A DNA stretch of 64,000 nt from Pirellulales bacterium (lineage in GTDB: Bacteria; Planctomycetota; Planctomycetia; Pirellulales; Lacipirellulaceae), in NCBI GenBank assembly GCA_019636345.1, contig JAHBXQ010000008.1, forward strand, positions 1 through 64,000, in the 5' to 3' direction. Position numbers and translations under genes: made by a program. Positions 1 through 64,000 of the stretch are shown here, in pieces (position 1 is the first letter of the stretch; each line of letters begins with the position of its first letter). The notes beneath the pieces were generated by a model. The model was not told where the DNA came from, did no database searches, and saw only the letters and a list, made by a program, of their open reading frames with translations.

Positions 1-393
1 GAGGACGTCGCCCTGGCCCGGCGACTCATTCCCAGTCCGCGCGTGTTTCGTCGCGAGGGGGGGTCGGGGCCCTACGCTCGGCTCCGTTACGGCGACGTGT
101 GCTTGCGGGTCAAGCCGACGCTGTGGCAGGAGGTCGCCAGCGAGGGGCTCGAGATGGGAGATTGGGTCGAAGTGCTTTCGCGGATGCGGGCCAACGATCC
201 GCGCACCGGGGTGGTCTGCGAGATCCACTGGGACGACCGCGCCCGGGGCCTGCGATATCAGGTTCGCGACAACGACCGCGCGATTCCCAACTGGTTTTCG
301 GCCGAGGATTTGCGGCCGCTGGACCCCCCCAGCCCGCGCGAGTCGGTCCGGATCGAGCCGCAAGACGAGGCGGACGACGACTGGCTCGTGTGA
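1..393 (+). CDS. Hypothetical protein, 5' end cut by window edge
   Basis: The frame is open from the first base to the TGA at 391-393, so this is the last 130 codons of a longer gene. A GTG at 43 would give a 116-residue protein, but the residues before it (EDVALARRLIPSPR) read like continuous protein, so I treat the gene as truncated by the window. The visible part is soluble and charged, with W and R/D-rich segments (GDWVEVLSRM, NWFSAEDLRPL) and an acidic tail; there is no signal peptide or membrane segment. I do not recognise the family. It resembles uncharacterised conserved planctomycete proteins from memory only, so no function is assigned. Confidence 0.75.
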   Translation, partial: EDVALARRLIPSPRVFRREGGSGPYARLRYGDVCLRVKPTLWQEVASEGLEMGDWVEVLSRMRANDPRTGVVCEIHWDDRARGLRYQVRDNDRAIPNWFSAEDLRPLDPPSPRESVRIEPQDEADDDWLV

Positions 394-867
394 CCCCGCC
401 AAGCGGGGCCCCGTTCCGAGGCGGCCTTGGGGGGTTCTCCCCGCGCCCGGTCGATTGCCAGCAGCCAGGTGAGAATTCATTGCTCTGGCGGCAACCCGTG
501 CGTATATTGCGGGCTGTTTGCCTGCTGGGTCGGGGGGACGAGAGTCCTTCCCAGGGTTGCCTGAGTGCGCCCTGTTTCTGCACCGGAGGTTGGTCGGCGC
601 GGGTGGTCTTTGCGCCGGGTCTGCGGCGATTGCGTGGCATTTGCGGTGCGGCGGACTGAGCCGTACGAACTGGCGGCGCTGCCGACCCGTTCCGGACGCG
701 AACCGTCGCCGCGGGATGTTGCAAATCGGTTATTCGTGCGCTTGCCGGTTCGACGATCGTCGCGGCATGCCGTTCTCTTGAGTTTATAAGACTTCAGATT
801 GCCCGCCACGCTTCCGCCGAGCGGGCCACTGGGATCGCCGGACAACTTCACCAGGATCAATACGACT
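394..867. other. Intergenic, no gene seen
   Basis: This 474-base gap precedes the first PEP-CTERM gene. Open frames here on either strand are overlaps or shadows with no recognisable protein. A short AT-rich patch (gcgtatattgc near 500) could belong to a promoter, but no convincing -35 and -10 pair is visible, so nothing is called. Confidence 0.4.
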
Positions 868-3800
868 ATGAACGTTCGGACTCTGTTTCGCGGATCGCTG
901 TCGGGGGCGACTTCGGCGGCGACATGGCGCTTTGCGGCAGCGATGTGGTGCCTTGCGGCGGCGACCGTCGGGGCGGCCCCGCGGACGTGGATCGGCGGCA
1001 ACAACGACTGGATCGACGGAGGCAGCACGGCCAACTGGAGCCCGGCCGACGAACCGGACTCCGACGACGAGGCGATTTTCAACTCCTCCAACGCGGTCAA
1101 CCTGGGATCGGACAACGTCGTCAACGGGTTGACGATGTCGGGGGGGATCGACTTGTCGACCAACGGATTCGATTTGACTGTCAACGGGCTCGTGCAACTT
1201 TCGGGCGTGAGCACGAATCTGTTCGTCGGCGGGGCCGGGTCGGATTTGAGCGCCCTCAACCTGTCGACCGGCGGCGGAGGGGGCGGAATCGTCGAATTGA
1301 CGGGAGGAACGCTTCAGGTACTTGACCCGTCGTTGGCCGCAGTCGGCGTGCTGGGGATCAACTCAGGCGGGGCGCTCCAAGGCAATGGGATCGTCAACTT
1401 GGACGGTTCGCTCGTGACAACGACGGTCCTGAACAATAACGGGACGCTGACGGCGCTGTCGCGATCTTCGGGCATCCTCCTGCCCCCGCCGGTCGGCTCG
1501 CTTGTCATTAACGCCGGCAACGCCAACGCGCGGATTGATCTCGACGGCTCCGGCGAGTCGGGCGTCGTCAACGTCAACCGCAACCAGACGCTCACGATCA
1601 ACGGCACGCTCTCCGACGCGTTCAACGGCACGATGAACATGTTCCAGAGCACGACGCTCAATATGGCGAACGCCTGGACGCTGGGCGCCGGAGGGCAGAT
1701 CGTCGTCGACAACGGACTCGTGGGCGGGATCCCCGGCGTTCCTGCCGGGCCGTCGACGATTGCCGGCGGGACGCTGACGCAGACTGGCGGGACGATCTCC
1801 GTACTCGACACCGACGGCGTATTGAATCTCAACTCGAACTTCACGATGAACGGCGGCAGTTTGATCAATCACGGTCAGGTCCGCTTCAACGGCGCCGCGA
1901 CGATCGCCGCCGGAGCCAACTTCAGCCTCGCTTCGCCTGGCGCCGGATTCACCGTCGGGCCGGACGCGTCGCTCGTGATCAATCAGGCGAATTTCGACTT
2001 GGACGGACCCAACGGCGGCGTCACCACGATTACCGTCGAAGCTCTCGGGCAGCTCGTCGTGAACTCAAACGACTACGATCTGGATATCGGCGCCAATGGT
2101 TTCGACGGCGTTGTCAATCTCAACAACGGCGACGCCACGGTCCAAACCGCCGACGCCCGCTTCGTGATGAACGGCGTGCTCAACATGCTCTCGAACATCG
2201 CGGGCCGCGTGACCGTCTGGAGCGGCCAGCCGATCGACATCGGCAACGATCTGATCGGCTCAGCACAACTCAACGTCACGGGCGATCGAACCTCGCGGTT
2301 CGGCAGCGCCGTGCGTTTTCGCTCCGACGCGGTCGTGAACGTCGCCGGGGGCGCGACTCTCGATTTTAACAACACGGTCACGTTCGAGCCCGTAGGGGTC
2401 TCCAGCACCGGACAATTCACCGGAGCGGGCAGAATGCAATTCAACGGCGCCGTCAACGTGAACGAGGCGACGACGCTCAACATGGTCGGCGGCACGGTCG
2501 ACTTGGACGGCGTCGACAGTACGGGCGATCTGATTTCGGTCAATGCGGCCCTGACGATCAACGCGGCCACGATGGAAAGCTTCGGCCGCACCAACGTCGG
2601 CGGCGGAGTCAACGTGATTCACGTCGACGCCCTCTCGGCCGGCAGCACGGGAAGCTTGACGGTGAATCTCGATAGCCCCGGCGGCAAGTGGACGATCAAT
2701 CCCCAGGGCACCCTCTCCCTCTCGAACACCAATTCGCTCGCCACGCTGCTGGCCGGATCCGATGTTGCGATGAACGGATCGCTCAACATCGTCGGCCAGG
2801 TCGGCACGGCCGCACGGATCGACATCGGCGGAACCGTCAACATCCTCACCGCGTTCCCCAATGGCGGACTGATGCTGCAGGGCGGTTCGTTGGCCAACCC
2901 CAACACGAGCGCTGGCGCCTTGATCAACGGACCAGGCGCGCTGCGGGCGTCAACCGGCCGCGCTTTGAAGGGCTTCGGTACGATCAACGCGCGGGTTGAG
3001 TTCGAGGGCACCGCGGAACTCATCGCCGACGGCGGTACGCTCAACGTTACCGGCGTCGTGGCCGACGTCGCCACGCTGCGCGTCAACTCCGGCGCCACGC
3101 TCAACCTGACCAACTCGATGTCGACCTCCGTTACTAACAACGGCATCGAGATCTCAGGAGGTACGTTGCAGGGGAGCACGATTACGGTCGCGTCAATCGC
3201 TCAGGGCATCCGCGGCACGGGTACGGTAACCAATCCGATCGTCAACAACGGCGCCCTCGAAGCCCAGGGAGGCACGCTGCTTGTCAACAATTTCTCGAAC
3301 GATTGGGACGGCGGCACGAACGCCGGGCAGTTGCGGGCCTCGGGCGGAGGCACGCTGCACATTCAGGACAACGCCACGGTCGGTTTCGGGGGAACTCTCA
3401 TTGCCGTGGAGAACAGCCGGGTTTTCTCCGACGGATTCGGACTCAACTACAGCAGCGGCTCGTCGCTGTTGCTCACGCAGGGGACGTACGAATCGACCAA
3501 CAGTGTCGACATTGCCGGAACGGTCGTGATCGGGGCGGGCGCCCCGTCGACCGCCAAGGTGGCGCTCAACAGTTTTCTTGATATCGAACCGACGGCCACC
3601 GTCACTCTCAACGGCAATTTGCGGCTAGAGTCGAACAACGCCCGCATCAAGGCTGGCGCCACGTTTGGCGGTACGGGCGCGATCGTGGTCCCTGAAGGCC
3701 CTAATAACCTGGTTCTTGATCCCAACGCCAACGTGAACGTATTGGTCGACAACGCCGGTACGGTCTATCCCGGCGGCTTTTCGGGAGTCGGTCGCGTTGA

Positions 3801-4374
3801 CCTGCGGGACTATCAGCAGCGCAGCACCGGACGACTTTTCGCCGAAATCGAAGGGACGGGTCTCAATCAGTTCGATCGCCTCGTGGTCGACGGCATTGCT
3901 CAACTCGACGGTTATCTCAACGTCGACATCGACGGCGGATTCGTCCCTGCCGTGGGCAACACGTTCAGCATCATCTCGGCTACGGGGGGAATCTCCGGGA
4001 CGTTCAATCAGGTCGACATCCAGGGTTTTCCCTTGGGCTTGACCGTCAAGGTGAACTATCTGCCGACAATCGTGCAATTGGAGGTGGTGAACACGCCCTT
4101 GTTTTCCGCCGACTTCGACAAAGACGGCGACGTCGACGCCACCGACCTGACGATCTGGCGGAATGCCTACCATCTCAATCAGCTTGGCGACGCCACCGGC
4201 GACAACAAATCCGACGGCAGCGATTTCCTCGTCTGGCAGCGGCAGTTCGGCAGCAAGCCGGCCGTGCCGATTGCGGACGCGACGATCGCGGCCGTCCCCG
4301 AGCCGACCGCGGCGGGGCTAATTCTGGCGGGGGCCGGGTTGGCCGTTTTCGGCTGTGGGCGACGCCGCGCGTGA
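868..4374 (+). CDS. Large autotransporter-like PEP-CTERM protein with dockerin-like repeat
   Basis: This gene encodes a 1168-residue exported surface protein. I start it at the ATG at 868, because a signal peptide follows immediately (basic MNVRTLFRG, then a hydrophobic stretch ending AAATVGAA); an upstream in-frame ATG at 799 would bury it. The body is low-complexity, rich in N, G, T, L and V, with recurring units such as LTINGTL, FTMNGGSL and LNMVGGTV, as in parallel beta-helix autotransporter-like passengers. Near residues 1083-1130 lies a dockerin-type double Ca-binding motif (DKDGDVDATDL, then GDNKSDGSDFL). The end is VPEPTAAG, a hydrophobic segment and CGRRRA: a PEP-CTERM sorting signal thought to be processed by exosortase. 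The role is structural or adhesive by inference only; no catalytic domain is seen. Confidence 0.88.
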   Translation: MNVRTLFRGSLSGATSAATWRFAAAMWCLAAATVGAAPRTWIGGNNDWIDGGSTANWSPADEPDSDDEAIFNSSNAVNLGSDNVVNGLTMSGGIDLSTNGFDLTVNGLVQLSGVSTNLFVGGAGSDLSALNLSTGGGGGGIVELTGGTLQVLDPSLAAVGVLGINSGGALQGNGIVNLDGSLVTTTVLNNNGTLTALSRSSGILLPPPVGSLVINAGNANARIDLDGSGESGVVNVNRNQTLTINGTLSDAFNGTMNMFQSTTLNMANAWTLGAGGQIVVDNGLVGGIPGVPAGPSTIAGGTLTQTGGTISVLDTDGVLNLNSNFTMNGGSLINHGQVRFNGAATIAAGANFSLASPGAGFTVGPDASLVINQANFDLDGPNGGVTTITVEALGQLVVNSNDYDLDIGANGFDGVVNLNNGDATVQTADARFVMNGVLNMLSNIAGRVTVWSGQPIDIGNDLIGSAQLNVTGDRTSRFGSAVRFRSDAVVNVAGGATLDFNNTVTFEPVGVSSTGQFTGAGRMQFNGAVNVNEATTLNMVGGTVDLDGVDSTGDLISVNAALTINAATMESFGRTNVGGGVNVIHVDALSAGSTGSLTVNLDSPGGKWTINPQGTLSLSNTNSLATLLAGSDVAMNGSLNIVGQVGTAARIDIGGTVNILTAFPNGGLMLQGGSLANPNTSAGALINGPGALRASTGRALKGFGTINARVEFEGTAELIADGGTLNVTGVVADVATLRVNSGATLNLTNSMSTSVTNNGIEISGGTLQGSTITVASIAQGIRGTGTVTNPIVNNGALEAQGGTLLVNNFSNDWDGGTNAGQLRASGGGTLHIQDNATVGFGGTLIAVENSRVFSDGFGLNYSSGSSLLLTQGTYESTNSVDIAGTVVIGAGAPSTAKVALNSFLDIEPTATVTLNGNLRLESNNARIKAGATFGGTGAIVVPEGPNNLVLDPNANVNVLVDNAGTVYPGGFSGVGRVDLRDYQQRSTGRLFAEIEGTGLNQFDRLVVDGIAQLDGYLNVDIDGGFVPAVGNTFSIISATGGISGTFNQVDIQGFPLGLTVKVNYLPTIVQLEVVNTPLFSADFDKDGDVDATDLTIWRNAYHLNQLGDATGDNKSDGSDFLVWQRQFGSKPAVPIADATIAAVPEPTAAGLILAGAGLAVFGCGRRRA

Positions 4375-4571
4375 CGAAACGGCCGCCGGTCGGCATCTTG
4401 GACTAGAAGGGCTCGCGCGATTCGCGGGCGACGGAGTCCGCAAGCAGAATGGACGCTGGAAGGTCGCACGTCCCGGATGCTTTGACGCAGGCTGTCGTTT
4501 AGGCTGCGTCATAGCACAAGGGCGAGGCGACGCGAACCGACCACGACCATCTTCTTAAAGGCTCTCGGATC

Positions 4572-6662
4572 ATGAACCGTTTCCGCCGTCCGTCGCGCTC
4601 CGTCTCGATTTGGCTGTCCAGGGGAGTCGCGGTCGCCTTGTCGTGGCTGGGAGTCGGGGCGCAGCTCGCCGCGGCGGCGGTGACGACGGTCGGCGCCGTG
4701 CCGAACGCGCCTCCGGTCGGCGGCGGCGCCGTTGTGGGGGCGTTTACGATCGGCGACGGCGCGTTCGGCTCGGTCACGGTCAATGCCGGCACCGCGATCA
4801 CCAGCACCGGCGGCGCGACCATCGGCAACAACCTGGCGGGCGTCGGCGTGGTGAGCCTGACTGGCTTTGGTTCCGACTGGACAATCACTGGCTCCGCGAG
4901 CGATCTGACCCTGGGCGACGAAGGGATGGGGCAAGTTACGATCGCCAACTCGGCGCGGCTCATCGTCCCCGACGACACGTTCATCGCCGCCCAGTCGACC
5001 AGCAGCGGCAAGCTCGTCGTCACTGGATTAGGAAGCCTGTACGACGGGGGCGATCAGGTCACCGTCGGCGTCGGCGGCGTGGGGATCGTCGAAGTGCTCA
5101 ACGGCGGCGCCGGCGAGAGCGACGAGTTCTTCGTCGGCGGCGGCGCGACGGGGCAAGGGTTCGTCACGATCAACGGCGAATTGTCCCGCTGGACCGCCTC
5201 GACTGTCGCCATCGGCGACTCGGGACGGGGAAAGCTGGTTCTTTCGGACGGCGGACGACTGACGTCCACGGGTGTCGCCGGGCTCGGGTCGTCGGCCGGC
5301 AGCGTCGGCGAGGTTGAAATCTCCGGCGTCGGCAGTCAATGGACCAGCACCGGTTCTAGCGTCACGCTCGGCGCCAGCGGGACCGGCTCGCTGACGATTC
5401 GCAACGGCGGACGGGCGACGATCTCCTCGGCGATCACCGTCGCCTCGACCGCCGCGTCGGTCGGTTATCTCACGGTCGACGGCGACGGGTCGCGGCTCAC
5501 AGTGGCCGGGGCGTTCTCAACCTCCCTCGGCGAAGCCTACGTCACGGTCTCCAACGGCGGGGTCGTCCGCTCGACGACTTTGTCGATTACTGCCGGCGGC
5601 CGCGTCACGCTGGCGGGGGGACGCTGGGAAGCCGCCTCAGCGTCCAACTCGGCCGTCATCGTCAGCGGTCTGTTCGAGGGTTCCGGCGTCGTCGACGCCC
5701 AGGGCGTCACCATCTCCGGCGGCGCAGCCCGCGGCCGCCTGCAGACCGCTGCGGGCGATCGCCTGCGACTGACTGGTTTGGCGGTGAACAACGGCTTGAT
5801 CGACCTGGCCGGCGGCGAGTTGGACGTCGCCGGCACGCTAGTCAACGACAACCCCACCGCCGACATCGACGCCCGTAACGGCGCCGTGCTCCGCGTCGGC
5901 GGCGCGGGGCTCGTCAACAACAACGGCGGTCAGCTTTCCATCACCAGCGGCGTGGTCGACGTGTTCGGCGCCGTGACCAACAACACGGGCGCCGAAATCG
6001 CCGTCGTTGGCGGATCGACGGCCGTCTTTCACGACGCGGTGACCAACAACGGCACGATCTTCGTCTCCCCGGGGAGCGAGATCGTGACGCTCGAGAACCT
6101 CGGCTTCGTCCCCTCGTCGATCATGTCGATTCAACTGGCCCCGGTCGACGAGTTGAGCGACCCGACCGACGCCCACGGGCTGGTCAGCGTCGGCGGATCG
6201 ACGACCCTCGCCGGCACGTTGGCGGTGTCGCTGGCCGGGTACGTCCCCCAGGCGGGGGACGTGTTTCCGATTCTGCGCGCCTCGCAGGGGGTCTCCGGCA
6301 CGTTCGCCGTCGAGTCGCTGCCGACGCTGGGGGGCGGATTCGCGTTCGACGTGCAGTACACGTCCGACGCCGTGTTGTTGGCCGTCACGGGGGGCGGGTT
6401 CCTCGAGGCCGACTTCAACCAGGACGGATTTGTGAACGGCGCCGATCTGACGATTTGGAAAAACGCCTACGGTGCGGGCGCCCAAGGCGACGCCACCGGC
6501 GACGGCAAGAGCGACGGCGCCGACTTCCTCGTCTGGCAGCGGCAGTTCGGCAGCGCGCCGCCAGCCGCTCTCGCGGCGAAGGCCGCCGTGCCCGAACCGA
6601 CTAGTCTCTTTCTCCTAACCCTAGCGGTGAGCGTGGCTTACGCGCGGCGGCAGATCTGTTGA
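4572..6662 (+). CDS. T5SS/PEP-CTERM-associated repeat protein with dockerin-like motif
   Basis: A 696-residue exported protein with a long signal sequence (MNRFRRPSRS, then a hydrophobic segment to AQLAAAA). Residues about 80-330 carry tandem repeats of about 50 residues, each with a G-x-x-G-x-G-x-hydrophobic core and a Gly-Gly turn (LGDEGMGQVTIANSA, VGVGGVGIVEVLNGG, IGDSGRGKLVLSDGG, LGASGTGSLTIRNGG), joined by GxGSxW-type segments. This matches the repeat family called T5SS/PEP-CTERM-associated repeat. The C-terminus has a dockerin-like pair (NQDGFVNGADLTIW, GDGKSDGADFLVWQRQFG) and then VPEPTSLF, a hydrophobic stretch and ARRQIC. It lies 197 bases after the previous PEP-CTERM gene in the same direction. 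A surface scaffold role is inferred. Confidence 0.88.
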   Translation: MNRFRRPSRSVSIWLSRGVAVALSWLGVGAQLAAAAVTTVGAVPNAPPVGGGAVVGAFTIGDGAFGSVTVNAGTAITSTGGATIGNNLAGVGVVSLTGFGSDWTITGSASDLTLGDEGMGQVTIANSARLIVPDDTFIAAQSTSSGKLVVTGLGSLYDGGDQVTVGVGGVGIVEVLNGGAGESDEFFVGGGATGQGFVTINGELSRWTASTVAIGDSGRGKLVLSDGGRLTSTGVAGLGSSAGSVGEVEISGVGSQWTSTGSSVTLGASGTGSLTIRNGGRATISSAITVASTAASVGYLTVDGDGSRLTVAGAFSTSLGEAYVTVSNGGVVRSTTLSITAGGRVTLAGGRWEAASASNSAVIVSGLFEGSGVVDAQGVTISGGAARGRLQTAAGDRLRLTGLAVNNGLIDLAGGELDVAGTLVNDNPTADIDARNGAVLRVGGAGLVNNNGGQLSITSGVVDVFGAVTNNTGAEIAVVGGSTAVFHDAVTNNGTIFVSPGSEIVTLENLGFVPSSIMSIQLAPVDELSDPTDAHGLVSVGGSTTLAGTLAVSLAGYVPQAGDVFPILRASQGVSGTFAVESLPTLGGGFAFDVQYTSDAVLLAVTGGGFLEADFNQDGFVNGADLTIWKNAYGAGAQGDATGDGKSDGADFLVWQRQFGSAPPAALAAKAAVPEPTSLFLLTLAVSVAYARRQIC

Positions 6663-6791
6663 TCGCGGCGGGGCGATTTTATTCTTGCATCCGCGGCCGA
6701 TTCTGACTCAAAATGCGGCCTCATCGTTTCCAGCGCGCGACTGTGGATCGGGCGTGTATTTCGATGACCCCATGCCCACGGAGTCAGCCCC

Positions 6792-9317
6792 ATGTCTGGA
6801 GCCATCGGCGAGTCCGTCCGTGCTCTTCCGGCAATTCGCTTGCTGGCGTGCCTCTTTGCTATTGTGCTCGTGCCGCAAGCTCTCTGGGCAGCCACCGTGA
6901 CTTGGGACGATGGTTTCAACCCAAATGCTCCTCCATCCGGAGACGGCATTAGCTGGGGCGACCGTTTCAACTGGGATACCGATACCGTACCGACCGGCGT
7001 CGACCACGTTGTGCTTACGACCGAATTGGTGAAGGTCCAGGACGGCAACACTGCGTTTGCCGCCACGCTTGATGCGGGTTCCACGAACCTGACGATCAAC
7101 GGATCGCTCACCGTTTTTGGTTCCTTCGATAGCGACGTGACGATCGCCGTCGTGGGCGATGACGACAGCCCTGCTTCCGGCGCTTCGTTAAGCGTAGGGG
7201 AAGGCTCGACGCTGGGCGGGACCGGCGAAGTTCTGCTGCGGCGCACGGGAGGCATAGGCGTGGCGCACGCGGTCTTCGGTTCGACGGGCACAATTCCCGC
7301 TACCCATGGCCCCGAGCATACCATTCGCGGCGAAGGGTTGCTGAACGCGAATCTCGTCAATGAAGGCCTGATCCTGGCGGAAGATCAGGACGGCGCCGCG
7401 GGTTCGGTTCTCGTGATCGGAAATGCGATCCAGAATCACGGCGTCATCCGCACGTCGGCCTCCGGGACGATTCGCATCGCGGGAAGCATTACGCAAAGTG
7501 CCAGCGGCCGCATCGTCGCCGACGGCAATACCGTGCAGTATCAACTGGGGACCGTCTCGGGCGGCACGCTCGAGGCGGAGAACGGCGGCAGTTTTCTGTG
7601 GCCGGTCGACGGCACGATCCAAAACCTCACCAATAATGCACCGATTAACGTCGTCACGGGGGCGACGGGGATCGATCTGTTCGTCGCCGGCACGGGGCTC
7701 ACCAACAACGGCGCCATCACGATCAACAGCAACAACATGAACGGTTCTTGCATCATCACGTTTCAAACGACTCAGACGTTGGATGGGAGCGGAGAGATCG
7801 TTCTCAATCGTTGGAACACGAGCGGTTCGCCCGGCGCCACGTTTTCGACGTCGGTGGGAGCGACAGTGACCCAAGCCGCCGGCCATACGATTCGCGGCGA
7901 GGGGCTATTGGCGAGCGCCCTGGTCAACAACGGACTCGTCGAGGCCATGGATGCTAACGGCGACGGCGAGGGACTGTTGCGAGTTGCCGCCAATTCCAAC
8001 GGCAGCGCCAATGCCACGAATAACAATATCTTTCGGACGACCGGCAATGCCACGATCGACCTCAACAGCCGGCTCGACCAATCGGCCACGGGCCGCTTGA
8101 TCGCCCGCGACGGGGGGGTGGTGCAATTTCGCAGCGCTACGCTTGTCGGGGGTTCCTTGGAGACCGAAGGGTCGGGCGCAGCCAAGATCGAAACAAGCAC
8201 GGATTTCGAGAACGTCGCCAACAAGGGAACCTTAGAAATCCCTGGAGGAGGCTCAGAAAAAGTGCTTTCGGTTCGAGGAACCATGTTTGTCAACGACGGT
8301 CTTGTCAATGTGAACAGCACGGTCTCGGGTAATGCAAGAATTCGATTCACCTCATCGTTGGAATTGAGCGGGGGAGGCGAAATCGTCTTGAGTCGACCGA
8401 TCGGCGCTTCCACCTTGACCATTGAATCAGGCGTCACCGTGACTCAGGCCGCGGGGCATACGATCCGAGGCAGGGGGCAGTTGCTGGGCGTCTCGGGCAC
8501 GCTGATCAACAACGGCACGTTGGCTGGGACTTCAAGCACCGAGATGATGGACGTCAACGTCATCCTGACGGGCAGCGGGCTCTTGCGAGACGTCTTCATC
8601 GACGGCATTCACGCGCCGGGAAATCCCCAGACCGGCAATCCCACGGCCAGCGTCCCTGTGGAGGGGGAATACAATTTCGGCAACGGCCCCGGCATCAACA
8701 GCACCAACCGGCTGGTCATCGAGATCGGCGGCACAACGGCTGGCACGGAATACGATCAACTCGTTTCGACGGATCCCAGCAACAAGTTCACCATTCGCAA
8801 TACGCAAACGGACCTTCAAGTCTCTCTAATCGATCTTGACAACGGCTATGTTCCGACGGCGGGGGAACGATTCACGATCATTGATTCCCCCAATCCGATC
8901 GTGGGCATGTTCCAGAACATTTCGTTGCCCGCGACTGGCTTGGGTCGCAAGTTGTCATGGCATCCGATCGACGTGAGCGACCCCACCAAGTTGGTTCTGG
9001 AATTGGCTGCAGTGAACTTTCTCGACGCCGACTTTAATGAAGACGGCGCCGTCGACGGCACTGACCTGGCTCTCTGGCAGGCGGGCTACGGCGTCAGCAC
9101 CGGAGCGGCGAAGTTAGACGGCGACGCCACCGGCGACGGCAAGACCGACGGCGCCGACTTCCTCGTCTGGCAGCGGCAGTTCAGCGTCACGCCGCCCGCA
9201 AACCCCGCCGCGGCGAACGTCCCCGAGCCGGCGTCGCTGCTGCTGGCGCTGGCTGCCAACCTGGGCGTTGGCGCCGTTGCTAGCAGAGCCAATCGTCGGA
9301 CGACCCTCGGCCGGTGA
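6792..9317 (+). CDS. PEP-CTERM exported protein with three long internal repeats and dockerin-like motif
   Basis: An 841-residue exported protein starting at the ATG at 6792 directly before a signal peptide (hydrophobic LLACLFAIVLVPQALWA). The body contains three long repeats, each with the phrase H-T-I-R-G-x-G-x-L followed by L-V/I-N-N/E-G (around residues 175, 360 and 555), again suggesting a beta-helix passenger. Toward the end is a dockerin-like pair (NEDGAVDGTDLALWQ, GDGKTDGADFLVWQRQF) and the sorting signal VPEPASLLLALAANLG with a basic tail. The DNA of the last dockerin half is almost identical to that of the two upstream genes, which suggests duplication or gene conversion. No enzymatic domain is recognised. 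Confidence 0.87.
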   Translation: MSGAIGESVRALPAIRLLACLFAIVLVPQALWAATVTWDDGFNPNAPPSGDGISWGDRFNWDTDTVPTGVDHVVLTTELVKVQDGNTAFAATLDAGSTNLTINGSLTVFGSFDSDVTIAVVGDDDSPASGASLSVGEGSTLGGTGEVLLRRTGGIGVAHAVFGSTGTIPATHGPEHTIRGEGLLNANLVNEGLILAEDQDGAAGSVLVIGNAIQNHGVIRTSASGTIRIAGSITQSASGRIVADGNTVQYQLGTVSGGTLEAENGGSFLWPVDGTIQNLTNNAPINVVTGATGIDLFVAGTGLTNNGAITINSNNMNGSCIITFQTTQTLDGSGEIVLNRWNTSGSPGATFSTSVGATVTQAAGHTIRGEGLLASALVNNGLVEAMDANGDGEGLLRVAANSNGSANATNNNIFRTTGNATIDLNSRLDQSATGRLIARDGGVVQFRSATLVGGSLETEGSGAAKIETSTDFENVANKGTLEIPGGGSEKVLSVRGTMFVNDGLVNVNSTVSGNARIRFTSSLELSGGGEIVLSRPIGASTLTIESGVTVTQAAGHTIRGRGQLLGVSGTLINNGTLAGTSSTEMMDVNVILTGSGLLRDVFIDGIHAPGNPQTGNPTASVPVEGEYNFGNGPGINSTNRLVIEIGGTTAGTEYDQLVSTDPSNKFTIRNTQTDLQVSLIDLDNGYVPTAGERFTIIDSPNPIVGMFQNISLPATGLGRKLSWHPIDVSDPTKLVLELAAVNFLDADFNEDGAVDGTDLALWQAGYGVSTGAAKLDGDATGDGKTDGADFLVWQRQFSVTPPANPAAANVPEPASLLLALAANLGVGAVASRANRRTTLGR

Positions 9318-9431
9318 CTTACGCGTCATTTCGCGGCTGTTGTGCGCCGATACTTCTCTGGTGCCTGCGCGAGTTCGCGACGAACTGCGTCGCTGCGCTG
9401 GTCGCGGGCGAAACAAGCCGGAGGAAGCGTC

Positions 9432-10070
9432 ATGTATTGCACCGAATGCGGGACTGCCGTCGCCGGAAAGTTCTGCGGCCAGTGCGGCACGCGCGTCGCA
9501 GGCGGTGCGGCAGGCTCGACCGGCGCGACGGACGCAGCGATCGACTGGACGCAAACTTGCGACTATGAAACGCTCATCGCCCACCCCGCGGTGCGCGAGC
9601 GAGTGACTCGCTCTGCCGTGAACGTCGCCAAGCGGATGAGCGGCGAAGACTTTCTTGGCCTGTGCGAGAGCATGCTCGGCGGCTTCGTCCCGGGCGTCCC
9701 GCTGGGGGCCATCGCCAAGCTCACTCAGCCGCTGCACGTGAAGCTGGGATTCAAGACAGGCAAGACCCGTCGGATCGACGTCCCGCTGCCGATCGGCGTG
9801 GCGATCGTCGAGTCGCTCTGCTGGCTGGCTCGCAGCGGCCGCAATTTGACGGGAGTGCGGCAACTGGCCGACGGCTGCGTGCTCGACGCCGAGCTCCCTT
9901 CCGACATGTTCGCGTTCGCCGGGACGTTGACGTTGACGATCGTGCGAACGCCGACCGGGGCGAGCGTCGAGGGGGTCACGGCGATCCCCGGCCAATGGTA
10001 CGACTGGGGGAAGAGCGATCGCTGTCTCGACGATCTCGTTTCGACGCTCGGTCGACGCGCTGCCGCGTGA
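9432..10070 (+). CDS. Zinc-ribbon hypothetical protein
   Basis: A 212-residue protein. The start at 9432 is supported by a strong ribosome binding site (ggaggaa about eight bases upstream) and because the zinc ribbon begins at once: MYCTECG, then CGQCGTR, two CxxC pairs within the first 20 residues. The rest (about 45-212) is a soluble domain with no motif I can assign; it contains a Gly/Pro stretch (GGFVPGVPLGAIAK) and ends RRAAA. The zinc ribbon could mediate nucleic-acid or protein contacts, but the family is unknown to me. It sits between a PEP-CTERM gene and a HAD phosphatase with gaps of over 100 bases, so no operon is obvious. Confidence 0.8.
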   Translation: MYCTECGTAVAGKFCGQCGTRVAGGAAGSTGATDAAIDWTQTCDYETLIAHPAVRERVTRSAVNVAKRMSGEDFLGLCESMLGGFVPGVPLGAIAKLTQPLHVKLGFKTGKTRRIDVPLPIGVAIVESLCWLARSGRNLTGVRQLADGCVLDAELPSDMFAFAGTLTLTIVRTPTGASVEGVTAIPGQWYDWGKSDRCLDDLVSTLGRRAAA

Positions 10071-10508
10071 TTTCTGAGAGCTGCCGAGTCTCGCACTGCT
10101 TGCTGCGACGCCGAGGACCTGCCGGGATCGGTCGCCGCTCGCGCCCGCTGCCTGTTTCTTAGGCGCCCTGCCGGCCGTCATGCGGGGGATCGCCGGCGCC
10201 AGCACCTGCAGCGGCTGAAATCTCGCCCCGCCCAGCGCCCGGGCGATTGCCGCGGTTGCGTCGAGGACCGCCGCGTCGCCGTGCGTTCGGCGCATCACGT
10301 TGCGTTTTTTGGCATGGCGGTTGCGTACTCTCGCTGCGTCGGACGAATCCGACTCGCGACGTCGCCCGGCGAGAGCCCGACGTTCGCGGCCCGCCATTGC
10401 TGTGCTGCCTACGGCGCCCTGTCGCCGTATCTGAAAATCTTGGCCGCTTGCGGTCGTGCGCCCTTGCGCGCGATCGCAGGCCGCCGTCACCCGCAAGTTG
10501 AGTTTGTG
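10071..10508. other. Intergenic, no gene seen
   Basis: This 438-base gap lies upstream of the HAD phosphatase. The phosphatase frame stays open back to 10281, but that upstream peptide (Cys/Arg-rich, no conserved motif) precedes the natural N-terminus of the family, so it is treated as non-coding. No other feature is evident. Confidence 0.4.
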
Positions 10509-11369
10509 ATGCCGATTGGAACCAAGAAGGGCTTTCTCATTGACATGGACGGCGTGATCTATCGCGGCAGCGAGCTGATCCCCGGCGCCGATCGTTATAT
10601 TGAGAGTCTGCTGACCGCGCGAATCCCGTTTCTGTTTCTCACGAACAACAGCCAGCGCACGCGCCGCGACGTGGCGACCAAGCTGGTTCGCATGGGGGTG
10701 CCGGTCGAGCCGCGGCACATCTTCACCTGTGCGATGGCCACGGCGCGGTTCCTGGCGAGCCAGAAGCCGCGCGGCACGGCGTTCGTCATCGGCGAAGGGG
10801 GCTTGCTGAACGCGCTGCACGACAACGGCTATGCGATCGTCGACAAGTCGCCCGATTACGTCGTGGTGGGCGAGGGGCGGACGCTGTCGTTCGAGATGGT
10901 CGAGCAGGCGGTGCAGTTGGTGATCGACGGGGCGAAGCTGATCGCGACGAATCTCGACCCCAATTGTCCCACTCCCGGCGGCACGCGACCCGGGTGCGGG
11001 GCGATCGTCAAGCTTATCGAGGAGGCGACCGGCATTCGCGCCTTCAGCGTCGGCAAGCCGAGCCCCGTGATGATGCGCCAAGCTCGCAAGGAGCTCGGCA
11101 TGGCCACCAGCGAGACGATCATGGTCGGCGACACCATGGAGACCGACATCGTCGGCGGCGTGCAGATGGGCTACCGCACGATCCTGGTTCTCTCGGGGGG
11201 CACCTGCCGCGCGGACCTCGTGAAGTACGCCTATCAGCCCGACGTGGTGCTTGACTCGGTCGCCGACCTCGACGCCGACGGGGGCCTGCTGCACGAAATC
11301 CTCCCCACGATGAACCGCGAGGACGACACCCCCCACGACCTGCGCGAATGGGCGCGGATGCACGCGTGA
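10509..11369 (+). CDS. HAD-IIA family sugar-phosphatase (NagD-like)
   Basis: A 286-residue cytoplasmic hydrolase of the haloacid dehalogenase superfamily, class IIA (NagD/phosphoglycolate-phosphatase-like). All four HAD motifs are visible: the nucleophile motif FLIDMDGVIYRG (residues 9-20), the TNNS threonine motif (about 47), the lysine in VGKPSP (about 190), and VGDTMETDI (about 213) with the metal-binding aspartates. The length is typical of NagD-like enzymes (250-290). I choose the ATG at 10509 because the family starts just before the first motif, although the frame extends upstream. The physiological substrate, a nucleotide or sugar phosphate, cannot be deduced. The gene stands alone between surface-protein genes. 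Confidence 0.9.
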   Translation: MPIGTKKGFLIDMDGVIYRGSELIPGADRYIESLLTARIPFLFLTNNSQRTRRDVATKLVRMGVPVEPRHIFTCAMATARFLASQKPRGTAFVIGEGGLLNALHDNGYAIVDKSPDYVVVGEGRTLSFEMVEQAVQLVIDGAKLIATNLDPNCPTPGGTRPGCGAIVKLIEEATGIRAFSVGKPSPVMMRQARKELGMATSETIMVGDTMETDIVGGVQMGYRTILVLSGGTCRADLVKYAYQPDVVLDSVADLDADGGLLHEILPTMNREDDTPHDLREWARMHA

Positions 11370-11549
11370 GACCTGTTTCCGTATAAGAGCGTTCCGTAAC
11401 GCGCCTGTTTCTCTCCGTCGGGCTGTTGCAGCCCGCGTTTTCTTACGCTTCGAGTGCCTGTGACCCGCGGCGCGTGCCGGGGTCGGGTTCGGCGGTTCGG
11501 GCTTGCCTTGCCACGGCAAGTCGATCGACCGCCCTTAGGCGAAGCGAGA

Positions 11550-13979
11550 ATGATGAGAACCAGTTTTCGAGGCGGATGGTTGTTTGGCGCGTCGGCGGCC
11601 CTGATGGTCGTCGGCTTGATGCTGCAGGGCGGAGTCGCGCGGGCCGCGGTCGTTACGCTCGCCCTCACCGGCGACGCGGCGCCGGGGGGCGGGCAGTATT
11701 TCGATTTTTCCCTGGTCAAGCTTAACGACGCGGGGCAAGTGGGGTTCAACGCGATCACCAACGCCAATTTCATCGACCACGGGGTGTTTCGCGCCCAGGC
11801 CGGCGGGCCGACGACGCTTGTCGCTCGCTCGGGGCAATCGTCCGGAAGCGGGGCGATCGGCTCGGTCACTTTCATCGACATCAACAACCACGGGCAGGTC
11901 GTCATGCAGGCCGAGTTGTTCGCTACGCCGGGGGGCGGAAACGACAATCGGGCGATTTACCTGGGTTCCGGCGGGCCGCTGCAGCAGGTTGCGCGCAAGG
12001 GCCACGCCTTCGCGGTTCCCGACGTCGCGGTCGGGTTGGTCAATCACCAGTTGACCTCGATCGACGATCTGTCGTTCTTCGAAGGGCGGGTCCTCAACGA
12101 CGCAGGGCAAGTCGCGTTCACGGGCAGCTACAGGGCCGAGCAGCCGATCATCAACGGCACGACGACGGTCTATCGCATTGCGGGACTGCGGGCCAACGCG
12201 GGGGGGACGATCAGCGTCGCCAGCGAGGTCGGTTCAGCGGCGCCGACTGCAGGCGGAGGAACCGCGGGGACGATCGGGCCTTACGTCGGTCCGCCGCCCA
12301 TCAATCACAACACGGCCCTGGTCAACGCCGCCGGGCACACGCTGTTTCGAGCAGGGATCGCCGGGACGGGCGACGAGGGGTTGTTCTGGTCGAACACGTC
12401 GTCCGTGCCGGGGCAGAATCGGCGTCGAGCCGTCGCTCGGGACGGCCAGACGCTGCTCCCCGGCGCTCCCGGGACGATGAAGCTGGTCATCGGCACGCCG
12501 CCGTTCATCGGGCGCATGGGGGTCGACATGAACGACGCCGGCGAGGTCGCTTTCCTCGCGCTGTTGAATCCAGGGAGCCCGGGCAACTTGCCCGACCTGG
12601 GGGTGTATCGGTGGTCGCCGACCGCCGCGGCTCAGGCCGGGGCCCACGGGTTGACGGAGATCGCCCGCAAGGGGACCCCCGCCCCGGGGGGCGACGGCGT
12701 GCTCGACTACCTGTTTTTCGCCGACGTGCAGCTCAACAATCGCGGGCAAGCCGTGTTTCAATCGTCGCTGAAGAACTCCAGCTTCGGTCCCGAGGACTAC
12801 GGCGTCTTCCGCGGCGACGGAGACGAATTGACGACGATTGCCCGGATGGGGACGCCGACACCCGACGGGGCGTTGTTTCTGGGGCTCCCCGGAGCCTCGA
12901 CGCTGGCGAGCGACATTTCGATCAACGACTCGGGGCAAGTCGCCTTCACCGCACCGTTGCGGAACGCCAACGGCGATTTCGTCGGCCACGGGATCTACAT
13001 CTCCGACGGCGTTGAAATCGTCGAGGCGACTCGCACGGGACAAGCCCTCGGCAGCAGCGTCGTCGACTTCTTTGCCGTGATGAGCGAGCGCGGGATCAAC
13101 CGCCACGGACAGGTCGCGTTCAACGCCAGCTTGGAGAACGGTCGCAACGGCGTCTTTCTGTTCACGCAGGAAGACGTCCGCTGGCGGTTCGACGTCGGAG
13201 GAGCGTGGGACGACAATCGCAATTGGACCCTGAGCACGACTCCTGCGAATTTGCATCGTATCACGATTGCGCCGGCCGCCGCGGCGACGATCCTCGGGCC
13301 CGCCGCGAATACGACCGTTCGCTCGCTCGCGCTGGGCGACGCCGGTCCCCATGAACACGTTCTTGCGTTGCAGTCGGGGGTGACGCTGACGGCGCTCGAG
13401 GGGATCGCGCTGGGGGCTTCGTCCGTGCTCGACTTCGCGGCCGATTCCGCCGGGACGACGGGCAAGCTCGCGACCTGGGGCGCGCTGACGCTTGGCGGCA
13501 CGCTGCGGCTCTCGCTGCCCGAGGGGATTCACCCGTACGGCGGGCAGGCGTTCGACTTGTTCGACGCGACCTCGACGACCGGCGCGTTCGCCGCGATGGA
13601 ACTCCCGGAACTGGCCGACGGGCTGATCTGGTCGACCTCGCAGCTTGTCAGCCAGGGACGCCTGTTCGTCACGGTCGAAGGAGATTTTGACGGCGATCGC
13701 GACGTCGACGCCGAGGATCTGACCGTCTGGCAGGAATACTACGGCCGCCGAAACCTATCGCCGGGACAAACCGGTCCCGACGCGGGGAAGGTGCTCGACG
13801 GCGGCGATTTCCTGGGATGGCAGCGCCGGTACATCACAGCGGAGCCCCCGTCGTCCTTCGTCCCGGTCGCGGGGCCCGTGCCCGAGCCGGCGAGTTGGGC
13901 CCTCGCCGGCGCGGCTCTCGCGGCGACGTTCGCCTGGCGAGCCAAGCGTCGGTTCGATCCCATGAGCGGACTGCGTTAG
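11550..13979 (+). CDS. PEP-CTERM protein with N-x-x-G-x-V-x-F tandem repeats
   Basis: An 809-residue exported protein. It starts at tandem ATGs (11550 and 11553), followed by a signal peptide ending VARAA. At least seven repeats of N-D/x-x-G-Q/E-V/A-x-F are spread over the first 560 residues (LNDAGQVGFN, LNDAGQVAFTG, MNDAGEVAFLA, LNNRGQAVFQ, INDSGQVAFTA, INRHGQVAFNA), alternating with I/V-A-R-x-G-x-x-x-P-like segments. These correspond to the NxxGxxAF-type surface repeats known from PEP-CTERM proteins. Residues about 560-740 are a different beta-rich domain. A dockerin-like motif (DGDRDVDAEDLTVW and DGGDFLGWQRRY) precedes VPEPASWALAG and a basic tail. The function is unknown; a surface-exposed beta-propeller-like fold is plausible. 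Confidence 0.87.
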   Translation: MMRTSFRGGWLFGASAALMVVGLMLQGGVARAAVVTLALTGDAAPGGGQYFDFSLVKLNDAGQVGFNAITNANFIDHGVFRAQAGGPTTLVARSGQSSGSGAIGSVTFIDINNHGQVVMQAELFATPGGGNDNRAIYLGSGGPLQQVARKGHAFAVPDVAVGLVNHQLTSIDDLSFFEGRVLNDAGQVAFTGSYRAEQPIINGTTTVYRIAGLRANAGGTISVASEVGSAAPTAGGGTAGTIGPYVGPPPINHNTALVNAAGHTLFRAGIAGTGDEGLFWSNTSSVPGQNRRRAVARDGQTLLPGAPGTMKLVIGTPPFIGRMGVDMNDAGEVAFLALLNPGSPGNLPDLGVYRWSPTAAAQAGAHGLTEIARKGTPAPGGDGVLDYLFFADVQLNNRGQAVFQSSLKNSSFGPEDYGVFRGDGDELTTIARMGTPTPDGALFLGLPGASTLASDISINDSGQVAFTAPLRNANGDFVGHGIYISDGVEIVEATRTGQALGSSVVDFFAVMSERGINRHGQVAFNASLENGRNGVFLFTQEDVRWRFDVGGAWDDNRNWTLSTTPANLHRITIAPAAAATILGPAANTTVRSLALGDAGPHEHVLALQSGVTLTALEGIALGASSVLDFAADSAGTTGKLATWGALTLGGTLRLSLPEGIHPYGGQAFDLFDATSTTGAFAAMELPELADGLIWSTSQLVSQGRLFVTVEGDFDGDRDVDAEDLTVWQEYYGRRNLSPGQTGPDAGKVLDGGDFLGWQRRYITAEPPSSFVPVAGPVPEPASWALAGAALAATFAWRAKRRFDPMSGLR

Positions 13980-14016
13980 CCGCCGGTGCAGCTCGCAACG
14001 GGGATCGAAACAGTAC

Positions 14017-14051
14017 GTCCCCGTCGTTCGCCTTTGGGCGGCGACGGGGAC
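14017..14051. terminator. Bidirectional hairpin between convergent genes
   Basis: A perfect 10-bp stem (gtccccgtcg / cgacggggac) encloses a further 4-bp stem (cgcc-tttg-ggcg). It sits between the stop of the PEP-CTERM gene (+) and the stop of the amidase gene (-). There is no T-run, so a terminator role is inferred from position and stability. Confidence 0.55.
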
Positions 14052-14072
14052 GACTTGCAGCGCGACCGGCCG

Positions 14073-15074
14073 CTATCGCATCAACCGTTTGGCGCCGTTG
14101 ATGACTTTGTCCCAGTCGAACGCCGGGCCCGGGTCGGTTTTGTTCGTCTGGACGTGGTAGTGGCCCAGCACGCCTCCGTAGGCGTTGAGCATGTCGTCCG
14201 GCAGTTTGTGCGGAATCGGTTTGCCGCGCTCGTCGAGCGGTTGTTCGCACTTGATCTTGGGGAACACCTTGCACAGCGTCGCGGTGAGTTTGATCAGCGA
14301 GTCGTATTGTTCGGGCGTCAGGTCGTATTGCGACAGCTCCTGTCCCTGGATCGTCCCGGCGACGATCTGCTTGCGGGCCGGGCGGCCGACGAAGTTCGGG
14401 GTGCGGATGCCGTGGTCGGCCAGCGGCGGGCGGATGAACACCCCGCCGTCGGCATGCGGCATGTACCACCGGGCGAGCTGGGCGTCGTCTCCCCGCGGGT
14501 AGGCGCCGATGTTGGCGATCTCGATCCCCACCGAGCGGGTGTTCGACGTGGTCGCATGCCATGCCCGCTCCTTGAGATCAAGCGTCTGGTAGATCGTGCC
14601 GTCGATGTCGAGCATGAAGTGGACGCTCAGACACCGATTGTCGTGAAGCACTTTGAAGCACGTACGGCTCACCCCGCAGACGTCGTAGTGCATGACGAAC
14701 TGGTCGACGACCTCGCGCAGGGAATCGAGATCCCATCCCCCGCCGCGGAACTTCTCGATCTGCTCGGGAGACAGGGCGCCGAGCCGCAGGCCGTAGCGGT
14801 TGGGGGTGTCGAGATTGGCGTCGGCGACGCTGCTGCGCCAGTCGGACCGATCGAAGGGGCTGAACCGCCGTTCGACGCGGTAGGCGTCGTACCCCCCCGG
14901 GTCCATCCACAAGACGACCGGCGCCGTGGTGTGGAAGAACTGGCCGCAGACGACGATTTCGTCCCCCTGGCGAGGGGCGTGCTGGCCGACCTTGGCGGCG
15001 GGAGCGGGCGTCGCGCCGATCGCGAGGGGCACGAGCAGAACGGCGCATTGCAGAAGGAAGCGACGAGAAGACAT
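14073..15074 (-). CDS. Exported N-acetylmuramoyl-L-alanine amidase (Amidase_2 type)
   Basis: A 333-residue exported peptidoglycan amidase that should cleave the amide bond between N-acetylmuramic acid and L-alanine. The start at 15074 places a clear signal peptide first (MSSRRFLLQCAVLLVPLAIG, cleavage after APAA). The catalytic domain spans about residues 115-325. It includes the zinc-ligand region FVMHYDV, the family signature VHFMLDIDGTIYQT, an ERAWHAT histidine, SVGIEIAN, and the C-terminal zinc/catalytic segment GHYHVQTNKTDPGPAFDW, where AmpD/AmiD-type amidases have H-x-x-x-x-K-x-D-P-G. It is convergent with the preceding PEP-CTERM gene and divergent from the glycosyltransferase gene. Confidence 0.9.
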   Translation of the reverse strand: MSSRRFLLQCAVLLVPLAIGATPAPAAKVGQHAPRQGDEIVVCGQFFHTTAPVVLWMDPGGYDAYRVERRFSPFDRSDWRSSVADANLDTPNRYGLRLGALSPEQIEKFRGGGWDLDSLREVVDQFVMHYDVCGVSRTCFKVLHDNRCLSVHFMLDIDGTIYQTLDLKERAWHATTSNTRSVGIEIANIGAYPRGDDAQLARWYMPHADGGVFIRPPLADHGIRTPNFVGRPARKQIVAGTIQGQELSQYDLTPEQYDSLIKLTATLCKVFPKIKCEQPLDERGKPIPHKLPDDMLNAYGGVLGHYHVQTNKTDPGPAFDWDKVINGAKRLMR

Positions 15075-15444
15075 GGAAAACACCTGCCAGTGGGCGAGCC
15101 GCGAAGATCCGGCAGTTTCGCCGGAAACGGCTCTTCGCGGACTTGTCTCTCCGAGACCGGGGATGAATGGGATGATGGCGCCCGGCGCGACCGATCTCAA
15201 CCGTTTCCCAAGCCAGATCGCCCATTCTGCGCGACATCGCGAACCGGTTACGCAAGAAAGATTGCTGGCGCCGGCGGGCAAGGACGCGCTGCGGGGTCGC
15301 CAGCCCGAGGGCGGAAGGGACTCGCGATACGGCGCGAGATGGCTTAGCCATCCCGGTCCGCGAAGGGATTGGGAATTCGCTGTGCTTGCTGCCCGGGAAA
15401 GACTGGAATTGGCCGAGATACGGCCAGTCGCTACTCTTTGGCCC
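15075..15444. other. Divergent intergenic region with small palindrome
   Basis: This 370-base region separates the divergent amidase and glycosyltransferase genes and must carry both promoters, but I see no convincing promoter boxes. It contains a perfect 7-bp hairpin at 15338-15352 (gatggct-t-agccatc). Just before the glycosyltransferase start, actgg...ccagt arms around ggcc repeats form another weak dyad. Confidence 0.4.
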
Positions 15445-16251
15445 ATGTCCGCCAAGCTGACCGTTCTGATTCCCGCGAAGAACGAGCTCGCCAATTTGCC
15501 GGCGTGCCTCGACGCTGCGCGGCAGGTCGCCGACGAGTTGCTCGTGGCCGACTCGGGGTCGACGGACGGATCGCTCGAGTACCTGCGCGGCCGCGGCGAT
15601 TGCCGGGTGATTGAGCGCGAGTATCGCACCTCGGGCGACTTCAAGAACTGGGCGATTCCCCAGGCCGCGCACGAGTGGGTGCTGTTGGTCGACGCCGACG
15701 AACGAATTACCTCCGAGTTGGCCGCGGAGGTGCGCGAGCTTTTGAGCCGCGGGCCGGAGCGCGACGGGTACTGGGTCGCCCGCACCAATCACCTGATGGG
15801 GCGCCCGGTGCGGCACACCTGTTGGGGTCGCGATCGCGTGTTGCGGTTCTTTCGCCGCGATCTCGGCCGCTATGACGGCCCCAGCGATCACGGCGAGGTC
15901 GAGATCAGCACCGGCCGCGTCGGCGCGCTCGCCGGGCGGCTCGATCACTACACGCTCTGGTCGTGGGGCGATTGGCTCCGCAAGCTCGATCGTTACTCGC
16001 TCGTGCAGGCCGAACAGTGGCTTGCCGCGGGGCGCAAGCCGAGCTACCGCCGGTTGCTCTTGCAGCCGCCGCTGCGGTTCCTGCGCGACTACGTCCTCCA
16101 TCGCGGTTTCCTCGACGGGGCCGTCGGGCTGCAGGTCGCCTGGTCGAGCGCGTTCTACAGCTTTATGAAACAGGCCCGGCTGTGGGAGTTGCACTCAGGG
16201 AAGAAGCACAGCGAGTTTGAGTCGAGCCGCGAATCGCGCCGCGCCGCATAG
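15445..16251 (+). CDS. Glycosyltransferase family 2 protein (WaaE/KdtX-like)
   Basis: A 268-residue GT-A fold glycosyltransferase. The start at 15445 gives the typical N-terminus MSAKLTVLIPAKNEL, followed by the nucleotide-sugar site VADSGSTDGS (about 33) and the DxD-type motif LLVDADER (about 75). Downstream are the WGRDRVLRFFRRDLGRYDG and H-G-E-V segments typical of the lipopolysaccharide-core beta-glucosyltransferase-like family (WaaE/KdtX). Such enzymes transfer a hexose to a lipid-linked acceptor at the inner face of the cytoplasmic membrane. The acceptor here is unknown. The neighbouring convergent glycosyltransferase supports a role in envelope glycan synthesis, by inference. Confidence 0.85.
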   Translation: MSAKLTVLIPAKNELANLPACLDAARQVADELLVADSGSTDGSLEYLRGRGDCRVIEREYRTSGDFKNWAIPQAAHEWVLLVDADERITSELAAEVRELLSRGPERDGYWVARTNHLMGRPVRHTCWGRDRVLRFFRRDLGRYDGPSDHGEVEISTGRVGALAGRLDHYTLWSWGDWLRKLDRYSLVQAEQWLAAGRKPSYRRLLLQPPLRFLRDYVLHRGFLDGAVGLQVAWSSAFYSFMKQARLWELHSGKKHSEFESSRESRRAA

Positions 16252-16274
16252 GCGGCGCGACTGGTTCTCTTCCG

Positions 16275-16294
16275 CCGCGCGCGATTGCGCGCGG
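16275..16294. terminator. GC-rich hairpin between convergent glycosyltransferases
   Basis: A perfect 8-bp stem (ccgcgcgc / gcgcgcgg) with a gatt loop lies in the 76-base gap between two converging genes. There is no T-run; a shared terminator is the likely role. Confidence 0.5.
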
Positions 16295-16327
16295 TCCGGC
16301 GAGGTTGTCGACAGACGTCGCGTTTCG

Positions 16328-17428
16328 TCATCCTCGTCGGCCCAGCAGCGATTCATACAGTGCGAGCGTGCGCGCGATCATCGTCGCGGCGGTGAATTCC
16401 TGCTCGGCGCGGGACCTGCCCAGCGCGGCGCGGCGGCGGCGCTCCGCCGCGTCGGACAGTGCGGCGCTCAGGCCGCGCGCGAGCGCCCTCGGGTCGCGCG
16501 CCGCGACGAGCCAGCCGCACTCGACGCCCGCGTCGTCGCGGAGCATTTCGGGGATTCCCCCCGCGTCGGCGCCGACGACCGGTCGCTCGGCGAACATCGC
16601 GTCGAGCACGCTCGTGCCGAGCCCCTCTTCCGGCGAGGCGAGTACGAACAGGTCGCATGCCTGCACGAGATCGGGGACGTCGGTGCGGTAGCCCAGAAAG
16701 CGAATCGAGTCGGCGACGCCCAGCGCCCTCGCTTGCGACTCGAGATCGCTTCGCAGCGGTCCGTCGCCGGCCAGGGCGAGCACCGCTGCGGGAAAGGCGG
16801 CCCGCACCGTCGGCCACGCATCGAGCAAGTAGCGATGCCCCTTGTACGCGGACAACTGGGCGACGCACAGCACCAGCGGCGCGTCGTTCGCCAGCCCGAG
16901 CGCCGCCCGGCCTTGCGCCGCATCGCCGGTCGTCATGCGCGCGGGGTCGACGCCGTCGTGGACGACCGTCAGCAACTCGGCCGCCAATCGGCCGGCGACG
17001 CACAGCTCGGCGATGGCGTGCGAGACGCAGGCGATCCGGTCGCAGCGACGGTACTTGCCCGGGGAGCGAATGGGAAACAGCACCCGTCGCGAAGCGATGC
17101 GCACCGGTCCGCCCCGGTCGACGCGCGGCAAACCCCAGCACGCGACGTTGGTCAGCGACACGGCGTGCGGGTCGTTGGCGTGGATGACGTCGGGACGAAA
17201 GTCCCGGGCCGCCCGACGGAGCCGAATCGCGCCGCGAGGGTCCCGCACGCGGTCGGGCAACTCGACGATCGGCAGCCCCGCGCGGCGCATGCGGGGCGCG
17301 AACTTGCCGCACCCGCGGGCCGCGACCAGGCACTCGTGCCCCGCGCTGCGCGCCCCCTCGACGAGCAGCCGCAACTGTTCTTCCCCCCCATGCCAGCCGC
17401 GCTCGGTGGAAACGTAGAAGAGCTTCAC
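16328..17428 (-). CDS. Glycosyltransferase family 4 protein
   Basis: A 366-residue GT-B fold retaining glycosyltransferase. It starts at a GTG (17428) with the typical MKLFYVSTERGWHGGEEQL N-terminus containing the acceptor-side glycine loop. The N-domain ends near residue 165. The C-domain carries LVLCVAQLSAYKGHRYLLDA (about 185), a phosphate-binding GDGPLRSDLE and the donor-binding EEGLGTSVLDAMFAERPVV (about 265-285), matching the E-x7-E signature. The donor and acceptor are unknown. It lies 38 bases downstream of the permease gene on the same strand, so the two may be co-transcribed, but nothing links their functions. Confidence 0.87.
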   Translation of the reverse strand: MKLFYVSTERGWHGGEEQLRLLVEGARSAGHECLVAARGCGKFAPRMRRAGLPIVELPDRVRDPRGAIRLRRAARDFRPDVIHANDPHAVSLTNVACWGLPRVDRGGPVRIASRRVLFPIRSPGKYRRCDRIACVSHAIAELCVAGRLAAELLTVVHDGVDPARMTTGDAAQGRAALGLANDAPLVLCVAQLSAYKGHRYLLDAWPTVRAAFPAAVLALAGDGPLRSDLESQARALGVADSIRFLGYRTDVPDLVQACDLFVLASPEEGLGTSVLDAMFAERPVVGADAGGIPEMLRDDAGVECGWLVAARDPRALARGLSAALSDAAERRRRAALGRSRAEQEFTAATMIARTLALYESLLGRRG

Positions 17429-17466
17429 CAGAAATCCCGTATCAATCGAGCCGGCTCGCCGGCCTC

Positions 17467-18714
17467 TTACCGCGTTTCAAATCCCGTCGCCGCAATGATC
17501 TCGGCGGCGCGCTCGCGGGAGATCGTCCCCTGCACGGTCGCCTGTTGCGGTTGAAGCGTGACGCGAACATGCTCGACGCCCGGTTCGGCGGCCAGCGCCG
17601 ACGCAACGCGGTCGACGCACGAGTTGCAGTGCATGCCCGCGACGTCGATTTGCATCGTCGGCGCACCGGCGTCGAGGGGCCGGCTCAACCCGCGGGCGGC
17701 CGCCAGCCGGCGCGCGTCTTTCCAAGCAAATCGACCGAACAACGCCGCCAGCGCGACGGCCGCGACCGTCGCCCACCAGGAGTCCCCGTGATGGTGATGG
17801 CCGGCGTGAGTCCCGGCGCCGGCGAGCAGCCACTCGAACGTCAGCCCGAACGCAATGCTCCCCGCGATGATCACGGTCAGGTAGACCGCCAGCGCGCGGC
17901 GGCCGAGCGTCTTGCCCACGGCGCCGATCGTGGCCACGTTCGTCGCGGGACCGGCCATCAGAAACACCAGGGCCGCCCCGGTGGGCAATCCGCCGGCCAC
18001 AAGCGCCGTGGCGATCGGCACGCTGGCCGTCGCACAGACGTACATCGGCAGCGACACCGCCAGGGCCGCCAGCATCGCCAGCACCCCGCCGTAGCGGCCG
18101 AGCCCGGCGAGGGACCCTTCCGGCACGAGGACGGCAATCGCCGCCGAGACAAGAACCCCGAAGGCCAGCCAGCGCCAAACCGACTCGAGGATCATCATTG
18201 CGTGATCCCAAAACGCCCGCCAACTTCGTCGCCAAGGGGACGGCGGGGCGTCGACGATCGGCATCAGCGGCGCTGCAGGCGTCGAGCCGGGCCTCGCGTC
18301 GCGCGCCTTCGGGGGGGGCTGCCGACCGTTGGCGATCCACCCGCCGATGATCCCCGTCGTCAGCGCGGCCAGCACCTTGAACAGGGCGAAGGGCCAGCCG
18401 AGGAACGACGCGGTGACGAGCACCGAATCGACCCCCGTCTGCGGCGTCGCGATGAGAAACCCGACCACGGCGCCGTCGCTGGCGCCGTCTTTCTTCATGC
18501 CGAGCCCGACGGGGATCACGCCGCAGGAGCACAACGGCAGCGGGACGCCCAAGAAGACGGCCTTGGCCGCCCCGCCCCGTCCCTGCAGATGCCGACGGAC
18601 GAAGTCGGCCGGCAACAGGACGTGCAGCGCCCCGGCCGCCGCGGCGCCCAGAAAGAGCCACGGCGCCAGTTCCAGCAGCGTGGCCCAGACGGATTGGATG
18701 TACGCAGCGAGCAT
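17467..18714 (-). CDS. SO_0444-type Cu/Zn efflux permease with C-terminal HMA domain
   Basis: A 415-residue membrane protein with two parts. Residues about 1-330 form an ArsP/YraQ (DUF318)-type permease with several membrane segments; its conserved metal-site motif PLPLCSCGVIPVG is at about 56-68 and a second half contains LPMYVCATASVPIA. A His-rich loop (HAGHHHHGDS, about 298-307) could bind metal. Residues about 345-415 are a heavy-metal-associated domain with the GMHCNSC metal site (CxxC). Such fusions are described as SO_0444 family Cu/Zn efflux transporters. It probably exports copper or zinc across the cytoplasmic membrane. Metal specificity and regulation cannot be read from the sequence. 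Confidence 0.87.
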   Translation of the reverse strand: MLAAYIQSVWATLLELAPWLFLGAAAAGALHVLLPADFVRRHLQGRGGAAKAVFLGVPLPLCSCGVIPVGLGMKKDGASDGAVVGFLIATPQTGVDSVLVTASFLGWPFALFKVLAALTTGIIGGWIANGRQPPPKARDARPGSTPAAPLMPIVDAPPSPWRRSWRAFWDHAMMILESVWRWLAFGVLVSAAIAVLVPEGSLAGLGRYGGVLAMLAALAVSLPMYVCATASVPIATALVAGGLPTGAALVFLMAGPATNVATIGAVGKTLGRRALAVYLTVIIAGSIAFGLTFEWLLAGAGTHAGHHHHGDSWWATVAAVALAALFGRFAWKDARRLAAARGLSRPLDAGAPTMQIDVAGMHCNSCVDRVASALAAEPGVEHVRVTLQPQQATVQGTISRERAAEIIAATGFETR

Positions 18715-19114
18715 GGAGTTATTCTAACCCGTTGGCTTGAGGGGCGTAGGGCCAAGGGGAGGGAGCGAAGGCAAAGCGCCGGCTTGACTGGCAGGCTGTT
18801 GAACCAGGGGACTGGCTCGCGGGCCTATGCTCTGCTTTCTTGCAATTGACAATCCCTGAGCGCGCCTGTCCCCTTTTTCAATTGCGTCAAAGCGTTGGAC
18901 ATGCAGGCGGACGACGTCGAGGAGATCCGGTCCCGGGGGTTGCCATGTCCCGAGGAGGATCGGATTGACGCGATCGTCCCGCTCGACCGTCAATCGTCGA
19001 TTCAGCATTGTCCGAAGGTCTTTGTCGAAGCCGATTCTCCTGCAATGGCTCGCTTCAGTCGTGCCGAGCAGGATCGAATCCGATTCACAGCGTTCATTCT
19101 ATCCGACAAGGCGA
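18715..19114. other. Divergent intergenic region with 8-bp dyad
   Basis: This 400-base region lies between the divergent permease and sirtuin genes. It contains an 8-bp inverted repeat, gcaattga (18842-18849) and tcaattgc (18878-18885), separated by 28 bases. The dyad could be an operator or the remnant of an intergenic repeat. No protein is evident, and the sirtuin frame running back to 18965 looks non-coding. Confidence 0.4.
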
Positions 19115-19843
19115 ATGTCAGACGACTTCAAACCTGACGCTTCGATCGTCGTCCTCACCGGCGCCGGGGTCTCTGTGGAATCGGGGCTCCCCTCATTTCG
19201 CGGAGCCGACGGGCTGTGGGAAGGGCATCGCCTCGAGGAGGTCGCGACCCCGGAGGCCTTCGCCCGGCAACCGCAGTTGGTGCAGCGGTTCTATAACGAG
19301 CGACGGCGGAATCTGCTCGCCGCGAACGTGGCGCCCAACGCGGCCCATTGTGCGCTGGCCGAACTTGAGCGCCGTTGGCCCGGCGAGTTTTTGTTGGTTA
19401 CGCAGAACATCGATGACTTGCATCAGCGGGCCGGTTCGCAGCGACTGGTTCCCATGCACGGCGAACTGCTGAAGGTTCGCTGCACGGCATGTGGTGCGCT
19501 GCACGAGTGGCGCGACGACGTCGCTGCGGAGTCCGCGTGCCGGTCGTGCCGACGCGCCGATCGCTTGCGGCCGCACGTCGTGTGGTTCGGCGAAATGCCG
19601 CTGGAACTGGATCGCATCTACGCGGCCCTTGAGAGCGCCGATTTGTTCGTTTCGATCGGAACGTCGGGGCACGTTTACCCCGCGGCGGGGTTTGTCGCCG
19701 CCGCGCGACAGTCGGCGGGCGCTTGGACGATCGAGCTCAACGTCGAGCCGAGCGCCGTGGCGACTGACTTCCATGAGCGGCGCCTCGGTCCGGCTAGCGA
19801 GACGGTTCCGCAGCTTGTCGCCGAGTTGCTCGCAGTGCGCTGA
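19115..19843 (+). CDS. cobB: NAD-dependent protein deacylase, Sir2 class III (CobB-like)
   Basis: A 242-residue cytoplasmic sirtuin, the same size as short-form bacterial CobB. It carries the NAD-binding GAGVSVESGLPSFRG (about 16-30), TQNIDDLH (about 97) and the catalytic histidine in PMHGEL (about 114). Zinc is bound by two Cys pairs (CTAC and CRSC), and VSIGTSGHVYPAA is the second NAD segment. The phrase FYNERRR holds the Tyr and Arg that in CobB/SIRT5 enzymes contact succinyl- or malonyl-lysine, so desuccinylase activity beside deacetylase is likely. The start at 19115 matches the family N-terminus; upstream in-frame starts would add an unrelated Arg-rich extension. Confidence 0.92.
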   Translation: MSDDFKPDASIVVLTGAGVSVESGLPSFRGADGLWEGHRLEEVATPEAFARQPQLVQRFYNERRRNLLAANVAPNAAHCALAELERRWPGEFLLVTQNIDDLHQRAGSQRLVPMHGELLKVRCTACGALHEWRDDVAAESACRSCRRADRLRPHVVWFGEMPLELDRIYAALESADLFVSIGTSGHVYPAAGFVAAARQSAGAWTIELNVEPSAVATDFHERRLGPASETVPQLVAELLAVR

Positions 19844-20067
19844 GGTCGCGGCGGCAACGCTGCGGCAACGGGCGATGGTCTTGGCGTCGAACGTCCATGC
19901 AGATGATGGACATTTGGCGCTCGTGCCCTGGGTTGGTCATTTCACGGGACAGGAGTGAAAACGCTTGCAATCCCTGTTTCTTCGTGTAGAACGAGATCAA
20001 GTTCAGCGTCAATTCGGCGCTCAACCCCGGGGGGCGAGGTCATTGCGCCGACCCGCTCCGTACGCTT

Positions 20068-20098
20068 GGCGTCTAGCGCCGTGTCGGCGCTAGACGCC
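20068..20098. repeat. Perfect 13-bp inverted repeat (hairpin)
   Basis: Arms ggcgtctagcgcc (20068-20080) and ggcgctagacgcc (20086-20098) pair perfectly around gtgtc. A short run tgctctttt follows, so it may be a terminator in the sirtuin direction, although it lies over 220 bases beyond that stop. The rest of 19844-20276 holds no gene that I can see. Confidence 0.7.
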
Positions 20099-20276
20099 TG
20101 CTCTTTTCGCTTTGTCGTTCGATGGCCGCACCCTCAGGCGGGTCGTGCTCGTTCCTTGTCCGTGAATGGTTTCGTTCTCGTCTTGGTTGTTTCGCTGTGC
20201 ACGATTCGGGCGAGGTCCCGGCGGCGCGGCGATTGTTGTTTCTTCTGTGCGACGTGCTCTTGAAAGGACCGATCTC

Positions 20277-20993
20277 ATGAAAAAGCTCATCTGTGCCGTC
20301 TTGGGGACCTGCTTGGTCGCCGCGACTCACGCCTCAGCCGCGACGCTGTTGTTCGACTTCGGCTCCGCGACCACCCCTACCGGCGGCAACTACAATAACA
20401 TCGATCCCTCGCAGCAGCCGATCCTCAACGCCATCGACTCAAGCGGCGCCCCCACTGGCATCGGCCTGACCAGCAGCGGCTTCAATGAACTGGGCCCGAA
20501 CACGAACGGCACTCTGGCCCCCGGCGGCGCCGCGGCGATCTTCGACGCGCAGGCGACTCGCGACAACCTGTTCGGTCATTCGACCAACTTCAACGCCCCC
20601 TCGCCGCGCCCGCAGGGCTTGTTGAATCTCACCGGGCTCGACGGCTCGGGCGCCACTGCGTATTCATTCACGTTCTTCGGGTCCAGGCTCGGCGTCTCGG
20701 ACAACCGCGAAACGGCGTATGCCGTCACGGGCGCCAACGCCAGCACGGTCTATCTGGACTCCTCGAACAACGTGAACAACGTGGCCGTCGCCTCGGGAAT
20801 CGTCCCCACGGCCGGCGGCACGGTGTCGATCACGGTCGGCGCCGGTCCGAACAACACCAACACCGACAGCTTCTTCTACTACCTCGGCGCGATGCAGATC
20901 GAGTCGACGCGCGTTCCCGAGCCGGCTTCGATCGCGTTGGGCGTCGTCGGCTTGGCGGGCGTCGCGGTGCGTCGGCGTCTGCGGGTCTCGTAG
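20277..20993 (+). CDS. Small PEP-CTERM exported protein
   Basis: A 238-residue exported protein. The start at 20277 has a ribosome binding site (gaaagga) and opens with the signal peptide MKKLICAVLGTCLVAATHASAA. The mature part is Asn/Gly/Thr-rich with no known domain (LLFDFGSATTPTGGNYNNI, later TVYLDSSNNVNN), compatible with a small beta-sandwich. The end is VPEPASIALGVVGLAGVAV and RRRLRVS, a standard PEP-CTERM signal. It lacks the dockerin-like motif of the larger proteins. The next gene, also PEP-CTERM, starts 46 bases after its stop, so the two may form a transcription unit. The function is unknown. Confidence 0.87.
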   Translation: MKKLICAVLGTCLVAATHASAATLLFDFGSATTPTGGNYNNIDPSQQPILNAIDSSGAPTGIGLTSSGFNELGPNTNGTLAPGGAAAIFDAQATRDNLFGHSTNFNAPSPRPQGLLNLTGLDGSGATAYSFTFFGSRLGVSDNRETAYAVTGANASTVYLDSSNNVNNVAVASGIVPTAGGTVSITVGAGPNNTNTDSFFYYLGAMQIESTRVPEPASIALGVVGLAGVAVRRRLRVS

Positions 20994-21039
20994 TCGGTTT
21001 CTCCTTTCACGTCACTCGTGCTTGCAGGGAGTACCCGCA

Positions 21040-21948
21040 ATGAGACTTCACATGCGCCGCTGGCGAGCAGTCGCCAGCTTGACTTGCGTCCTCGCGCTGG
21101 CGCTCGGCGACTGTTGTCGGGCGGCGGATCCGAAGGACATCCTGTGGTACGGCAACAGCTTTACCAACGCCACTTGCTGCGGCAGCAGCGTCTCGGTCCC
21201 GGTGACGCTGGGGGCCCTGGCCGTCGCCGCGGGGCATCCGGCGCCGCGAAATCGCAACGCGGCGGTCAACGGTCAGTCGCTTCAGTTCCATCTCACGTCG
21301 AACACGGGCGTCATCACGACCGGCATCGTGGCCGGCGAGCAGTGGGAGCACGTCGTCCTGCAGGACTTCTCGACGATTCCGACCCACATCGGCAACATGG
21401 CGCAGCACTTGTCGAGTTCGCTGGGGCTGTATCAGGCCGTGGCGGCTCACAGCCCCGGGGTCCAGGCGGTCATGTACGAGACCTGGGCCCGCGGGTACGG
21501 CAACGGGTTCTACACGGGCGGTTCGCCCGCGTTTCCCGGCGGCCCCGCGCAAATGCAACAGGAGCTGCGCGACGGCTATCAGGCGTCGACCGCCAACATC
21601 CAGTCGGTCGGCGGACCTCAAGCGGCCCGGTTGGCCGCGGCGGGGGACGCGTGGGAATTGGCCAACTGGCCCGCCAATTTCTACGGCGACGGCGACTACC
21701 ACGCCAGCAATCGCGGCACGTTGCTCAACGCCCTGGTGCTGTACACGGCGATCTACGACGACCCGACGACCAGCGACATCAACCTCAGCACGATTCTGAC
21801 TCCGCTGGGGCTGACGGCGGCCGACGGGGTGTTCCTCACCGGCTTGGCCGATACGATCGCCGCCCGGCAGATTCCGGAACCGACGACGCTCGCTCTGGCG
21901 GTTCTCGGTGCGCTGGGGGCGGCGTGGCGAGCCCGCCGCCGGGCGTGA
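21040..21948 (+). CDS. SGNH-hydrolase-like PEP-CTERM protein
   Basis: A 302-residue exported protein. I choose the ATG at 21040, which has an aggga element about eight bases upstream; an ATG at 21052 is also possible. After the signal peptide (LALALGDCCRA) comes DILWYGNSFTN, which resembles block I of SGNH/GDSL and DUF4886-type hydrolases, with Ser as nucleophile. Near the C-terminus DGDYHASNRGTLLNALVLYTAIY has the block V D-x-x-H arrangement. These suggest an extracellular esterase-like hydrolase. The sorting signal IPEPTTLALAVLG with basic tail RARRRA follows. Substrate unknown; a carbohydrate esterase is a guess from the neighbouring glycosidase-like gene. Confidence 0.8.
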   Translation: MRLHMRRWRAVASLTCVLALALGDCCRAADPKDILWYGNSFTNATCCGSSVSVPVTLGALAVAAGHPAPRNRNAAVNGQSLQFHLTSNTGVITTGIVAGEQWEHVVLQDFSTIPTHIGNMAQHLSSSLGLYQAVAAHSPGVQAVMYETWARGYGNGFYTGGSPAFPGGPAQMQQELRDGYQASTANIQSVGGPQAARLAAAGDAWELANWPANFYGDGDYHASNRGTLLNALVLYTAIYDDPTTSDINLSTILTPLGLTAADGVFLTGLADTIAARQIPEPTTLALAVLGALGAAWRARRRA

Positions 21949-22168
21949 TCGGGTCGACAAAGCTCCCGACCGGTCGGCGCGCGTCGCCGGCCGGTCGCGG
22001 AGCCGCGGTCGGTCTCGTGCCATGACCGGATTGTGCAACTGCGATCACGCCGTGTTGGTTTTCTTGGAATCGAGCCCCGGGCTGCGTTCCTTGTTTCCAG
22101 GGCGCTGGCAGTTGCATAATCATGATGTCAGCGAGGCCGTTCGATCGTCTTTGAGGAACCCGCGCGCG

Positions 22169-25100
22169 ATGCATCGAGTTCTTGTCAGCGGTTGGCGTCT
22201 GGCCCTGGTCCTGGCGGCGTTGCCGACGGCCGTGCGCGGCGAGTCTCGCGCCGTGCTCGACGACTTCAGCGATCCCGCGCGCTGGCAAGTGCAGGCCGCC
22301 GACGGCGTCGATCTGCACGTGAGCAGCGAGCCGCAAGCCGACGGAACCGGCGCCGCGTTGCGACTCGACTTTCAGTTCGTCACCGGCGCGGGCTATGCCG
22401 GAGTCCGCCGCGCCGTACCGCTCGAACTGCCGGCGAACTTTGAGCTGGCGTTCTCGGTGCGCGGCGACTTGCCGAAGAACAATCTTGAGGTCAAGCTCGT
22501 CGATCCTGGCGGCGAGAACGTCTGGTGGGTCAATCGGCGGGGGTTCGAATTTCCCCGCGAGGCCGTGCGGCTCGCCTCGCGTCGCCGCCATTTCGAGTTC
22601 GCCTGGGGACCGTCCAGCGCCCCGCTCTCGCACGCCTCGGCGCTCGAGATCGTCGTCGCGTCGGCCGAAGGGGGGCGCGGAACGGTGTGGCTCGAGGACT
22701 TGACGTTTCGGCCGCTTCCGGAGACCCGGCCGTACGACGGGACGCCGACCGCCGCGGCAAGCTCGGCCGCCGAGGAGCATCCCCCCCAGGCGGCGCTCGA
22801 CGGCCGGCCTGAAACCGCCTGGCGCCCCGCGGCAGCCGACCCTCAGCCGAGCTTGACGATCGACTTCGGCCAGCCGCGCGAGTTCGGCGGACTGGTCGTG
22901 CATTGGGACGAAGCAGCGTACGCGCGCCGCTATGCGGTCGAGCTGTCGGACGACGGCAGCGCGTGGACGCAGGTTCGCGCGGTCGACGCAAACTCGGGGC
23001 GGCCGCAGTTCTTGTCGCTGCCCGACGCCGAGGCGCGGGCGGTGCGACTCGTTTTTTCCGCCGATGCGAGCGGCGAACCGCCGGCAATTCGCGAGATCGA
23101 GGTCCTGCCGCTGGAAACGACGCAGCATGCGAATTCGCTCTGGCGAGAAATCGCCGACCGGGCGCCACGCGGACGGTACCCGCGCACCATCGCAGGCGAG
23201 GGGGGCTTTTGGACCATCGTCGGCGTCCCGGCCGACGAACATGAGGCGCTGGTCTCGGAGGACGGAGCGGTCGAGGTCGACAAGCAGGCGTTTTCGATCG
23301 AGCCGCTGGTGAAGCTGGGGGGGCGGCTGTTCACGTGGGCCGACGCTGCCGAGACGACGCACTCGTTGGCCGCGGGGTTCGTGCCGGTTCCGACGGTCGA
23401 GCAGCGATTCGACGACGTGCGACTGAGCGTCACGGCCGCGGCCGACGGGGCGGCCGGACGTTCGGCGCTGACGCTGCTGTACACGGCGACCAACGCAAGC
23501 CATGCGCCGGTCGAGGGCGCCTTGCTGCTCGCCCTGCGACCGTTTCAGGTGAACCCGCCGTACCAGTGGCTCAACACGCCGGGGGGAGCGGCGCCGGTCG
23601 AGCGAATCGAGCTCGACGCCGCGAAGCGCGAGGTGCGCATCGACGGCCGGGTGGCGGCGCTCGGCGCCACGCCCGACGCGTGCGGAGCCGCGACGTTTGA
23701 CGAGGGGGAAGCAGTCGAGTTTCTGTTCGCGGGCGCCATGCCGCCTCACGCCGCGGTCGCCGATTTGCAGCGCGGGGCGTCGGCCGCGGTGCAATACGAC
23801 TTCCGCCTGTCGCCCGGCGAAAGCCGCTCGTGGGCCGTGGTCGTGCCGTTTGGCGCCGAGAGGGCGGTCGTTCGCGAACTGGCTGACGAATTGCTCGCCG
23901 CGGCGAACCCGGTGCGGCACGTCCGCGAGCGCCAGCAGGCGACGATCGACCGCTGGCGGCAGGCCGTTTCGACTGTCGAGCTCCTCTTTCCCGCGGAGGC
24001 GGCCGACGTGGCCGACGCGGTTCGTTCGACGCTCGCCTACGTGCTGATCAACCAGGACGGACGAGCGATTCACCCTGGCTCGCGTTCGTACGAACGATCG
24101 TGGATTCGCGACGGGTCGCTCACCTCGGCGGCGCTGTTGCGGTTCGGGCTCACGCGCGAGGCCCGGGAGTTCGTCGACTGGTACGCCGACTTCCAGTTCG
24201 CCGACGGCAAGGTGCCGTGCGTCGTCGACCGGCGCGGCCCCGACCCCGTGCCCGAGAACGACAGCCACGGCCAGTACGTCATGGCGGTGATGAACGTCTA
24301 CCGCTTTACGGGGGACGAAGAGTTTCTGCGCCGCCACTGGCCGCACGTGCGCCGAGCCGTGGCGTACATCGAACAGTTGCGATTGCAGCGAATGACGGGC
24401 GAGTTCGTCGCGAGCGGCGCCTTCACGCGGCAAGAGCCGGGCAAGCCTCCCGTCAAGCTGCGGGCGTTCTACGGGATCATGCCCGAGTCGATCAGCCACG
24501 AGGGGTACTCGGCCAAGCCGATGCATTCGTACTGGGACGACTTCTTCACGCTCAAGGGGCTGAAGGACGCCGCCGAGATGGCCCACGTGCAGGGCGACCG
24601 GGCCCAAGGCGTCCAATATCAGGCGCTTGCCGCGGACTTCGCCCGCTCGCTGTACGAGTCGATCCATTGGGCGAGAGCGGATCATCGCATCGACTACATT
24701 CCCGGCTGCGTCGAGCTGGGAGACTTTGACGCGACGTCGACGACCGTCGCGCTCTGGCCGTGCGGCGAGCGGCATCGCCTGCCGGCGGACGCCCTGACCC
24801 GCACGTTCGACAAGTACTGGGAGCGGTTCGTCAGCCGCCGCGACGATCCCGCGTTCGAGTGGTTCGACTACACCCCATACGAGATGCGCACGATCGGCAG
24901 CTTCGTGCTGCTCGACCAGCCGGAGCGAGTCGAACAGACGCTGGCGTACTTCATGGCCGATCGCCGTCCGCCGGCGTGGAACCAGTGGCCGGAGGTGATC
25001 TACCGCGAGCCGCGCACCCCGCGGTTCCTCGGCGACTTGCCCCACACGTGGTGCGGGTCCGACTTCGTCAACTCGGTGCGGACGATGCTGCTGTACGAGC

Positions 25101-25426
25101 GGGACGACGGGGCGGCGGTCCTGCTGGCCGGGGTCCCGGCCGCGTGGCTGTCGCCGCAAGCGATCGGTTTTCGCGACTTGCCGACCTACGGCGGACGATT
25201 GTCGTGCACGTTGGCCCAGACGGACGGAGTCACGGAGCGGTTCGTCGCCGAGTTGAGCGGAACCTGCCCCGTGCCGGCCGGCAAGCTGCGGCTGAGCGTG
25301 CCGGGCCGTCGCGTCGAGCGGGCGACGCTCGGCGGCGCCCCGGCCGAGGTCGACGCCGACGGCCGCGTGATCGTCGATCGCCTGCCGGCGCGGGTTGAGA
25401 TCGCCGCGACGAGTCCGCGCTCGTAA
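22169..25426 (+). CDS. Secreted discoidin (F5/8 type C)/(alpha/alpha)6 glycosidase-like protein
   Basis: A 1085-residue exported protein with a signal peptide (MHRVLVSGWRLALVLAALPTAVRG). Residues about 20-180 look like a carbohydrate-binding jelly roll. About 195-325 resemble a discoidin/F5/8C domain (AALDGRPETAWRP, then SLTIDFGQPREFGGLVVHWDE). From about 620 the sequence is an (alpha/alpha)6-toroid as in GH15-like and related families: SYERSWIRDGSLTSAALLRFG, then EEFLRRHWPHVRRAVAYIE and SYWDDFFTLKGLKDAAEMA. The WIRDGS acidic residue and a later acidic cluster would be candidate catalytic residues. Probably a secreted polysaccharide-degrading enzyme; substrate unknown. Unlike its neighbours it has no PEP-CTERM tail. 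An in-frame extension to 21908 overlaps the upstream gene and is rejected. Confidence 0.82.
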   Translation: MHRVLVSGWRLALVLAALPTAVRGESRAVLDDFSDPARWQVQAADGVDLHVSSEPQADGTGAALRLDFQFVTGAGYAGVRRAVPLELPANFELAFSVRGDLPKNNLEVKLVDPGGENVWWVNRRGFEFPREAVRLASRRRHFEFAWGPSSAPLSHASALEIVVASAEGGRGTVWLEDLTFRPLPETRPYDGTPTAAASSAAEEHPPQAALDGRPETAWRPAAADPQPSLTIDFGQPREFGGLVVHWDEAAYARRYAVELSDDGSAWTQVRAVDANSGRPQFLSLPDAEARAVRLVFSADASGEPPAIREIEVLPLETTQHANSLWREIADRAPRGRYPRTIAGEGGFWTIVGVPADEHEALVSEDGAVEVDKQAFSIEPLVKLGGRLFTWADAAETTHSLAAGFVPVPTVEQRFDDVRLSVTAAADGAAGRSALTLLYTATNASHAPVEGALLLALRPFQVNPPYQWLNTPGGAAPVERIELDAAKREVRIDGRVAALGATPDACGAATFDEGEAVEFLFAGAMPPHAAVADLQRGASAAVQYDFRLSPGESRSWAVVVPFGAERAVVRELADELLAAANPVRHVRERQQATIDRWRQAVSTVELLFPAEAADVADAVRSTLAYVLINQDGRAIHPGSRSYERSWIRDGSLTSAALLRFGLTREAREFVDWYADFQFADGKVPCVVDRRGPDPVPENDSHGQYVMAVMNVYRFTGDEEFLRRHWPHVRRAVAYIEQLRLQRMTGEFVASGAFTRQEPGKPPVKLRAFYGIMPESISHEGYSAKPMHSYWDDFFTLKGLKDAAEMAHVQGDRAQGVQYQALAADFARSLYESIHWARADHRIDYIPGCVELGDFDATSTTVALWPCGERHRLPADALTRTFDKYWERFVSRRDDPAFEWFDYTPYEMRTIGSFVLLDQPERVEQTLAYFMADRRPPAWNQWPEVIYREPRTPRFLGDLPHTWCGSDFVNSVRTMLLYERDDGAAVLLAGVPAAWLSPQAIGFRDLPTYGGRLSCTLAQTDGVTERFVAELSGTCPVPAGKLRLSVPGRRVERATLGGAPAEVDADGRVIVDRLPARVEIAATSPRS

Positions 25427-25447
25427 GCGGACTTTGGGCGACTGCTC

Positions 25448-26686
25448 TTACGGCTTCGGCCCCAGGCAGAACAGCGTCTGCTCAGAACGGATGTAGAGTC
25501 GTCCGTCGGCCACCGCCGGGGTGGCGGTCACCGACTCGCCCAGATCGGTCTTGCCGAGCGGACGGTACGTGCGGTCGGCCGCCAGGACGTGCACCTGGCC
25601 GTCGAGCGAGATTCCGTAGATCGCGTCGCCCACGAGCACCGGCGAACTGTGGAAGTTGCCGCCGACTCGCCGCGTCCAATGCGGCTCGCCGGTGGCGACG
25701 TCGAGGCACGACACGGTCCCCCGATCGTGCCACAGAAAGACCAGATCGCCGACGACCAGCGGCGTGGGGATGTTCGGCACTCCCTTCTTCACGCGGTAGA
25801 CCTCCTGCGGCTCGCCCGTCCCCGCGGGGCAGCGGACGGCGATCAGGTGGAGGCCGTTGTTGCCCGAGCCGCACGAGGCCAGGACCAAATCGCCGGCCAG
25901 CACGGGCGAGCTGACGCAGCGATCGGGGAGATCGCCGGCGAGCGCGTTCCAGACCGCCTCGCCGCTCGCGGGGTCAAGCGCCGTGACCCCCGCCCCCATG
26001 CTGACGGCCAGCACGAGCGTTCGCTCGTCGTGTCGGCGCAAGCAAGGGGTGGCGTAAGTCGTCTTGCCCGGCGAGCGCGGGAGGCGCCACAGTTCCAGAC
26101 CCGTGCGGCGGTCGAAGCCCAACACCTCGCTGTCGGCGGCGTCGGCGGTCTGGTTGTCGAGCACGACGACGTCCCCCACGACCACCGGCGACGTGCCGTA
26201 GCCGTGGCGCTCGGCCAGTCGGGCGACCCGGTGCTCCCAAATCTCGTCGCCGTCGTGCCCGAGCGCGGCCAAGTGGACGTCGTCCCCCGACTTCCATGCC
26301 AAGTAGATCGCCTCGGCGTCGACCGCCGGCGTGGGAGTCGCGAAGCTGTTGGTGGCGTGTTGCGGGTGCGGGGCCGCGGGCCGGCGCTTCTGCCAGATTT
26401 CGTCGCCGGCGGCTGCGTCGAGACACAGGGCGATCTGCTCGCCCGTCGCGGGATCGGCCGACGTGAGATAGACCCGCCCCTCCCACACGACCGGCGAGCT
26501 GTGTCCCAACCCCGGCAACGACGCGCGCCACAGGTAATCGTCCGCGGTCCACTCGACCGGCAGCCCGGGCGCTTCGCTCCGCCCGTCGCCGTTGTCGCCG
26601 CGAAACCGGGGCCAGTTTTCGGCGGAGACGACCGAACCCCAGACCGCCGCCATCAACGCCGCTGCGAGAGCTGCCGAACGTGACAT
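25448..26686 (-). CDS. Exported PQQ-binding-like beta-propeller protein
   Basis: A 412-residue exported protein starting at 26686 with a signal peptide (MSRSAALAAALMAAVWGSVVSA). The mature N-terminus ENWPRFRGDNGDG is the opening typical of a large planctomycete family of outer-wall PQQ-like beta-propellers. The blades follow as repeats of SSPVVxxxxVYL/xxLDAxxGxxxW (for example HSSPVVWEGRVYLTS and FHSSPVLVGDAIYG). No cofactor-binding residues characteristic of true quinoprotein dehydrogenases are evident, so a binding or scaffold role is likely. It is convergent with the discoidin/glycosidase gene (21-base gap) and lies upstream of the thioredoxin-like gene in the opposite order of transcription. 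Confidence 0.87.
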   Translation of the reverse strand: MSRSAALAAALMAAVWGSVVSAENWPRFRGDNGDGRSEAPGLPVEWTADDYLWRASLPGLGHSSPVVWEGRVYLTSADPATGEQIALCLDAAAGDEIWQKRRPAAPHPQHATNSFATPTPAVDAEAIYLAWKSGDDVHLAALGHDGDEIWEHRVARLAERHGYGTSPVVVGDVVVLDNQTADAADSEVLGFDRRTGLELWRLPRSPGKTTYATPCLRRHDERTLVLAVSMGAGVTALDPASGEAVWNALAGDLPDRCVSSPVLAGDLVLASCGSGNNGLHLIAVRCPAGTGEPQEVYRVKKGVPNIPTPLVVGDLVFLWHDRGTVSCLDVATGEPHWTRRVGGNFHSSPVLVGDAIYGISLDGQVHVLAADRTYRPLGKTDLGESVTATPAVADGRLYIRSEQTLFCLGPKP

Positions 26687-26844
26687 GGGATGTCGCCTTG
26701 GGAAAAATCGCCTGGACGGGCCCGCGTCGCTCGCTGGTCGGACCGCGAGTCGCCATGATACTCGCCGCGCGAAGTTTCTTGCGACCGCGGGAGCCGCAAC
26801 CCGCCGGACATCGTGATCTGCCGCACCTTCGCTCCCGTTTTCGA

Positions 26845-26861
26845 CAGGGCGGGACGCCCTG
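26845..26861 (-). terminator. Short hairpin after thioredoxin-like gene
   Basis: A perfect 7-bp stem (cagggcg / cgccctg, loop gga) lies 16 bases beyond the stop of the minus-strand thioredoxin-like gene. The minus-strand continuation is tcgaaaa rather than a T-run, so the terminator call is tentative. Confidence 0.4.
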
Positions 26862-26876
26862 CCCCGAATCGCGGAT

Positions 26877-27401
26877 TCAATTGGCGATCGTCGCCGCGGG
26901 GTTGGCAAGCGCCGCCTGCCGCGCCGCGGCAGTCTGGACGAACACGGGCCAGACCCGGTCGGCGAACTCCTGGGGCTCGACGAACCCTTCGATGCGCTGC
27001 AGCAATTGGCTGTCGGACGAGATCACGAGCGTCGTCGGATACGACCGCACCCCCAGGCGCTTCGCCAGCTCCGGCGCGTGCGACGCATTCAGCACGACCG
27101 GTTCGCTTGAACCGACGACGCTGTCGCGAATCTGCGGGTGGGCGAACGTTTCGCGAACCATCTTCTTGCAGAAGGCGCAGTTGTTCGAGGTGACGAACAC
27201 CAGCATCGGTCGTCCGGTCGTGCGGGTCGCTTGCCAGGCGCGTTGAACGTCGACGTGACGAAACAAGGGCGGCTCGCGTCGGGTCTCCTCCCCGACGGGC
27301 CGGACCGTCGCCGAGCCCGTCGGGCCGGCAGGGGCTTGGCCTCGCGCGAGCGAAGGCGCCAGCAGCAAAGCAAGCGAGATTGCACAGAGCAAGGATCGCA
27401 T
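26877..27401 (-). CDS. Exported thioredoxin-like protein
   Basis: A 174-residue exported thioredoxin-fold protein starting at 27401 with a signal peptide (MRSLLCAISLALLLAPSLARG). The active site is SNNCAFCKKM, a CxxC with Ala-Phe between the cysteines, at about 75-78; the cis-proline segment is VRSYPTTLVIS. The spacing is that of a DsbA/thioredoxin-like or DUF255-like oxidoreductase. A further block WQATRTTGRPMLVFVTS matches the usual strand before the CxxC. It probably reduces or isomerises disulfides outside the cytoplasm, perhaps in cytochrome or surface protein maturation, by inference. Just upstream lies an unusually AT-rich stretch (27461-27500). Confidence 0.85.
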   Translation of the reverse strand: MRSLLCAISLALLLAPSLARGQAPAGPTGSATVRPVGEETRREPPLFRHVDVQRAWQATRTTGRPMLVFVTSNNCAFCKKMVRETFAHPQIRDSVVGSSEPVVLNASHAPELAKRLGVRSYPTTLVISSDSQLLQRIEGFVEPQEFADRVWPVFVQTAAARQAALANPAATIAN

Positions 27402-27460
27402 GGGGGAGTCTTTCCAGTCGGAGAGCGTGGCCGAGGCCCGACCGAGCACGCCGGGCGATG

Positions 27461-27500
27461 AAAAACATATCGGTATATTTCGATATATTACCACATGAAA
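27461..27500 (-). promoter_or_regulatory. AT-rich promoter/operator candidate upstream of thioredoxin-like gene
   Basis: About 40 bases of AT-rich DNA stand out in GC-rich surroundings, 60-100 bases upstream of the minus-strand start at 27401. They contain partly symmetric atat-cg elements (ggtatatttcgatatattac). On the minus strand ggtaatatatcg would serve as a -10-like region. A regulator site is possible, but no known operator is matched. Confidence 0.4.
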
Positions 27501-27770
27501 TCTGCTCGGATTCGACCAGTCTCCGGGGGGCGCCGCGCCAGTCGGTGCGCCGTTCCGCTGAGGACAACGACGACCTCCCTCTTTCCGAGTAGCCCGGCCG
27601 TTTGCCGGCAATGCTTGCCCAATCCTCGATCCCGGGGGTAGGTTTTTGGAAAGAGGAGCGTGACACGCCCCGCCCCAACGGGCCTATCGACCTGAGCCCC
27701 TGCGCCCGGGCCGTCGCCACGGGGCGCTTGCTCGTCATCGTCTCCCCACGACTTCTCACGAGGCGCCGCC

Positions 27771-28640
27771 ATGAACGCCGCTCGGTTGTTCGCCCCGTTG
27801 CTCCTGACGCTCCCCGTCGTTTGTCCCCCGTCCGCCCAGGCAAGCGACGGGCCGGACGCTCTCCGCTCCTATCGCTTCGTCCCGGCGCTCAGCACGCTGC
27901 GCGAGTCGGGCGGGTTCGCCGGGTTCGTCACCGACTTCACGATCCGCGGCTCGTTCGACTTCGTCACGTATTACGGCTACGGCTCGGGCCCGGAGCCGTC
28001 GATCGTCCGCAAGGCGTTGTTCGACGACGTTGAAGCCTGGGCGTCGCACCCGATTCTGGCGTACGTGCTGAACGTCGATCGCGAACTGGGGCTGTCGACC
28101 CTTTCCGGGACGCTGGCGCCGTTGGGGCTGCCGATCGACGTCTACCGCTTCACCGGCTCGAACGACGACGGGCATCCGGTCGAGCTGTACACGGCCTCGG
28201 TCGGCCGGTGGCTCTACCTGCGCGGCGAGACGAGCCCCCCGTGCTGCGACTTCTTCAAGTACGAGGTGCGGGCCGTCGCCCGACTCGCCACGCTCGCCGA
28301 TCGCAATCGCGACGGGCAGGTCGATCGCGGCGACCTGACGCAGTGGGGGAGCGATTTCGGACTGCCGGCGGCGGCGGCGTTGGACGACTCGAACGCCCTC
28401 GGCGCCGGCGTGGTCGACGGCGGCGACTTCCTCGCTTGGCAGCGCGAGGCGAGCGCAGCCCCGCCCGACTTTGCGACCCTCGACGCGGCGATCTCCGCCG
28501 CTTTGGCGTCGTCGAGCGACGCCGCGACGATCGCGTCCGTCGCCGTGGCGCCCGAACCGGCGACTCTGATCCTCGGGATCGTCGCGGCGGGATTGGCCTG
28601 GGGGCGTCGAAGCCGTCGTCGCCCCGTCACTCCAGCGTGA
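27771..28640 (+). CDS. PEP-CTERM exported protein with degenerate dockerin-like motif
   Basis: A 289-residue exported protein with signal peptide MNAARLFAPLLLTLPVVCPPSAQA. The central domain (about 25-180) has no family I recognise; it includes a CC pair (SPPCCDFFKYE). Residues about 180-225 carry a dockerin-like pair (DRNRDGQVDRGDLTQWG, then DGGDFLAWQRE). The end is APEPATLILGIVAAGLAWG with the basic tail RRSRRRPVTPA, a PEP-CTERM variant. Its last 14 bases overlap the 3' end of the pyruvate carboxylase gene on the other strand, so the C-terminal tail is read from DNA that is also the end of that coding region. Function unknown. Confidence 0.85.
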   Translation: MNAARLFAPLLLTLPVVCPPSAQASDGPDALRSYRFVPALSTLRESGGFAGFVTDFTIRGSFDFVTYYGYGSGPEPSIVRKALFDDVEAWASHPILAYVLNVDRELGLSTLSGTLAPLGLPIDVYRFTGSNDDGHPVELYTASVGRWLYLRGETSPPCCDFFKYEVRAVARLATLADRNRDGQVDRGDLTQWGSDFGLPAAAALDDSNALGAGVVDGGDFLAWQREASAAPPDFATLDAAISAALASSSDAATIASVAVAPEPATLILGIVAAGLAWGRRSRRRPVTPA

Positions 28641-31600
28641 TCAGCAAATCCCCCGTCTCGACCTGCGTCCCCGCGGCGACGTGAACGTCTTTCACCTTGC
28701 CTTCGGCCTCGGCGAGGATGGTGGTTTCCATCTTCATCGCTTCCAGGGTGAGCAGCTTCTGCCCCGCCACGACGCGGTCGCCGGGCTGGGCGGCGACGAC
28801 GACCACCAGCCCCGGCATGCCGGCGCCGAGGTGCTTGGGGTTCTTCGGGTCGGCCTTGGTCCGCTGGACGACGTCCCCCTCGAGCGCATGGTCGGGGACC
28901 GTCACCTCGCGCGGCTGGCCGTTGAGCTCGAAGAAGACGCTCCGCGTGCCGTCGTGATGGGCGTCTCCCACGGTCAGGAACTTGAAGATCAGCGTCTTGC
29001 CCGGCTCGATGTCGACCGCGATCTCCTCGCCCGGTTGCATGCCGTGGAAGAACACCGGGGTGGGCAACACGCTGACGTCGGCGAACTGCCGCTGGTGCTC
29101 GGCGAACTGCTCGAACACTTGCGGGTACATCAAGTAACTGACGACGTCTTGCGAGGTCGGCTCGCGGTCGACGAGCGCGGCGACCGACGCGCGGGTCTTT
29201 GCGAGGTCGGCGGGGGGAAGGCTCTCGCCGGGCCGGCCCTCCAGCGGCTTCTCCCCGCGGAGGATCCGGTCGCGGACCTCGGGGGGGAAGCCCCCTTCGA
29301 CCTGCCCCATCCGGCCCCCCAACAGGTCGAGCACCGACCGCGGGAACGCCAATTCGCGATTGCCGGCCATCAGTTCGTCGCAGCTTAGGTCGTTGGCCAC
29401 CAGGAACAGGGCCATGTCCCCCACCGCCTTCGAGGTGGGGGTCACCTTGACGATGTCGCCGAACAACCGGTTCACGTCGGCGTACATCCGGCACACCTCG
29501 GGCCAGCGAGACGACAGCCCCAACGACTGGGCCTGCTGGAACAAATTGGTGTATTGACCCCCAGGCATTTCGTGCTGGTACAAATCCGATCCCGCGGCGA
29601 GCACGGGGCTCTCGAACGCGGCGTAGAATTCGCGGGTCTCGCGCCAGTACTCGCTGATCTCGTCGAGCGCCGCGCCGCGGAGCGACCCCTCGCGAGGCGT
29701 GTGGCGCAGCCCCTCGACCAGCGTGTTGAGATTCGGTTGCGAGGTTCCCCCCGACATCGCGGCGATCGCGGCGTCGGCGACGTCGAGCCCGGCGCCGGCG
29801 GCGTTGAGGATCGTCGCCGCCTGCACGCCCCCCGTGTCGTGGGTGTGGAAGTGGATCGGCAGCCCCGTCTCGTCGCGCAGGGCTTTCACCAATACGGCCG
29901 CCGCGTGCGGCTTGCACAGCCCGGCCATGTCTTTGATCGCCAGAATGTTGGCGCCAAGTTGCTTGAGCTCCTTGGCCAGGGCGACGTAGTACTTGAGGTC
30001 GTACTTGGGGCGCCGAGGGTCGAGGATGTCGCCCGTGTAACAGATGGCCGCCTCGCACACGGCGCCCGCCTCGCGCGTCGCCTCCATGGCGACCCGCATG
30101 TTGGGGGTCCAGTTCAGGGCGTCGAAGATGCGAAACACGTCGATCCCCGCCGCGGCCGCCTCGCGGACGCACTCACGGACCAGGTTGTCGGGGTAGTTGG
30201 CGTACCCCATGGCGCTCGACGCGCGGAGCAGCATCTGGAACAGGATATTGGGAATCCGCGTCCGCAGCTGCTCGAGCCGCTGCCAGGGAGACTCCTTGAG
30301 AAACCGCATCGAGACGTCGAACGTCGCCCCGCCCCACATCTCCAGCGAGAACAAATCGGCGCAGTGATGGGCGTAGGCGTCGGCGATTTGCAGCAGGTCG
30401 TACGTGCGAACCCGAGTCGCCAGCAGCGACTGGTGGGCGTCGCGCATCGTCGTGTCGGTCCACAACAGCGGCTTCTGCTCGCGAATCCACGCGCAGAACT
30501 TCTCGACCCCCAACTCCTTCAGCCGGTCGCGCGTGCCGCGCGGCAGCGGCGCAGCCGAGTCGATCGCGGGGACCTGGGCCGGCTCGCGTCGCTTGGCGAC
30601 CGGGGCGTCCTTGACGCTTGGGTTGCCGTTGACGATGCAATCGCCGACGTACTGCATCAGCTTGGTCGCCCGATCGCGCCGCGGCTGGAACTCGAACAAC
30701 TGCGGCGACTCGTCGATGAATCGCGTCGTGCACTGCCCCGCCAGAAACGTGGGGTCGGTCACCAACCGCACCAGGAACGGGATGTTCGTCTTGACGCCGC
30801 GGATGCGGAACTCCTGCAGGACGCGCTCCATGCGCCCCGCGGCCTCGACGAACTGGCGCCCCCAGCAGCTTACCTTCACCAGCAGCGAGTCGTAGAACGG
30901 GAAGACCACGGCGCCGGAGAACGCAGTCCCCCCGTCGAGCCGCACCCCCATGCCGCCCGACGAACGATAATGGGTCAGCTTGCCGTAGTCGGGCATGAAC
31001 TTGTTGGCCGGGTCTTCGGTGGTCACGCGGCACTGGATCGCGAAGCCGGTCGTCGCGATGTCCTCCTGCGCGGGCAGGCCGACGACCTCGCCGTCGAGCC
31101 GCTCTCCCTGGGCGACCAGGATTTGCGATCGCACCACGTCGACCCCTGTCACCTCCTCGGTGACGGTGTGTTCGACCTGAATCCGCGGGTTGACCTCGAT
31201 GAAGTAGATTTCGTTCGTGTCCGCGTCGAGGAGGAACTCGACCGTGCCGGCGTTGTCGTAGCTCACCTCGCGACCGATCGCCAGCGCCGCGTCGCACAGC
31301 TTCTGCCGCACCGCGGGAGCGAGGTTGGGCGCGGGCGCGATCTCGACCACCTTCTGGTGGCGGCGCTGCACGCTGCAGTCGCGCTCGAACAGGTGGACCA
31401 GGTTGCCGTGGCCGTCCCCCAGCAACTGCACCTCGATGTGCCGGGCGCGGGTGATGAACTTTTCGACGAAGATCTCGTCGCTGCCGAACGCCGTGAGCGA
31501 CTCGCGCCGCGCCGCCTCGAAGGCGTCGGCGAAGTCCTCGGCCCGCGGGACGACCCGCATGCCGCGCCCCCCGCCGCCGTGAGCCGCCTTGAGGATCACG

Positions 31601-32070
31601 GGGAACTTCAGCGTCTCGGCCGTCTTGAGCCCGTCGGCCGCGTCGCGGATCGGCGCGTCGCTCCCCCCCAGCACGGGGACGCCGACCTTGGTCGCCACGC
31701 GGCGCGCCGACAGCTTGTCGCCAAGCTGTTCGAGCAGCTCGGTCCGCGGGCCGACGAACGCGATCCCGTGAGCGCGACAGGCCCGCGCGAACCGCGGGTT
31801 CTCGGACAAAAAGCCGTAGCCCGGGTGGATCGCGTCGATCTCGCGCTCGACGGCCAACTCGACGATCCGCTCGACGTCGAGATACGCGGCCAACGGCTTG
31901 CCCGGCTCGCCGATCGGGTACGCCTCGTCCGCCTTGAACCGATGGAGCGCGTACCGATCCTCGTGCGAGTACATCGCCACGGTGCGAATGCCCAACTCAT
32001 GGGCGCTGCGGAAGACGCGAATGGCGATCTCGCTGCGATTGGCGGCGAGCAAACGACGAATGGGCTTCAT
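28627..32070 (-). CDS. pyc: Pyruvate carboxylase
   Basis: A full-length 1147-residue enzyme that carboxylates pyruvate to oxaloacetate using ATP and bicarbonate. The biotin carboxylase half (about 1-460) has the ATP-grasp loop KAAHGGGGRGMR and EVNPRIQVEHTVTEE. The carboxyltransferase domain (about 530-820) begins LLWTDTTMRDAHQSLLATR, with the metal- and substrate-binding residues of the HMGL-like barrel. The C-terminal biotinyl domain has the biotinylation motif LEAMKMETT. The start at 32070 gives the canonical MKPIRRLLAANRSEIAIR. It supplies oxaloacetate to the TCA cycle, encoded elsewhere in this window. The 3' end overlaps the convergent PEP-CTERM gene by 14 bases. Confidence 0.95.
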   Translation of the reverse strand: MKPIRRLLAANRSEIAIRVFRSAHELGIRTVAMYSHEDRYALHRFKADEAYPIGEPGKPLAAYLDVERIVELAVEREIDAIHPGYGFLSENPRFARACRAHGIAFVGPRTELLEQLGDKLSARRVATKVGVPVLGGSDAPIRDAADGLKTAETLKFPVILKAAHGGGGRGMRVVPRAEDFADAFEAARRESLTAFGSDEIFVEKFITRARHIEVQLLGDGHGNLVHLFERDCSVQRRHQKVVEIAPAPNLAPAVRQKLCDAALAIGREVSYDNAGTVEFLLDADTNEIYFIEVNPRIQVEHTVTEEVTGVDVVRSQILVAQGERLDGEVVGLPAQEDIATTGFAIQCRVTTEDPANKFMPDYGKLTHYRSSGGMGVRLDGGTAFSGAVVFPFYDSLLVKVSCWGRQFVEAAGRMERVLQEFRIRGVKTNIPFLVRLVTDPTFLAGQCTTRFIDESPQLFEFQPRRDRATKLMQYVGDCIVNGNPSVKDAPVAKRREPAQVPAIDSAAPLPRGTRDRLKELGVEKFCAWIREQKPLLWTDTTMRDAHQSLLATRVRTYDLLQIADAYAHHCADLFSLEMWGGATFDVSMRFLKESPWQRLEQLRTRIPNILFQMLLRASSAMGYANYPDNLVRECVREAAAAGIDVFRIFDALNWTPNMRVAMEATREAGAVCEAAICYTGDILDPRRPKYDLKYYVALAKELKQLGANILAIKDMAGLCKPHAAAVLVKALRDETGLPIHFHTHDTGGVQAATILNAAGAGLDVADAAIAAMSGGTSQPNLNTLVEGLRHTPREGSLRGAALDEISEYWRETREFYAAFESPVLAAGSDLYQHEMPGGQYTNLFQQAQSLGLSSRWPEVCRMYADVNRLFGDIVKVTPTSKAVGDMALFLVANDLSCDELMAGNRELAFPRSVLDLLGGRMGQVEGGFPPEVRDRILRGEKPLEGRPGESLPPADLAKTRASVAALVDREPTSQDVVSYLMYPQVFEQFAEHQRQFADVSVLPTPVFFHGMQPGEEIAVDIEPGKTLIFKFLTVGDAHHDGTRSVFFELNGQPREVTVPDHALEGDVVQRTKADPKNPKHLGAGMPGLVVVVAAQPGDRVVAGQKLLTLEAMKMETTILAEAEGKVKDVHVAAGTQVETGDLLITLE

Positions 32071-32120
32071 GCGAGACGACTGGCGGCAAGAGGACGAGAC
32101 GGCAAGCGCGCAGATCGCCC

Positions 32121-32142
32121 AGTATACCCTGCCCCGGCAGGG
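32121..32142 (-). promoter_or_regulatory. Candidate pyc promoter -10 with adjacent palindrome
   Basis: On the minus strand tatact (32126-32121) resembles a -10 box about 50 bases upstream of the pyc start. Immediately upstream lies a perfect palindrome (ccctgcc-cc-ggcaggg, 32127-32142), placed where an operator would overlap the promoter spacer. No good -35 box is seen, so the call is tentative. Confidence 0.35.
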
Positions 32143-32308
32143 TGCGGCAGAGTCGCGGCGGCGGCGAAAAAGCTTGTGCGCGGGCGTGAAGGCGCACAGC
32201 AAGCGGAACGACCCCGTTCACCTGCTGCGGCGGCTGGTAAGACGTTGAACTCTGAAAAACCGTCCTGCCGCCGCGGCCAGGTGCAACGGCTGGTTCGCGG
32301 CGGCACGC

Positions 32309-32944
32309 CTAGCCAACCAACCGCCTCGCGATTACAGCGGGCGACACCCCAGAGAATGCGAACTGAAGACCGGCTCGGAATGGCTGGATGCCATCCGGGT
32401 TCTTCGACACAAAGAAGAAGCTTGCGGCCTGTGACTGATATGCAAACGCTGCGAGGCCCGCAGTCGTCAGCATACGCAAGCCATGCCAGACGTATGGATT
32501 CGCAGACGGCGGAACGTCATTGAGCCTAGGGTTCGGCCAGTATTGATGTCTGTAAACGATCAATGCCTGCCGATTGCAGAGCATTGCAGCAAGCTCGGTG
32601 ATCAGGATCTTCTTCTCGGACTTGCCGTTATGGTGCGTGTAGAAACCAGTGTCGGGATCCAGGAACAAGAAGCGATGGTTGATAGCCCCCACCGCTGCGA
32701 CCCACTTTTGTCGTTTGCCGGGGTCATTGGAAGAGGGCACATTCACGAAGCCACCGGGTTTCCAGAACGTGCGGTCGGCAGGAATCCCAATCGCGGTCTC
32801 GAAAACTGCCTTCTCGGCATCGGCCCAGGGCCCGTCGGTGGTCATTGGAACGCAGGCGATGGAGCCAGCAACCTCTGCAGGCAACAAGCGGAAAACGAGT
32901 GCCTTCAACCCGTCGAGGCTGTCGAGAAGGTATTCCCGGTTCAT
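32309..32944 (-). CDS. Conserved hypothetical protein
   Basis: A 211-residue soluble protein with no signal peptide or membrane segment. I start it at the ATG at 32944 (MNREYLLDSLDGLKALVF); a longer frame to 32989 exists. Distinctive stretches are VPMTTDGPWADAEKAVFE, GINHRFLFLDPDTGFYTHH (approximately), LIVYRHQYWPNPR and FAYQSQAASFFFVSK. The pattern of aromatic and charged residues suggests an enzyme-like fold, but I do not recognise the family and no function is assigned. It is the last of three minus-strand genes in a stretch of visibly lower GC content between pyc and fumC, which may have been acquired separately. Confidence 0.7.
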   Translation of the reverse strand: MNREYLLDSLDGLKALVFRLLPAEVAGSIACVPMTTDGPWADAEKAVFETAIGIPADRTFWKPGGFVNVPSSNDPGKRQKWVAAVGAINHRFLFLDPDTGFYTHHNGKSEKKILITELAAMLCNRQALIVYRHQYWPNPRLNDVPPSANPYVWHGLRMLTTAGLAAFAYQSQAASFFFVSKNPDGIQPFRAGLQFAFSGVSPAVIARRLVG

Positions 32945-33046
32945 GACGCCTCCACCAGCGAACGACCAAGGTAACCCGGCGGCGGCCAAGCAACGTTGAT
33001 TTCAGAACCCGCTCGATCCGCCGCTCGGGTTCACCGCTTTGTTCGG

Positions 33047-33685
33047 TCACTCTCTCTTGTTGGCGTCGCGCTCGGATTTCTGCTGTTTCAGTTTCTCAGC
33101 CATCTCCTGCGGAAGCGCGATTACGGCAGCCTTTTGACGGAGTGCTTCAATCTCGGTGTCGTCAAGTTCACGGCCAAGACGTTGTGCTTGAATCTGCGTG
33201 AGTTCCTCGAAGCTTGGGACAAACACCAGCATAAGTCCGTTGGGATTAGGAAGCTTCGAGAGGTCACCAAATGCGCCAACTTGTGATTCGCGAAGTGTTC
33301 CGTCATCGGTGACCGGTGATGGTCTTTCTTGTGGCTGTTTTGGTGCCGCTTCCGCCACTGTGGCAAACTTTCGGATCGTCAAATGGTCGCACAGCGAGTC
33401 AGTGTCTCGTATTCCCGCGGCGCTTACCAACGCATCTTCACTGATCGTGATGCCAAAACGATCCTCGACTTCCATCGTGATTTCAACGAGATCAAGGTCA
33501 TCGGCACCGACGCCGCCAAAGGTCATCTCTGGAATTACGTCTGCGTCTTTTAGGCCGAGCTGTTTAGCGATGATGGATTGAACGTTTGCCAACATTGACG
33601 AATGCGGTGCTATCGTCTCGGGTGCTCGCGACGGGCCGCACCCGGCGATAACACTGGCGATCAGAAGTATGCCGAGGCGCGCCAT
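33047..33685 (-). CDS. Lipoprotein with acyl-carrier-protein-like domain lacking the carrier serine
   Basis: A 212-residue predicted lipoprotein. The signal ends VIAGC, a lipobox with Cys at about 16. Residues about 32-105 align by eye to an acyl carrier protein: VQSIIAKQLGL, then GADDLDLVEITMEVEDRFGI and ITISEDALVS. In carrier proteins the motif is GADSLD, the Ser carrying phosphopantetheine; here it is GADDLD, so the prosthetic group cannot be attached at that position. A Pro/Gln linker and a charged C-terminal part (about 140-212, ending KLKQQKSERDANKRE) follow. It lies downstream of the frameshifted lipoprotein gene and upstream of the hypothetical gene on the same strand. A protein-interaction role outside the cytoplasm is the best inference. 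Confidence 0.75.
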   Translation of the reverse strand: MARLGILLIASVIAGCGPSRAPETIAPHSSMLANVQSIIAKQLGLKDADVIPEMTFGGVGADDLDLVEITMEVEDRFGITISEDALVSAAGIRDTDSLCDHLTIRKFATVAEAAPKQPQERPSPVTDDGTLRESQVGAFGDLSKLPNPNGLMLVFVPSFEELTQIQAQRLGRELDDTEIEALRQKAAVIALPQEMAEKLKQQKSERDANKRE

Positions 33686-33859
33686 GATGTTTGTGACCGA
33701 ACGGCGGCGTTGACCGGGCCGCCGCCGATCAACATTGACCTCACGAACGACGCGATCGGCGGCTCCGCGTCCAACGCGTTATTATACCGCATCCGATCTT
33801 GTGATCAACGTTGCCGCCTCTCGACAACAATCTTTTGACCTTGACAAGCGATGCGCAGA

Positions 33860-34269
33860 CTAGAATTCAATTTTGTCTCGAATTTCTTGCCACTCCTCCC
33901 ATATGCGTTCAGGATCCATCCGGTGGACGGGCACCTGACTGTCGAGCGATTCGTAGAATTTCCGGGCTTGAGCTTTGGTCATTTGCACAGACACAGTGGA
34001 ATCGCGAACAGCAAGTACCTCCGCCTCGGTAGAGGCGAGCCTTTCTGTCGCTCCTTGCCAGCGAGCAACGTCATTAACGGATTTAGATAGACCTTGACGG
34101 TCGGTTCTTCTCCGCCCATGGCATTCTCTTGTGATTGTGTAGGCGAAACGGATGATTCAGTAGTTGGTGCAACAGACGGTTCTGGGCGTGGCGTGGTGGA
34201 TGCGTTGCAACCGATGAGAAAGCATGATAACGCTACGATTGCAGGTCGATGGGCAAGTTGAAACGACAT
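33860..34269 (-). pseudogene. Lipoprotein gene with apparent frameshift
   Basis: The minus-strand frame from ATG 34269 encodes a lipoprotein signal (ALSCFLIGC) and a Pro/Ser/Thr-rich linker up to GGEEPTVKVYL (near 34085). In that frame the protein then loses character and stops at 33979. In a shifted frame the DNA continues as protein-like sequence, with segments VNDVARWQGATERLAS, VSVQMTKAQARKFYESL and PERIWEEWQEIRDKIEF, ending at a TAG at 33860-33862. The two together look like one gene of about 135 codons with a frameshift near 34080-34090. Either it is a decayed gene, a programmed slip, or a sequencing error. The intact product would be an anchored lipoprotein with a helical C-terminal domain; function unknown. 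Confidence 0.55.
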
Positions 34270-34563
34270 TGTGTTTCTCACGGGTATAACAAGCATTCTA
34301 CGGCTCAGCGCCGCATAGCGCCTGACAGGAAGGAATTATGTGGCATGCAGACGTCTAGCACAGGCCTGCCGCCGCTCCACTCCTCGACGGAACTCCTGTT
34401 ACGGCAACATCGTATCGGCGACCGACCCCCTCGACAAGTTTCTGCAAAGGGGGCGCGGCGCCGTTGAGTACGCCGTTGTCCGGTGTGATCCAGCCGAACT
34501 CCGTCCGAAGAGATCGGAAGCTACTTGGCTGCTTGATCGGTTTCGAGACAAGATGCGTTCGCT

Positions 34564-35979
<1,416 letters not shown>

Positions 35980-36037
35980 CGGAGCCTCGCGGAAATGTGG
36001 GATGTGCGGTGTTTGACTGTTGAACTGCGAACACGTT

Positions 36038-36063
36038 GCGAGCCGCGGCGTCCCCGCCCGCGG
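36038..36063. repeat. Copy of a GC-rich intergenic repeat
   Basis: Twenty-six bases beginning gcgagccgcggcg and ending cgcccgcgg are identical to one arm of the inverted repeat at 52907-52932; identity continues three bases further. Here it is a single arm, between fumC and the cupin gene. Confidence 0.7.
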
Positions 36064-36074
36064 CGCGCCGGAAC

Positions 36075-36446
36075 TCATGGCCAGTCCTCGACCATCACGG
36101 TGTCGTCATGCTCGTACGCCGGGGCGCAGCAGCAGAGAAACCGCAGCGTCTCGGAGCCGATGTTCGTAATCTGGTGCCGTCGGCCGGGGAGAATCGCAAT
36201 CGCGTCGCCGGGGCCGACGTCGCGAGTCTCTGTTTCGATCTGCATCCGCCCGCGTCCTTCCAGCAGGTAGTAAATCTCTTCGCATTGCGGGTGAACATGG
36301 GGCGCGGTCGCGGCTCCCGGCGGCAACCGGGCCTCGGCGAGGCTCTGGTTGCGGATCGCCGAATTGCGGTGCGCCAGCAGCTCGCGGATTTCCGAACCGT
36401 CCTTGGTGGCGAACGGCGGCGCGGCGGCAAGGTTGATCACGTCCAT
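36075..36446 (-). CDS. Cupin domain protein
   Basis: A 123-residue single-domain cupin starting at 36446. The two cupin motifs are visible: APHVHPQCEEIYYLLEGRGRM (His, His and Glu metal ligands of motif 1, about 55-75) and GDAIAILPGRRHQITN (motif 2, with His). Such small cupins bind a metal ion and act as isomerases, dioxygenases or sugar-binding modules; the substrate cannot be deduced. A CC pair (RFLCCCAPAY) near the C-terminus is unusual. The gene is followed by the repeat copy at 36038-36063 and by fumC, but the gap makes an operon uncertain. Confidence 0.87.
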   Translation of the reverse strand: MDVINLAAAPPFATKDGSEIRELLAHRNSAIRNQSLAEARLPPGAATAPHVHPQCEEIYYLLEGRGRMQIETETRDVGPGDAIAILPGRRHQITNIGSETLRFLCCCAPAYEHDDTVMVEDWP

Positions 36447-36658
36447 GGCGGCACGCGGGGCGAGGAAAGCAAGTCGCGGGCCAAACGGCCGAGCCCCATT
36501 CTCCGCCCAGAACCCCGCGCGCTCAATCCGTGCCGTGCGCGTTTTCCGCGCCCGTTTCCGCACACCGTCCGGCCGTACCGAGAAGCGGCCCTCGCGCACA
36601 GGCGCGAGGGCGCACAACGCTTCGCCGAGCTTCGCGCCGCTGCGGGAACGAACCGGCG

Positions 36659-37579
36659 CTACGCTGCGTCGAGTTGGTTGAGATGGACGTCGAGCTGCGG
36701 GAAGGGGATCGAGATCCCGGCCCGGTCGAGCTCCAGCTTGATCGCCCGGACGAGGGCCTGCTTGCCGTCGATGAACGCGTCGGTCTTGACCCACCCGCGC
36801 ACCTGCCAGTCGACGCTCGAGGCCCCGAATCCCAGGAGGACCACCTTCGGCTCGGGCAGCAGTTCGACCAACGGGACGCTCTTGACGGCCGATTCGAGGG
36901 CGCGGCGAGTCTCGTCGATGTCGGCGAAGTAGCTGATCCCCACGTCGACGTCGGCCCGCCGGGACTTGTGGTAGGTGATGTTCTCGATCACCGCGCCGAA
37001 GATGGAACTGTTGGGAACGATGATCCGCCGATTGTCGGGAGTGTCGAGCGTGGTGGTGAACAGCTCGATCTCGAAGACCTTGGCCGTGTACCCGGCGACG
37101 TTGACGATGTCGCCCACCTTGTACGGGCGGAAGATCAGCAGCATCGCCCCCGCGGCGAAGTTGGACAGCGTCCCCTGAAACGCCAGACCGATCGCCAGAC
37201 CGAAGGCGCCCACCACCGCGGCGAAGCTGGTCGTCTCGATGCCGAAGTAGCTCAGGCAAGTGAGCCCGACGATCAGCAGGATCAGCCACCGCACCAGCTT
37301 GGCGAAGAACTTGGTGAGCGTCTCGTCGAACTTGACCCGGGTCATCGCCCGCGAGACGATCGCCGAGGCCCAGCCGGACAAGGTCCAGGCGAGCGACATC
37401 AGCACCAGCACGAAGGCGATCCGCAGCCCGTAATACGTGGCGATGTGGAGCCACTCCTCCTGCGTCAGGTGGCGGAAATCGAGCGCGCGAAACTTGGCGA
37501 GCGTCTCGGCGCTCCACCGTTTGAACTCGTCGGACGTCTTCAGCGGATCGACGGCCTCGGCGGCCAGCAGGGCAAACAT
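36659..37579 (-). CDS. mscS: Small-conductance mechanosensitive channel (MscS family)
   Basis: A 306-residue membrane channel that opens under membrane tension during hypo-osmotic shock. Three membrane segments (about 50-135) end in the pore helix VVGAFGLAIGLAFQGTLSNFAAG, with the Gly/Ala pattern and the GLAFQ...NFAAG signature of MscS TM3. The beta domain IFRPYKVGDIV (about 150) and the cytoplasmic alpha/beta vestibule follow. I start at the ATG at 37579; a GTG at 37591 is an alternative. It stands alone between the cupin gene and the divergent gene at 37719. Confidence 0.92.
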   Translation of the reverse strand: MFALLAAEAVDPLKTSDEFKRWSAETLAKFRALDFRHLTQEEWLHIATYYGLRIAFVLVLMSLAWTLSGWASAIVSRAMTRVKFDETLTKFFAKLVRWLILLIVGLTCLSYFGIETTSFAAVVGAFGLAIGLAFQGTLSNFAAGAMLLIFRPYKVGDIVNVAGYTAKVFEIELFTTTLDTPDNRRIIVPNSSIFGAVIENITYHKSRRADVDVGISYFADIDETRRALESAVKSVPLVELLPEPKVVLLGFGASSVDWQVRGWVKTDAFIDGKQALVRAIKLELDRAGISIPFPQLDVHLNQLDAA

Positions 37580-37718
37580 GGCGGTCGTCACGGCAAGCGG
37601 GTTGGCGTAGGATGCACAAGCGGAAACGGCCCGGGTAAGTACCGATTTGCCCGCGGCGCGTCGAGCCCGACGCTTTCCCGCCCTGAATCGCTGAATCGCC
37701 GATTGCTGCTAGCTGCCG

Positions 37719-38375
37719 ATGAACTTCCTCGCTCACAGTCTGTTCGTCGCCGACGATCCGTATGAAATTGCCGGGGCGGCTGCGCCCGACTGGCTGCCGC
37801 TGACGCGGCCTCGGGTGCGGTGCCGATCGCGGTCCGCGGCGCCGTACGTCGAGCACCCTGAACCGGCGGTCGCCGCCCTAGCCCGCGGGATCGTCCGCCA
37901 CCATGCCGACGACGACTGGTTCCACAACAGCCGGGCGTTCGCCGAGCTGGAATTGCAGCTCGCCCGGGCCGTGCGGCTGGCCACTCGGGACGACGACGGC
38001 ATGCGGCCGAAGTTTCTCGGGCACATCTTGGTGGAACTGCTGCTGGACGCCGCGCTCGCCGAGCGCGAGCCGGAACTGCTCGACCGCTACTACGACCGCC
38101 TCGCCGAGGTCGACCCGAGCGAGGTCGCCCGCCGCGTGAGCGAGTTCGCCGGCGCCGATGCGGGGCAGCTCGGCCGAATCATTCCGCGGTTTTGCGAACT
38201 GAGGTTCCTGTTCGACTACGCCGACGACCAGCGGCTTGTGTTCCGGCTGAACCAAGTGATGCAGCGAGTTCGTCTGCCCGAGTTGCCGGAGTCCTTCGCG
38301 GCGATTCTTCCCGAGGCTCGGATCGCGGTTGCGGAGCGCACCGACGAACTGCTAGCGGCGCCAGCGGAACTGTGA
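37719..38375 (+). CDS. Conserved hypothetical protein, weakly AcpH-like
   Basis: A 218-residue soluble protein. It opens MNFLAHSLFVADDP, resembling the MNFLAH start of ACP phosphodiesterase (AcpH, DUF479) proteins, and contains RHHADDDWFHNSRAF (about 60-75), a His/Asp cluster of the kind seen in HD-type metal enzymes, and later KFLGHILVELLLDAAL. The similarity is partial and the length matches the family (about 190-220). A metal-dependent phosphohydrolase is therefore possible but not shown. The end is GLU/Leu-rich (DELLAAPAEL). It is divergent from mscS and 104 bases before scpB. Confidence 0.72.
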   Translation: MNFLAHSLFVADDPYEIAGAAAPDWLPLTRPRVRCRSRSAAPYVEHPEPAVAALARGIVRHHADDDWFHNSRAFAELELQLARAVRLATRDDDGMRPKFLGHILVELLLDAALAEREPELLDRYYDRLAEVDPSEVARRVSEFAGADAGQLGRIIPRFCELRFLFDYADDQRLVFRLNQVMQRVRLPELPESFAAILPEARIAVAERTDELLAAPAEL

Positions 38376-38479
38376 CCTGCTGAGCGAGAACCGCGCCGAG
38401 GTCGCTCGCAAGTCGTGGAGAACGACTCAGCTGCGAGATTCGGATTTCGAGCTTCGGCGCCGCGACTTATGATCCCGCT

Positions 38480-39178
38480 ATGGATCCTCCCCAGGCTTCT
38501 GCCGACGACGCGGCGCCGCGGTTTTCGATCGAGCGGCTGTCGTCGGCTTTTGCGCGATTGATGGGGGCCCCCGCGGGGCAACCGGCGGTCGCGACGGCGC
38601 CCCCCGCGAGCGACGGCACGCTGGTGATCGACGACGGCGAGGCGACGCCCCCCACCCCCCAGATGATCGTCGAGGGGATGTTGTTCGTCGGCCGAGCCGA
38701 CGGGAGCCCGTTGTCGGCTCGCGAGATTGCCGACCCGATCCGCGGCGTCGACGCCGCCGAGGTCGATGCGATCGTCGCGGGGCTCAACCAATCTTACGCC
38801 GCGGCGGGCGCCCCCTACGAAATCGTCGGCGAGTCGCGCGGGTACCGCATGCGCTTGCGGGACGAGTTCGCCTCCGTGCGCCGCCGCCTCCGCGGCGAGA
38901 CCCGTGCCGCCCGGCTCACCCCCGCGGCGGTCGAGGTGCTGTCGCTGGTGGCTTATCGCCAGGGGATTACGATCAACGACATCGACCGCCTGCGCGGCCA
39001 TCGCAGCCACTCGATCCTCGCAGGGCTCGTGCGGCGAGAGTTGGTTCGGGTCGAGCGCGGCCGTTCGGACAAGGGGACCGTCGAGGCCCGCTACCACACG
39101 ACCGAGCGGTTCAACCGAGCGTTCCGCGTCGCCGCGCCGGCCGACTTGCCGCGGAGCGAGGACCTGGACGATTGTTGA
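38480..39178 (+). CDS. scpB: SMC-Scp complex subunit ScpB
   Basis: A 232-residue kleisin-associated protein needed for chromosome condensation and segregation with SMC and ScpA. After a variable, Pro/Ala-rich leader (1-55) comes the first winged helix (IVEGMLFVGRADGSPLSAREIA) and then the second, which carries the family signature LTPAAVEVLSLVAYRQGITINDIDRLRG approximately at 150-178. The position of the third element (VRRELVRVERGR...YHTTERF) also matches. Planctomycete ScpB proteins commonly have such leaders. No partner gene scpA is adjacent. Confidence 0.87.
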   Translation: MDPPQASADDAAPRFSIERLSSAFARLMGAPAGQPAVATAPPASDGTLVIDDGEATPPTPQMIVEGMLFVGRADGSPLSAREIADPIRGVDAAEVDAIVAGLNQSYAAAGAPYEIVGESRGYRMRLRDEFASVRRRLRGETRAARLTPAAVEVLSLVAYRQGITINDIDRLRGHRSHSILAGLVRRELVRVERGRSDKGTVEARYHTTERFNRAFRVAAPADLPRSEDLDDC

Positions 39179-39381
39179 GCAGCGGGCGAGGCGAGCAGCC
39201 GCACTGCCGGTTGGGGACCAAGACCGGTCGCGAGCCGTAAGTGGAATTGCACGTTCGGGTTAACCCCGCCCCATGCGGCCAGCGCCCTAGTGCCCGGCTG
39301 CGGCTTGAGTAAAATCGCGACCTGCCGAACCTGCTGGCCAGGCTGTCCGGAGACCCCGCCTCCCCTTCCCGCCGACGTTGC

Positions 39382-40071
39382 ATGTCCTCTCGCGATCGGG
39401 TCCTTGAACTTCGCCGTCACGCGCCGGTGATCCTGCCGTCGCTGCTTCTGTGCGACTTCGGGAATCTTGAGCGCGAGGTCCGCGCGGTCGAGGAAGCCGG
39501 CGCTCGGGCGCTCCACCTCGACGTCATGGACGGCGTGTTCGTCGACAACATCACCTACGGCATGCCGATCATCGCCGCCGTGCGCAAGGCGAGCGAACTG
39601 CCGCTCGACGTCCATCTGATGATCGACAACCCGATCGACTACGTCGACGCGTTCGCCGATGCGGGGGCGGATCTGCTCACCGTGCACGTCGAGGCGAAGA
39701 ACCCGCGCGGGGCCCTCGAGACGATCCGCAGGCGAGGGCTCGCCGCGGGGCTCGCGCTCAACCCGGCCACGCCGCTGGAGTCGATCCGCGACCTGCTGCC
39801 GTTGTGCGACATGGTGTTGGCGATGAGCGTCCCCCCCGGGTTCGGCGCTCAGCCGTTCGACCCCGTTGCGCTCGAGAAGCTTGAGAAGTTGCGCGACGAG
39901 CGAGACGCCGAGTTGCTCTTGGAGATCGACGGCGGGGTCAACGCCGGCACGATCGCCCGTTGCACAGCCGCAGGGGCGACGATGCTGGTCGTCGGTTCTG
40001 CGATCTTCAAAGCCGCCGCACCCTACGCCGAGAGCCTCGCCCGCCTGAATCAACTTGCCGGAGCGATGTGA
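39382..40071 (+). CDS. rpe: Ribulose-phosphate 3-epimerase
   Basis: A 229-residue TIM-barrel enzyme of the pentose phosphate pathway that interconverts ribulose 5-phosphate and xylulose 5-phosphate. It shows the substrate and metal residues: LPSLLLCDFGNLEREV, HLDVMDGVFVDNITYG (metal-binding His and Asp), HLMIDNP, the MSVPPGFGAQPF loop and EIDGGVNAGTIARCTAAGA with the catalytic Asp. The usual Phe-x-Pro in the substrate loop is modified to DNITYG, but the key catalytic residues are present. Length is typical. Confidence 0.92.
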   Translation: MSSRDRVLELRRHAPVILPSLLLCDFGNLEREVRAVEEAGARALHLDVMDGVFVDNITYGMPIIAAVRKASELPLDVHLMIDNPIDYVDAFADAGADLLTVHVEAKNPRGALETIRRRGLAAGLALNPATPLESIRDLLPLCDMVLAMSVPPGFGAQPFDPVALEKLEKLRDERDAELLLEIDGGVNAGTIARCTAAGATMLVVGSAIFKAAAPYAESLARLNQLAGAM

Positions 40072-40190
40072 ACGGCAAGCCTTCCAGCATCCCAGCGTCT
40101 TCGCTTGTCCGCTCAACCGCGTTCGTCCACGTCCCGTTCCAATTTTTTCCCTGACGATCGTTCCCTGCGTCAGCCAGCCCGTCGCTAGCC

Positions 40191-40799
40191 ATGTTTTCTC
40201 CGACTCCTGCCGTGTCGCCGTCGACGCTTACCCTGCTGTTGGTGCGCTCGGGGCAGACCGAGTACGAGCGGCAGGGTCGGATTCAGGGGACGCTCGACGT
40301 GCCGCTGTGCGAAGACGGCCGAGCCCAGGCCGAGCAGACCGCAGTTGAGCTGAAGGACGCCGTCGCGACGATCGGGGCGCTCTACGCGAGCGATTGCACT
40401 TGCGCCGCTCAAACTGCGGCGATCCTCGGCGCGCGTCTCGGGCTCAAACCGAAGCAACTGGCGAAGCTGCAGAACCTCGATCAGGGCCTGTGGCAGGGCC
40501 TGCTGGTCAGCGACGTGCGCGACAAGCAGCCGCGGGTGTTCCGCAAATGGCAGGAGGAGCCGGGCGCCGTTTGTCCCCCCGAGGGGGAGACGCTCCAGGA
40601 CGCCAAGGCGCGAATCCGCACGGCGGTCGCCAAACTCGTCAAGAAGCACAAGACCGGCGCCGTGATCCTGGTGCTCCCCGACCCGCTGGCGACCGTCGCC
40701 CGGGGAGTCCTGTCCGGCGAGGAGATTTGCGACCTTTGGCGCCCGCTCGCCGCGGGGGAACCGTTGTGGCATGCCCTGCCGGCGACAAGCGCGCCATGA
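40191..40799 (+). CDS. Histidine-phosphatase-like protein lacking catalytic histidines
   Basis: A 202-residue protein with the phosphoglycerate-mutase/histidine-phosphatase fold. The N-terminal motif LVRHG, whose His is phosphorylated, reads LLLVRSGQTEYERQGRIQGTLD here: Ser replaces the nucleophilic His. The second conserved His, usually in SHG, lies at LVLPDPLATVARG, where it is Pro-Asp-Pro. Conserved scaffold features remain (QGTLDVPLCEDGRAQA and PPEGETLQDAK). The enzyme is therefore probably inactive as a phosphatase and may have a binding or regulatory role. It lies just upstream of accD on the same strand. Confidence 0.82.
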   Translation: MFSPTPAVSPSTLTLLLVRSGQTEYERQGRIQGTLDVPLCEDGRAQAEQTAVELKDAVATIGALYASDCTCAAQTAAILGARLGLKPKQLAKLQNLDQGLWQGLLVSDVRDKQPRVFRKWQEEPGAVCPPEGETLQDAKARIRTAVAKLVKKHKTGAVILVLPDPLATVARGVLSGEEICDLWRPLAAGEPLWHALPATSAP

Positions 40800-40876
40800 G
40801 GCTCGCCATGGCTGCCCCGCGGGGGCGTTGATATACTGCTGACTTCGACATCGGGCCGCCGTCGGCGGTGCACATC

Positions 40877-41746
40877 ATGACCCTCCCCGCCGTCGCCATG
40901 AGCGAATCCGCGCCGATGAGCGAACCCCCCAAGCCGCCCCGCGAGAAGCGCGGCGTCCCCAGCGGGTTGTGGCTCCGCTGCGAGGGGTGCGGCGCGACGG
41001 TCTATCGCAAGACGTGCCAGGAGAACCTCTCCTGCTGCCCCGAGTGCGATTTCCACATGTACATCGGGGCGGTCGATCGCGTGAACTCGGTCCTCGACGC
41101 GGGGACCTTCGAGGAGTGGGACGCCGACCTCACGGCCCTCGATCCGCTGGGCTTCTCCGACAAGAAGAAGTACAGCGAGCGGCTGATCTCCGAGCAGAAG
41201 CGCACCGGGCTCAAGGACGCGATCCTGACCGGCGCCGGGATGATTCGCGCTCGCCGGGTGGCGTTCGCGGTGACCGACTCGGCGTTCATCATGGGGAGCA
41301 TGGGGGGGGTCGTCGGCGAGCGGCTTGCCCGGCTCATCGAGCGGGCGACCGAGCAGCGGTTGCCGCTGATCATCGTCAGCGGCTCGGGGGGCGGGGCGCG
41401 GATGCACGAGGGGATCTACTCGCTCATGCAAATGGCCAAGGTCTCGGCCGCCCTGGCCCGCTACGACGCGGCCGGGGGACTGTTCATCTCGGTTCTCACT
41501 AACCCGACGATGGGGGGGGTCGCCGCGAGCTTCGCCTCGCTGGGGGACGTCACGTTCGCCGAGCCGAAGGCCCTGATCGGCTTCGCCGGCCCGCGCACGA
41601 TCAAGGCCACCATCCGCATTGAACTCCCCGAAGGCTTCCAGACGAGCGAGTTCCTGCTGGCCCACGGCTACATCGATCGCATCGTGCGCCGCAAGGAGCT
41701 CAAGAGCGAGATCGCGCGGGTGATCGATTACTGCGGCAAGCGGTAG
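40877..41746 (+). CDS. accD: Acetyl-CoA carboxylase carboxyltransferase subunit beta
   Basis: A 289-residue subunit of acetyl-CoA carboxylase, which transfers carboxyl from biotin to acetyl-CoA to form malonyl-CoA for fatty acid synthesis. The N-terminal zinc ribbon is CEGCG...CCPECDF (two CxxC pairs, about 33-57). The carboxyltransferase core includes [21 protein letters not shown] and [16 protein letters not shown] with the oxyanion-hole glycines, and [20 protein letters not shown] choose the ATG at 40877; in-frame ATGs at 40898 and 40916 are alternatives. accA is not adjacent. The 266 bases after its stop contain the palindromic element at 41763-41897. Confidence 0.94.
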
Positions 41747-41762
41747 CGACGGCTCGAGCGTC

Positions 41763-41897
41763 CCAGGGCCGATCCGTTGTTCCAACGGACGTGCGGCATG
41801 GCCTCGACGGTCCGCCGTCGTGGCCATGCGTTCCCGACGCTTCTCATGCCCACGCGGACGAGGGCATGGCGCCCCGGGGACAACGGATCGGCCCTGG
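41763..41897. repeat. Composite palindromic element (18-bp outer arms, two inner hairpins)
   Basis: Outer perfect arms ccagggccgatccgttgt (41763-41780) and its complement (41880-41897) enclose two inner hairpins. The first (41796-41829) has gcatggcc/ggccatgc and cgacgg/ccgtcg separated by a single t:t mismatch, with loop tccg. The second (41845-41868) pairs catgccc with gggcatg around acgcggacga. The gap holds no gene. This looks like a non-autonomous palindromic repeat (REP- or MITE-like); the second hairpin recurs at 61.8 kb. Confidence 0.75.
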
Positions 41898-42013
41898 TTG
41901 CGTGGTGCACGTCGGTTGCCCGCAACACCTCGGGCACTTACAGTAAGGTTAGGCCGTGTTGCATCGGTCCTCGCTCTCTCGCAATTCCCCACTCTCGCAC
42001 CCTGACCATTGCC

Positions 42014-42886
42014 ATGGGCCTCGGCGGATTCTTCAAATCGCTGATCGAAGGGGGCAAGGTCGACGTCGCCAAGCGGTTCGAGCTGTTGCGCGAAGCGGTC
42101 TCCGGGACGATGAGCGACTTCTACATGGCTCGCGATCGCCAGACCGAGCAGATCGTCGGTCTGAAAATCCTCGACAAGTCGAAGACCGACCAACTGGAGA
42201 TGCGCTTCCGCGGGCTCGACAAGCCCACCGAGGGCGAAGTCTCGATGTTGTTCAATCACCCGCGGATCGTCACGACCCTGGCTCACGGGCTGACGACCAA
42301 GGGCGAGCAGTTCGTCGTCATGGAGTTCCTCGACGGCCCGGGGCTCAACTCGCTCATCGTGGCGAAGAGCCCCCTGCTGGACGGCAACCGGCTCGAACTG
42401 GTGCGCGAGGCGGGCGAGGCGCTGATGGTCGTTCATGAGGCGGGGTTCATTCACCGCGACGTCTGTCCGCGGAACTTCGTCTGCACGAAGGACGCCAAGA
42501 GCCTCAAGCTGATCGACTTCGGCCTCACCGTGCCGGCCCGCAAGGAGTTCATGCAGCCGGGCATTCGCACGGGGACCCCCAACTACATGGCCCCCGAGGT
42601 GGTGCGCCGCAAACCGACCGACCTGCGGCTCGACATTTTCGCGTTCGGCGTGTCGATGTACGAAATGTTCTCGTTCGAGCTCCCCTGGATGCGCGGCAGC
42701 GACGGTCTGGCGGCGATGAGCCATGGCCAATCGAAGCCGACGCCGCTGGCGAAGCACTGCCCCTGGATCGAGCCGCGGATCGCCGAGGCGATCCACAAGT
42801 GCATCGAGGCGGAGCCGGAGAAGCGCTGGCCGTCGATGAAGGCGTTTCTCAACGCGATCCGCCCCGTGAAGAGCGAGCGGGCGTAG
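42014..42886 (+). CDS. Small serine/threonine protein kinase-like protein
   Basis: A 290-residue single-domain kinase without membrane segment or sensor domain. Catalytic residues are present: Lys in IVGLKILDKSK, the Glu in PTEGEVSMLF, HRDVCPRN in the catalytic loop (about 153), LIDFGLT for metal binding (about 174) and YMAPEVV. The glycine-rich loop is not canonical (EAVSGTMSDFYMARD instead of GxGxxG), so nucleotide binding may be unusual. I start at the ATG at 42014, directly before MGLGGFFKSLIE. It is 78 bases before the next gene on the same strand; a functional link is unknown. Confidence 0.85.
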   Translation: MGLGGFFKSLIEGGKVDVAKRFELLREAVSGTMSDFYMARDRQTEQIVGLKILDKSKTDQLEMRFRGLDKPTEGEVSMLFNHPRIVTTLAHGLTTKGEQFVVMEFLDGPGLNSLIVAKSPLLDGNRLELVREAGEALMVVHEAGFIHRDVCPRNFVCTKDAKSLKLIDFGLTVPARKEFMQPGIRTGTPNYMAPEVVRRKPTDLRLDIFAFGVSMYEMFSFELPWMRGSDGLAAMSHGQSKPTPLAKHCPWIEPRIAEAIHKCIEAEPEKRWPSMKAFLNAIRPVKSERA

Positions 42887-42963
42887 CCGCGCTGCTTCCG
42901 CTTCGGATTTCGAGGTTCGTGCACCGGAACGCCGTGGGAAACGGTCGCTTCAGGAGTCTTGCC

Positions 42964-43548
42964 ATGCCGATTCGCGTCTTTGCCGCGGCGATTGTCTCCG
43001 CCGTGCTCATGTTCATTTGGGGATTCGTCTATTGGGTCGTGATCGGCGCCGGCGCCCAGACCCTCCAGGCGATCCCCGCGGCCAACGAGCTCGATTTGCT
43101 CGCGGTGATGCGCTCCTCGGAGATGGTGACGGGGATGTACGTCTATCCGTTCCCGGCCGACATGAACGACCAGCAGGCCGCAGCGGAGGTCGAACGCCAA
43201 GCCGCCGAAGGGCCGCGGTTCCAGCTCGCCTACGTCAAGGAGGGGGGGCCGGCGATGGACGGAAAACTGCTGGGGCTGGGGTTCGCCCACATGGCCCTGG
43301 TCGCGCTGCTGACCGCGACGCTCACGGCGCTCGCCGCCGGCGCCTTGCCGACCTTCGGCCGGCGATTCGCGTTCGTGCTGCTGGTCGGGATCATCGCCGC
43401 CGTGTGGGCGAACCTCGGCGACGTCGTGTGGTGGATGCACTCGCTCCGCTACGCCGCGGGGAACATCATCTTCTTCGTCGTCGAAGGCGCCCTCATGGCC
43501 GCGGCGATTGCGGGCATCGTCAAGCCGAACCGTGAAGCAGGCTGTTGA
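42964..43548 (+). CDS. Conserved membrane protein of unknown function
   Basis: A 194-residue membrane protein with about four hydrophobic segments: MPIRVFAAAIVSAVLMFIWGF at the N-terminus, then about 110-130 (MALVALLTATLTALAAGAL), 138-158 (FAFVLLVGIIAAVWANL) and 170-185 (NIIFFVVEGALMAAA). A periplasmic loop of about 75 residues follows the first segment (ELDLLAVMRSSEMVTGMYVYPFPADMN). No family is recognised. It lies downstream of the kinase gene and converges on sdhA with a gap of 53 bases. Confidence 0.8.
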   Translation: MPIRVFAAAIVSAVLMFIWGFVYWVVIGAGAQTLQAIPAANELDLLAVMRSSEMVTGMYVYPFPADMNDQQAAAEVERQAAEGPRFQLAYVKEGGPAMDGKLLGLGFAHMALVALLTATLTALAAGALPTFGRRFAFVLLVGIIAAVWANLGDVVWWMHSLRYAAGNIIFFVVEGALMAAAIAGIVKPNREAGC

Positions 43549-43601
43549 ACCGCGCGCGAGCGACGCCCGAGGGTCGCTGATTGCCGAGCGCGAAGCCCCG
43601 G

Positions 43602-45584
43602 CTATTTGGCTGCTCCAGCGAGCTGCGCTTCCTTCGCCTTGGCGGCGCGGGCTTTCCACGCCTCCTCGATCACCTCGGCGCCCACCAGCCCGTACAGCCG
43701 CGGCCGCGGGGGGATGAGCGAGGTGTCGACGTCCTCGTACGACAGGGTCGGCTCGCCGTCGCGATCAAACGTGGCGATCGTGCTCTTGAGCCACTTGCGA
43801 GTCCGCGCCTCGAAGTCGTCGCACCACGCCTCGGCCTGACGCTTGCGCTCGGCGGGATCGGTCGCCTTGATCCCCGGCATATCGAAGTCGGGCTTGTAGT
43901 GGGCGCCCCGGCATTCGTCGCGGGCGAGCGCCCCTTTGAGGATCGCCTTGGCCAGCGGGAACATGTCCAACAGGCTCTTGGTGAACAGGACGTTCTGATT
44001 GGTCCAGTTGCCGGTGTCCGACAGCGAGCAGTGCTGCGCCCGCTCGCACAGTTCGTCGACTTGGCGAATCGCGTCCCGCAGTTGATCGTTGCGGCGCACC
44101 ACGGTGGCGGCCTTGGTCATCACGTCGCCGAGTTGCTGGTGGATGAGGTAGGGGTTCTCCTTGCCCCCCTCGCGCTTCAGCAGGGCGTCGTGCTCCATCT
44201 GCTGTTTGGCCCGTTCGCCGCGAAGAAGCTGTTGGTATTTCTCGTCGCCGGCCGAGTCCTGGAGCGACCCCAGCAACGTCTCGACGCACGGGGCGACGAA
44301 CAGCCCGCTGAAGATGCACGACAGCAGCGAGTTGGCGCCCAGCCGATTGCCGCCGTGGTACTGGTAATCGCACTCCCCGATGGCGTACAACCCCGGGATG
44401 TTCGTCTGGTGGTTGCGCGGCGAACCGGGAACGAGCCCGCCGTCCGCCGCCCGCTCGTAGTCGGCCCACAGGCCTCCCATCGAGTAGTGGACCGCGGGGA
44501 AGATCTTCATCGGTTCGTCCCGCGGGTCGACCCCTTGGAACTTCTCGTAAATGTGCAGGATTCCCCCGAGCTTGCGATCAAGTTCGGCTCGCGAGATGTG
44601 AGTCAGGTCGAGATAAACGCACTGGCGGTCGCTCTCGACGCTCAGCCCGTCGTTGACGCAGACGTCGAAGATCTCCCGCGTGGCGATGTCGCGGGGGACG
44701 AGATTGCCGTACTTGGGGTACCGCTCTTCGAGGAAGTAGTACCGCTCGCTCTCGGGGATTTGCTTCGGGGCGCGCGGATCGTGCGGCTTGCGCGGGACCC
44801 ACACCCGGCCCCCTTCGCCGCGGGCCGACTCGCTCATCAGGCGGCACTTGTCGGCGCCGGGGATGGCGGTCGGGTGGACCTGGATGAACTCGCCGTTGCC
44901 GTACAGCCCCCCCGCCTTGCAGACGCGGGCCGCCGCCGAGCCGGTGCACGCCATCGACATCGTGCTGCGGCCGTAGATCAAACCGCACCCGCCGACGGCC
45001 ATCACGACCGCGTCGGCCGGAAAGGCGCGAATTTCCATCGTGATCATGTTCTGGCCGATCGCCCCGCGGCAACGACCGTCCTCGGCGATCACCGGGGCGA
45101 GGAAATCCCACCCCTCGTACATGCTCACCATCCCCGCGGCATGCCAGCGGCGGACCTGCTCGTCGAGGGCGTACAGCAACTGTTGGCCGGTGGTGGCCCC
45201 GGCGAACGCGGTCCGCTTGTACAGCGTGCCGCCGAAGCGGCGCTGGTCGCGGAAGCCCTCGGGGGTGCGATTGAAGGGGACCCCCAACCGATCCATCAGG
45301 TCGATGATCCGCGGGGCCCACTCGGTCATTTCCTTGACCGGCGGCTGATGCTGCAGAAAGTCGCCGCCGTAGACCGTGTCGTCAAAGTGCTTCCACTCGT
45401 TGTCCCCCTGCTGCCGGGTGAGCTCGTTGACCGAGTTGATCCCCCCCTGGGCGCAGACGCTGTGGGAGCGCTTCACGGGAGTGAGGCTCATCAGGTCGAC
45501 CGGCACGCCCGCCTCGGCCAGCTTCATCGCCGCCGCGAGCCCCGCCAATCCCCCGCCGACCACCAACACGCGCTGCTTTGCCAT
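43602..45584 (-). CDS. sdhA: Succinate dehydrogenase flavoprotein subunit
   Basis: A 660-residue FAD-containing subunit of respiratory complex II, oxidising succinate to fumarate at the inner face of the membrane. It begins MAKQRVLVVGGGLAGLAAAM, the FAD dinucleotide fold, and carries the covalent-flavin SHSVCAQGGINSV. Active-site segments are HPTAIPG, SESARGEGG and HYSMGGLWADYE, and RLGANSLLSC is near the end of the FAD domain. The length and sequence style match the Bacillus/Wolinella-type (b558) group. It is preceded by sdhC with a gap of 134 bases. No iron-sulfur subunit gene follows. Confidence 0.95.
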   Translation of the reverse strand: MAKQRVLVVGGGLAGLAAAMKLAEAGVPVDLMSLTPVKRSHSVCAQGGINSVNELTRQQGDNEWKHFDDTVYGGDFLQHQPPVKEMTEWAPRIIDLMDRLGVPFNRTPEGFRDQRRFGGTLYKRTAFAGATTGQQLLYALDEQVRRWHAAGMVSMYEGWDFLAPVIAEDGRCRGAIGQNMITMEIRAFPADAVVMAVGGCGLIYGRSTMSMACTGSAAARVCKAGGLYGNGEFIQVHPTAIPGADKCRLMSESARGEGGRVWVPRKPHDPRAPKQIPESERYYFLEERYPKYGNLVPRDIATREIFDVCVNDGLSVESDRQCVYLDLTHISRAELDRKLGGILHIYEKFQGVDPRDEPMKIFPAVHYSMGGLWADYERAADGGLVPGSPRNHQTNIPGLYAIGECDYQYHGGNRLGANSLLSCIFSGLFVAPCVETLLGSLQDSAGDEKYQQLLRGERAKQQMEHDALLKREGGKENPYLIHQQLGDVMTKAATVVRRNDQLRDAIRQVDELCERAQHCSLSDTGNWTNQNVLFTKSLLDMFPLAKAILKGALARDECRGAHYKPDFDMPGIKATDPAERKRQAEAWCDDFEARTRKWLKSTIATFDRDGEPTLSYEDVDTSLIPPRPRLYGLVGAEVIEEAWKARAAKAKEAQLAGAAK

Positions 45585-45718
45585 CGGTCAACCTGCTCTT
45601 CGTTCGCATTGTTCCGCTTGTCGTCTCGCGCAAGGGCGCGCAGGCGCAAAGGGAAACGGGAGTCATGTTTTCAGTCTCAGACCGGCGTCGTCGACGAGGG
45701 GCCGACGTGCGCCGATCT

Positions 45719-46537
45719 TTACTTGCTGTCGCCGGGTTCTGGGGGATGCACGATCTTGTGTTCGTCCGGCAGGATCTTGCCGATCTTGATGTTTTCTTCC
45801 CGCAGGGCGGCTTCCTCGGACTGCACGGCTTCGAATTGTTCCGGCGTGGCGACCGCGGCGCGAACTCCCCACAGGGCGCTCAGCCCGACCGCGGCCAGAA
45901 CGACGCCGAAGGCGCCGCAGACGATCGAGGCCTTTTCCTGGGCCTTGGGGCTCGTCCACACGCCCCAGGTGATGCCCATCGTCCACAGCCCGTTGGCCAG
46001 GTGGTAGACGCACGCCAGGACCCCCACGGCGTAGAACGCGGTCATCCACGGCCCCCGCAACGCGGCGCCCGCGGTCGAGGTGGCGTTGTACGGCTTGAAC
46101 TGGGCGCCCCCCAGCGGCCCGGCGACATGCTCCAGCCAGGGGTCCCAATGGAACCAACCGTGCATGTGGAACACGTGCCACAGGATGAAGAAAAACGCGA
46201 TCACGCCGGTCGCTCGCTGCAGCGTATAGCGGTAATTGGCGGCGTAGCGGTAGTGATTCGTGTTGGGCAGCGCCCCGGCGACGATCACCATGCCGATGAT
46301 CGCGTGAAACAGCAGCGGCAGGAAGATGAAACCCCACTCGACGACCGGCAAAATCTTGCCGAGGGCGTGAATGCTGAACACGTTGTTCTGGAACGTGGCG
46401 GGACTGTTCAGCACGCTGGCGTTCACGCTCAGGTGAACCACCATGTACGCCCCCACCGGGATGAGCCCGCTGAGCGAGTGGAGCCGGCGGATGAGAAAGT
46501 CGTGACGGGCCAGAAACGAGGTCTGCGAGCTGTCCAC
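45719..46537 (-). CDS. sdhC: Succinate dehydrogenase cytochrome b558 subunit
   Basis: A 272-residue membrane anchor of complex II with about five hydrophobic helices and the heme-ligating histidines of diheme b558 subunits (IRRLHSLSGLIPVG, FHAIIGMVI, FFILWHVFHMHGWFH, VYHLANGLWTMG). The start is uncertain: the frame has no ATG near the natural N-terminus, so I choose the GTG at 46537 (read as MDSSQTSFLARHDFLIRRL), about 43 bases downstream of a plausible promoter start. A Glu-rich C-terminal tail (ATPEQFEAVQSEEAALREEN) of about 45 residues is cytoplasmic. It is followed by sdhA. Confidence 0.87.
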   Translation of the reverse strand: MDSSQTSFLARHDFLIRRLHSLSGLIPVGAYMVVHLSVNASVLNSPATFQNNVFSIHALGKILPVVEWGFIFLPLLFHAIIGMVIVAGALPNTNHYRYAANYRYTLQRATGVIAFFFILWHVFHMHGWFHWDPWLEHVAGPLGGAQFKPYNATSTAGAALRGPWMTAFYAVGVLACVYHLANGLWTMGITWGVWTSPKAQEKASIVCGAFGVVLAAVGLSALWGVRAAVATPEQFEAVQSEEAALREENIKIGKILPDEHKIVHPPEPGDSK

Positions 46538-46586
46538 GGCGGCTGAGTTTCCGTCGGTTTTGCGGGGCGCCAAGGCAAGAAACCCC

Positions 46587-46614
46587 AGTATAGGGGAGGA
46601 AGGAACAGTCGCAA
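46587..46614 (-). promoter_or_regulatory. Candidate sdhC promoter
   Basis: On the minus strand ttgcga (46614-46609) and tatact (46592-46587), separated by 16 bases, resemble sigma-70 boxes. They sit about 50 bases upstream of the GTG at 46537. The rest of the 480-base gap to purH must also hold the purH promoter, which I could not identify. Confidence 0.45.
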
Positions 46615-47017
46615 GGACGGCCGACAGCCGGGGATTCGGCCCCCGAACGAGGCGAGTCGACGCCAAGCACGGCAGTTGCGCCGCCGCCGCGGAGCCTTTG
46701 TCGGGTGCGCACTCGTTCAAGCCAATTGCGATTGTTTGCGTGTCTCGCGGGCGCTTCGGCGGACGACTCGGCGCGCCTCGATGTCCGTGGTCCGTCGCTG
46801 CGGGAAGCCGATTCATTGCCAGGTTTTCCCCCGCGGGGTTTGCCTGATCGGCGCCGCCGGCGCCGGCGGGGCGGGGATTCGCCGCCGGCGTTCCCCGCCC
46901 CGGGGCGCGGCTCGTTGTCACTCCGCGCCGGCAGTGCTATCGTGACGGTCCAGCGGCCAGGGATGGCGTGCGCAGCCAGCGTCTCGCATCGTATTCACTC
47001 GCCGTCGAGATCGTCCC

Positions 47018-48610
47018 ATGACCGCCCCCGCCTCGCCCCCGCTTCGCCGGGCGCTCTTGAGCGTCAGCGACAAGACGGGGCTCGTCGATTTCGCCCGCGA
47101 ACTGGTCGCCGCCGGGGTCGAGTTGTTCAGCACCGGCGGAACCCGCCGCGCGCTCGAGGAGGCCGGCCTGCCGGTCCGCGACGTCGCTCAGTACACCGGC
47201 TTCCCCGAGATGATGGACGGCCGGGTGAAGACGCTCCACCCGCTGGTGCACGGCGGGCTGCTCTGCCGGCACGATCGCCCCGACGACATGGCGTCGGTCG
47301 CGAAGCACGGCATCGCCACGTTCGAGCTGGTCGTGGTGAACCTCTACCCGTTCGAGCAGACCGTCGCCGACCCGAACGTGACGTTCGACGCGGCGATCGA
47401 GCAGATCGACATCGGCGGCCCGTCGATGGTCCGTTCGGCGGCCAAGAACCATGCGTTCGTCGCCGTGGCGACCAGCCCCCGGCAGTACGGGCGGATTGTC
47501 GAGGAACTGCAAACCTCCGGCTCGACGACCCCCGAGCTGCGGCGCGAGTTGGCCGCCGCGGCGTTCGCCCGCACGGCCGAGTACGACGCGGCGATTGCAA
47601 GCTACTTCGCCCGGGTGCAGGACGCCGAGGCCGCCTCGGCCGCGGGGCACGCGGCCCGGCTGTCGCTCACCCTGACTCGCAAGGCCCCGCTGCGGTACGG
47701 CGAGAACCCGCATCAATCGGCGGCGCTGTACGCCCTGCCCCATGCCGAGCCGCACGCCTTGGTGAACGCCGAGCAGTTGCACGGCAAGGAGTTGTCGTAC
47801 AACAACCTGCTGGACCTCGACGCGGCGCTGGCGATCGCCCGCTCGCTGCCGGCGCCGGGGGTGGCGGTCCTCAAGCACAACAACCCCTGCGGCGCCGCGA
47901 CGGGCGCCACGGTCGCCGAAGCCGCGGCCAAGGCGTGGGAGGGGGACCCGCTCAGCGCGTTCGGCTCGGTCCTGGGCGTGAACGTCCCGGTCGACGAGGC
48001 GATGGCCGAGTTCCTGGCCGAGCCGGGCAAGTTCGTCGAGGCGATCGTGGCGCCCGACTTCACTCCGGCGGCGCGCGAGATCCTGACCACCAAGCCCAAG
48101 TGGCGCGAAAACGTGCGGCTGCTCCGCGTCGGCGAAATTACCCCCGGCACAGCGGCGATCCAGCTCCGAGCGATCGACGGAGGCTACTTGGCCCAAAACG
48201 CCGACGATCTGCCCGACGATCCCGCCCACTGGCAGACCGTGACCGCCGTACAGCCGAGCCGCGCACTGTTGGCCGACCTGGAACTGGCCTGGGCCGTTTG
48301 CCGGCACGTGAAATCCAACGCGATCACGCTGGTCCGCGACGGCTCGCTCGTTGGCGCCGGCGCCGGGCAGATGAGCCGCGTCGACTCGGTCGAGATCGCC
48401 ATCCGCAAGGCCGCCGACCGCAGCGTCGGGGCCGTGCTCGCCTCGGACGCCTTCTTCCCGTTCGACGACTCGATCCACGCGGCGGCCGCCGCCGGGGTCA
48501 AGGCGATCATCCAGCCGGGGGGCTCCCGCCGCGACGAGGAGGTCATCGCCGCCTGCAACCAGCACGGCCTGCCGATGATCTTCACCGGCCGCCGGCATTT
48601 TCGGCATTAG
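47018..48610 (+). CDS. purH: Bifunctional AICAR transformylase/IMP cyclohydrolase
   Basis: A 530-residue enzyme catalysing the last two steps of IMP synthesis. The N-terminal IMP cyclohydrolase (MGS-like) domain runs from RRALLSVSDKTGLVDFARELV through STGGTRRALEEAGLPV to MVRSAAKNHAFVAVA (about 1-150). The AICAR transformylase domain includes LRYGENPHQSAALYALP, ELSYNNLLDLDAAL, the KHNNPCGAATGA loop and SDAFFPFDDSIHAAA, with the substrate-binding Lys/His. The length is close to E. coli PurH. A hairpin overlaps its stop (48609-48649). Confidence 0.95.
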   Translation: MTAPASPPLRRALLSVSDKTGLVDFARELVAAGVELFSTGGTRRALEEAGLPVRDVAQYTGFPEMMDGRVKTLHPLVHGGLLCRHDRPDDMASVAKHGIATFELVVVNLYPFEQTVADPNVTFDAAIEQIDIGGPSMVRSAAKNHAFVAVATSPRQYGRIVEELQTSGSTTPELRRELAAAAFARTAEYDAAIASYFARVQDAEAASAAGHAARLSLTLTRKAPLRYGENPHQSAALYALPHAEPHALVNAEQLHGKELSYNNLLDLDAALAIARSLPAPGVAVLKHNNPCGAATGATVAEAAAKAWEGDPLSAFGSVLGVNVPVDEAMAEFLAEPGKFVEAIVAPDFTPAAREILTTKPKWRENVRLLRVGEITPGTAAIQLRAIDGGYLAQNADDLPDDPAHWQTVTAVQPSRALLADLELAWAVCRHVKSNAITLVRDGSLVGAGAGQMSRVDSVEIAIRKAADRSVGAVLASDAFFPFDDSIHAAAAAGVKAIIQPGGSRRDEEVIAACNQHGLPMIFTGRRHFRH

Positions 48611-48649
48611 CGCTTTGCCAGCCCAAAAACTAGCCTTTGACAAAGCGCT
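48609..48649 (+). terminator. Possible purH terminator hairpin
   Basis: Arms agcgctttg (48609-48617) and caaagcgct (48641-48649) pair perfectly around a 23-base loop and overlap the last base of the stop codon. No T-run follows, so the call rests on stem and position only. Confidence 0.4.
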
Positions 48650-48741
48650 CGTGCTTTGCCGGCTTGCCCCCATGCCATGAGCGGACAGAGCGAGCCGCCG
48701 GCGCAGCACGCGAGGGTTTCGCCGGCAGAACGGCCAAGCCG

Positions 48742-48790
48742 GGTCGTGATCCCATTTGCGCCCCTCAATTTGGCAAATGGGATCACGACC
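48742..48790. repeat. Perfect 18-bp inverted repeat
   Basis: The arms ggtcgtgatcccatttgc (48742-48759) and its exact complement (48773-48790) surround a 13-base loop (gcccctcaatttg). It lies in the 393-base gap between purH and the DUF1559 gene; no gene is seen in that gap. Confidence 0.8.
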
Positions 48791-49003
48791 ACCAAGCCGC
48801 CGTCCCAGGCGGAAGTCTGCGGCCCTTCCCCCCTCTTGCTGGCTTTTTTCGGCCTCTTGGGCGATAATCCACGGCATCGCCGTCGATTTCAGTCTGCGCC
48901 GTCCCCGGCCCTGTCGCGGGGTCGGGTGCGCTCGTCTTGCGGCGCGGGACCGCCTGCGGTCCCTCAGGGGCACGCTTTGTACGCTAAGTCAGGAACCGGA
49001 ACG

Positions 49004-50125
49004 ATGAAGAGCTCGACCCGCCTCGCCCCCTTGCCGCGCCGACGCTTCGCGCCTCGATCCCGACATGGTTTCACGCTCGTGGAACTGCTGGTGGTCATCG
49101 CGATCATCGGCGTGTTGATGGCGCTGCTCCTGCCGGCGATCGGCGCCGCCCGCGAGAACGCTCGCCGGGCGACCTGCACGAACAACCTCAAGGAGATCGG
49201 CCGAGCGTTCGTGGCGCTGACGACCGCGGCGAAGAACAACGAGTTTCCCGGGTTCATTCAGGCTCAGAAGCTCGCGCCCGGAGCGTCCTACCTTCCTCCT
49301 CAACATCCTGCAGGTCATCCTGCGGGCAGTGTGATCATCAGTTGGGCAGCGAAGTTGCTGCCGCAGCTCGATCGACAGGGAGAATGGGACACGCTGCTCA
49401 GCGGGGGTATGAACAACCTTGGGAACCCGCAGCGAATCGACGCGTTCATCTGCCCGAGCGACGCGAAGACGAATCCCAACTTGGCGTACCTGACCTATAG
49501 CGTGAATTGCGGCGCCCCGGACGCCAACGGCTCGGGCCCGGCCGACTTCCCGGCCAACGGCATCTTCTACAACCGACTGCTGAACAACTCGCCGACGGTT
49601 CGCTTCGGCACGAAGGACATTAGCGACGGCGCCTCGATGACCCTGCTGGCCAGCGAGAACATCCACAAGGACGAGGATAATTCAAATTGGCTGACACTTT
49701 CACCGGGTCTATTGCCTAATCCATCGGGTCAATGGCCTGTTCCCTTGGCTGCGGTCGAGCAGCCGTACGGTTTGACGTGGGTGTTCAACAGTGCGAACCC
49801 GTTCGCCCCCTCTCTGGGAGGCACTCCGCAACAGGCGCCGATCAGCAAGTTGCGTGATGCGGACTCGTTGAATACTCCGTTTGCTCAAGCCGAGTCGGTC
49901 TACAGCCGGCCGGCGTCGTCGCATCCCGAGGCGGTCGTCATGGTCTTCGTCGACGGGACCGTGCGCACGGTCAAAGATACGATCGAGTATCGGGTCTATC
50001 AGCAACTGATGACTCCCAACGGCAGCAAGTGCCGCTGGAACGGGTACGCGGGGACGACCCCCGACGCGGTCATGCCCGAGCCGTTCTACAACATCGGCCA
50101 GTCGCTGTCCGAGTCGGACTTCTAG
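49004..50125 (+). CDS. DUF1559 protein with type IV pilin-like N-terminus
   Basis: A 373-residue protein of the large planctomycete DUF1559 family. Residues 22-46 are the prepilin-type cleavage/methylation motif [26 protein letters not shown], read here as the short pieces [10 protein letters not shown] and [13 protein letters not shown]; a type II/IV pilin peptidase should cleave before the Phe. The typical EN-A-R-R/C-T-N-N-L-K-E segment follows. The C-terminal part has the DUF1559 style [23 protein letters not shown], in which the usual HPGGAN is SSHPEAV. It probably forms pilus-like surface fibres or a secretion pseudopilus; exact role unknown. The start at 49004 follows an aggaa element. 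Confidence 0.9.
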
Positions 50126-50337
50126 AAGCCGTTCTGGACTGCAATCCATGCGCGGCGGGCGCTAGATCCCGATGTACGACGGCGGCCGTTTCTTGCCGAC
50201 CGTTGCCTGCTGCGTCGGCGGCTCGCGCCGTCCGCTTGCGGTCTCGATCGCGTCTTGCGCCAGCGGCGCCAGCACGGCTCGCCCCGGCGCGTATCGCCGT
50301 TTCGCCGGTTCACGGGGTTTGCTACAAGCGGTCCCCT

Positions 50338-51486
50338 ATGCGGGCTGCTGCGAACCATCCGCCGTATGACTTTGCGATCGTCGGGGCCGGGCTGTTCGGC
50401 TCGGTCTTTGCGCGCTGCGCCGCCGATGCGGGCAAGCGGGCGCTGGTGGTCGATCGTCGGCCGCACATCGGCGGCAACTGCTACAGCGAGCGGGTCGCGG
50501 GGATCGAGGTCCACCGCTATGGGCCCCACATCTTCCATACGAACAACGCCCGCGTGTGGCAGTTCGTCAACCGGTTCGCCCGGTTCAACCACTATCGCCA
50601 TCGGGGCGTGGTGCGGCACGGCGAGCGGCTGTTTTCGTTTCCGATCAATCTGGCGACCCTCCATCAACTGTGGGGGACCGCGACGCCGGCCGCGGCCGAG
50701 GCGAAGCTCGCCGCCGTTCGCGAGCCGCAGCCGCTCGGGGCCGACGACCTGGAAAGCTGGATCGTCAGCCAAGTGGGACGCGAGCTGTACGAGATCTTCG
50801 TCCGCGGCTACACCGCCAAGCAGTGGGGACGCGACCCGCGCGAGCTTCCGTCGTCGATCATCAAGCGGATCCCCGTGCGACTCGCTTGGAACGACTGGTA
50901 CTTCGACGACGAGCACCAAGGGATCCCCGTCGACGGCTACACGCGGCTGTTCGAGAACCTGCTCGACCACGACCTGATTCGGGTCGAGACGGGGGTCGAC
51001 TTCTTCGCCGAACGAGCCGAACTGACCGCCGCGGCGGAGCGGGTCGTCTACAGCGGCAAGATCGACGAGTTCTTCGACTGTCGCTACGGGGAGCTCGAGT
51101 ATCGCTCGCTGCGATTCGAAACGATCGAAACCCGCGGCGACTTTCAGGGGGCGGCCATCGTCAACTACGCCGACGCCGCCGTGCCGTACACGCGGATCGT
51201 GGAGCACAAGCACTTCGCGATGCAGTCGTGCGACGCCACCGTGCTCACCTACGAGTATCCGCAGGCGTACAGCCGGGGGGGCGAGGCGTTCTACCCGATC
51301 CGCGACGAGCGCAACGCGGCCCTGTACGAGCAATATCGCCGGCTGGCCGCGGGGTCGAACGTGTTGTTCGGCGGCCGGTTGGGAAGCTATCAGTACTACG
51401 ACATGCACCAAGTGATCGCCCAGGCGATGGCCGCCGCGGAAAAGGCCCTCGCCCCGGGAGCGGCGACGGACGCGCGAGCGGCCTAG
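50338..51486 (+). CDS. glf: UDP-galactopyranose mutase
   Basis: A 382-residue FAD enzyme converting UDP-galactopyranose to UDP-galactofuranose, the donor for galactofuranose-containing surface glycans. It starts MRAAANHPPYDFAIVGAGLFGSVFA, with the FAD-binding GxGLxG motif, then VVDRRPHIGGNCYSE and YGPHIFHTNN. Later conserved stretches are PINLATLHQLWG, the FVRGYTAKQWG loop and VDYFADERAEL-like (here VDFFAERAEL), then FEYPQAYSRGGEAFYPI-like (TYEYPQAYSRGGEAFYPI). It is followed 105 bases later by a DUF707 gene, suggesting a shared surface-glycan function. Confidence 0.93.
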   Translation: MRAAANHPPYDFAIVGAGLFGSVFARCAADAGKRALVVDRRPHIGGNCYSERVAGIEVHRYGPHIFHTNNARVWQFVNRFARFNHYRHRGVVRHGERLFSFPINLATLHQLWGTATPAAAEAKLAAVREPQPLGADDLESWIVSQVGRELYEIFVRGYTAKQWGRDPRELPSSIIKRIPVRLAWNDWYFDDEHQGIPVDGYTRLFENLLDHDLIRVETGVDFFAERAELTAAAERVVYSGKIDEFFDCRYGELEYRSLRFETIETRGDFQGAAIVNYADAAVPYTRIVEHKHFAMQSCDATVLTYEYPQAYSRGGEAFYPIRDERNAALYEQYRRLAAGSNVLFGGRLGSYQYYDMHQVIAQAMAAAEKALAPGAATDARAA

Positions 51487-51591
51487 GAGGAACGATTGGC
51501 GATTTGCGTTTCGCCGATCAATTCGGCTCGCAAACCGCTCGCCGCCATGCCCCGGATTTTCCAGACTCAAGTCACCAACCACTCTCTTCCC

Positions 51592-52374
51592 ATGAACCGC
51601 AATCTCGTCATTAGCATCGTCGGCGACGAATCGGTCCATCGCACCTGGCTCGCCGGGACCGAGCCGCGGTCGTTCGACCTGTGTCTCGTCTACTTCGGCG
51701 ACCGCTGGGACCAGTGGGCGGGGGACGGCCAGTACTATCTGCGCCGCAAAGGGATCAAGTACCAATTGCTGTACGACCTGTTCCAGGACGAACTGGCCCA
51801 CCTGGTCGAGGAGTACGACCGATTCTGGCTGCCGGACGACGACGTCGCCGCGGACACGGGCACGGTGAACCGGCTGTTCGCGCTGGCCGCGAAGCACCGG
51901 CTGCAGATCTGCCAGCCGGCGATCGGCCGGGGGGACGTCAGCTTCGAAGCCACCCGGGCGCATGCCGGATACACGCTGCGCTACACGCGATTCGTCGAGA
52001 TCATGTGCCCGTTGTTCACCCGCAAGGCGCTGGTGCGGGCGATGCCGTTGTTCGCGGCCAACAAGTCGGCGTGGGGGATCGATTGGGTCTGGTCGTCGCT
52101 GTTCCGCGAGGACGAGGTGGGGATCGTCGACGCGGCGGCAGTGCACCACACGCGACCGCTCAAAGCGGGGGGAGTTCACGCCCGGCTGCAAAGCATGGGG
52201 GTCGATCCCGGCGCCGAGCACGCCGCGCTCATGCAGCAGTACGGCATCCGTAATCGGCGGTTCCATCGCCGCATCGTCCGCGATACGGCCCGACTCCGCG
52301 GGCTGGACGTCGCCGGGAACGAGGTGTGGACCTGCTCGCGGTGGCAGGACTGGTTCGGCCGCAAGGCGGCGTGA
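51592..52374 (+). CDS. DUF707 family protein, glycosyltransferase-like
   Basis: A 260-residue protein resembling DUF707 (PF05212). Recognisable parts are FDLCLVYFGDRWDQW, the acidic metal-binding-like FWLPDDDVAADTGTVNRLFALA (about 81-101), RYTRFVEIMCPLFTRKAL and WGIDWVWSSLFRE, and VDAAAVHHTRPLK. The DDD motif and fold suggest a GT-A glycosyltransferase-like enzyme acting on a surface glycan, though the activity of the family is not established to my knowledge. The ATG at 51592 is chosen over 51547 because the conserved region starts right after it. It follows glf and may use UDP-galactofuranose, by inference. Confidence 0.77.
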   Translation: MNRNLVISIVGDESVHRTWLAGTEPRSFDLCLVYFGDRWDQWAGDGQYYLRRKGIKYQLLYDLFQDELAHLVEEYDRFWLPDDDVAADTGTVNRLFALAAKHRLQICQPAIGRGDVSFEATRAHAGYTLRYTRFVEIMCPLFTRKALVRAMPLFAANKSAWGIDWVWSSLFREDEVGIVDAAAVHHTRPLKAGGVHARLQSMGVDPGAEHAALMQQYGIRNRRFHRRIVRDTARLRGLDVAGNEVWTCSRWQDWFGRKAA

Positions 52375-52399
52375 ACAACCTTGCGGGCCAAACTCCGGC

Positions 52400-52834
52400 T
52401 CACCCTGCCGCATAGCTGCGGAACGACGGTTCGTCGAGCACGATCCCTTCGAGCACCAGCTCGAACGCCAGCGTCGTCGCCGGCCAGCCGAGGCAAGCGA
52501 GCACGGCGTCGAGCGTTTCCGGCGGACAGTCGCCGTGGAGCTCGACTCGATGGAGCCGCTCCCCGAAGTCGAACAGATGCCCGTCGAGCTGCCAGCGGCG
52601 TTCCTCGGCGTCCCCGGCGATGACGAAGAACCCGTCCGGCTCGGCGTCGAGCCGCGGCAGCGCCGTCAGCGCATCGTACGCCGTCTCGAAGGTCACGGAG
52701 TGAAACGCGTCGAACGTCGGCGGGCGACCGTCGGGGGTGCGCAGCGGCGCAAGCTCGCTGCCGCGAAGCAGAAGCGGCGCGCTGGGAGCGACCCCCGCGG
52801 GGACGGCGTAGATGTTCGCGTGGAAGTTGAGCAT
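52400..52834 (-). CDS. Hypothetical protein
   Basis: A 144-residue soluble protein beginning MLNFHANIYAVPAG at the ATG 52834; a GTG at 52849 would add five residues. It has a YDALTALPRLDAEPDGFFVIAG segment and HLFDFGERLHRVELHGDCPPETLDAVL, with no signal peptide and no motif I recognise. It may be a planctomycete-specific family, which I cannot verify. It converges on the DUF707 gene with a 25-base gap and is separated from ribBA upstream by the inverted repeat at 52853-52932. Confidence 0.65.
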   Translation of the reverse strand: MLNFHANIYAVPAGVAPSAPLLLRGSELAPLRTPDGRPPTFDAFHSVTFETAYDALTALPRLDAEPDGFFVIAGDAEERRWQLDGHLFDFGERLHRVELHGDCPPETLDAVLACLGWPATTLAFELVLEGIVLDEPSFRSYAAG

Positions 52835-52852
52835 GCGCGTCTGATGCACTGC

Positions 52853-52932
52853 CCGCGGGCGGGGACGCCGCGGCTCGCGAGTTGTTGTTCAAGCGCAATC
52901 CGTCAAGCGAGCCGCGGCGTCCCCGCCCGCGG
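52853..52932. repeat. Perfect 26-bp GC-rich inverted repeat
   Basis: Arms at 52853-52878 (beginning ccgcgggcgggg) and 52907-52932 (ending cccgcccgcgg) are exact reverse complements, with a 28-base loop. It fills most of the 104-base gap between the hypothetical gene and ribBA. One arm occurs again at 36038-36063. Confidence 0.8.
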
Positions 52933-52938
52933 CGCACG

Positions 52939-54150
52939 TCACGCTTCCGGCAGCTTGTGCCCCATCTTCGTCCGCTTCGTCTCCAGGTATGCCGCGTTGT
53001 GGGGCGTGATCGGGGAGACGATCGGCACCTGATCGACCACCTCGAGATCGAACCCGCCGAAGACGAACGCCTCGGTCTTCTTGGGGTTGTTCGTCAGCAG
53101 TCGCACTTTCCGCAGGTCCAGGTCCTTGAGCAGTTGGATCCCGACGCCGTAGTCGCGGGGGTCGGCCATGTAGCCCAGGGCGAGGTTCGCATCGACCGTA
53201 TCCATCCCCTGGTCCTGCAGGGCGTAGGCCTTGATTTTTTCAACCAGCCCGATGCCGCGCCCTTCCTGCGGCAGATAGACCAAGACGCCTGCACCCTCGC
53301 GGGCGATCATGTCGAGAGCCATGTGCAATTGGTCGCCGCAGTCGCAGCGGAGCGACTCGAGCAAATCGCCGGTGAAGCACGACGAGTGCAACCGCACCAG
53401 CGGCGCCTCAGCCGCGGCCAGATCGCCGATGACGTAGACGACCGGCTCCTGCGTTTCGTACTTCACGCCGTAGGCGATAATCCGCCCGTGGCCGTACTTG
53501 GTCGGCAGCAGGGCCTCGGCTTTTCGGTAGACGAGCTTTTCGCGCTGCCGGCGATAGGCGATGAGCTGCTCGATCGAGATGATCGGCAGGGCGAAGCGCC
53601 GGGCCAGTTCCAACAGCCGCGGGCGGGTGGCGCGGTCGCCGTCGTCGTCGAGGATTTCGCACAAGACGCCGGCCGGTTGCAGGCCGGCCATCCGGGCCAA
53701 GTCGACGGCCGCCTCGGTGTGCCCCGCCCGCCGCAGCACGCCCCCCTCTTTGGCCACCAGCGGGAACAAGTGTCCGGGGCGGTTGAAATCGCTCGGCTTG
53801 CTCGCCGGATCGCAGATCGCCAGGATCGTCGTCGCCCGCTCGGCGGCGGTGATCCCCGTGCGGCTCGAGCGGTGATCGACCGGCACGGTGTAATTCGTCC
53901 CCAGCGGGGCCGTGTTCGACTCGACCATCGGGGCCAAGTCGAGCCGTTGGCTCACGTCGGGCAGAATCGGCATGCAAAGCTGACCCCGTCCGTGGGTGAT
54001 CATGAAGTTGATCACCGCAGGGGTCGCTTTCTCGGCGGCGCAGACGAAATCTCCCTCGTTCTCCCGGTCTTCGGCGTCGGCGACGATGATCACTTCGCCC
54101 CGCGAGATCGCGGCGACGGCTTCCTCGATGGTCGAAAACTGGCTGCTCAC
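52939..54150 (-). CDS. ribBA: Bifunctional DHBP synthase/GTP cyclohydrolase II
   Basis: A 403-residue fused enzyme for the first steps of riboflavin synthesis. It starts at a GTG (54150). Residues 1-205 are 3,4-dihydroxy-2-butanone-4-phosphate synthase, with VADAEDRENEGDF (metal-binding Asp and Glu), HGRGQLCMPI, VDHRSSRTGIT and RRAGHTEAAVDLARMAG. Residues about 206-403 are GTP cyclohydrolase II, with the zinc site SSCFTGDLLESLRCDCG (three Cys), LPQEGRGIGL and GYMADPRDYGVGIQLLKDL. The fusion order is standard. Upstream is the esterase gene, divergent. Confidence 0.95.
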   Translation of the reverse strand: MSSQFSTIEEAVAAISRGEVIIVADAEDRENEGDFVCAAEKATPAVINFMITHGRGQLCMPILPDVSQRLDLAPMVESNTAPLGTNYTVPVDHRSSRTGITAAERATTILAICDPASKPSDFNRPGHLFPLVAKEGGVLRRAGHTEAAVDLARMAGLQPAGVLCEILDDDGDRATRPRLLELARRFALPIISIEQLIAYRRQREKLVYRKAEALLPTKYGHGRIIAYGVKYETQEPVVYVIGDLAAAEAPLVRLHSSCFTGDLLESLRCDCGDQLHMALDMIAREGAGVLVYLPQEGRGIGLVEKIKAYALQDQGMDTVDANLALGYMADPRDYGVGIQLLKDLDLRKVRLLTNNPKKTEAFVFGGFDLEVVDQVPIVSPITPHNAAYLETKRTKMGHKLPEA

Positions 54151-54300
54151 GGGCGTGGTCGGGGGGACGGGGACGCGGGGCGGGGGCGGAAGGCGGGCGT
54201 GTCGTCACGGCGAAAATGCCGTTGCCGCGACGCACTCCTTGCGCAAATAGTATAGGAGGCCGCACGGCGGCTCACCAACGCCCTGCCGGGGGAGAAAACC

Positions 54301-55284
54301 GTGATTCGCTTGTCGCTGCCGTTGTTGCTCGTCGTTTCGTGGTGCGGTTCGTCGCAGCCGCCGGCGCTTGGAGCCAAGGAGCCCGTCGAAACCCTGTACG
54401 GCGAAACGTACGCCGAGCGACACGACGGGCCGCTGCGAGCCGACGCCTACTTGCCGCAGGGCGAGGGGCCGTTCCCCGGAGTCTTGGTCGTCCACGGCGG
54501 CGCATGGCGAATGGGTTCCAAAGCGCAGTTGGGAGGGATCGCCCGCCGGCTGGCGAACAACGGCTACACGGCCGTGGCGATCAACTACCGGTTGGCGCCG
54601 GCGCATCCGTTCCCGGCACAGGTCCTTGATTGTCAGGACGCCCTGCGGTGGATGCGCCGCGAAGCGCCGCGGCTGAAACTCGACCCCGAGCGAATCGGCG
54701 GGCTCGGTTACTCGGCGGGAGGGCATCTGGTGGCCCTGCTGGGGGCGCTCAACGGCCAGACTCTCCCCGCTCAGGTCGCCGCCGAGGAGGCGGACGACCA
54801 GGACGCCGCGGCCGGCGAATCGCAATCGGCCGGGAGTCCGGAGATCGACGAGTCGATCCGACTTCAGGCCGTCATTGCCGGCGGGGCGCCGTGCGACTTC
54901 CGGCCGATGCCGCTCGACTCGTTCCGGCTGGTCTACTGGCTGGGAGGAACGCGACGCGCCCGGCCGAACGCCTACCGCCTCGCCTCGCCCGCGGCGTTCG
55001 TGACGCCCGACGATCCCCCGATGTTTTTCTATCACGGCGAGGCCGACATGCTGGTCCCCGTGCTCAGTCCGCAGGAAATGTGCCGGGAACTTTCCGACGC
55101 GGGGGTGCCGAACGATCTCTTCATGGTGGCCGACCTGGGGCACACCCCCAGCGCCGGCAATCCCGAGGCTCTGGTCCGCGGGTTGGCGTTCTTCGAGAAG
55201 CACCTCAAAGGCGAGGCCGCCCCGGCCGAGGACCGGCAGAGCCCGGCCTCGATCTCGGCGTCCGAGGCCGGAGCGGCGCCATGA
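54301..55284 (+). CDS. Exported alpha/beta-hydrolase (esterase-like)
   Basis: A 327-residue exported alpha/beta-hydrolase starting at a GTG (54301) with a signal peptide (MIRLSLPLLLVVSWCGSS). It shows the oxyanion-hole motif VVHGGAW (about 63), the nucleophile elbow GLGYSAGGH (Ser at about 141), an Asp in YHGEADMLVP (about 247) and the His in DLGHTPS (about 281): a complete triad in the BD-FAE/hormone-sensitive-lipase style. It probably hydrolyses an ester of an unknown polysaccharide or small molecule outside the cytoplasm. Its stop overlaps the next ATG by one base pair of codons (ATGA), which indicates translational coupling. Confidence 0.88.
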   Translation: MIRLSLPLLLVVSWCGSSQPPALGAKEPVETLYGETYAERHDGPLRADAYLPQGEGPFPGVLVVHGGAWRMGSKAQLGGIARRLANNGYTAVAINYRLAPAHPFPAQVLDCQDALRWMRREAPRLKLDPERIGGLGYSAGGHLVALLGALNGQTLPAQVAAEEADDQDAAAGESQSAGSPEIDESIRLQAVIAGGAPCDFRPMPLDSFRLVYWLGGTRRARPNAYRLASPAAFVTPDDPPMFFYHGEADMLVPVLSPQEMCRELSDAGVPNDLFMVADLGHTPSAGNPEALVRGLAFFEKHLKGEAAPAEDRQSPASISASEAGAAP

Positions 55285-56192
55285 GCGATCCCGGCGCCGA
55301 CCAGCCCGGGGCCGAGGACCAGCCGGCGCCGCTGTCGCCGCTGCCGCGGGAGGAGTATGTCGAACAACGGCACCTGTTCCGCACGATGGGCGAGCAGATC
55401 CGCGAGAACGTCCCCGCCCAGGACATGCTGGCTGGGATCCGCGAAGAGGTGCTGGCGACGACCAAGCTGCCGATGGCGATCGACTTCATGCTGGCCGAGC
55501 TGCGGCACTTGGGGACCTTCAGCACGGCGATGCAGCGGCTGGGGCACTACTTCACGCCGTTTCAGTGCTACGTGACGGCCGAGGCCGAGGACGATCGGCG
55601 CCGGTTCGACATGCGAATCGCCCTGGAAATCCTGGCCCGCGAGGCGGAGTATCGGGCCCAAGGGATCAGCCGGCAGGGGTTGTTTCTCTATCAGCTCGAA
55701 GCGCTCAGTCGCAACCGGCTGGGGTACGACCGGGGACTCGAGGCGATCGCGGGGGATCCTTCCTACGACCAAGCGTGGCGGGAGTGGATTCTTACGGTCC
55801 GTCGGCAGATCGGGTTGGTCGAGACGGCCGACCTGATCTACGTCCGCAGCGAGTACTACCGAGAGCGGGCCGCGGCGCTTTCCCTGGGGGAGGAGTCTCC
55901 AGCCGAGCCGGAGGTCGCGGTGCTGTTCGGCCGACGCGAGGGGCGAATCGCCTGGGCGAATCGCCGCAAGGACCCGCTGTACCTGTTCGCGGCGCTCCAC
56001 CGGCAGTTGGGGTACCCGGAGGTCCCCCGGCCGCGAGCCGAAGACCCCGAGGAGCGGCTGTTGCCGGTGCTGGCGCGGCGGATCGAGCTGTTGGAGTCGC
56101 GGCTGAAGCTGGTCGAGGACGAGCAGCGCGGGGGCTTCGACCTGACGAAGTTCTATCAAAAGCCCCCCGAGCCGCCGGCGGAACGGGGGTAA
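55281..56192 (+). CDS. Conserved hypothetical protein coupled to the esterase
   Basis: A 303-residue soluble protein whose ATG overlaps the esterase stop (ATGA at 55281-55284), so the two are translationally coupled. The N-terminal 30 residues are Pro/Asp-rich; the rest is largely helical and charged (HLFRTMGEQIRENVPAQDM, MQRLGHYFTPFQCYVTAEAED, LARRIELLESRLKLVEDEQ). The last stretch has coiled-coil character. There is no signal peptide, which contrasts with the exported partner. I do not recognise the family. Confidence 0.75.
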   Translation: MSDPGADQPGAEDQPAPLSPLPREEYVEQRHLFRTMGEQIRENVPAQDMLAGIREEVLATTKLPMAIDFMLAELRHLGTFSTAMQRLGHYFTPFQCYVTAEAEDDRRRFDMRIALEILAREAEYRAQGISRQGLFLYQLEALSRNRLGYDRGLEAIAGDPSYDQAWREWILTVRRQIGLVETADLIYVRSEYYRERAAALSLGEESPAEPEVAVLFGRREGRIAWANRRKDPLYLFAALHRQLGYPEVPRPRAEDPEERLLPVLARRIELLESRLKLVEDEQRGGFDLTKFYQKPPEPPAERG

Positions 56193-56577
56193 GTGCGACG
56201 TCATCGCAATGGGACGGCTGCCGCGCGTCCGTCGCGAGGTCGTGCGTAAGCTGGGGCGCAAAAAGCAAAAAAGCGAGGAAAATCCCGGGGGTTTTGCGGT
56301 TCAACCAAAATCTGCGGCGTGGTAAAGTTTTGAGAGTGAGGACGGTTGAGTCCGCAAGGTCGGCAGAGTTGCCGGCAGAAAGTCGCCCGTCGACGGCCGC
56401 CCAGGCCCGCCAATTCGGCTCGACGGGCGGCGTTTCCCCCCCGACGAGCTTCGACGCGACAGCGCCCTACGCCCCCATGGCTCAACCGCTTCGGTTCTCT
56501 GCGTCGCCGCTGTCCCCTTTGCAGAAGCTCGGCCCCGCGCCTGTGCGCGGGCGCTCGACGAAGGCTTCGGTTCGGCC
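56193..56577. other. Intergenic, upstream of the CBS-kor-CBS group
   Basis: This 385-base region precedes the first CBS gene. It holds an AT-richer segment near 56260-56330 (aaaatcccgggggtttt is an imperfect dyad) that could contain the promoter for the downstream group. No gene is recognised. Confidence 0.4.
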
Positions 56578-57069
56578 GTGAGTTTTCTAAGTCTGACCAC
56601 CGACCGTGTGACGACGGCCTATCCCGAGCAAGCGCTCCCCGTGGCCCCGTCGTGCACGCTGGGGGCGACGCTGCAGTTGATGAAGCAGCATCGTACGGGC
56701 GCCGTGCTGGTGTGCGAGGACGTGCCCGCGGCCGACGGCGTCGGGACGGTCAGTCGCATCGTCGGGATCTTCACGGAGCGCGACGCGCTGCGGTGCATGG
56801 CCGACGGCGCGTCGCTCGAGGCGCCGATCACCGACTCGATGACCCCGGGCCCCGCGACGATCAGCCCGGCCGCCACCGTCGGGCAAGCCATCGCCAAGAT
56901 GGCGCAGCACGGCTTTCGCCATTTGCCGATCGTCGACGAACAGGGGCAACCGACCGGCGTGACTGCGGTCCGCGGGTTGGTGCATTACTTGGTCGATCAC
57001 TTTCCCAACACGATTTACACGCTTCCTCCCGACCCGGGCAAATCGCCCGACGAGCGCGAGGGCGCCTAG
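56578..57069 (+). CDS. CBS-domain protein upstream of korA
   Basis: A 163-residue protein starting at a GTG (56578). It consists of two CBS motifs, in LVCEDVPAADG...IVGIFTERDALRCM (first) and SPAATVGQAIAKMAQHGFRHLPIVDEQGQP (second), which form a Bateman module binding adenine nucleotides in related proteins. There is no additional catalytic domain. The gene lies 167 bases before korA, in the same direction, and a second CBS protein follows korB, so both may regulate the oxidoreductase; this is inference from position. Confidence 0.85.
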   Translation: MSFLSLTTDRVTTAYPEQALPVAPSCTLGATLQLMKQHRTGAVLVCEDVPAADGVGTVSRIVGIFTERDALRCMADGASLEAPITDSMTPGPATISPAATVGQAIAKMAQHGFRHLPIVDEQGQPTGVTAVRGLVHYLVDHFPNTIYTLPPDPGKSPDEREGA

Positions 57070-57236
57070 AACAATCCTGAGGTGAGCGGCGCACGCGAAC
57101 GACGCGAGCGCTTCGACTGCCCGAGCATTACGAAGCGCCGCGCCCGCGTCGCTGCAGCGGGCCCCGCGACCCCGCGTTTTCCTCCCAACTCGCTCGCATC
57201 CCTCGCGATTCTCCGAGCATTCCCCCCGCGTTCGCC

Positions 57237-59120
57237 ATGCCAAGCACAGTTAAGGACCCCTCGGCAACCATGAGCACCGTCGCTTCCAAGTCGGTTTCGC
57301 AACTCGAAGACGCCACCGTTCGCTTCTGCGGCGACTCGGGGGACGGCATGCAGTTGGCCGGGACGCAGCTCACCAACACGTCGGCGCTGGCGGGGAACGA
57401 CATCGCCACGTTCCCCGACTTCCCCGCCGAGATCCGCGCTCCCCGCGGCACCAAGGCGGGGGTCTCGGGCTTTCAGATCCACTTCTCCAGCAGCGAGATC
57501 TTCACCCCCGGCGACACGGTCGACGCCCTGGTGGCGATGAACCCCGCCGCCCTGGCGACGAATCTGCAAGACCTGCGCGACGGCGGCGTGCTGATCGTCA
57601 ACAAGGACGCCTTTGACAAGAAGGGGCTCGAGCAGGCCGGCTACACGAGCAATCCCGTCGACGACGGCAGTCTCAGCGGCAAGTACAAGTTTCACGCCGT
57701 CGAAATGACCAAGCTCACCCGACTGGCGGTCGAGCCGTTCGGCCTGGGGACGAAGGAGGCGGACCGTTGCCGCAACTTCTTCGCCATGGGACTCACGTTC
57801 TGGCTGTACGACCGGTCGATGGAGCCGACGCTGCGGTTCATCGAGGCGAAGTTCGGCAAGAAGGTCGAGATCGCCGGCGCCAACACGGCCGCCCTCAAAG
57901 CGGGGTACCACTACGGCGAAACCGTCGAGGCGATGAACACTCAGTACCAGGTCGCTCCGGCGAAACTGGTCCCCGGCAAGTACCGCAACATCATGGGGAA
58001 CGAGGCGACCGCCATGGGGCTGATCGCCGCCGCCCACCTGTCGGGGAAGCGGTTGTTCCTGGGCGCCTACCCGATCACCCCGGCCAGCGACATCCTCCAT
58101 GAACTTGCCAAGCACAAAAACTTCGACGTCCTCACCTTCCAGGCCGAGGACGAGATCGCGGCGATGACCGCGACGATCGGCGCCGCGTTCGCCGGCGAGA
58201 TGGCGGTCACCGCCTCCAGCGGCCCGGGCATCGCGCTCAAGGGCGAGGGAATGGGCTTGGCCGTCATGACCGAGCTGCCGATGGTCGTCATCAACGTCCA
58301 GCGCGGCGGACCCTCGACCGGGCTCCCCACGAAGACCGAGCAGGCCGACCTGTTCCAGGCCGTGTACGGCCGCAACGGCGAGTGCCCGATGCCCGTGATC
58401 GCGGCCCGCAGCCCCGCCGATTGCTTCGACGCGGTTCAAGAAGCGTGGCGCCTTGCCGTGCGGTTCATGACCCCGGTGATGCTGCTGACCGACGGCTACA
58501 TCGCCAACGGGTCGGAGCCGTGGAAGCTGCCGGAGTTGGATGAACTGCCCAAGGTGGCCGTCACGCATCCGGAGGGGACCGACAACGGCGACGAATTCCT
58601 CCCGTACAAACGCGACGAGCGGCTCGCTCGGCCGTGGGCGATCCCCGGCACCGCCGGACTGATGCACCGCATCGGCGGCCTCGAGAAGCAGGACGGCACG
58701 GGCAACGTCAGCTACGACCCGATGAATCATCAGCACATGGTCAACACCCGGGCGAAGAAGGTGGCCCTGGTCGCCGACGACGTGCCGCCGCAGGAACTCG
58801 ACGGGCCCGAACAGGGCGACCTGCTTGTGCTCAGTTGGGGCGGCACCTACGGCGCCTGCGCCACGGCGGTCCACCGCGTGCAGCGCACCGGCAAGTCGGT
58901 CAGCCACTGCCATCTGCGGTACATCAACCCGCTCCCCCGCAACCTGGGCGAAATCTTCGATAACTTCAAAACCGTGCTGATTCCCGAATTGAACCTCGGC
59001 CAGCTCCGCACGGTGATTCGCAGCAACTACCTCGTCGACGCGATCGGCCTGAACAAGGTGCAAGGAAAGCCCTTCAGCGTGGCCGAGATCGTCGAGAAGA
59101 TCGAAAACCTGCTGGCTTAA
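57237..59120 (+). CDS. korA: 2-oxoacid:ferredoxin oxidoreductase, fused gamma-alpha subunit
   Basis: A 627-residue subunit of a 2-oxoglutarate/2-oxoacid:ferredoxin oxidoreductase, which makes acyl-CoA, CO2 and reduced ferredoxin. The N-terminal part (about 20-210) is the gamma domain, beginning VRFCGDSGDGMQLAGTQL. The following alpha part has GNEATAMGLIAAAHLSGKR, PITPASDILHELA and SSGPGIALKGEGMGLAVMTELPMVV, the pyrimidine-binding region for TPP. The start could be the ATG at 57237 or 57270. Substrate specificity cannot be read from the sequence; 2-oxoglutarate is the usual substrate of this architecture. Confidence 0.9.
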   Translation: MPSTVKDPSATMSTVASKSVSQLEDATVRFCGDSGDGMQLAGTQLTNTSALAGNDIATFPDFPAEIRAPRGTKAGVSGFQIHFSSSEIFTPGDTVDALVAMNPAALATNLQDLRDGGVLIVNKDAFDKKGLEQAGYTSNPVDDGSLSGKYKFHAVEMTKLTRLAVEPFGLGTKEADRCRNFFAMGLTFWLYDRSMEPTLRFIEAKFGKKVEIAGANTAALKAGYHYGETVEAMNTQYQVAPAKLVPGKYRNIMGNEATAMGLIAAAHLSGKRLFLGAYPITPASDILHELAKHKNFDVLTFQAEDEIAAMTATIGAAFAGEMAVTASSGPGIALKGEGMGLAVMTELPMVVINVQRGGPSTGLPTKTEQADLFQAVYGRNGECPMPVIAARSPADCFDAVQEAWRLAVRFMTPVMLLTDGYIANGSEPWKLPELDELPKVAVTHPEGTDNGDEFLPYKRDERLARPWAIPGTAGLMHRIGGLEKQDGTGNVSYDPMNHQHMVNTRAKKVALVADDVPPQELDGPEQGDLLVLSWGGTYGACATAVHRVQRTGKSVSHCHLRYINPLPRNLGEIFDNFKTVLIPELNLGQLRTVIRSNYLVDAIGLNKVQGKPFSVAEIVEKIENLLA

Positions 59121-59150
59121 TCATTCCCTTCCATCCAAGTCGTTCCTTTT

Positions 59151-59283
59151 TTCGCCACGGAGTGCGCAGAGCTCGCCGAGCAGGCTGCCTGAATCCCAAG
59201 ACCGATTCTTCGTCGAACCGGGTCCTGGGAACTTGGGCATGGGTCATTCCCTGCTTGGCGGCCTCCGCGCTCTCTGCGGCGAA
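59151..59283. repeat. Imperfect inverted repeat between korA and korB
   Basis: A 34-base arm at 59151-59184 (ttcgccacgg...) pairs with the complement of 59250-59283 at 27 of 34 positions, and inner arms cccaag (59195-59200) and cttggg (59232-59237) nest inside. The whole gap between korA and korB is thus a folded element. Confidence 0.55.
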
Positions 59284-59306
59284 CACTCAAGGTCATCCTC
59301 ACTGCC

Positions 59307-60332
59307 ATGGCTATTGACGCTCCGTTGCCGGTCCTCAAACCCGCCGATTTTGCCAGCAATCAGGACGTGCGCTGGTGCCCCGGGTGCGGCGATTACTCGA
59401 TTCTCGCCCAGATGAAGAAGGTCCTCCCCTCGTTGGGAGTCCCCCGCGAAAACATCGTGTTCATCAGCGGCATCGGCTGCAGCAGCCGGTTCCCGTACTA
59501 CATGAACACCTACGGCATGCACAGCATCCACGGCCGGGCGCCGGCGGTGGCCTCGGGGCTGAAGACCTGCCGTCCCGACCTGCAGGTGTGGGTCATCACC
59601 GGCGACGGCGACGGGTTGTCGATCGGCGGCAACCACCTGATGCACTGCATCCGCCGGAACATGGACCTGAACATCGTCCTGTTCAACAACCGAATTTACG
59701 GGCTCACCAAGGGTCAGTACTCCCCCACGTCCCCCCTGGGGAAGAAGACCAAGAGCACCCCGATGGGGGCGGTCGACAACCCGCTCCACCCGCTGTCGAT
59801 CGCCATCGGGTGCGAGGCGACGTTCGTGGCCCGCTCCATCGATACCAACATCCAGCACCTGGCCGACACCCTGGCCCGCGCCGCCGCCCACAAGGGGACC
59901 TCGTTCATCGAGGTCTACCAGAACTGCAACGTGTTCAACGACGGCGCCTGGGACTATGCCAAGGACAAGGAGAGCAAGGCCGACACGACGCTCGAACTCG
60001 AGCACGGCAAGCCGCTCATCTTCGGCAAGGATCGCACCAAGGGGATCCGCCTCAACGGCATGAACCCCGAAGTCGTCGAGTTGGGCAAGGGGATCAACGA
60101 GGACGATCTGCTGTTCCACGACGAGAAGGCCGTCGAGCCGACCCTCGCGTATCTGCTGTCCCGCATGCGGTACGAGGACGGCTTCCCCGAGCCGATCGGC
60201 GTGTTCCGCGCGGTCGACGCCCCGCTGTACGACGTCGAAGTCAACAAGCAGATCGAGGAAGCGATCCAAACCCGCGGCCCCGGCGACCTGGAAAAGCTGC
60301 TCCACAGCGGCGAGACTTGGACCGTAGCCTAA
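59307..60332 (+). CDS. korB: 2-oxoacid:ferredoxin oxidoreductase, beta subunit
   Basis: A 341-residue subunit that binds thiamine diphosphate and, in the family, an iron-sulfur cluster. It begins with ALPVLKPADF-like residues and DVRWCPGCGDYSI (CxxC cluster ligands). The TPP motif GDGDGLSIGGNHLMHCIRRN starts about residue 97 and runs into IVLFNNRIYGLTKGQ, the conserved N-x-Y-x-x-T-G-like region. Additional Cys residues (SGIGCSS) complete the cluster set. It pairs with korA to form the enzyme, and a CBS protein follows. Confidence 0.93.
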   Translation: MAIDAPLPVLKPADFASNQDVRWCPGCGDYSILAQMKKVLPSLGVPRENIVFISGIGCSSRFPYYMNTYGMHSIHGRAPAVASGLKTCRPDLQVWVITGDGDGLSIGGNHLMHCIRRNMDLNIVLFNNRIYGLTKGQYSPTSPLGKKTKSTPMGAVDNPLHPLSIAIGCEATFVARSIDTNIQHLADTLARAAAHKGTSFIEVYQNCNVFNDGAWDYAKDKESKADTTLELEHGKPLIFGKDRTKGIRLNGMNPEVVELGKGINEDDLLFHDEKAVEPTLAYLLSRMRYEDGFPEPIGVFRAVDAPLYDVEVNKQIEEAIQTRGPGDLEKLLHSGETWTVA

Positions 60333-60445
60333 ACGCACGGCAAAACGGAGCAAAGAAACAGAGAAGTCGCCTTTCGTTCTTGCGTCCTTGACCCGTTCCG
60401 CCTGGACCGCTTCCTTCGCCCTCAGCGACCCCCGGACCCGCCCGT

Positions 60446-60967
60446 ATGAACATGCTCTGCCCCTACTGCGGCGCCGAGGTGCTCGAGGGCGCCGACGTCT
60501 GCGACGAGTGCCAGCACTCGCTCACCGACATGAGCTTCCCCGAGCCGGTCTCGGAGGTCGAGCGGGGGCTGCTGCGCGACCGGGTCGACACGCTCCGCCC
60601 GCACGTCCCGGTGACGGTCCCCCCGACGGCCGCATTGGCCTCGGTGCTCCAGACGATGATCGCCGAGAGGATCGGCTGCGTCGTCGTCGCCGAAGCGGGC
60701 CGCATGGTCGGCATCTTCACCGAGCGGGACGCCCTGCTGCGCGTGAACGCCGACGCCGCGAAGCTGGCCGATCGGCCAATCTCGACGGTGATGACCCCCA
60801 ACCCGGCGACGCTCAAGGCCGACGACAAGATCGCCCTGGCCCTGCATCGGATGAACGTCGGCGGCTACCGCCACCTGCCGATCCTCGACGGCGAACAACT
60901 CGTCGGCGTGATCTCGATCCGCGACATCCTGGCGTACCTCACCCAGCGCAACGCGGCGACGGGGTGA
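60446..60967 (+). CDS. CBS-domain protein with N-terminal zinc ribbon
   Basis: A 173-residue protein with an N-terminal zinc ribbon (MNMLCPYCGAEV, then CDECQHS, two CxxC pairs) and two CBS motifs (VTVPPTAALASVLQTMIAERIG...IFTERDALLRV and TLKADDKIALALHRMNVGGYRHLPIL). It follows korB by 113 bases in the same direction. The ITERDA-type residues match adenosine-binding CBS domains. It parallels the CBS gene before korA, but the ribbon is unique to this one. Confidence 0.87.
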   Translation: MNMLCPYCGAEVLEGADVCDECQHSLTDMSFPEPVSEVERGLLRDRVDTLRPHVPVTVPPTAALASVLQTMIAERIGCVVVAEAGRMVGIFTERDALLRVNADAAKLADRPISTVMTPNPATLKADDKIALALHRMNVGGYRHLPILDGEQLVGVISIRDILAYLTQRNAATG

Positions 60968-61029
60968 GAGGGCGACCTCCGTCCGTGAGTCGTCGAGTCC
61001 CTGCTCCCTGCAGCATGGCCGGGACACAG

Positions 61030-61240
61030 CCCCTCCCAGCAGGAGGCTTGCCGAGCCGGCTCAGCACCGGCTTGGGCTTGAACCCGTCGGCGCGGCCGCG
61101 GCGCCGAGGGCCTGGGTTCGTTCAAGCTTCATCGCTTCGTTGAGGACGACTTCGAGGACTTGGGCGAGGCCGTCGAAGCCGTGCGCGGCGCGGAGTTGGA
61201 CAACTTCGTCGACGACGGTAGATTGCAGTTCGCGGGGCAT
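61030..61240 (-). pseudogene. IS256-family transposase remnant
   Basis: The minus-strand frame from ATG 61240 gives MPRELQSTVVDEVV, then GLAQVLEVVLNEAMKLERTQALGA, the N-terminal helices of an IS256/mutator-type transposase. Near 61090 the frame shifts: a +1-shifted reading continues with ADGFKPKPVLSRLGK, matching the next family segment (normally GYANGFKPK..., with YERSE... missing). Only about 70 residues of the roughly 400 remain, with a small deletion, so the element is dead. No inverted terminal repeats were identified. Confidence 0.6.
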
Positions 61241-61451
61241 GGCGGAGCTTCCGTTCCGAGGGAGTGATTGAGAACCAATCCCCACGCGGAAACCGTCTTG
61301 GCCCGCCCTTTTCAAGCCGCTTGGTGTTCGCACGCCGCGCCAACGCGGCCCCCTGACGGGGACTCTTACAGAACAGAGGGTACACTAACAGCGGAAGCCC
61401 AGCGATTGGTGATTGGGCTGATATCGGCGCCAGTGCATGCAATGGCGCCCG

Positions 61452-61567
61452 GCGACAAGGCCAAAACCGTCCGCTCAATTTCCCGCGAGATTCCGGTGGA
61501 AAATGGGCCACTGCATTGCGTAGAACAGAGGCTGCCAACCGCGCGCTTCGCCCGCGCTTGCGACGCA
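61452..61567 (+). repeat. Direct repeat copy 1
   Basis: This 116-base unit (beginning gcgacaagg, containing tcaatttcccgcgagattcc) recurs at 61944-62059 with 11 mismatches by my count. It has no coding character. Confidence 0.75.
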
Positions 61568-61837
61568 GCGCGCGACGTTGCCAATGGCAACATCAGCCCC
61601 CGGCTCTGCCGGGGGGGCGATTACCGTTGGGGCAAGCGTTACGCCTTTGGTGCGAAACCCCCGGCCAGAGGCCGGGGCTGCCTGCGCGCGGGAGGCATCC
61701 CATTGCCACGCGGGACTCCAGTTCGGAGCGACGGTGGGAGAGATGCTTCTTGCTTGCGCACTCCCTTGAGGACAACCGGCGCTGCCCGCTCACGAGGACG
61801 AGAGCATGGCACACGGTCGGGGCGGAGGTCTGCGTGC

Positions 61838-61861
61838 CATGCCTTCGTCCGCGTAGGCATG
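61838..61861 (-). repeat. Small hairpin element, copy C
   Basis: The minus strand reads arms catgcct and aggcatg around acgcggacga. The same loop and the catgc/gcatg arms occur at 41845-41868 and 61882-61905, with compensatory stem changes. Confidence 0.7.
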
Positions 61862-61881
61862 TCTGGGTGAACCACGCGGAG

Positions 61882-61905
61882 CATGCTCACGAGGACGAGA
61901 GCATG
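61882..61905 (+). repeat. Small hairpin element, copy B
   Basis: Arms catgctc and gagcatg enclose acgaggacga. It is the third member of the hairpin set; a partial relative lacking the left arm lies near 61790. Confidence 0.7.
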
Positions 61906-61943
61906 GCACGAACCGAACTTGGTCTCGAAGACCCTCAGGGGGC

Positions 61944-62059
61944 GCGACAAGGCCGGAATCGTCCGCTCAATTTCCCGCGAGATTCCGGTAGAAAATGGGC
62001 CGCCGCATCGCGTAGAACAGATCCTGCCAGCCGCGCGCTTCGCCTGCGCTTGCGACGCA
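61944..62059 (+). repeat. Direct repeat copy 2
   Basis: The second copy of the 116-base unit at 61452-61567, about 90 percent identical by my count. Confidence 0.75.
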
Positions 62060-62114
62060 ATCGCGCGCCGGGCGCGAGCCGCGACGGGTCGCGAGTTTTG
62101 CTCGCCCGCCGCGA

Positions 62115-62130
62115 GTTTTGCTAGCAAAAC
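62115..62130. repeat. 16-bp perfect palindrome gttttgctagcaaaac
   Basis: Related palindromes lie at 62240-62257 (ttttgc / gcaaaa) and 62315-62333 (gttttgct / agcaaaac, loop cct). Together they form a small family of AT-rich palindromes in the repeat-rich stretch. Confidence 0.65.
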
Positions 62131-62578
62131 CAGCCGCCCCGCGACCGCCGTCCCGGCACGCAAGATGTTGACTCCCAACAAGTTCGGCAAACCCTCCCCC
62201 GCTCCGCAGCCCGGGGTTTTGCACGAGATAATGATGGAGTTTTGCTCGCCGGCAAAATGGCAACGCGTTCTCGGCGCCCCGCCGCCGGAGATTCGTGCTC
62301 CGAAAAATCGCGAAGTTTTGCTCCTAGCAAAACGCATCGGGGCCCCGTAGCGAGTTTTCACGAACGAAGACCCGCGTGGCGCTCGATCGACCTGCTCGAC
62401 AGACAGGTCTCGCCGACGTGAGCGCCCTCCCGTTCACGACTCCCCGAAATACTGGTCCAGGGACGCCCCGCCTCGCGCATTGTGTTGTCTCCCCCGCTCC
62501 TGCGAGGTACTCTGACCTGTTTGGCCCCTGGTCGCGGGGGCTCGCTGGAGACTGGCCGGGGCCGGGGGACTGGGGCTG

Positions 62579-64000
62579 ATGGCGACGGCGGACGTGGAGA
62601 TCGAGCACGAGCGCGAGGCGGCTCCGACTGCAATTCGCATTCGCGGTGCGCGGACTCACAATCTCAAGAACGTCGATCTCGACATTCCCCAGCACGCGCT
62701 CGTGGCGATCACGGGGCTCTCCGGATCGGGCAAGAGCTCGCTGGCGTTCGACACGTTGCTGGCCGAGGGGCAGCGGCAGTACGTCGAGAGTCTGAGCGTG
62801 TACGCTCGGCAGTTCTTTCAGCAAATGCAGCGGCCCGACGTCGACGTCATCGAGGGGCTGCAGCCGACGATCGCCATCGACCAACACGCGGCCAGCGCCA
62901 ACCCGCGCAGCACGGTCGCCACGGTGACCGAGATCTACGATTACCTGCGGGTGCTCATGGCCCGTACGGGGGACGTCTCTTGTCCGCAGTGCGGCACGGC
63001 GATCGCGCAGCAGACGCCGGCGGAAATCCAGCAGGCGATCCTCGGCCTGCCCGAAGGGACCAAGGCGATGGTGCTCGCCCCCATGGTCCGCGGGCGCAAG
63101 GGGAAACACGCCGAAGTCATGGAGCGGATTCGCAAGGAAGGCTTCCTGCGAGTGCGGGTCGACGGGGTGACGTTCGAGGTCGAGGACGTCCCCGAGTTGG
63201 CCGCCGCGAAGGCGCACGACATCGAGGCGGTCGTCGACCGGGTCGTACTCCGCGAGGGGCTCGACAGCCGGCTTGCCGAGTCGGTGCGGCTGGCGCTCAA
63301 GCACGGCGAGGGGGCGCTGCGGCTGGTGTACCTCACCCCCGAGGCGAAGGAGTCGGCCGGCGGCGCCGACACCCGCGAGGCGACCGCCGAGCACGGCTGG
63401 TGCGAGCGGGTGTTCAGCACCCAATACGCCTGCCCCGACTGCAAGCTCAGCCTGGCGGAAGTCGAGCCGCGGATGTTCAGCTTCAACAGCCCGTACGGCG
63501 CCTGCCCCGCGTGCGAAGGGCTGGCGGCCCGCGAGGGGTTCGACCCGCAGTTGGTCGTGCCGGATCCGAGCCTGTCGCTGGCCACGGGGGCGATCGCGCC
63601 GTGGCGGGCGTCCTCGGCTGCGGCGCGGACGAAGCAGGAGGCGCTGCTGACCCCGTTTTTGGCGCGGGCCAAGGTCGAGTGGACCGCCCCGCTGGCCGAA
63701 TGGCCCGAGGGGGCGCGAACCAAGCTGCTGTCCGGGGACAACGGCAAATGGCCGGGGCTTTTGGCCCACTTGGAGATGGACTACGCCGGGGCCAAGAACG
63801 ACGCGGTTCGGCAGCGACTCGTCGCGTTTCGCTCGGTGCTCGCTTGCGGCGAGTGCGGCGGTTCGCGGCTGCGGCCCGAGGCCCGCTCGTGCCGACTCGC
63901 GGGGAAGGCGATCCACGAAATCGTCGCCCTGACGGTCGACGGCGCCGCGGAATACTTCGCCCGTCTGACGTTCGATCCGTCGCTCGCGCCGATCGGCGAA
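62579..64000 (+). CDS. uvrA: Excinuclease ABC subunit UvrA, 3' end cut by window edge
   Basis: The frame from the ATG at 62579 is open to the end of the window (474 codons), so only the N-terminal half of UvrA, which is usually about 950 residues, is visible. It recognises damaged DNA in nucleotide excision repair. Visible features: IRIRGARTHNLKNVDLDIP, the Walker A GLSGSGKSSLAFDTL (residues about 46-60), SVYARQFFQQM, the CPQCGTAI first zinc-binding pair (about 134), FSTQYACPDCKL (about 290), and RMFSFNSPYGACPACEGL. The last residues, FDPSLAPIGE, end within the first half. The gene follows the repeat-rich stretch and is the last feature. Confidence 0.95.
   Translation, partial: MATADVEIEHEREAAPTAIRIRGARTHNLKNVDLDIPQHALVAITGLSGSGKSSLAFDTLLAEGQRQYVESLSVYARQFFQQMQRPDVDVIEGLQPTIAIDQHAASANPRSTVATVTEIYDYLRVLMARTGDVSCPQCGTAIAQQTPAEIQQAILGLPEGTKAMVLAPMVRGRKGKHAEVMERIRKEGFLRVRVDGVTFEVEDVPELAAAKAHDIEAVVDRVVLREGLDSRLAESVRLALKHGEGALRLVYLTPEAKESAGGADTREATAEHGWCERVFSTQYACPDCKLSLAEVEPRMFSFNSPYGACPACEGLAAREGFDPQLVVPDPSLSLATGAIAPWRASSAAARTKQEALLTPFLARAKVEWTAPLAEWPEGARTKLLSGDNGKWPGLLAHLEMDYAGAKNDAVRQRLVAFRSVLACGECGGSRLRPEARSCRLAGKAIHEIVALTVDGAAEYFARLTFDPSLAPIGE

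Follow-up and report, generated by a model that had tools for sequence, protein, structure and literature searches.

The 64 kb window, that is, the whole stretch of 64,000 nucleotides that was analyzed, carries on its minus strand the gene of a 212-residue lipoprotein, here called P0001, in which a domain resembling acyl carrier proteins (ACPs) is followed by a second domain (Ctd). In what follows, identifiers beginning with G denote genomes and those beginning with L denote loci. The features of the locus are as follows:

33047–33685 (stop included), minus strand: gene of the ACP-like lipoprotein P0001 (212 aa), ATG start
33638–33685, minus strand: predicted signal peptide with lipobox IAGC and Cys16 (residues 1–16), from sequence and a pattern match
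33356–33598, minus strand: ACP-like domain, residues ~30–110, with an insertion (by eye) ahead of the last helix
33497–33499, minus strand: codon of Asp63, at the position of the phosphopantetheine serine, motif GADDLD
33071–33298, minus strand: Ctd, residues ~130–205, in no Pfam family, with relatives that stand alone or are fused to DUF2314
33697–33787, plus strand: attC 5′ of the gene (54.7 bits, E 8.2e-13), containing the inverted repeat 33707–33730/33754–33777
32958–33047, plus strand: attC of the P0001 cassette, 3′ side, 61.4 bits, E 1.1e-14
32309–32944, minus strand: gene of the next cassette, 211 aa, no convincing family match
32204–32299, plus strand: third attC, closing the next cassette (43.2 bits, E 1.3e-9)
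33860–34296, minus strand: preceding gene, a second lipoprotein with a Ctd and no visible ACP domain, frame broken near the middle

The N-terminus of P0001, MARLGILLIASVIAGC, forms a short lipoprotein signal with Cys16 and fits a PS51257-like lipobox pattern; the export signal is well supported by sequence, and P0001 is predicted to be an exported, envelope-anchored lipoprotein. The Pfam model PP-binding (PF00550) matches residues 35–94 at 34.8 bits (cut-off 20.8), and phmmer placed residues 28–97 against solved ACPs with a best E of 5.4e-9. All matches to NCBIfam ACP models fell below their cut-offs, the best at 47.3 bits against 71. A normal ACP is also encoded in the genome of the window, where it has the motif GADSLD and adjoins a fabG-like gene (L003). 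The initial annotation of P0001 as an ACP-like lipoprotein with Asp in place of the phosphopantetheine serine is thus borne out by the ORF, the lipobox, the PF00550 match above cut-off, and the GADDLD motif, to which the minus-strand orientation can be added.

An attC covariance model returned three sites, and no others, in the window (E up to 10), two of which frame the P0001 gene, and the sites frame single ORFs in the same orientation, namely P0001 and the gene at 32309–32944. The model was built from 27 elements of two other genomes, G610 and G670, in which the relatives of P0001 lie within, or end, arrays of repeated ~90-base intergenic elements. In alignment, the 27 elements share invariant ends, AACG and GTT, and double changes that preserve the pairing occur in 16 of 21 predicted pairs; these invariant ends and the paired covariation identify the elements as attC sites. 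The G610 relative is framed by attC on both sides (L080 9107–9198 and 9846–9934) and lies ~5 kb from an integrase above the TIGR02249 cut-off, while for the G670 relative an attC was found on the 3′ side only (L081 9328–9419). Contig C1 of G610 is unusually rich in integron content, with several attC arrays, at least 149 attC matches among the 150 candidates scored, and six integrases above the TIGR02249 cut-off, some of which score equally or nearly so.

The genome of the window (G000) contained no integrase above the TIGR02249 cut-off, and 13 attC matches were recovered among the 150 candidates scored. Two decayed frames resembling integron integrases (L207 9615–9956, minus strand, and L205 9406–9828, plus strand) were read as relics; L207 has six attC sites, two of them weak, ~2–8 kb from its integrase-like fragment, and one more occurs in L206. 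As a prediction from sequence, the assignment of the P0001 gene to an integron cassette, in an attC cluster without an intact integrase, is well supported. The fetched surroundings of the other eleven family members described below held no attC apart from one match at 16.9 bits (E 0.094), so that cassette life, as seen, is confined to the clade of the window, G610, and G670. Nine other frames from the G610 and G670 cassette arrays gave a Pfam match in one case (DUF4279), and the surroundings alone therefore do not indicate immunity.

The product of the 32309–32944 gene had a best E of 0.26 in Pfam and 0.038 in NCBIfam and no match in PADLOC or PHROGs. The gene at 33860–34296, when read through its frame break, is 53% identical over 79 residues to the Ctd of the G640 relative; the break may be real or an assembly error. 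No toxin, effector, or known defense gene was seen beside P0001, and PADLOC returned nothing for the four proteins scanned. Across the surroundings of 12 relatives (L080–L091; crude gene finder, inspected by eye) no gene recurs beside the lipoprotein in more than one genus; sharing occurs within genera only, with several neighbors common to G375 and G512 and two to G640 and G601, the latter not adjoining the lipoprotein in G601. Directly beyond the attC array lies a long pyruvate-carboxylase-like ORF (28627–32202, minus strand, by eye). The plus strand at 27771–28640 encodes what by eye is a secreted protein, with a stretch similar to dockerin and a tail of PEP-CTERM type. Near the G316 relative, at a distance of ~4 kb in L088, there is also a pyruvate-carboxylase-like ORF, differently arranged; this was taken as coincidence.

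Whole-genome searches yielded 14 serine-less domains including that of P0001, of which 13 belong to lipoproteins and one to a transmembrane protein with leucine-rich repeats (LRR). Searching 392 genomes of the phylum with a single sequence, and 396 genomes of the order with the C-terminal piece, gave five relatives with an ACP-like domain, all with a signal peptide as judged by sequence and all without the serine. The set was enlarged to 14 with a profile (A1) run against the 396 order genomes, a larger profile (A2) run against the 392 phylum genomes, and inspection of frames; the second copy in G375 and the G504 member do not stand out from ordinary ACPs by score and came to light only when long or signal-bearing frames were inspected. 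Among 69 distinct profile-matching frames in the fetched DNA, the serine is kept in the 55 outside the family. A recount by pattern gives 56 and 13 rather than 55 and 14 because ADSID occurs elsewhere in the G610 protein, the actual motif of which is GGDDLD.

None of the 14 members has Ser at position 63. The site is Asp in five (the window, G610, G670, G640, and the second copy in G375), Glu in five (G415, G601, G316, G632, and G504), Gly in two (G375 and G512), Gln in one (G247), and Asn in one (G468). The possibility that P0001 is an ordinary ACP altered by a sequencing change was rejected on this count. The loss of the serine, described in the initial annotation, therefore holds for the homologues found as well. 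On the two points that it proposed to check in homologues, Asp is not fixed, as only the absence of Ser is common to all, and the lipobox is kept in 12 of the 13 lipoprotein members by the PS51257-like pattern; the thirteenth, G640, keeps the Gly and Cys and fails the pattern. The lipobox Gly and Cys are invariant in the 12 rows of alignment A2. For the G316 protein the start is uncertain, the sequence having been cut at a position without a start codon, and in 5 of the 55 serine-keeping frames a lipobox string ahead of the real start was judged by eye to be there by chance.

Eight of the 14 members are lipoproteins with an ACP-like domain and no further visible domain. The G504 protein (L110 3–1118, plus strand) is a membrane protein with leucine-rich repeats ahead of a C-terminal serine-less domain with the motif EADEVD. 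In the G632 protein (L026 676–1899, minus strand) a lipoprotein, the serine-less ACP domain stands ahead of an EF-Tu-like one in which no P-loop is visible (36.7 bits to Pfam GTP_EFTU, profile positions 84–164 of 188); one exported chain here joins what appear to be inactive versions of two abundant cytosolic proteins.

The family is patchily distributed, with members in at least 12 of the 396 order genomes and, above 100 bits, in at least 5 of the 392 phylum genomes. At a strict limit of 1e-22, which makes these sizes lower bounds, at least 1 of 150 genomes of the taxonomic family of G415 and at least 2 of 14 genomes of the genus of G610 contained a member. In the 43 genomes of the window's own taxonomic family, a single-sequence search found only the copy in the window. 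Proteins of the DUF1559 and PEP-CTERM types in these genomes suggest that they belong to Planctomycetota and are similar to Pirellulales. A phage origin was rejected, as the sole phage record matched (Xanthomonas phage phiXF1) carries an ordinary ACP with Ser. Two plasmid records matched, both from Leptospira, and in the one examined the match is annotated as acpP. A first scan of viral contigs found no relative and a profile scan of them found 10 loci, all with Ser (L103 duplicates another); a search of genome contigs gave one locus only, an ordinary ACP.

Much of the region around the lost serine is retained. Asp65, Glu74, and Ile81 occur in all 14 members, Asp62 and Leu64 in 13, and Ala61, Val67, Glu68, and Met71 in 11 each, against none for Ser63. 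These were compared with 66 ACP rows (63 of them different) that had been picked for DSLD, so that their 100% Ser is by selection. Six columns are invariant in the ACP rows, and of these Ser alone is lost completely in the family. Seven more columns, in which one residue makes up 65–92% of the ACP rows, lack that residue throughout the family; Ser is therefore not the sole change in the domain. Several of the seven fall in residues 89–93, close to the insertion and in the least certain part of the alignment. The last helix is kept after an insertion of ~10 residues (by eye, alignment A2).

In a tree with 45 ordinary ACPs, the 14 family rows form one side of a single branch with support of 99/94, within the limits set by 80 columns, long branches, and a bootstrap that had not settled. 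The 45 were the first in file order of 62 non-family rows, and row L001 was dropped as its motif did not match the pattern. Within the family, nonsynonymous differences per site (pN) were 0.24–0.29 against 0.74–0.79 for synonymous differences (pS) in the pairs G610/G670, G375/G512, and G640/G601. For the window gene against G610 and G670, pN was 0.42 and pS 0.72–0.79, giving uncorrected ratios of 0.54 and 0.58. Synonymous sites are saturated, so the true ratios are lower than those computed, and the lower pN in all five pairs tested implies that selection has acted on the family genes.

P0001 modelled from its single sequence was unusable (pLDDT 39.7). The domain modelled with an alignment of 23 ACPs (22 from viral contigs and one from a bacterial contig) gave four helices with a pLDDT of 69.7 and a pTM of 0.59. 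Foldseek with this second model returned 53 PDB chains at E ≤ 0.001, and the best 50 of the 53 are ACPs or entries that contain them, with a TM-score by query of 0.67–0.83; the matches include ACPs in complexes, such as MmpL5-MmpS5-AcpM (9mvz, 8zkp) and chloroplast FtsHi motors (8xks, 8xqw). The domain is thus compatible with the ACP fold in the predicted model, as the initial annotation had supposed, in a comparison that is partly circular since ACP sequences were supplied as the alignment.

The Ctd follows the serine-less domain in 4 of the 14 members (the window, G610, G670, and G640). It drew no family match from Pfam, PADLOC, or PHROGs with P0001, or from Pfam with two stand-alone copies, and nothing better than an E of 0.25 among PDB sequences. 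A Ctd profile matched in 9 of 137 genomes. The domain stands alone in G163 and G742, and in several Ctd proteins DUF2314 comes next (a score of 69.5 bits confirms this for L201, the others were judged by eye); Pfam found no DUF2314 in P0001. In G512, a Ctd gene with DUF2314 (by eye) lies between attC-like sites at L194 976–1068 (27 bits, weak) and 1754–1843 (43.6 bits). A survey of polymorphic toxins equates DUF2314 with Imm34 and places it in heterogeneous polyimmunity loci (PMC3482391). On a Cupriavidus plasmid a stand-alone Ctd (L203 6932–7294, plus strand) comes immediately after a gene for an annotated T6SS immunity protein containing a Tdi1 domain; the Pfam model T6SS_Tdi1_C scored this neighbor at 27.0 bits, just under its cut-off of 27.4. 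Pantoea accounts for 48 of the 49 plasmid records that match the Ctd, and in the one record examined, a plasmid of Pantoea agglomerans (L204 7001–7249, plus strand), no immunity gene lies beside it. The plasmid copies in L203 and L204 are annotated as hypothetical proteins, and the Ctd also weakly matches one Shewanella phage (two records, E 9e-5). The Ctd recurs in cassettes, sometimes with immunity domains.

A secreted chain outside the cytoplasm cannot use AcpS-type priming. With the chain predicted to be exported beyond this priming and the serine gone, a function as carrier is very unlikely, and the loss of Ser in distant relatives too makes it probable that the domain has been retained for binding rather than carrying. 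The simplest mechanism is a binding module with a lipid anchor. An ACP fold without the serine would not be primable with phosphopantetheine and would still present the acidic docking helix beside the lost residue; the acidic helix II of ordinary ACPs is the docking surface for their partner enzymes. Most probably, a lipid-anchored protein of this kind would bind an incoming or envelope protein through its ACP recognition surface and its Ctd, the possible targets being an effector from another bacterium, a protein of a phage, or an envelope enzyme that depends on ACP. Such a target might be sequestered or inhibited, with the protein serving as an immunity protein or decoy, and the Asp or Glu found at the serine site in 10 of 14 members may mimic the negative charge of phospho-serine. 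The best available reading makes P0001 an envelope-anchored pseudo-carrier that serves for protein docking or as a decoy, probably in conflict between bacteria or with phages; it is put forward tentatively, with somewhat less than even confidence. The export signal, the fold family, the loss of Ser across the members found, selection on the gene, and the cassette are read from the sequence, while any docking, decoy, or immunity role, the partner, and the phosphate mimicry are inferred; it could be held against docking that the retained residues of helix II may be structural, as helix caps. The initial annotation is upheld in part: loss of the serine, the ACP fold, and the lipobox stand, its new binding role may apply, and the integron cassette and the second domain had been missed.

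The strongest competitor is a scaffold of the envelope: the pseudo-ACP would serve as a structural subunit or adaptor within an enzyme or transporter complex there and would have nothing to do with conflict. A structural part in larger complexes is known for ACPs, and the fold matches include ACPs built into such assemblies (9mvz, 8zkp, 8xks, 8xqw). The eight members composed of nothing more than a lipoprotein signal and the ACP-like domain, and the appearance of the domain on a transmembrane LRR protein in G504, also suit a scaffold, whereas the patchy presence of the family and a neighborhood in which no gene recurs except within one genus do not. The Ctd and the cassette habitat favor a conflict role over a housekeeping scaffold, though they concern only 4 and 3 of the 14 members, respectively, and the scaffold is judged somewhat unlikely. 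Work reported in PMC12444791 found 20% of the Vibrio cholerae integron cassettes without predicted function to be anti-phage, which makes a conflict role plausible without showing it for P0001. A narrower form of the preferred reading would make P0001 an immunity lipoprotein against one specific toxin that has an ACP-binding site. Periplasmic T6SS immunity proteins are common, which counts for this version, as does the Tdi1 gene beside the Cupriavidus Ctd. Imm65 sets a precedent for an immunity protein that bears a lipobox (PMC3482391). This version is nevertheless improbable, given that no cognate toxin was found and that the partner domains (Ctd, EF-Tu-like, LRR) are very different.

There are two further alternatives. 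The protein might be a carrier with another attachment chemistry, or might bind acyl chains or lipids in the hydrophobic pocket of the ACP fold without a covalent arm. Retention of the fold and of many hydrophobic positions agrees with this, but the variability of the site (Asp, Glu, Gly, Gln, or Asn) argues against any covalent chemistry there, and the alternative is regarded as decidedly improbable. Least probable, and disfavored, is a vestigial acpP duplicate that acquired a signal peptide and is drifting without function. The patchy distribution, the long branches, and the higher ratios of the window pairs (0.54 and 0.58, with pS saturated) speak for it, yet pN is below pS in all five pairs, the lipobox Gly and Cys do not vary in the 12 A2 rows, helix-II residues are kept across deep divergence, and of the six invariant ACP columns only Ser is completely lost. 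Beyond the preferred reading of P0001 as an envelope-anchored docking or decoy module, it may be that the members form a general class of exported pseudo-carriers, often with an acidic mimic of phospho-serine, that act as decoys or immunity proteins against effectors or phage proteins that recognize ACP, with the G632 protein hinting at a wider strategy in which inactive copies of abundant cytosolic proteins are displayed on the envelope; this bolder proposal is unlikely.

Few cytoplasmic proteins are as conserved and abundant as ACP, and the serine arm is its defining feature. Export of the ACP fold without the arm, in a conserved family, would separate docking from carrier function and would provide a natural module for learning what the ACP surface alone can do. 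With one clade in cassettes and a domain found elsewhere with immunity genes, inter-bacterial or phage conflict becomes a possible selective force. Among the matches listed from the open-access literature, titles and abstract openings contained no report of serine-less exported ACPs, and the term 'acyl carrier' is absent from the first 300,000 characters of the main text of PMC3482391.

Compared with known systems, P0001 resembles the type II ACP (AcpP; PF00550, TIGR00517) in its helix pattern, its DxLD motif, its acidic helix II, and its Pfam score above cut-off. It differs from AcpP in lacking the serine, in being an exported lipoprotein as judged by sequence, in the insertion before the last helix, in the additional Ctd, and in reaching none of the cut-offs of the NCBIfam ACP models that matched it. 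Unlike a complete integron, the genome of the window has two integrase-like fragments and no integrase above cut-off, while the ORF itself is framed by strongly covarying attC sites in the manner of an integron gene cassette. Unlike Imm34 (PMC3482391), P0001 does not contain DUF2314; it is like the polyimmunity proteins of that survey in having a Ctd that is elsewhere fused to DUF2314/Imm34 and once lies beside a Tdi1 gene, and in carrying a lipobox, as does Imm65.
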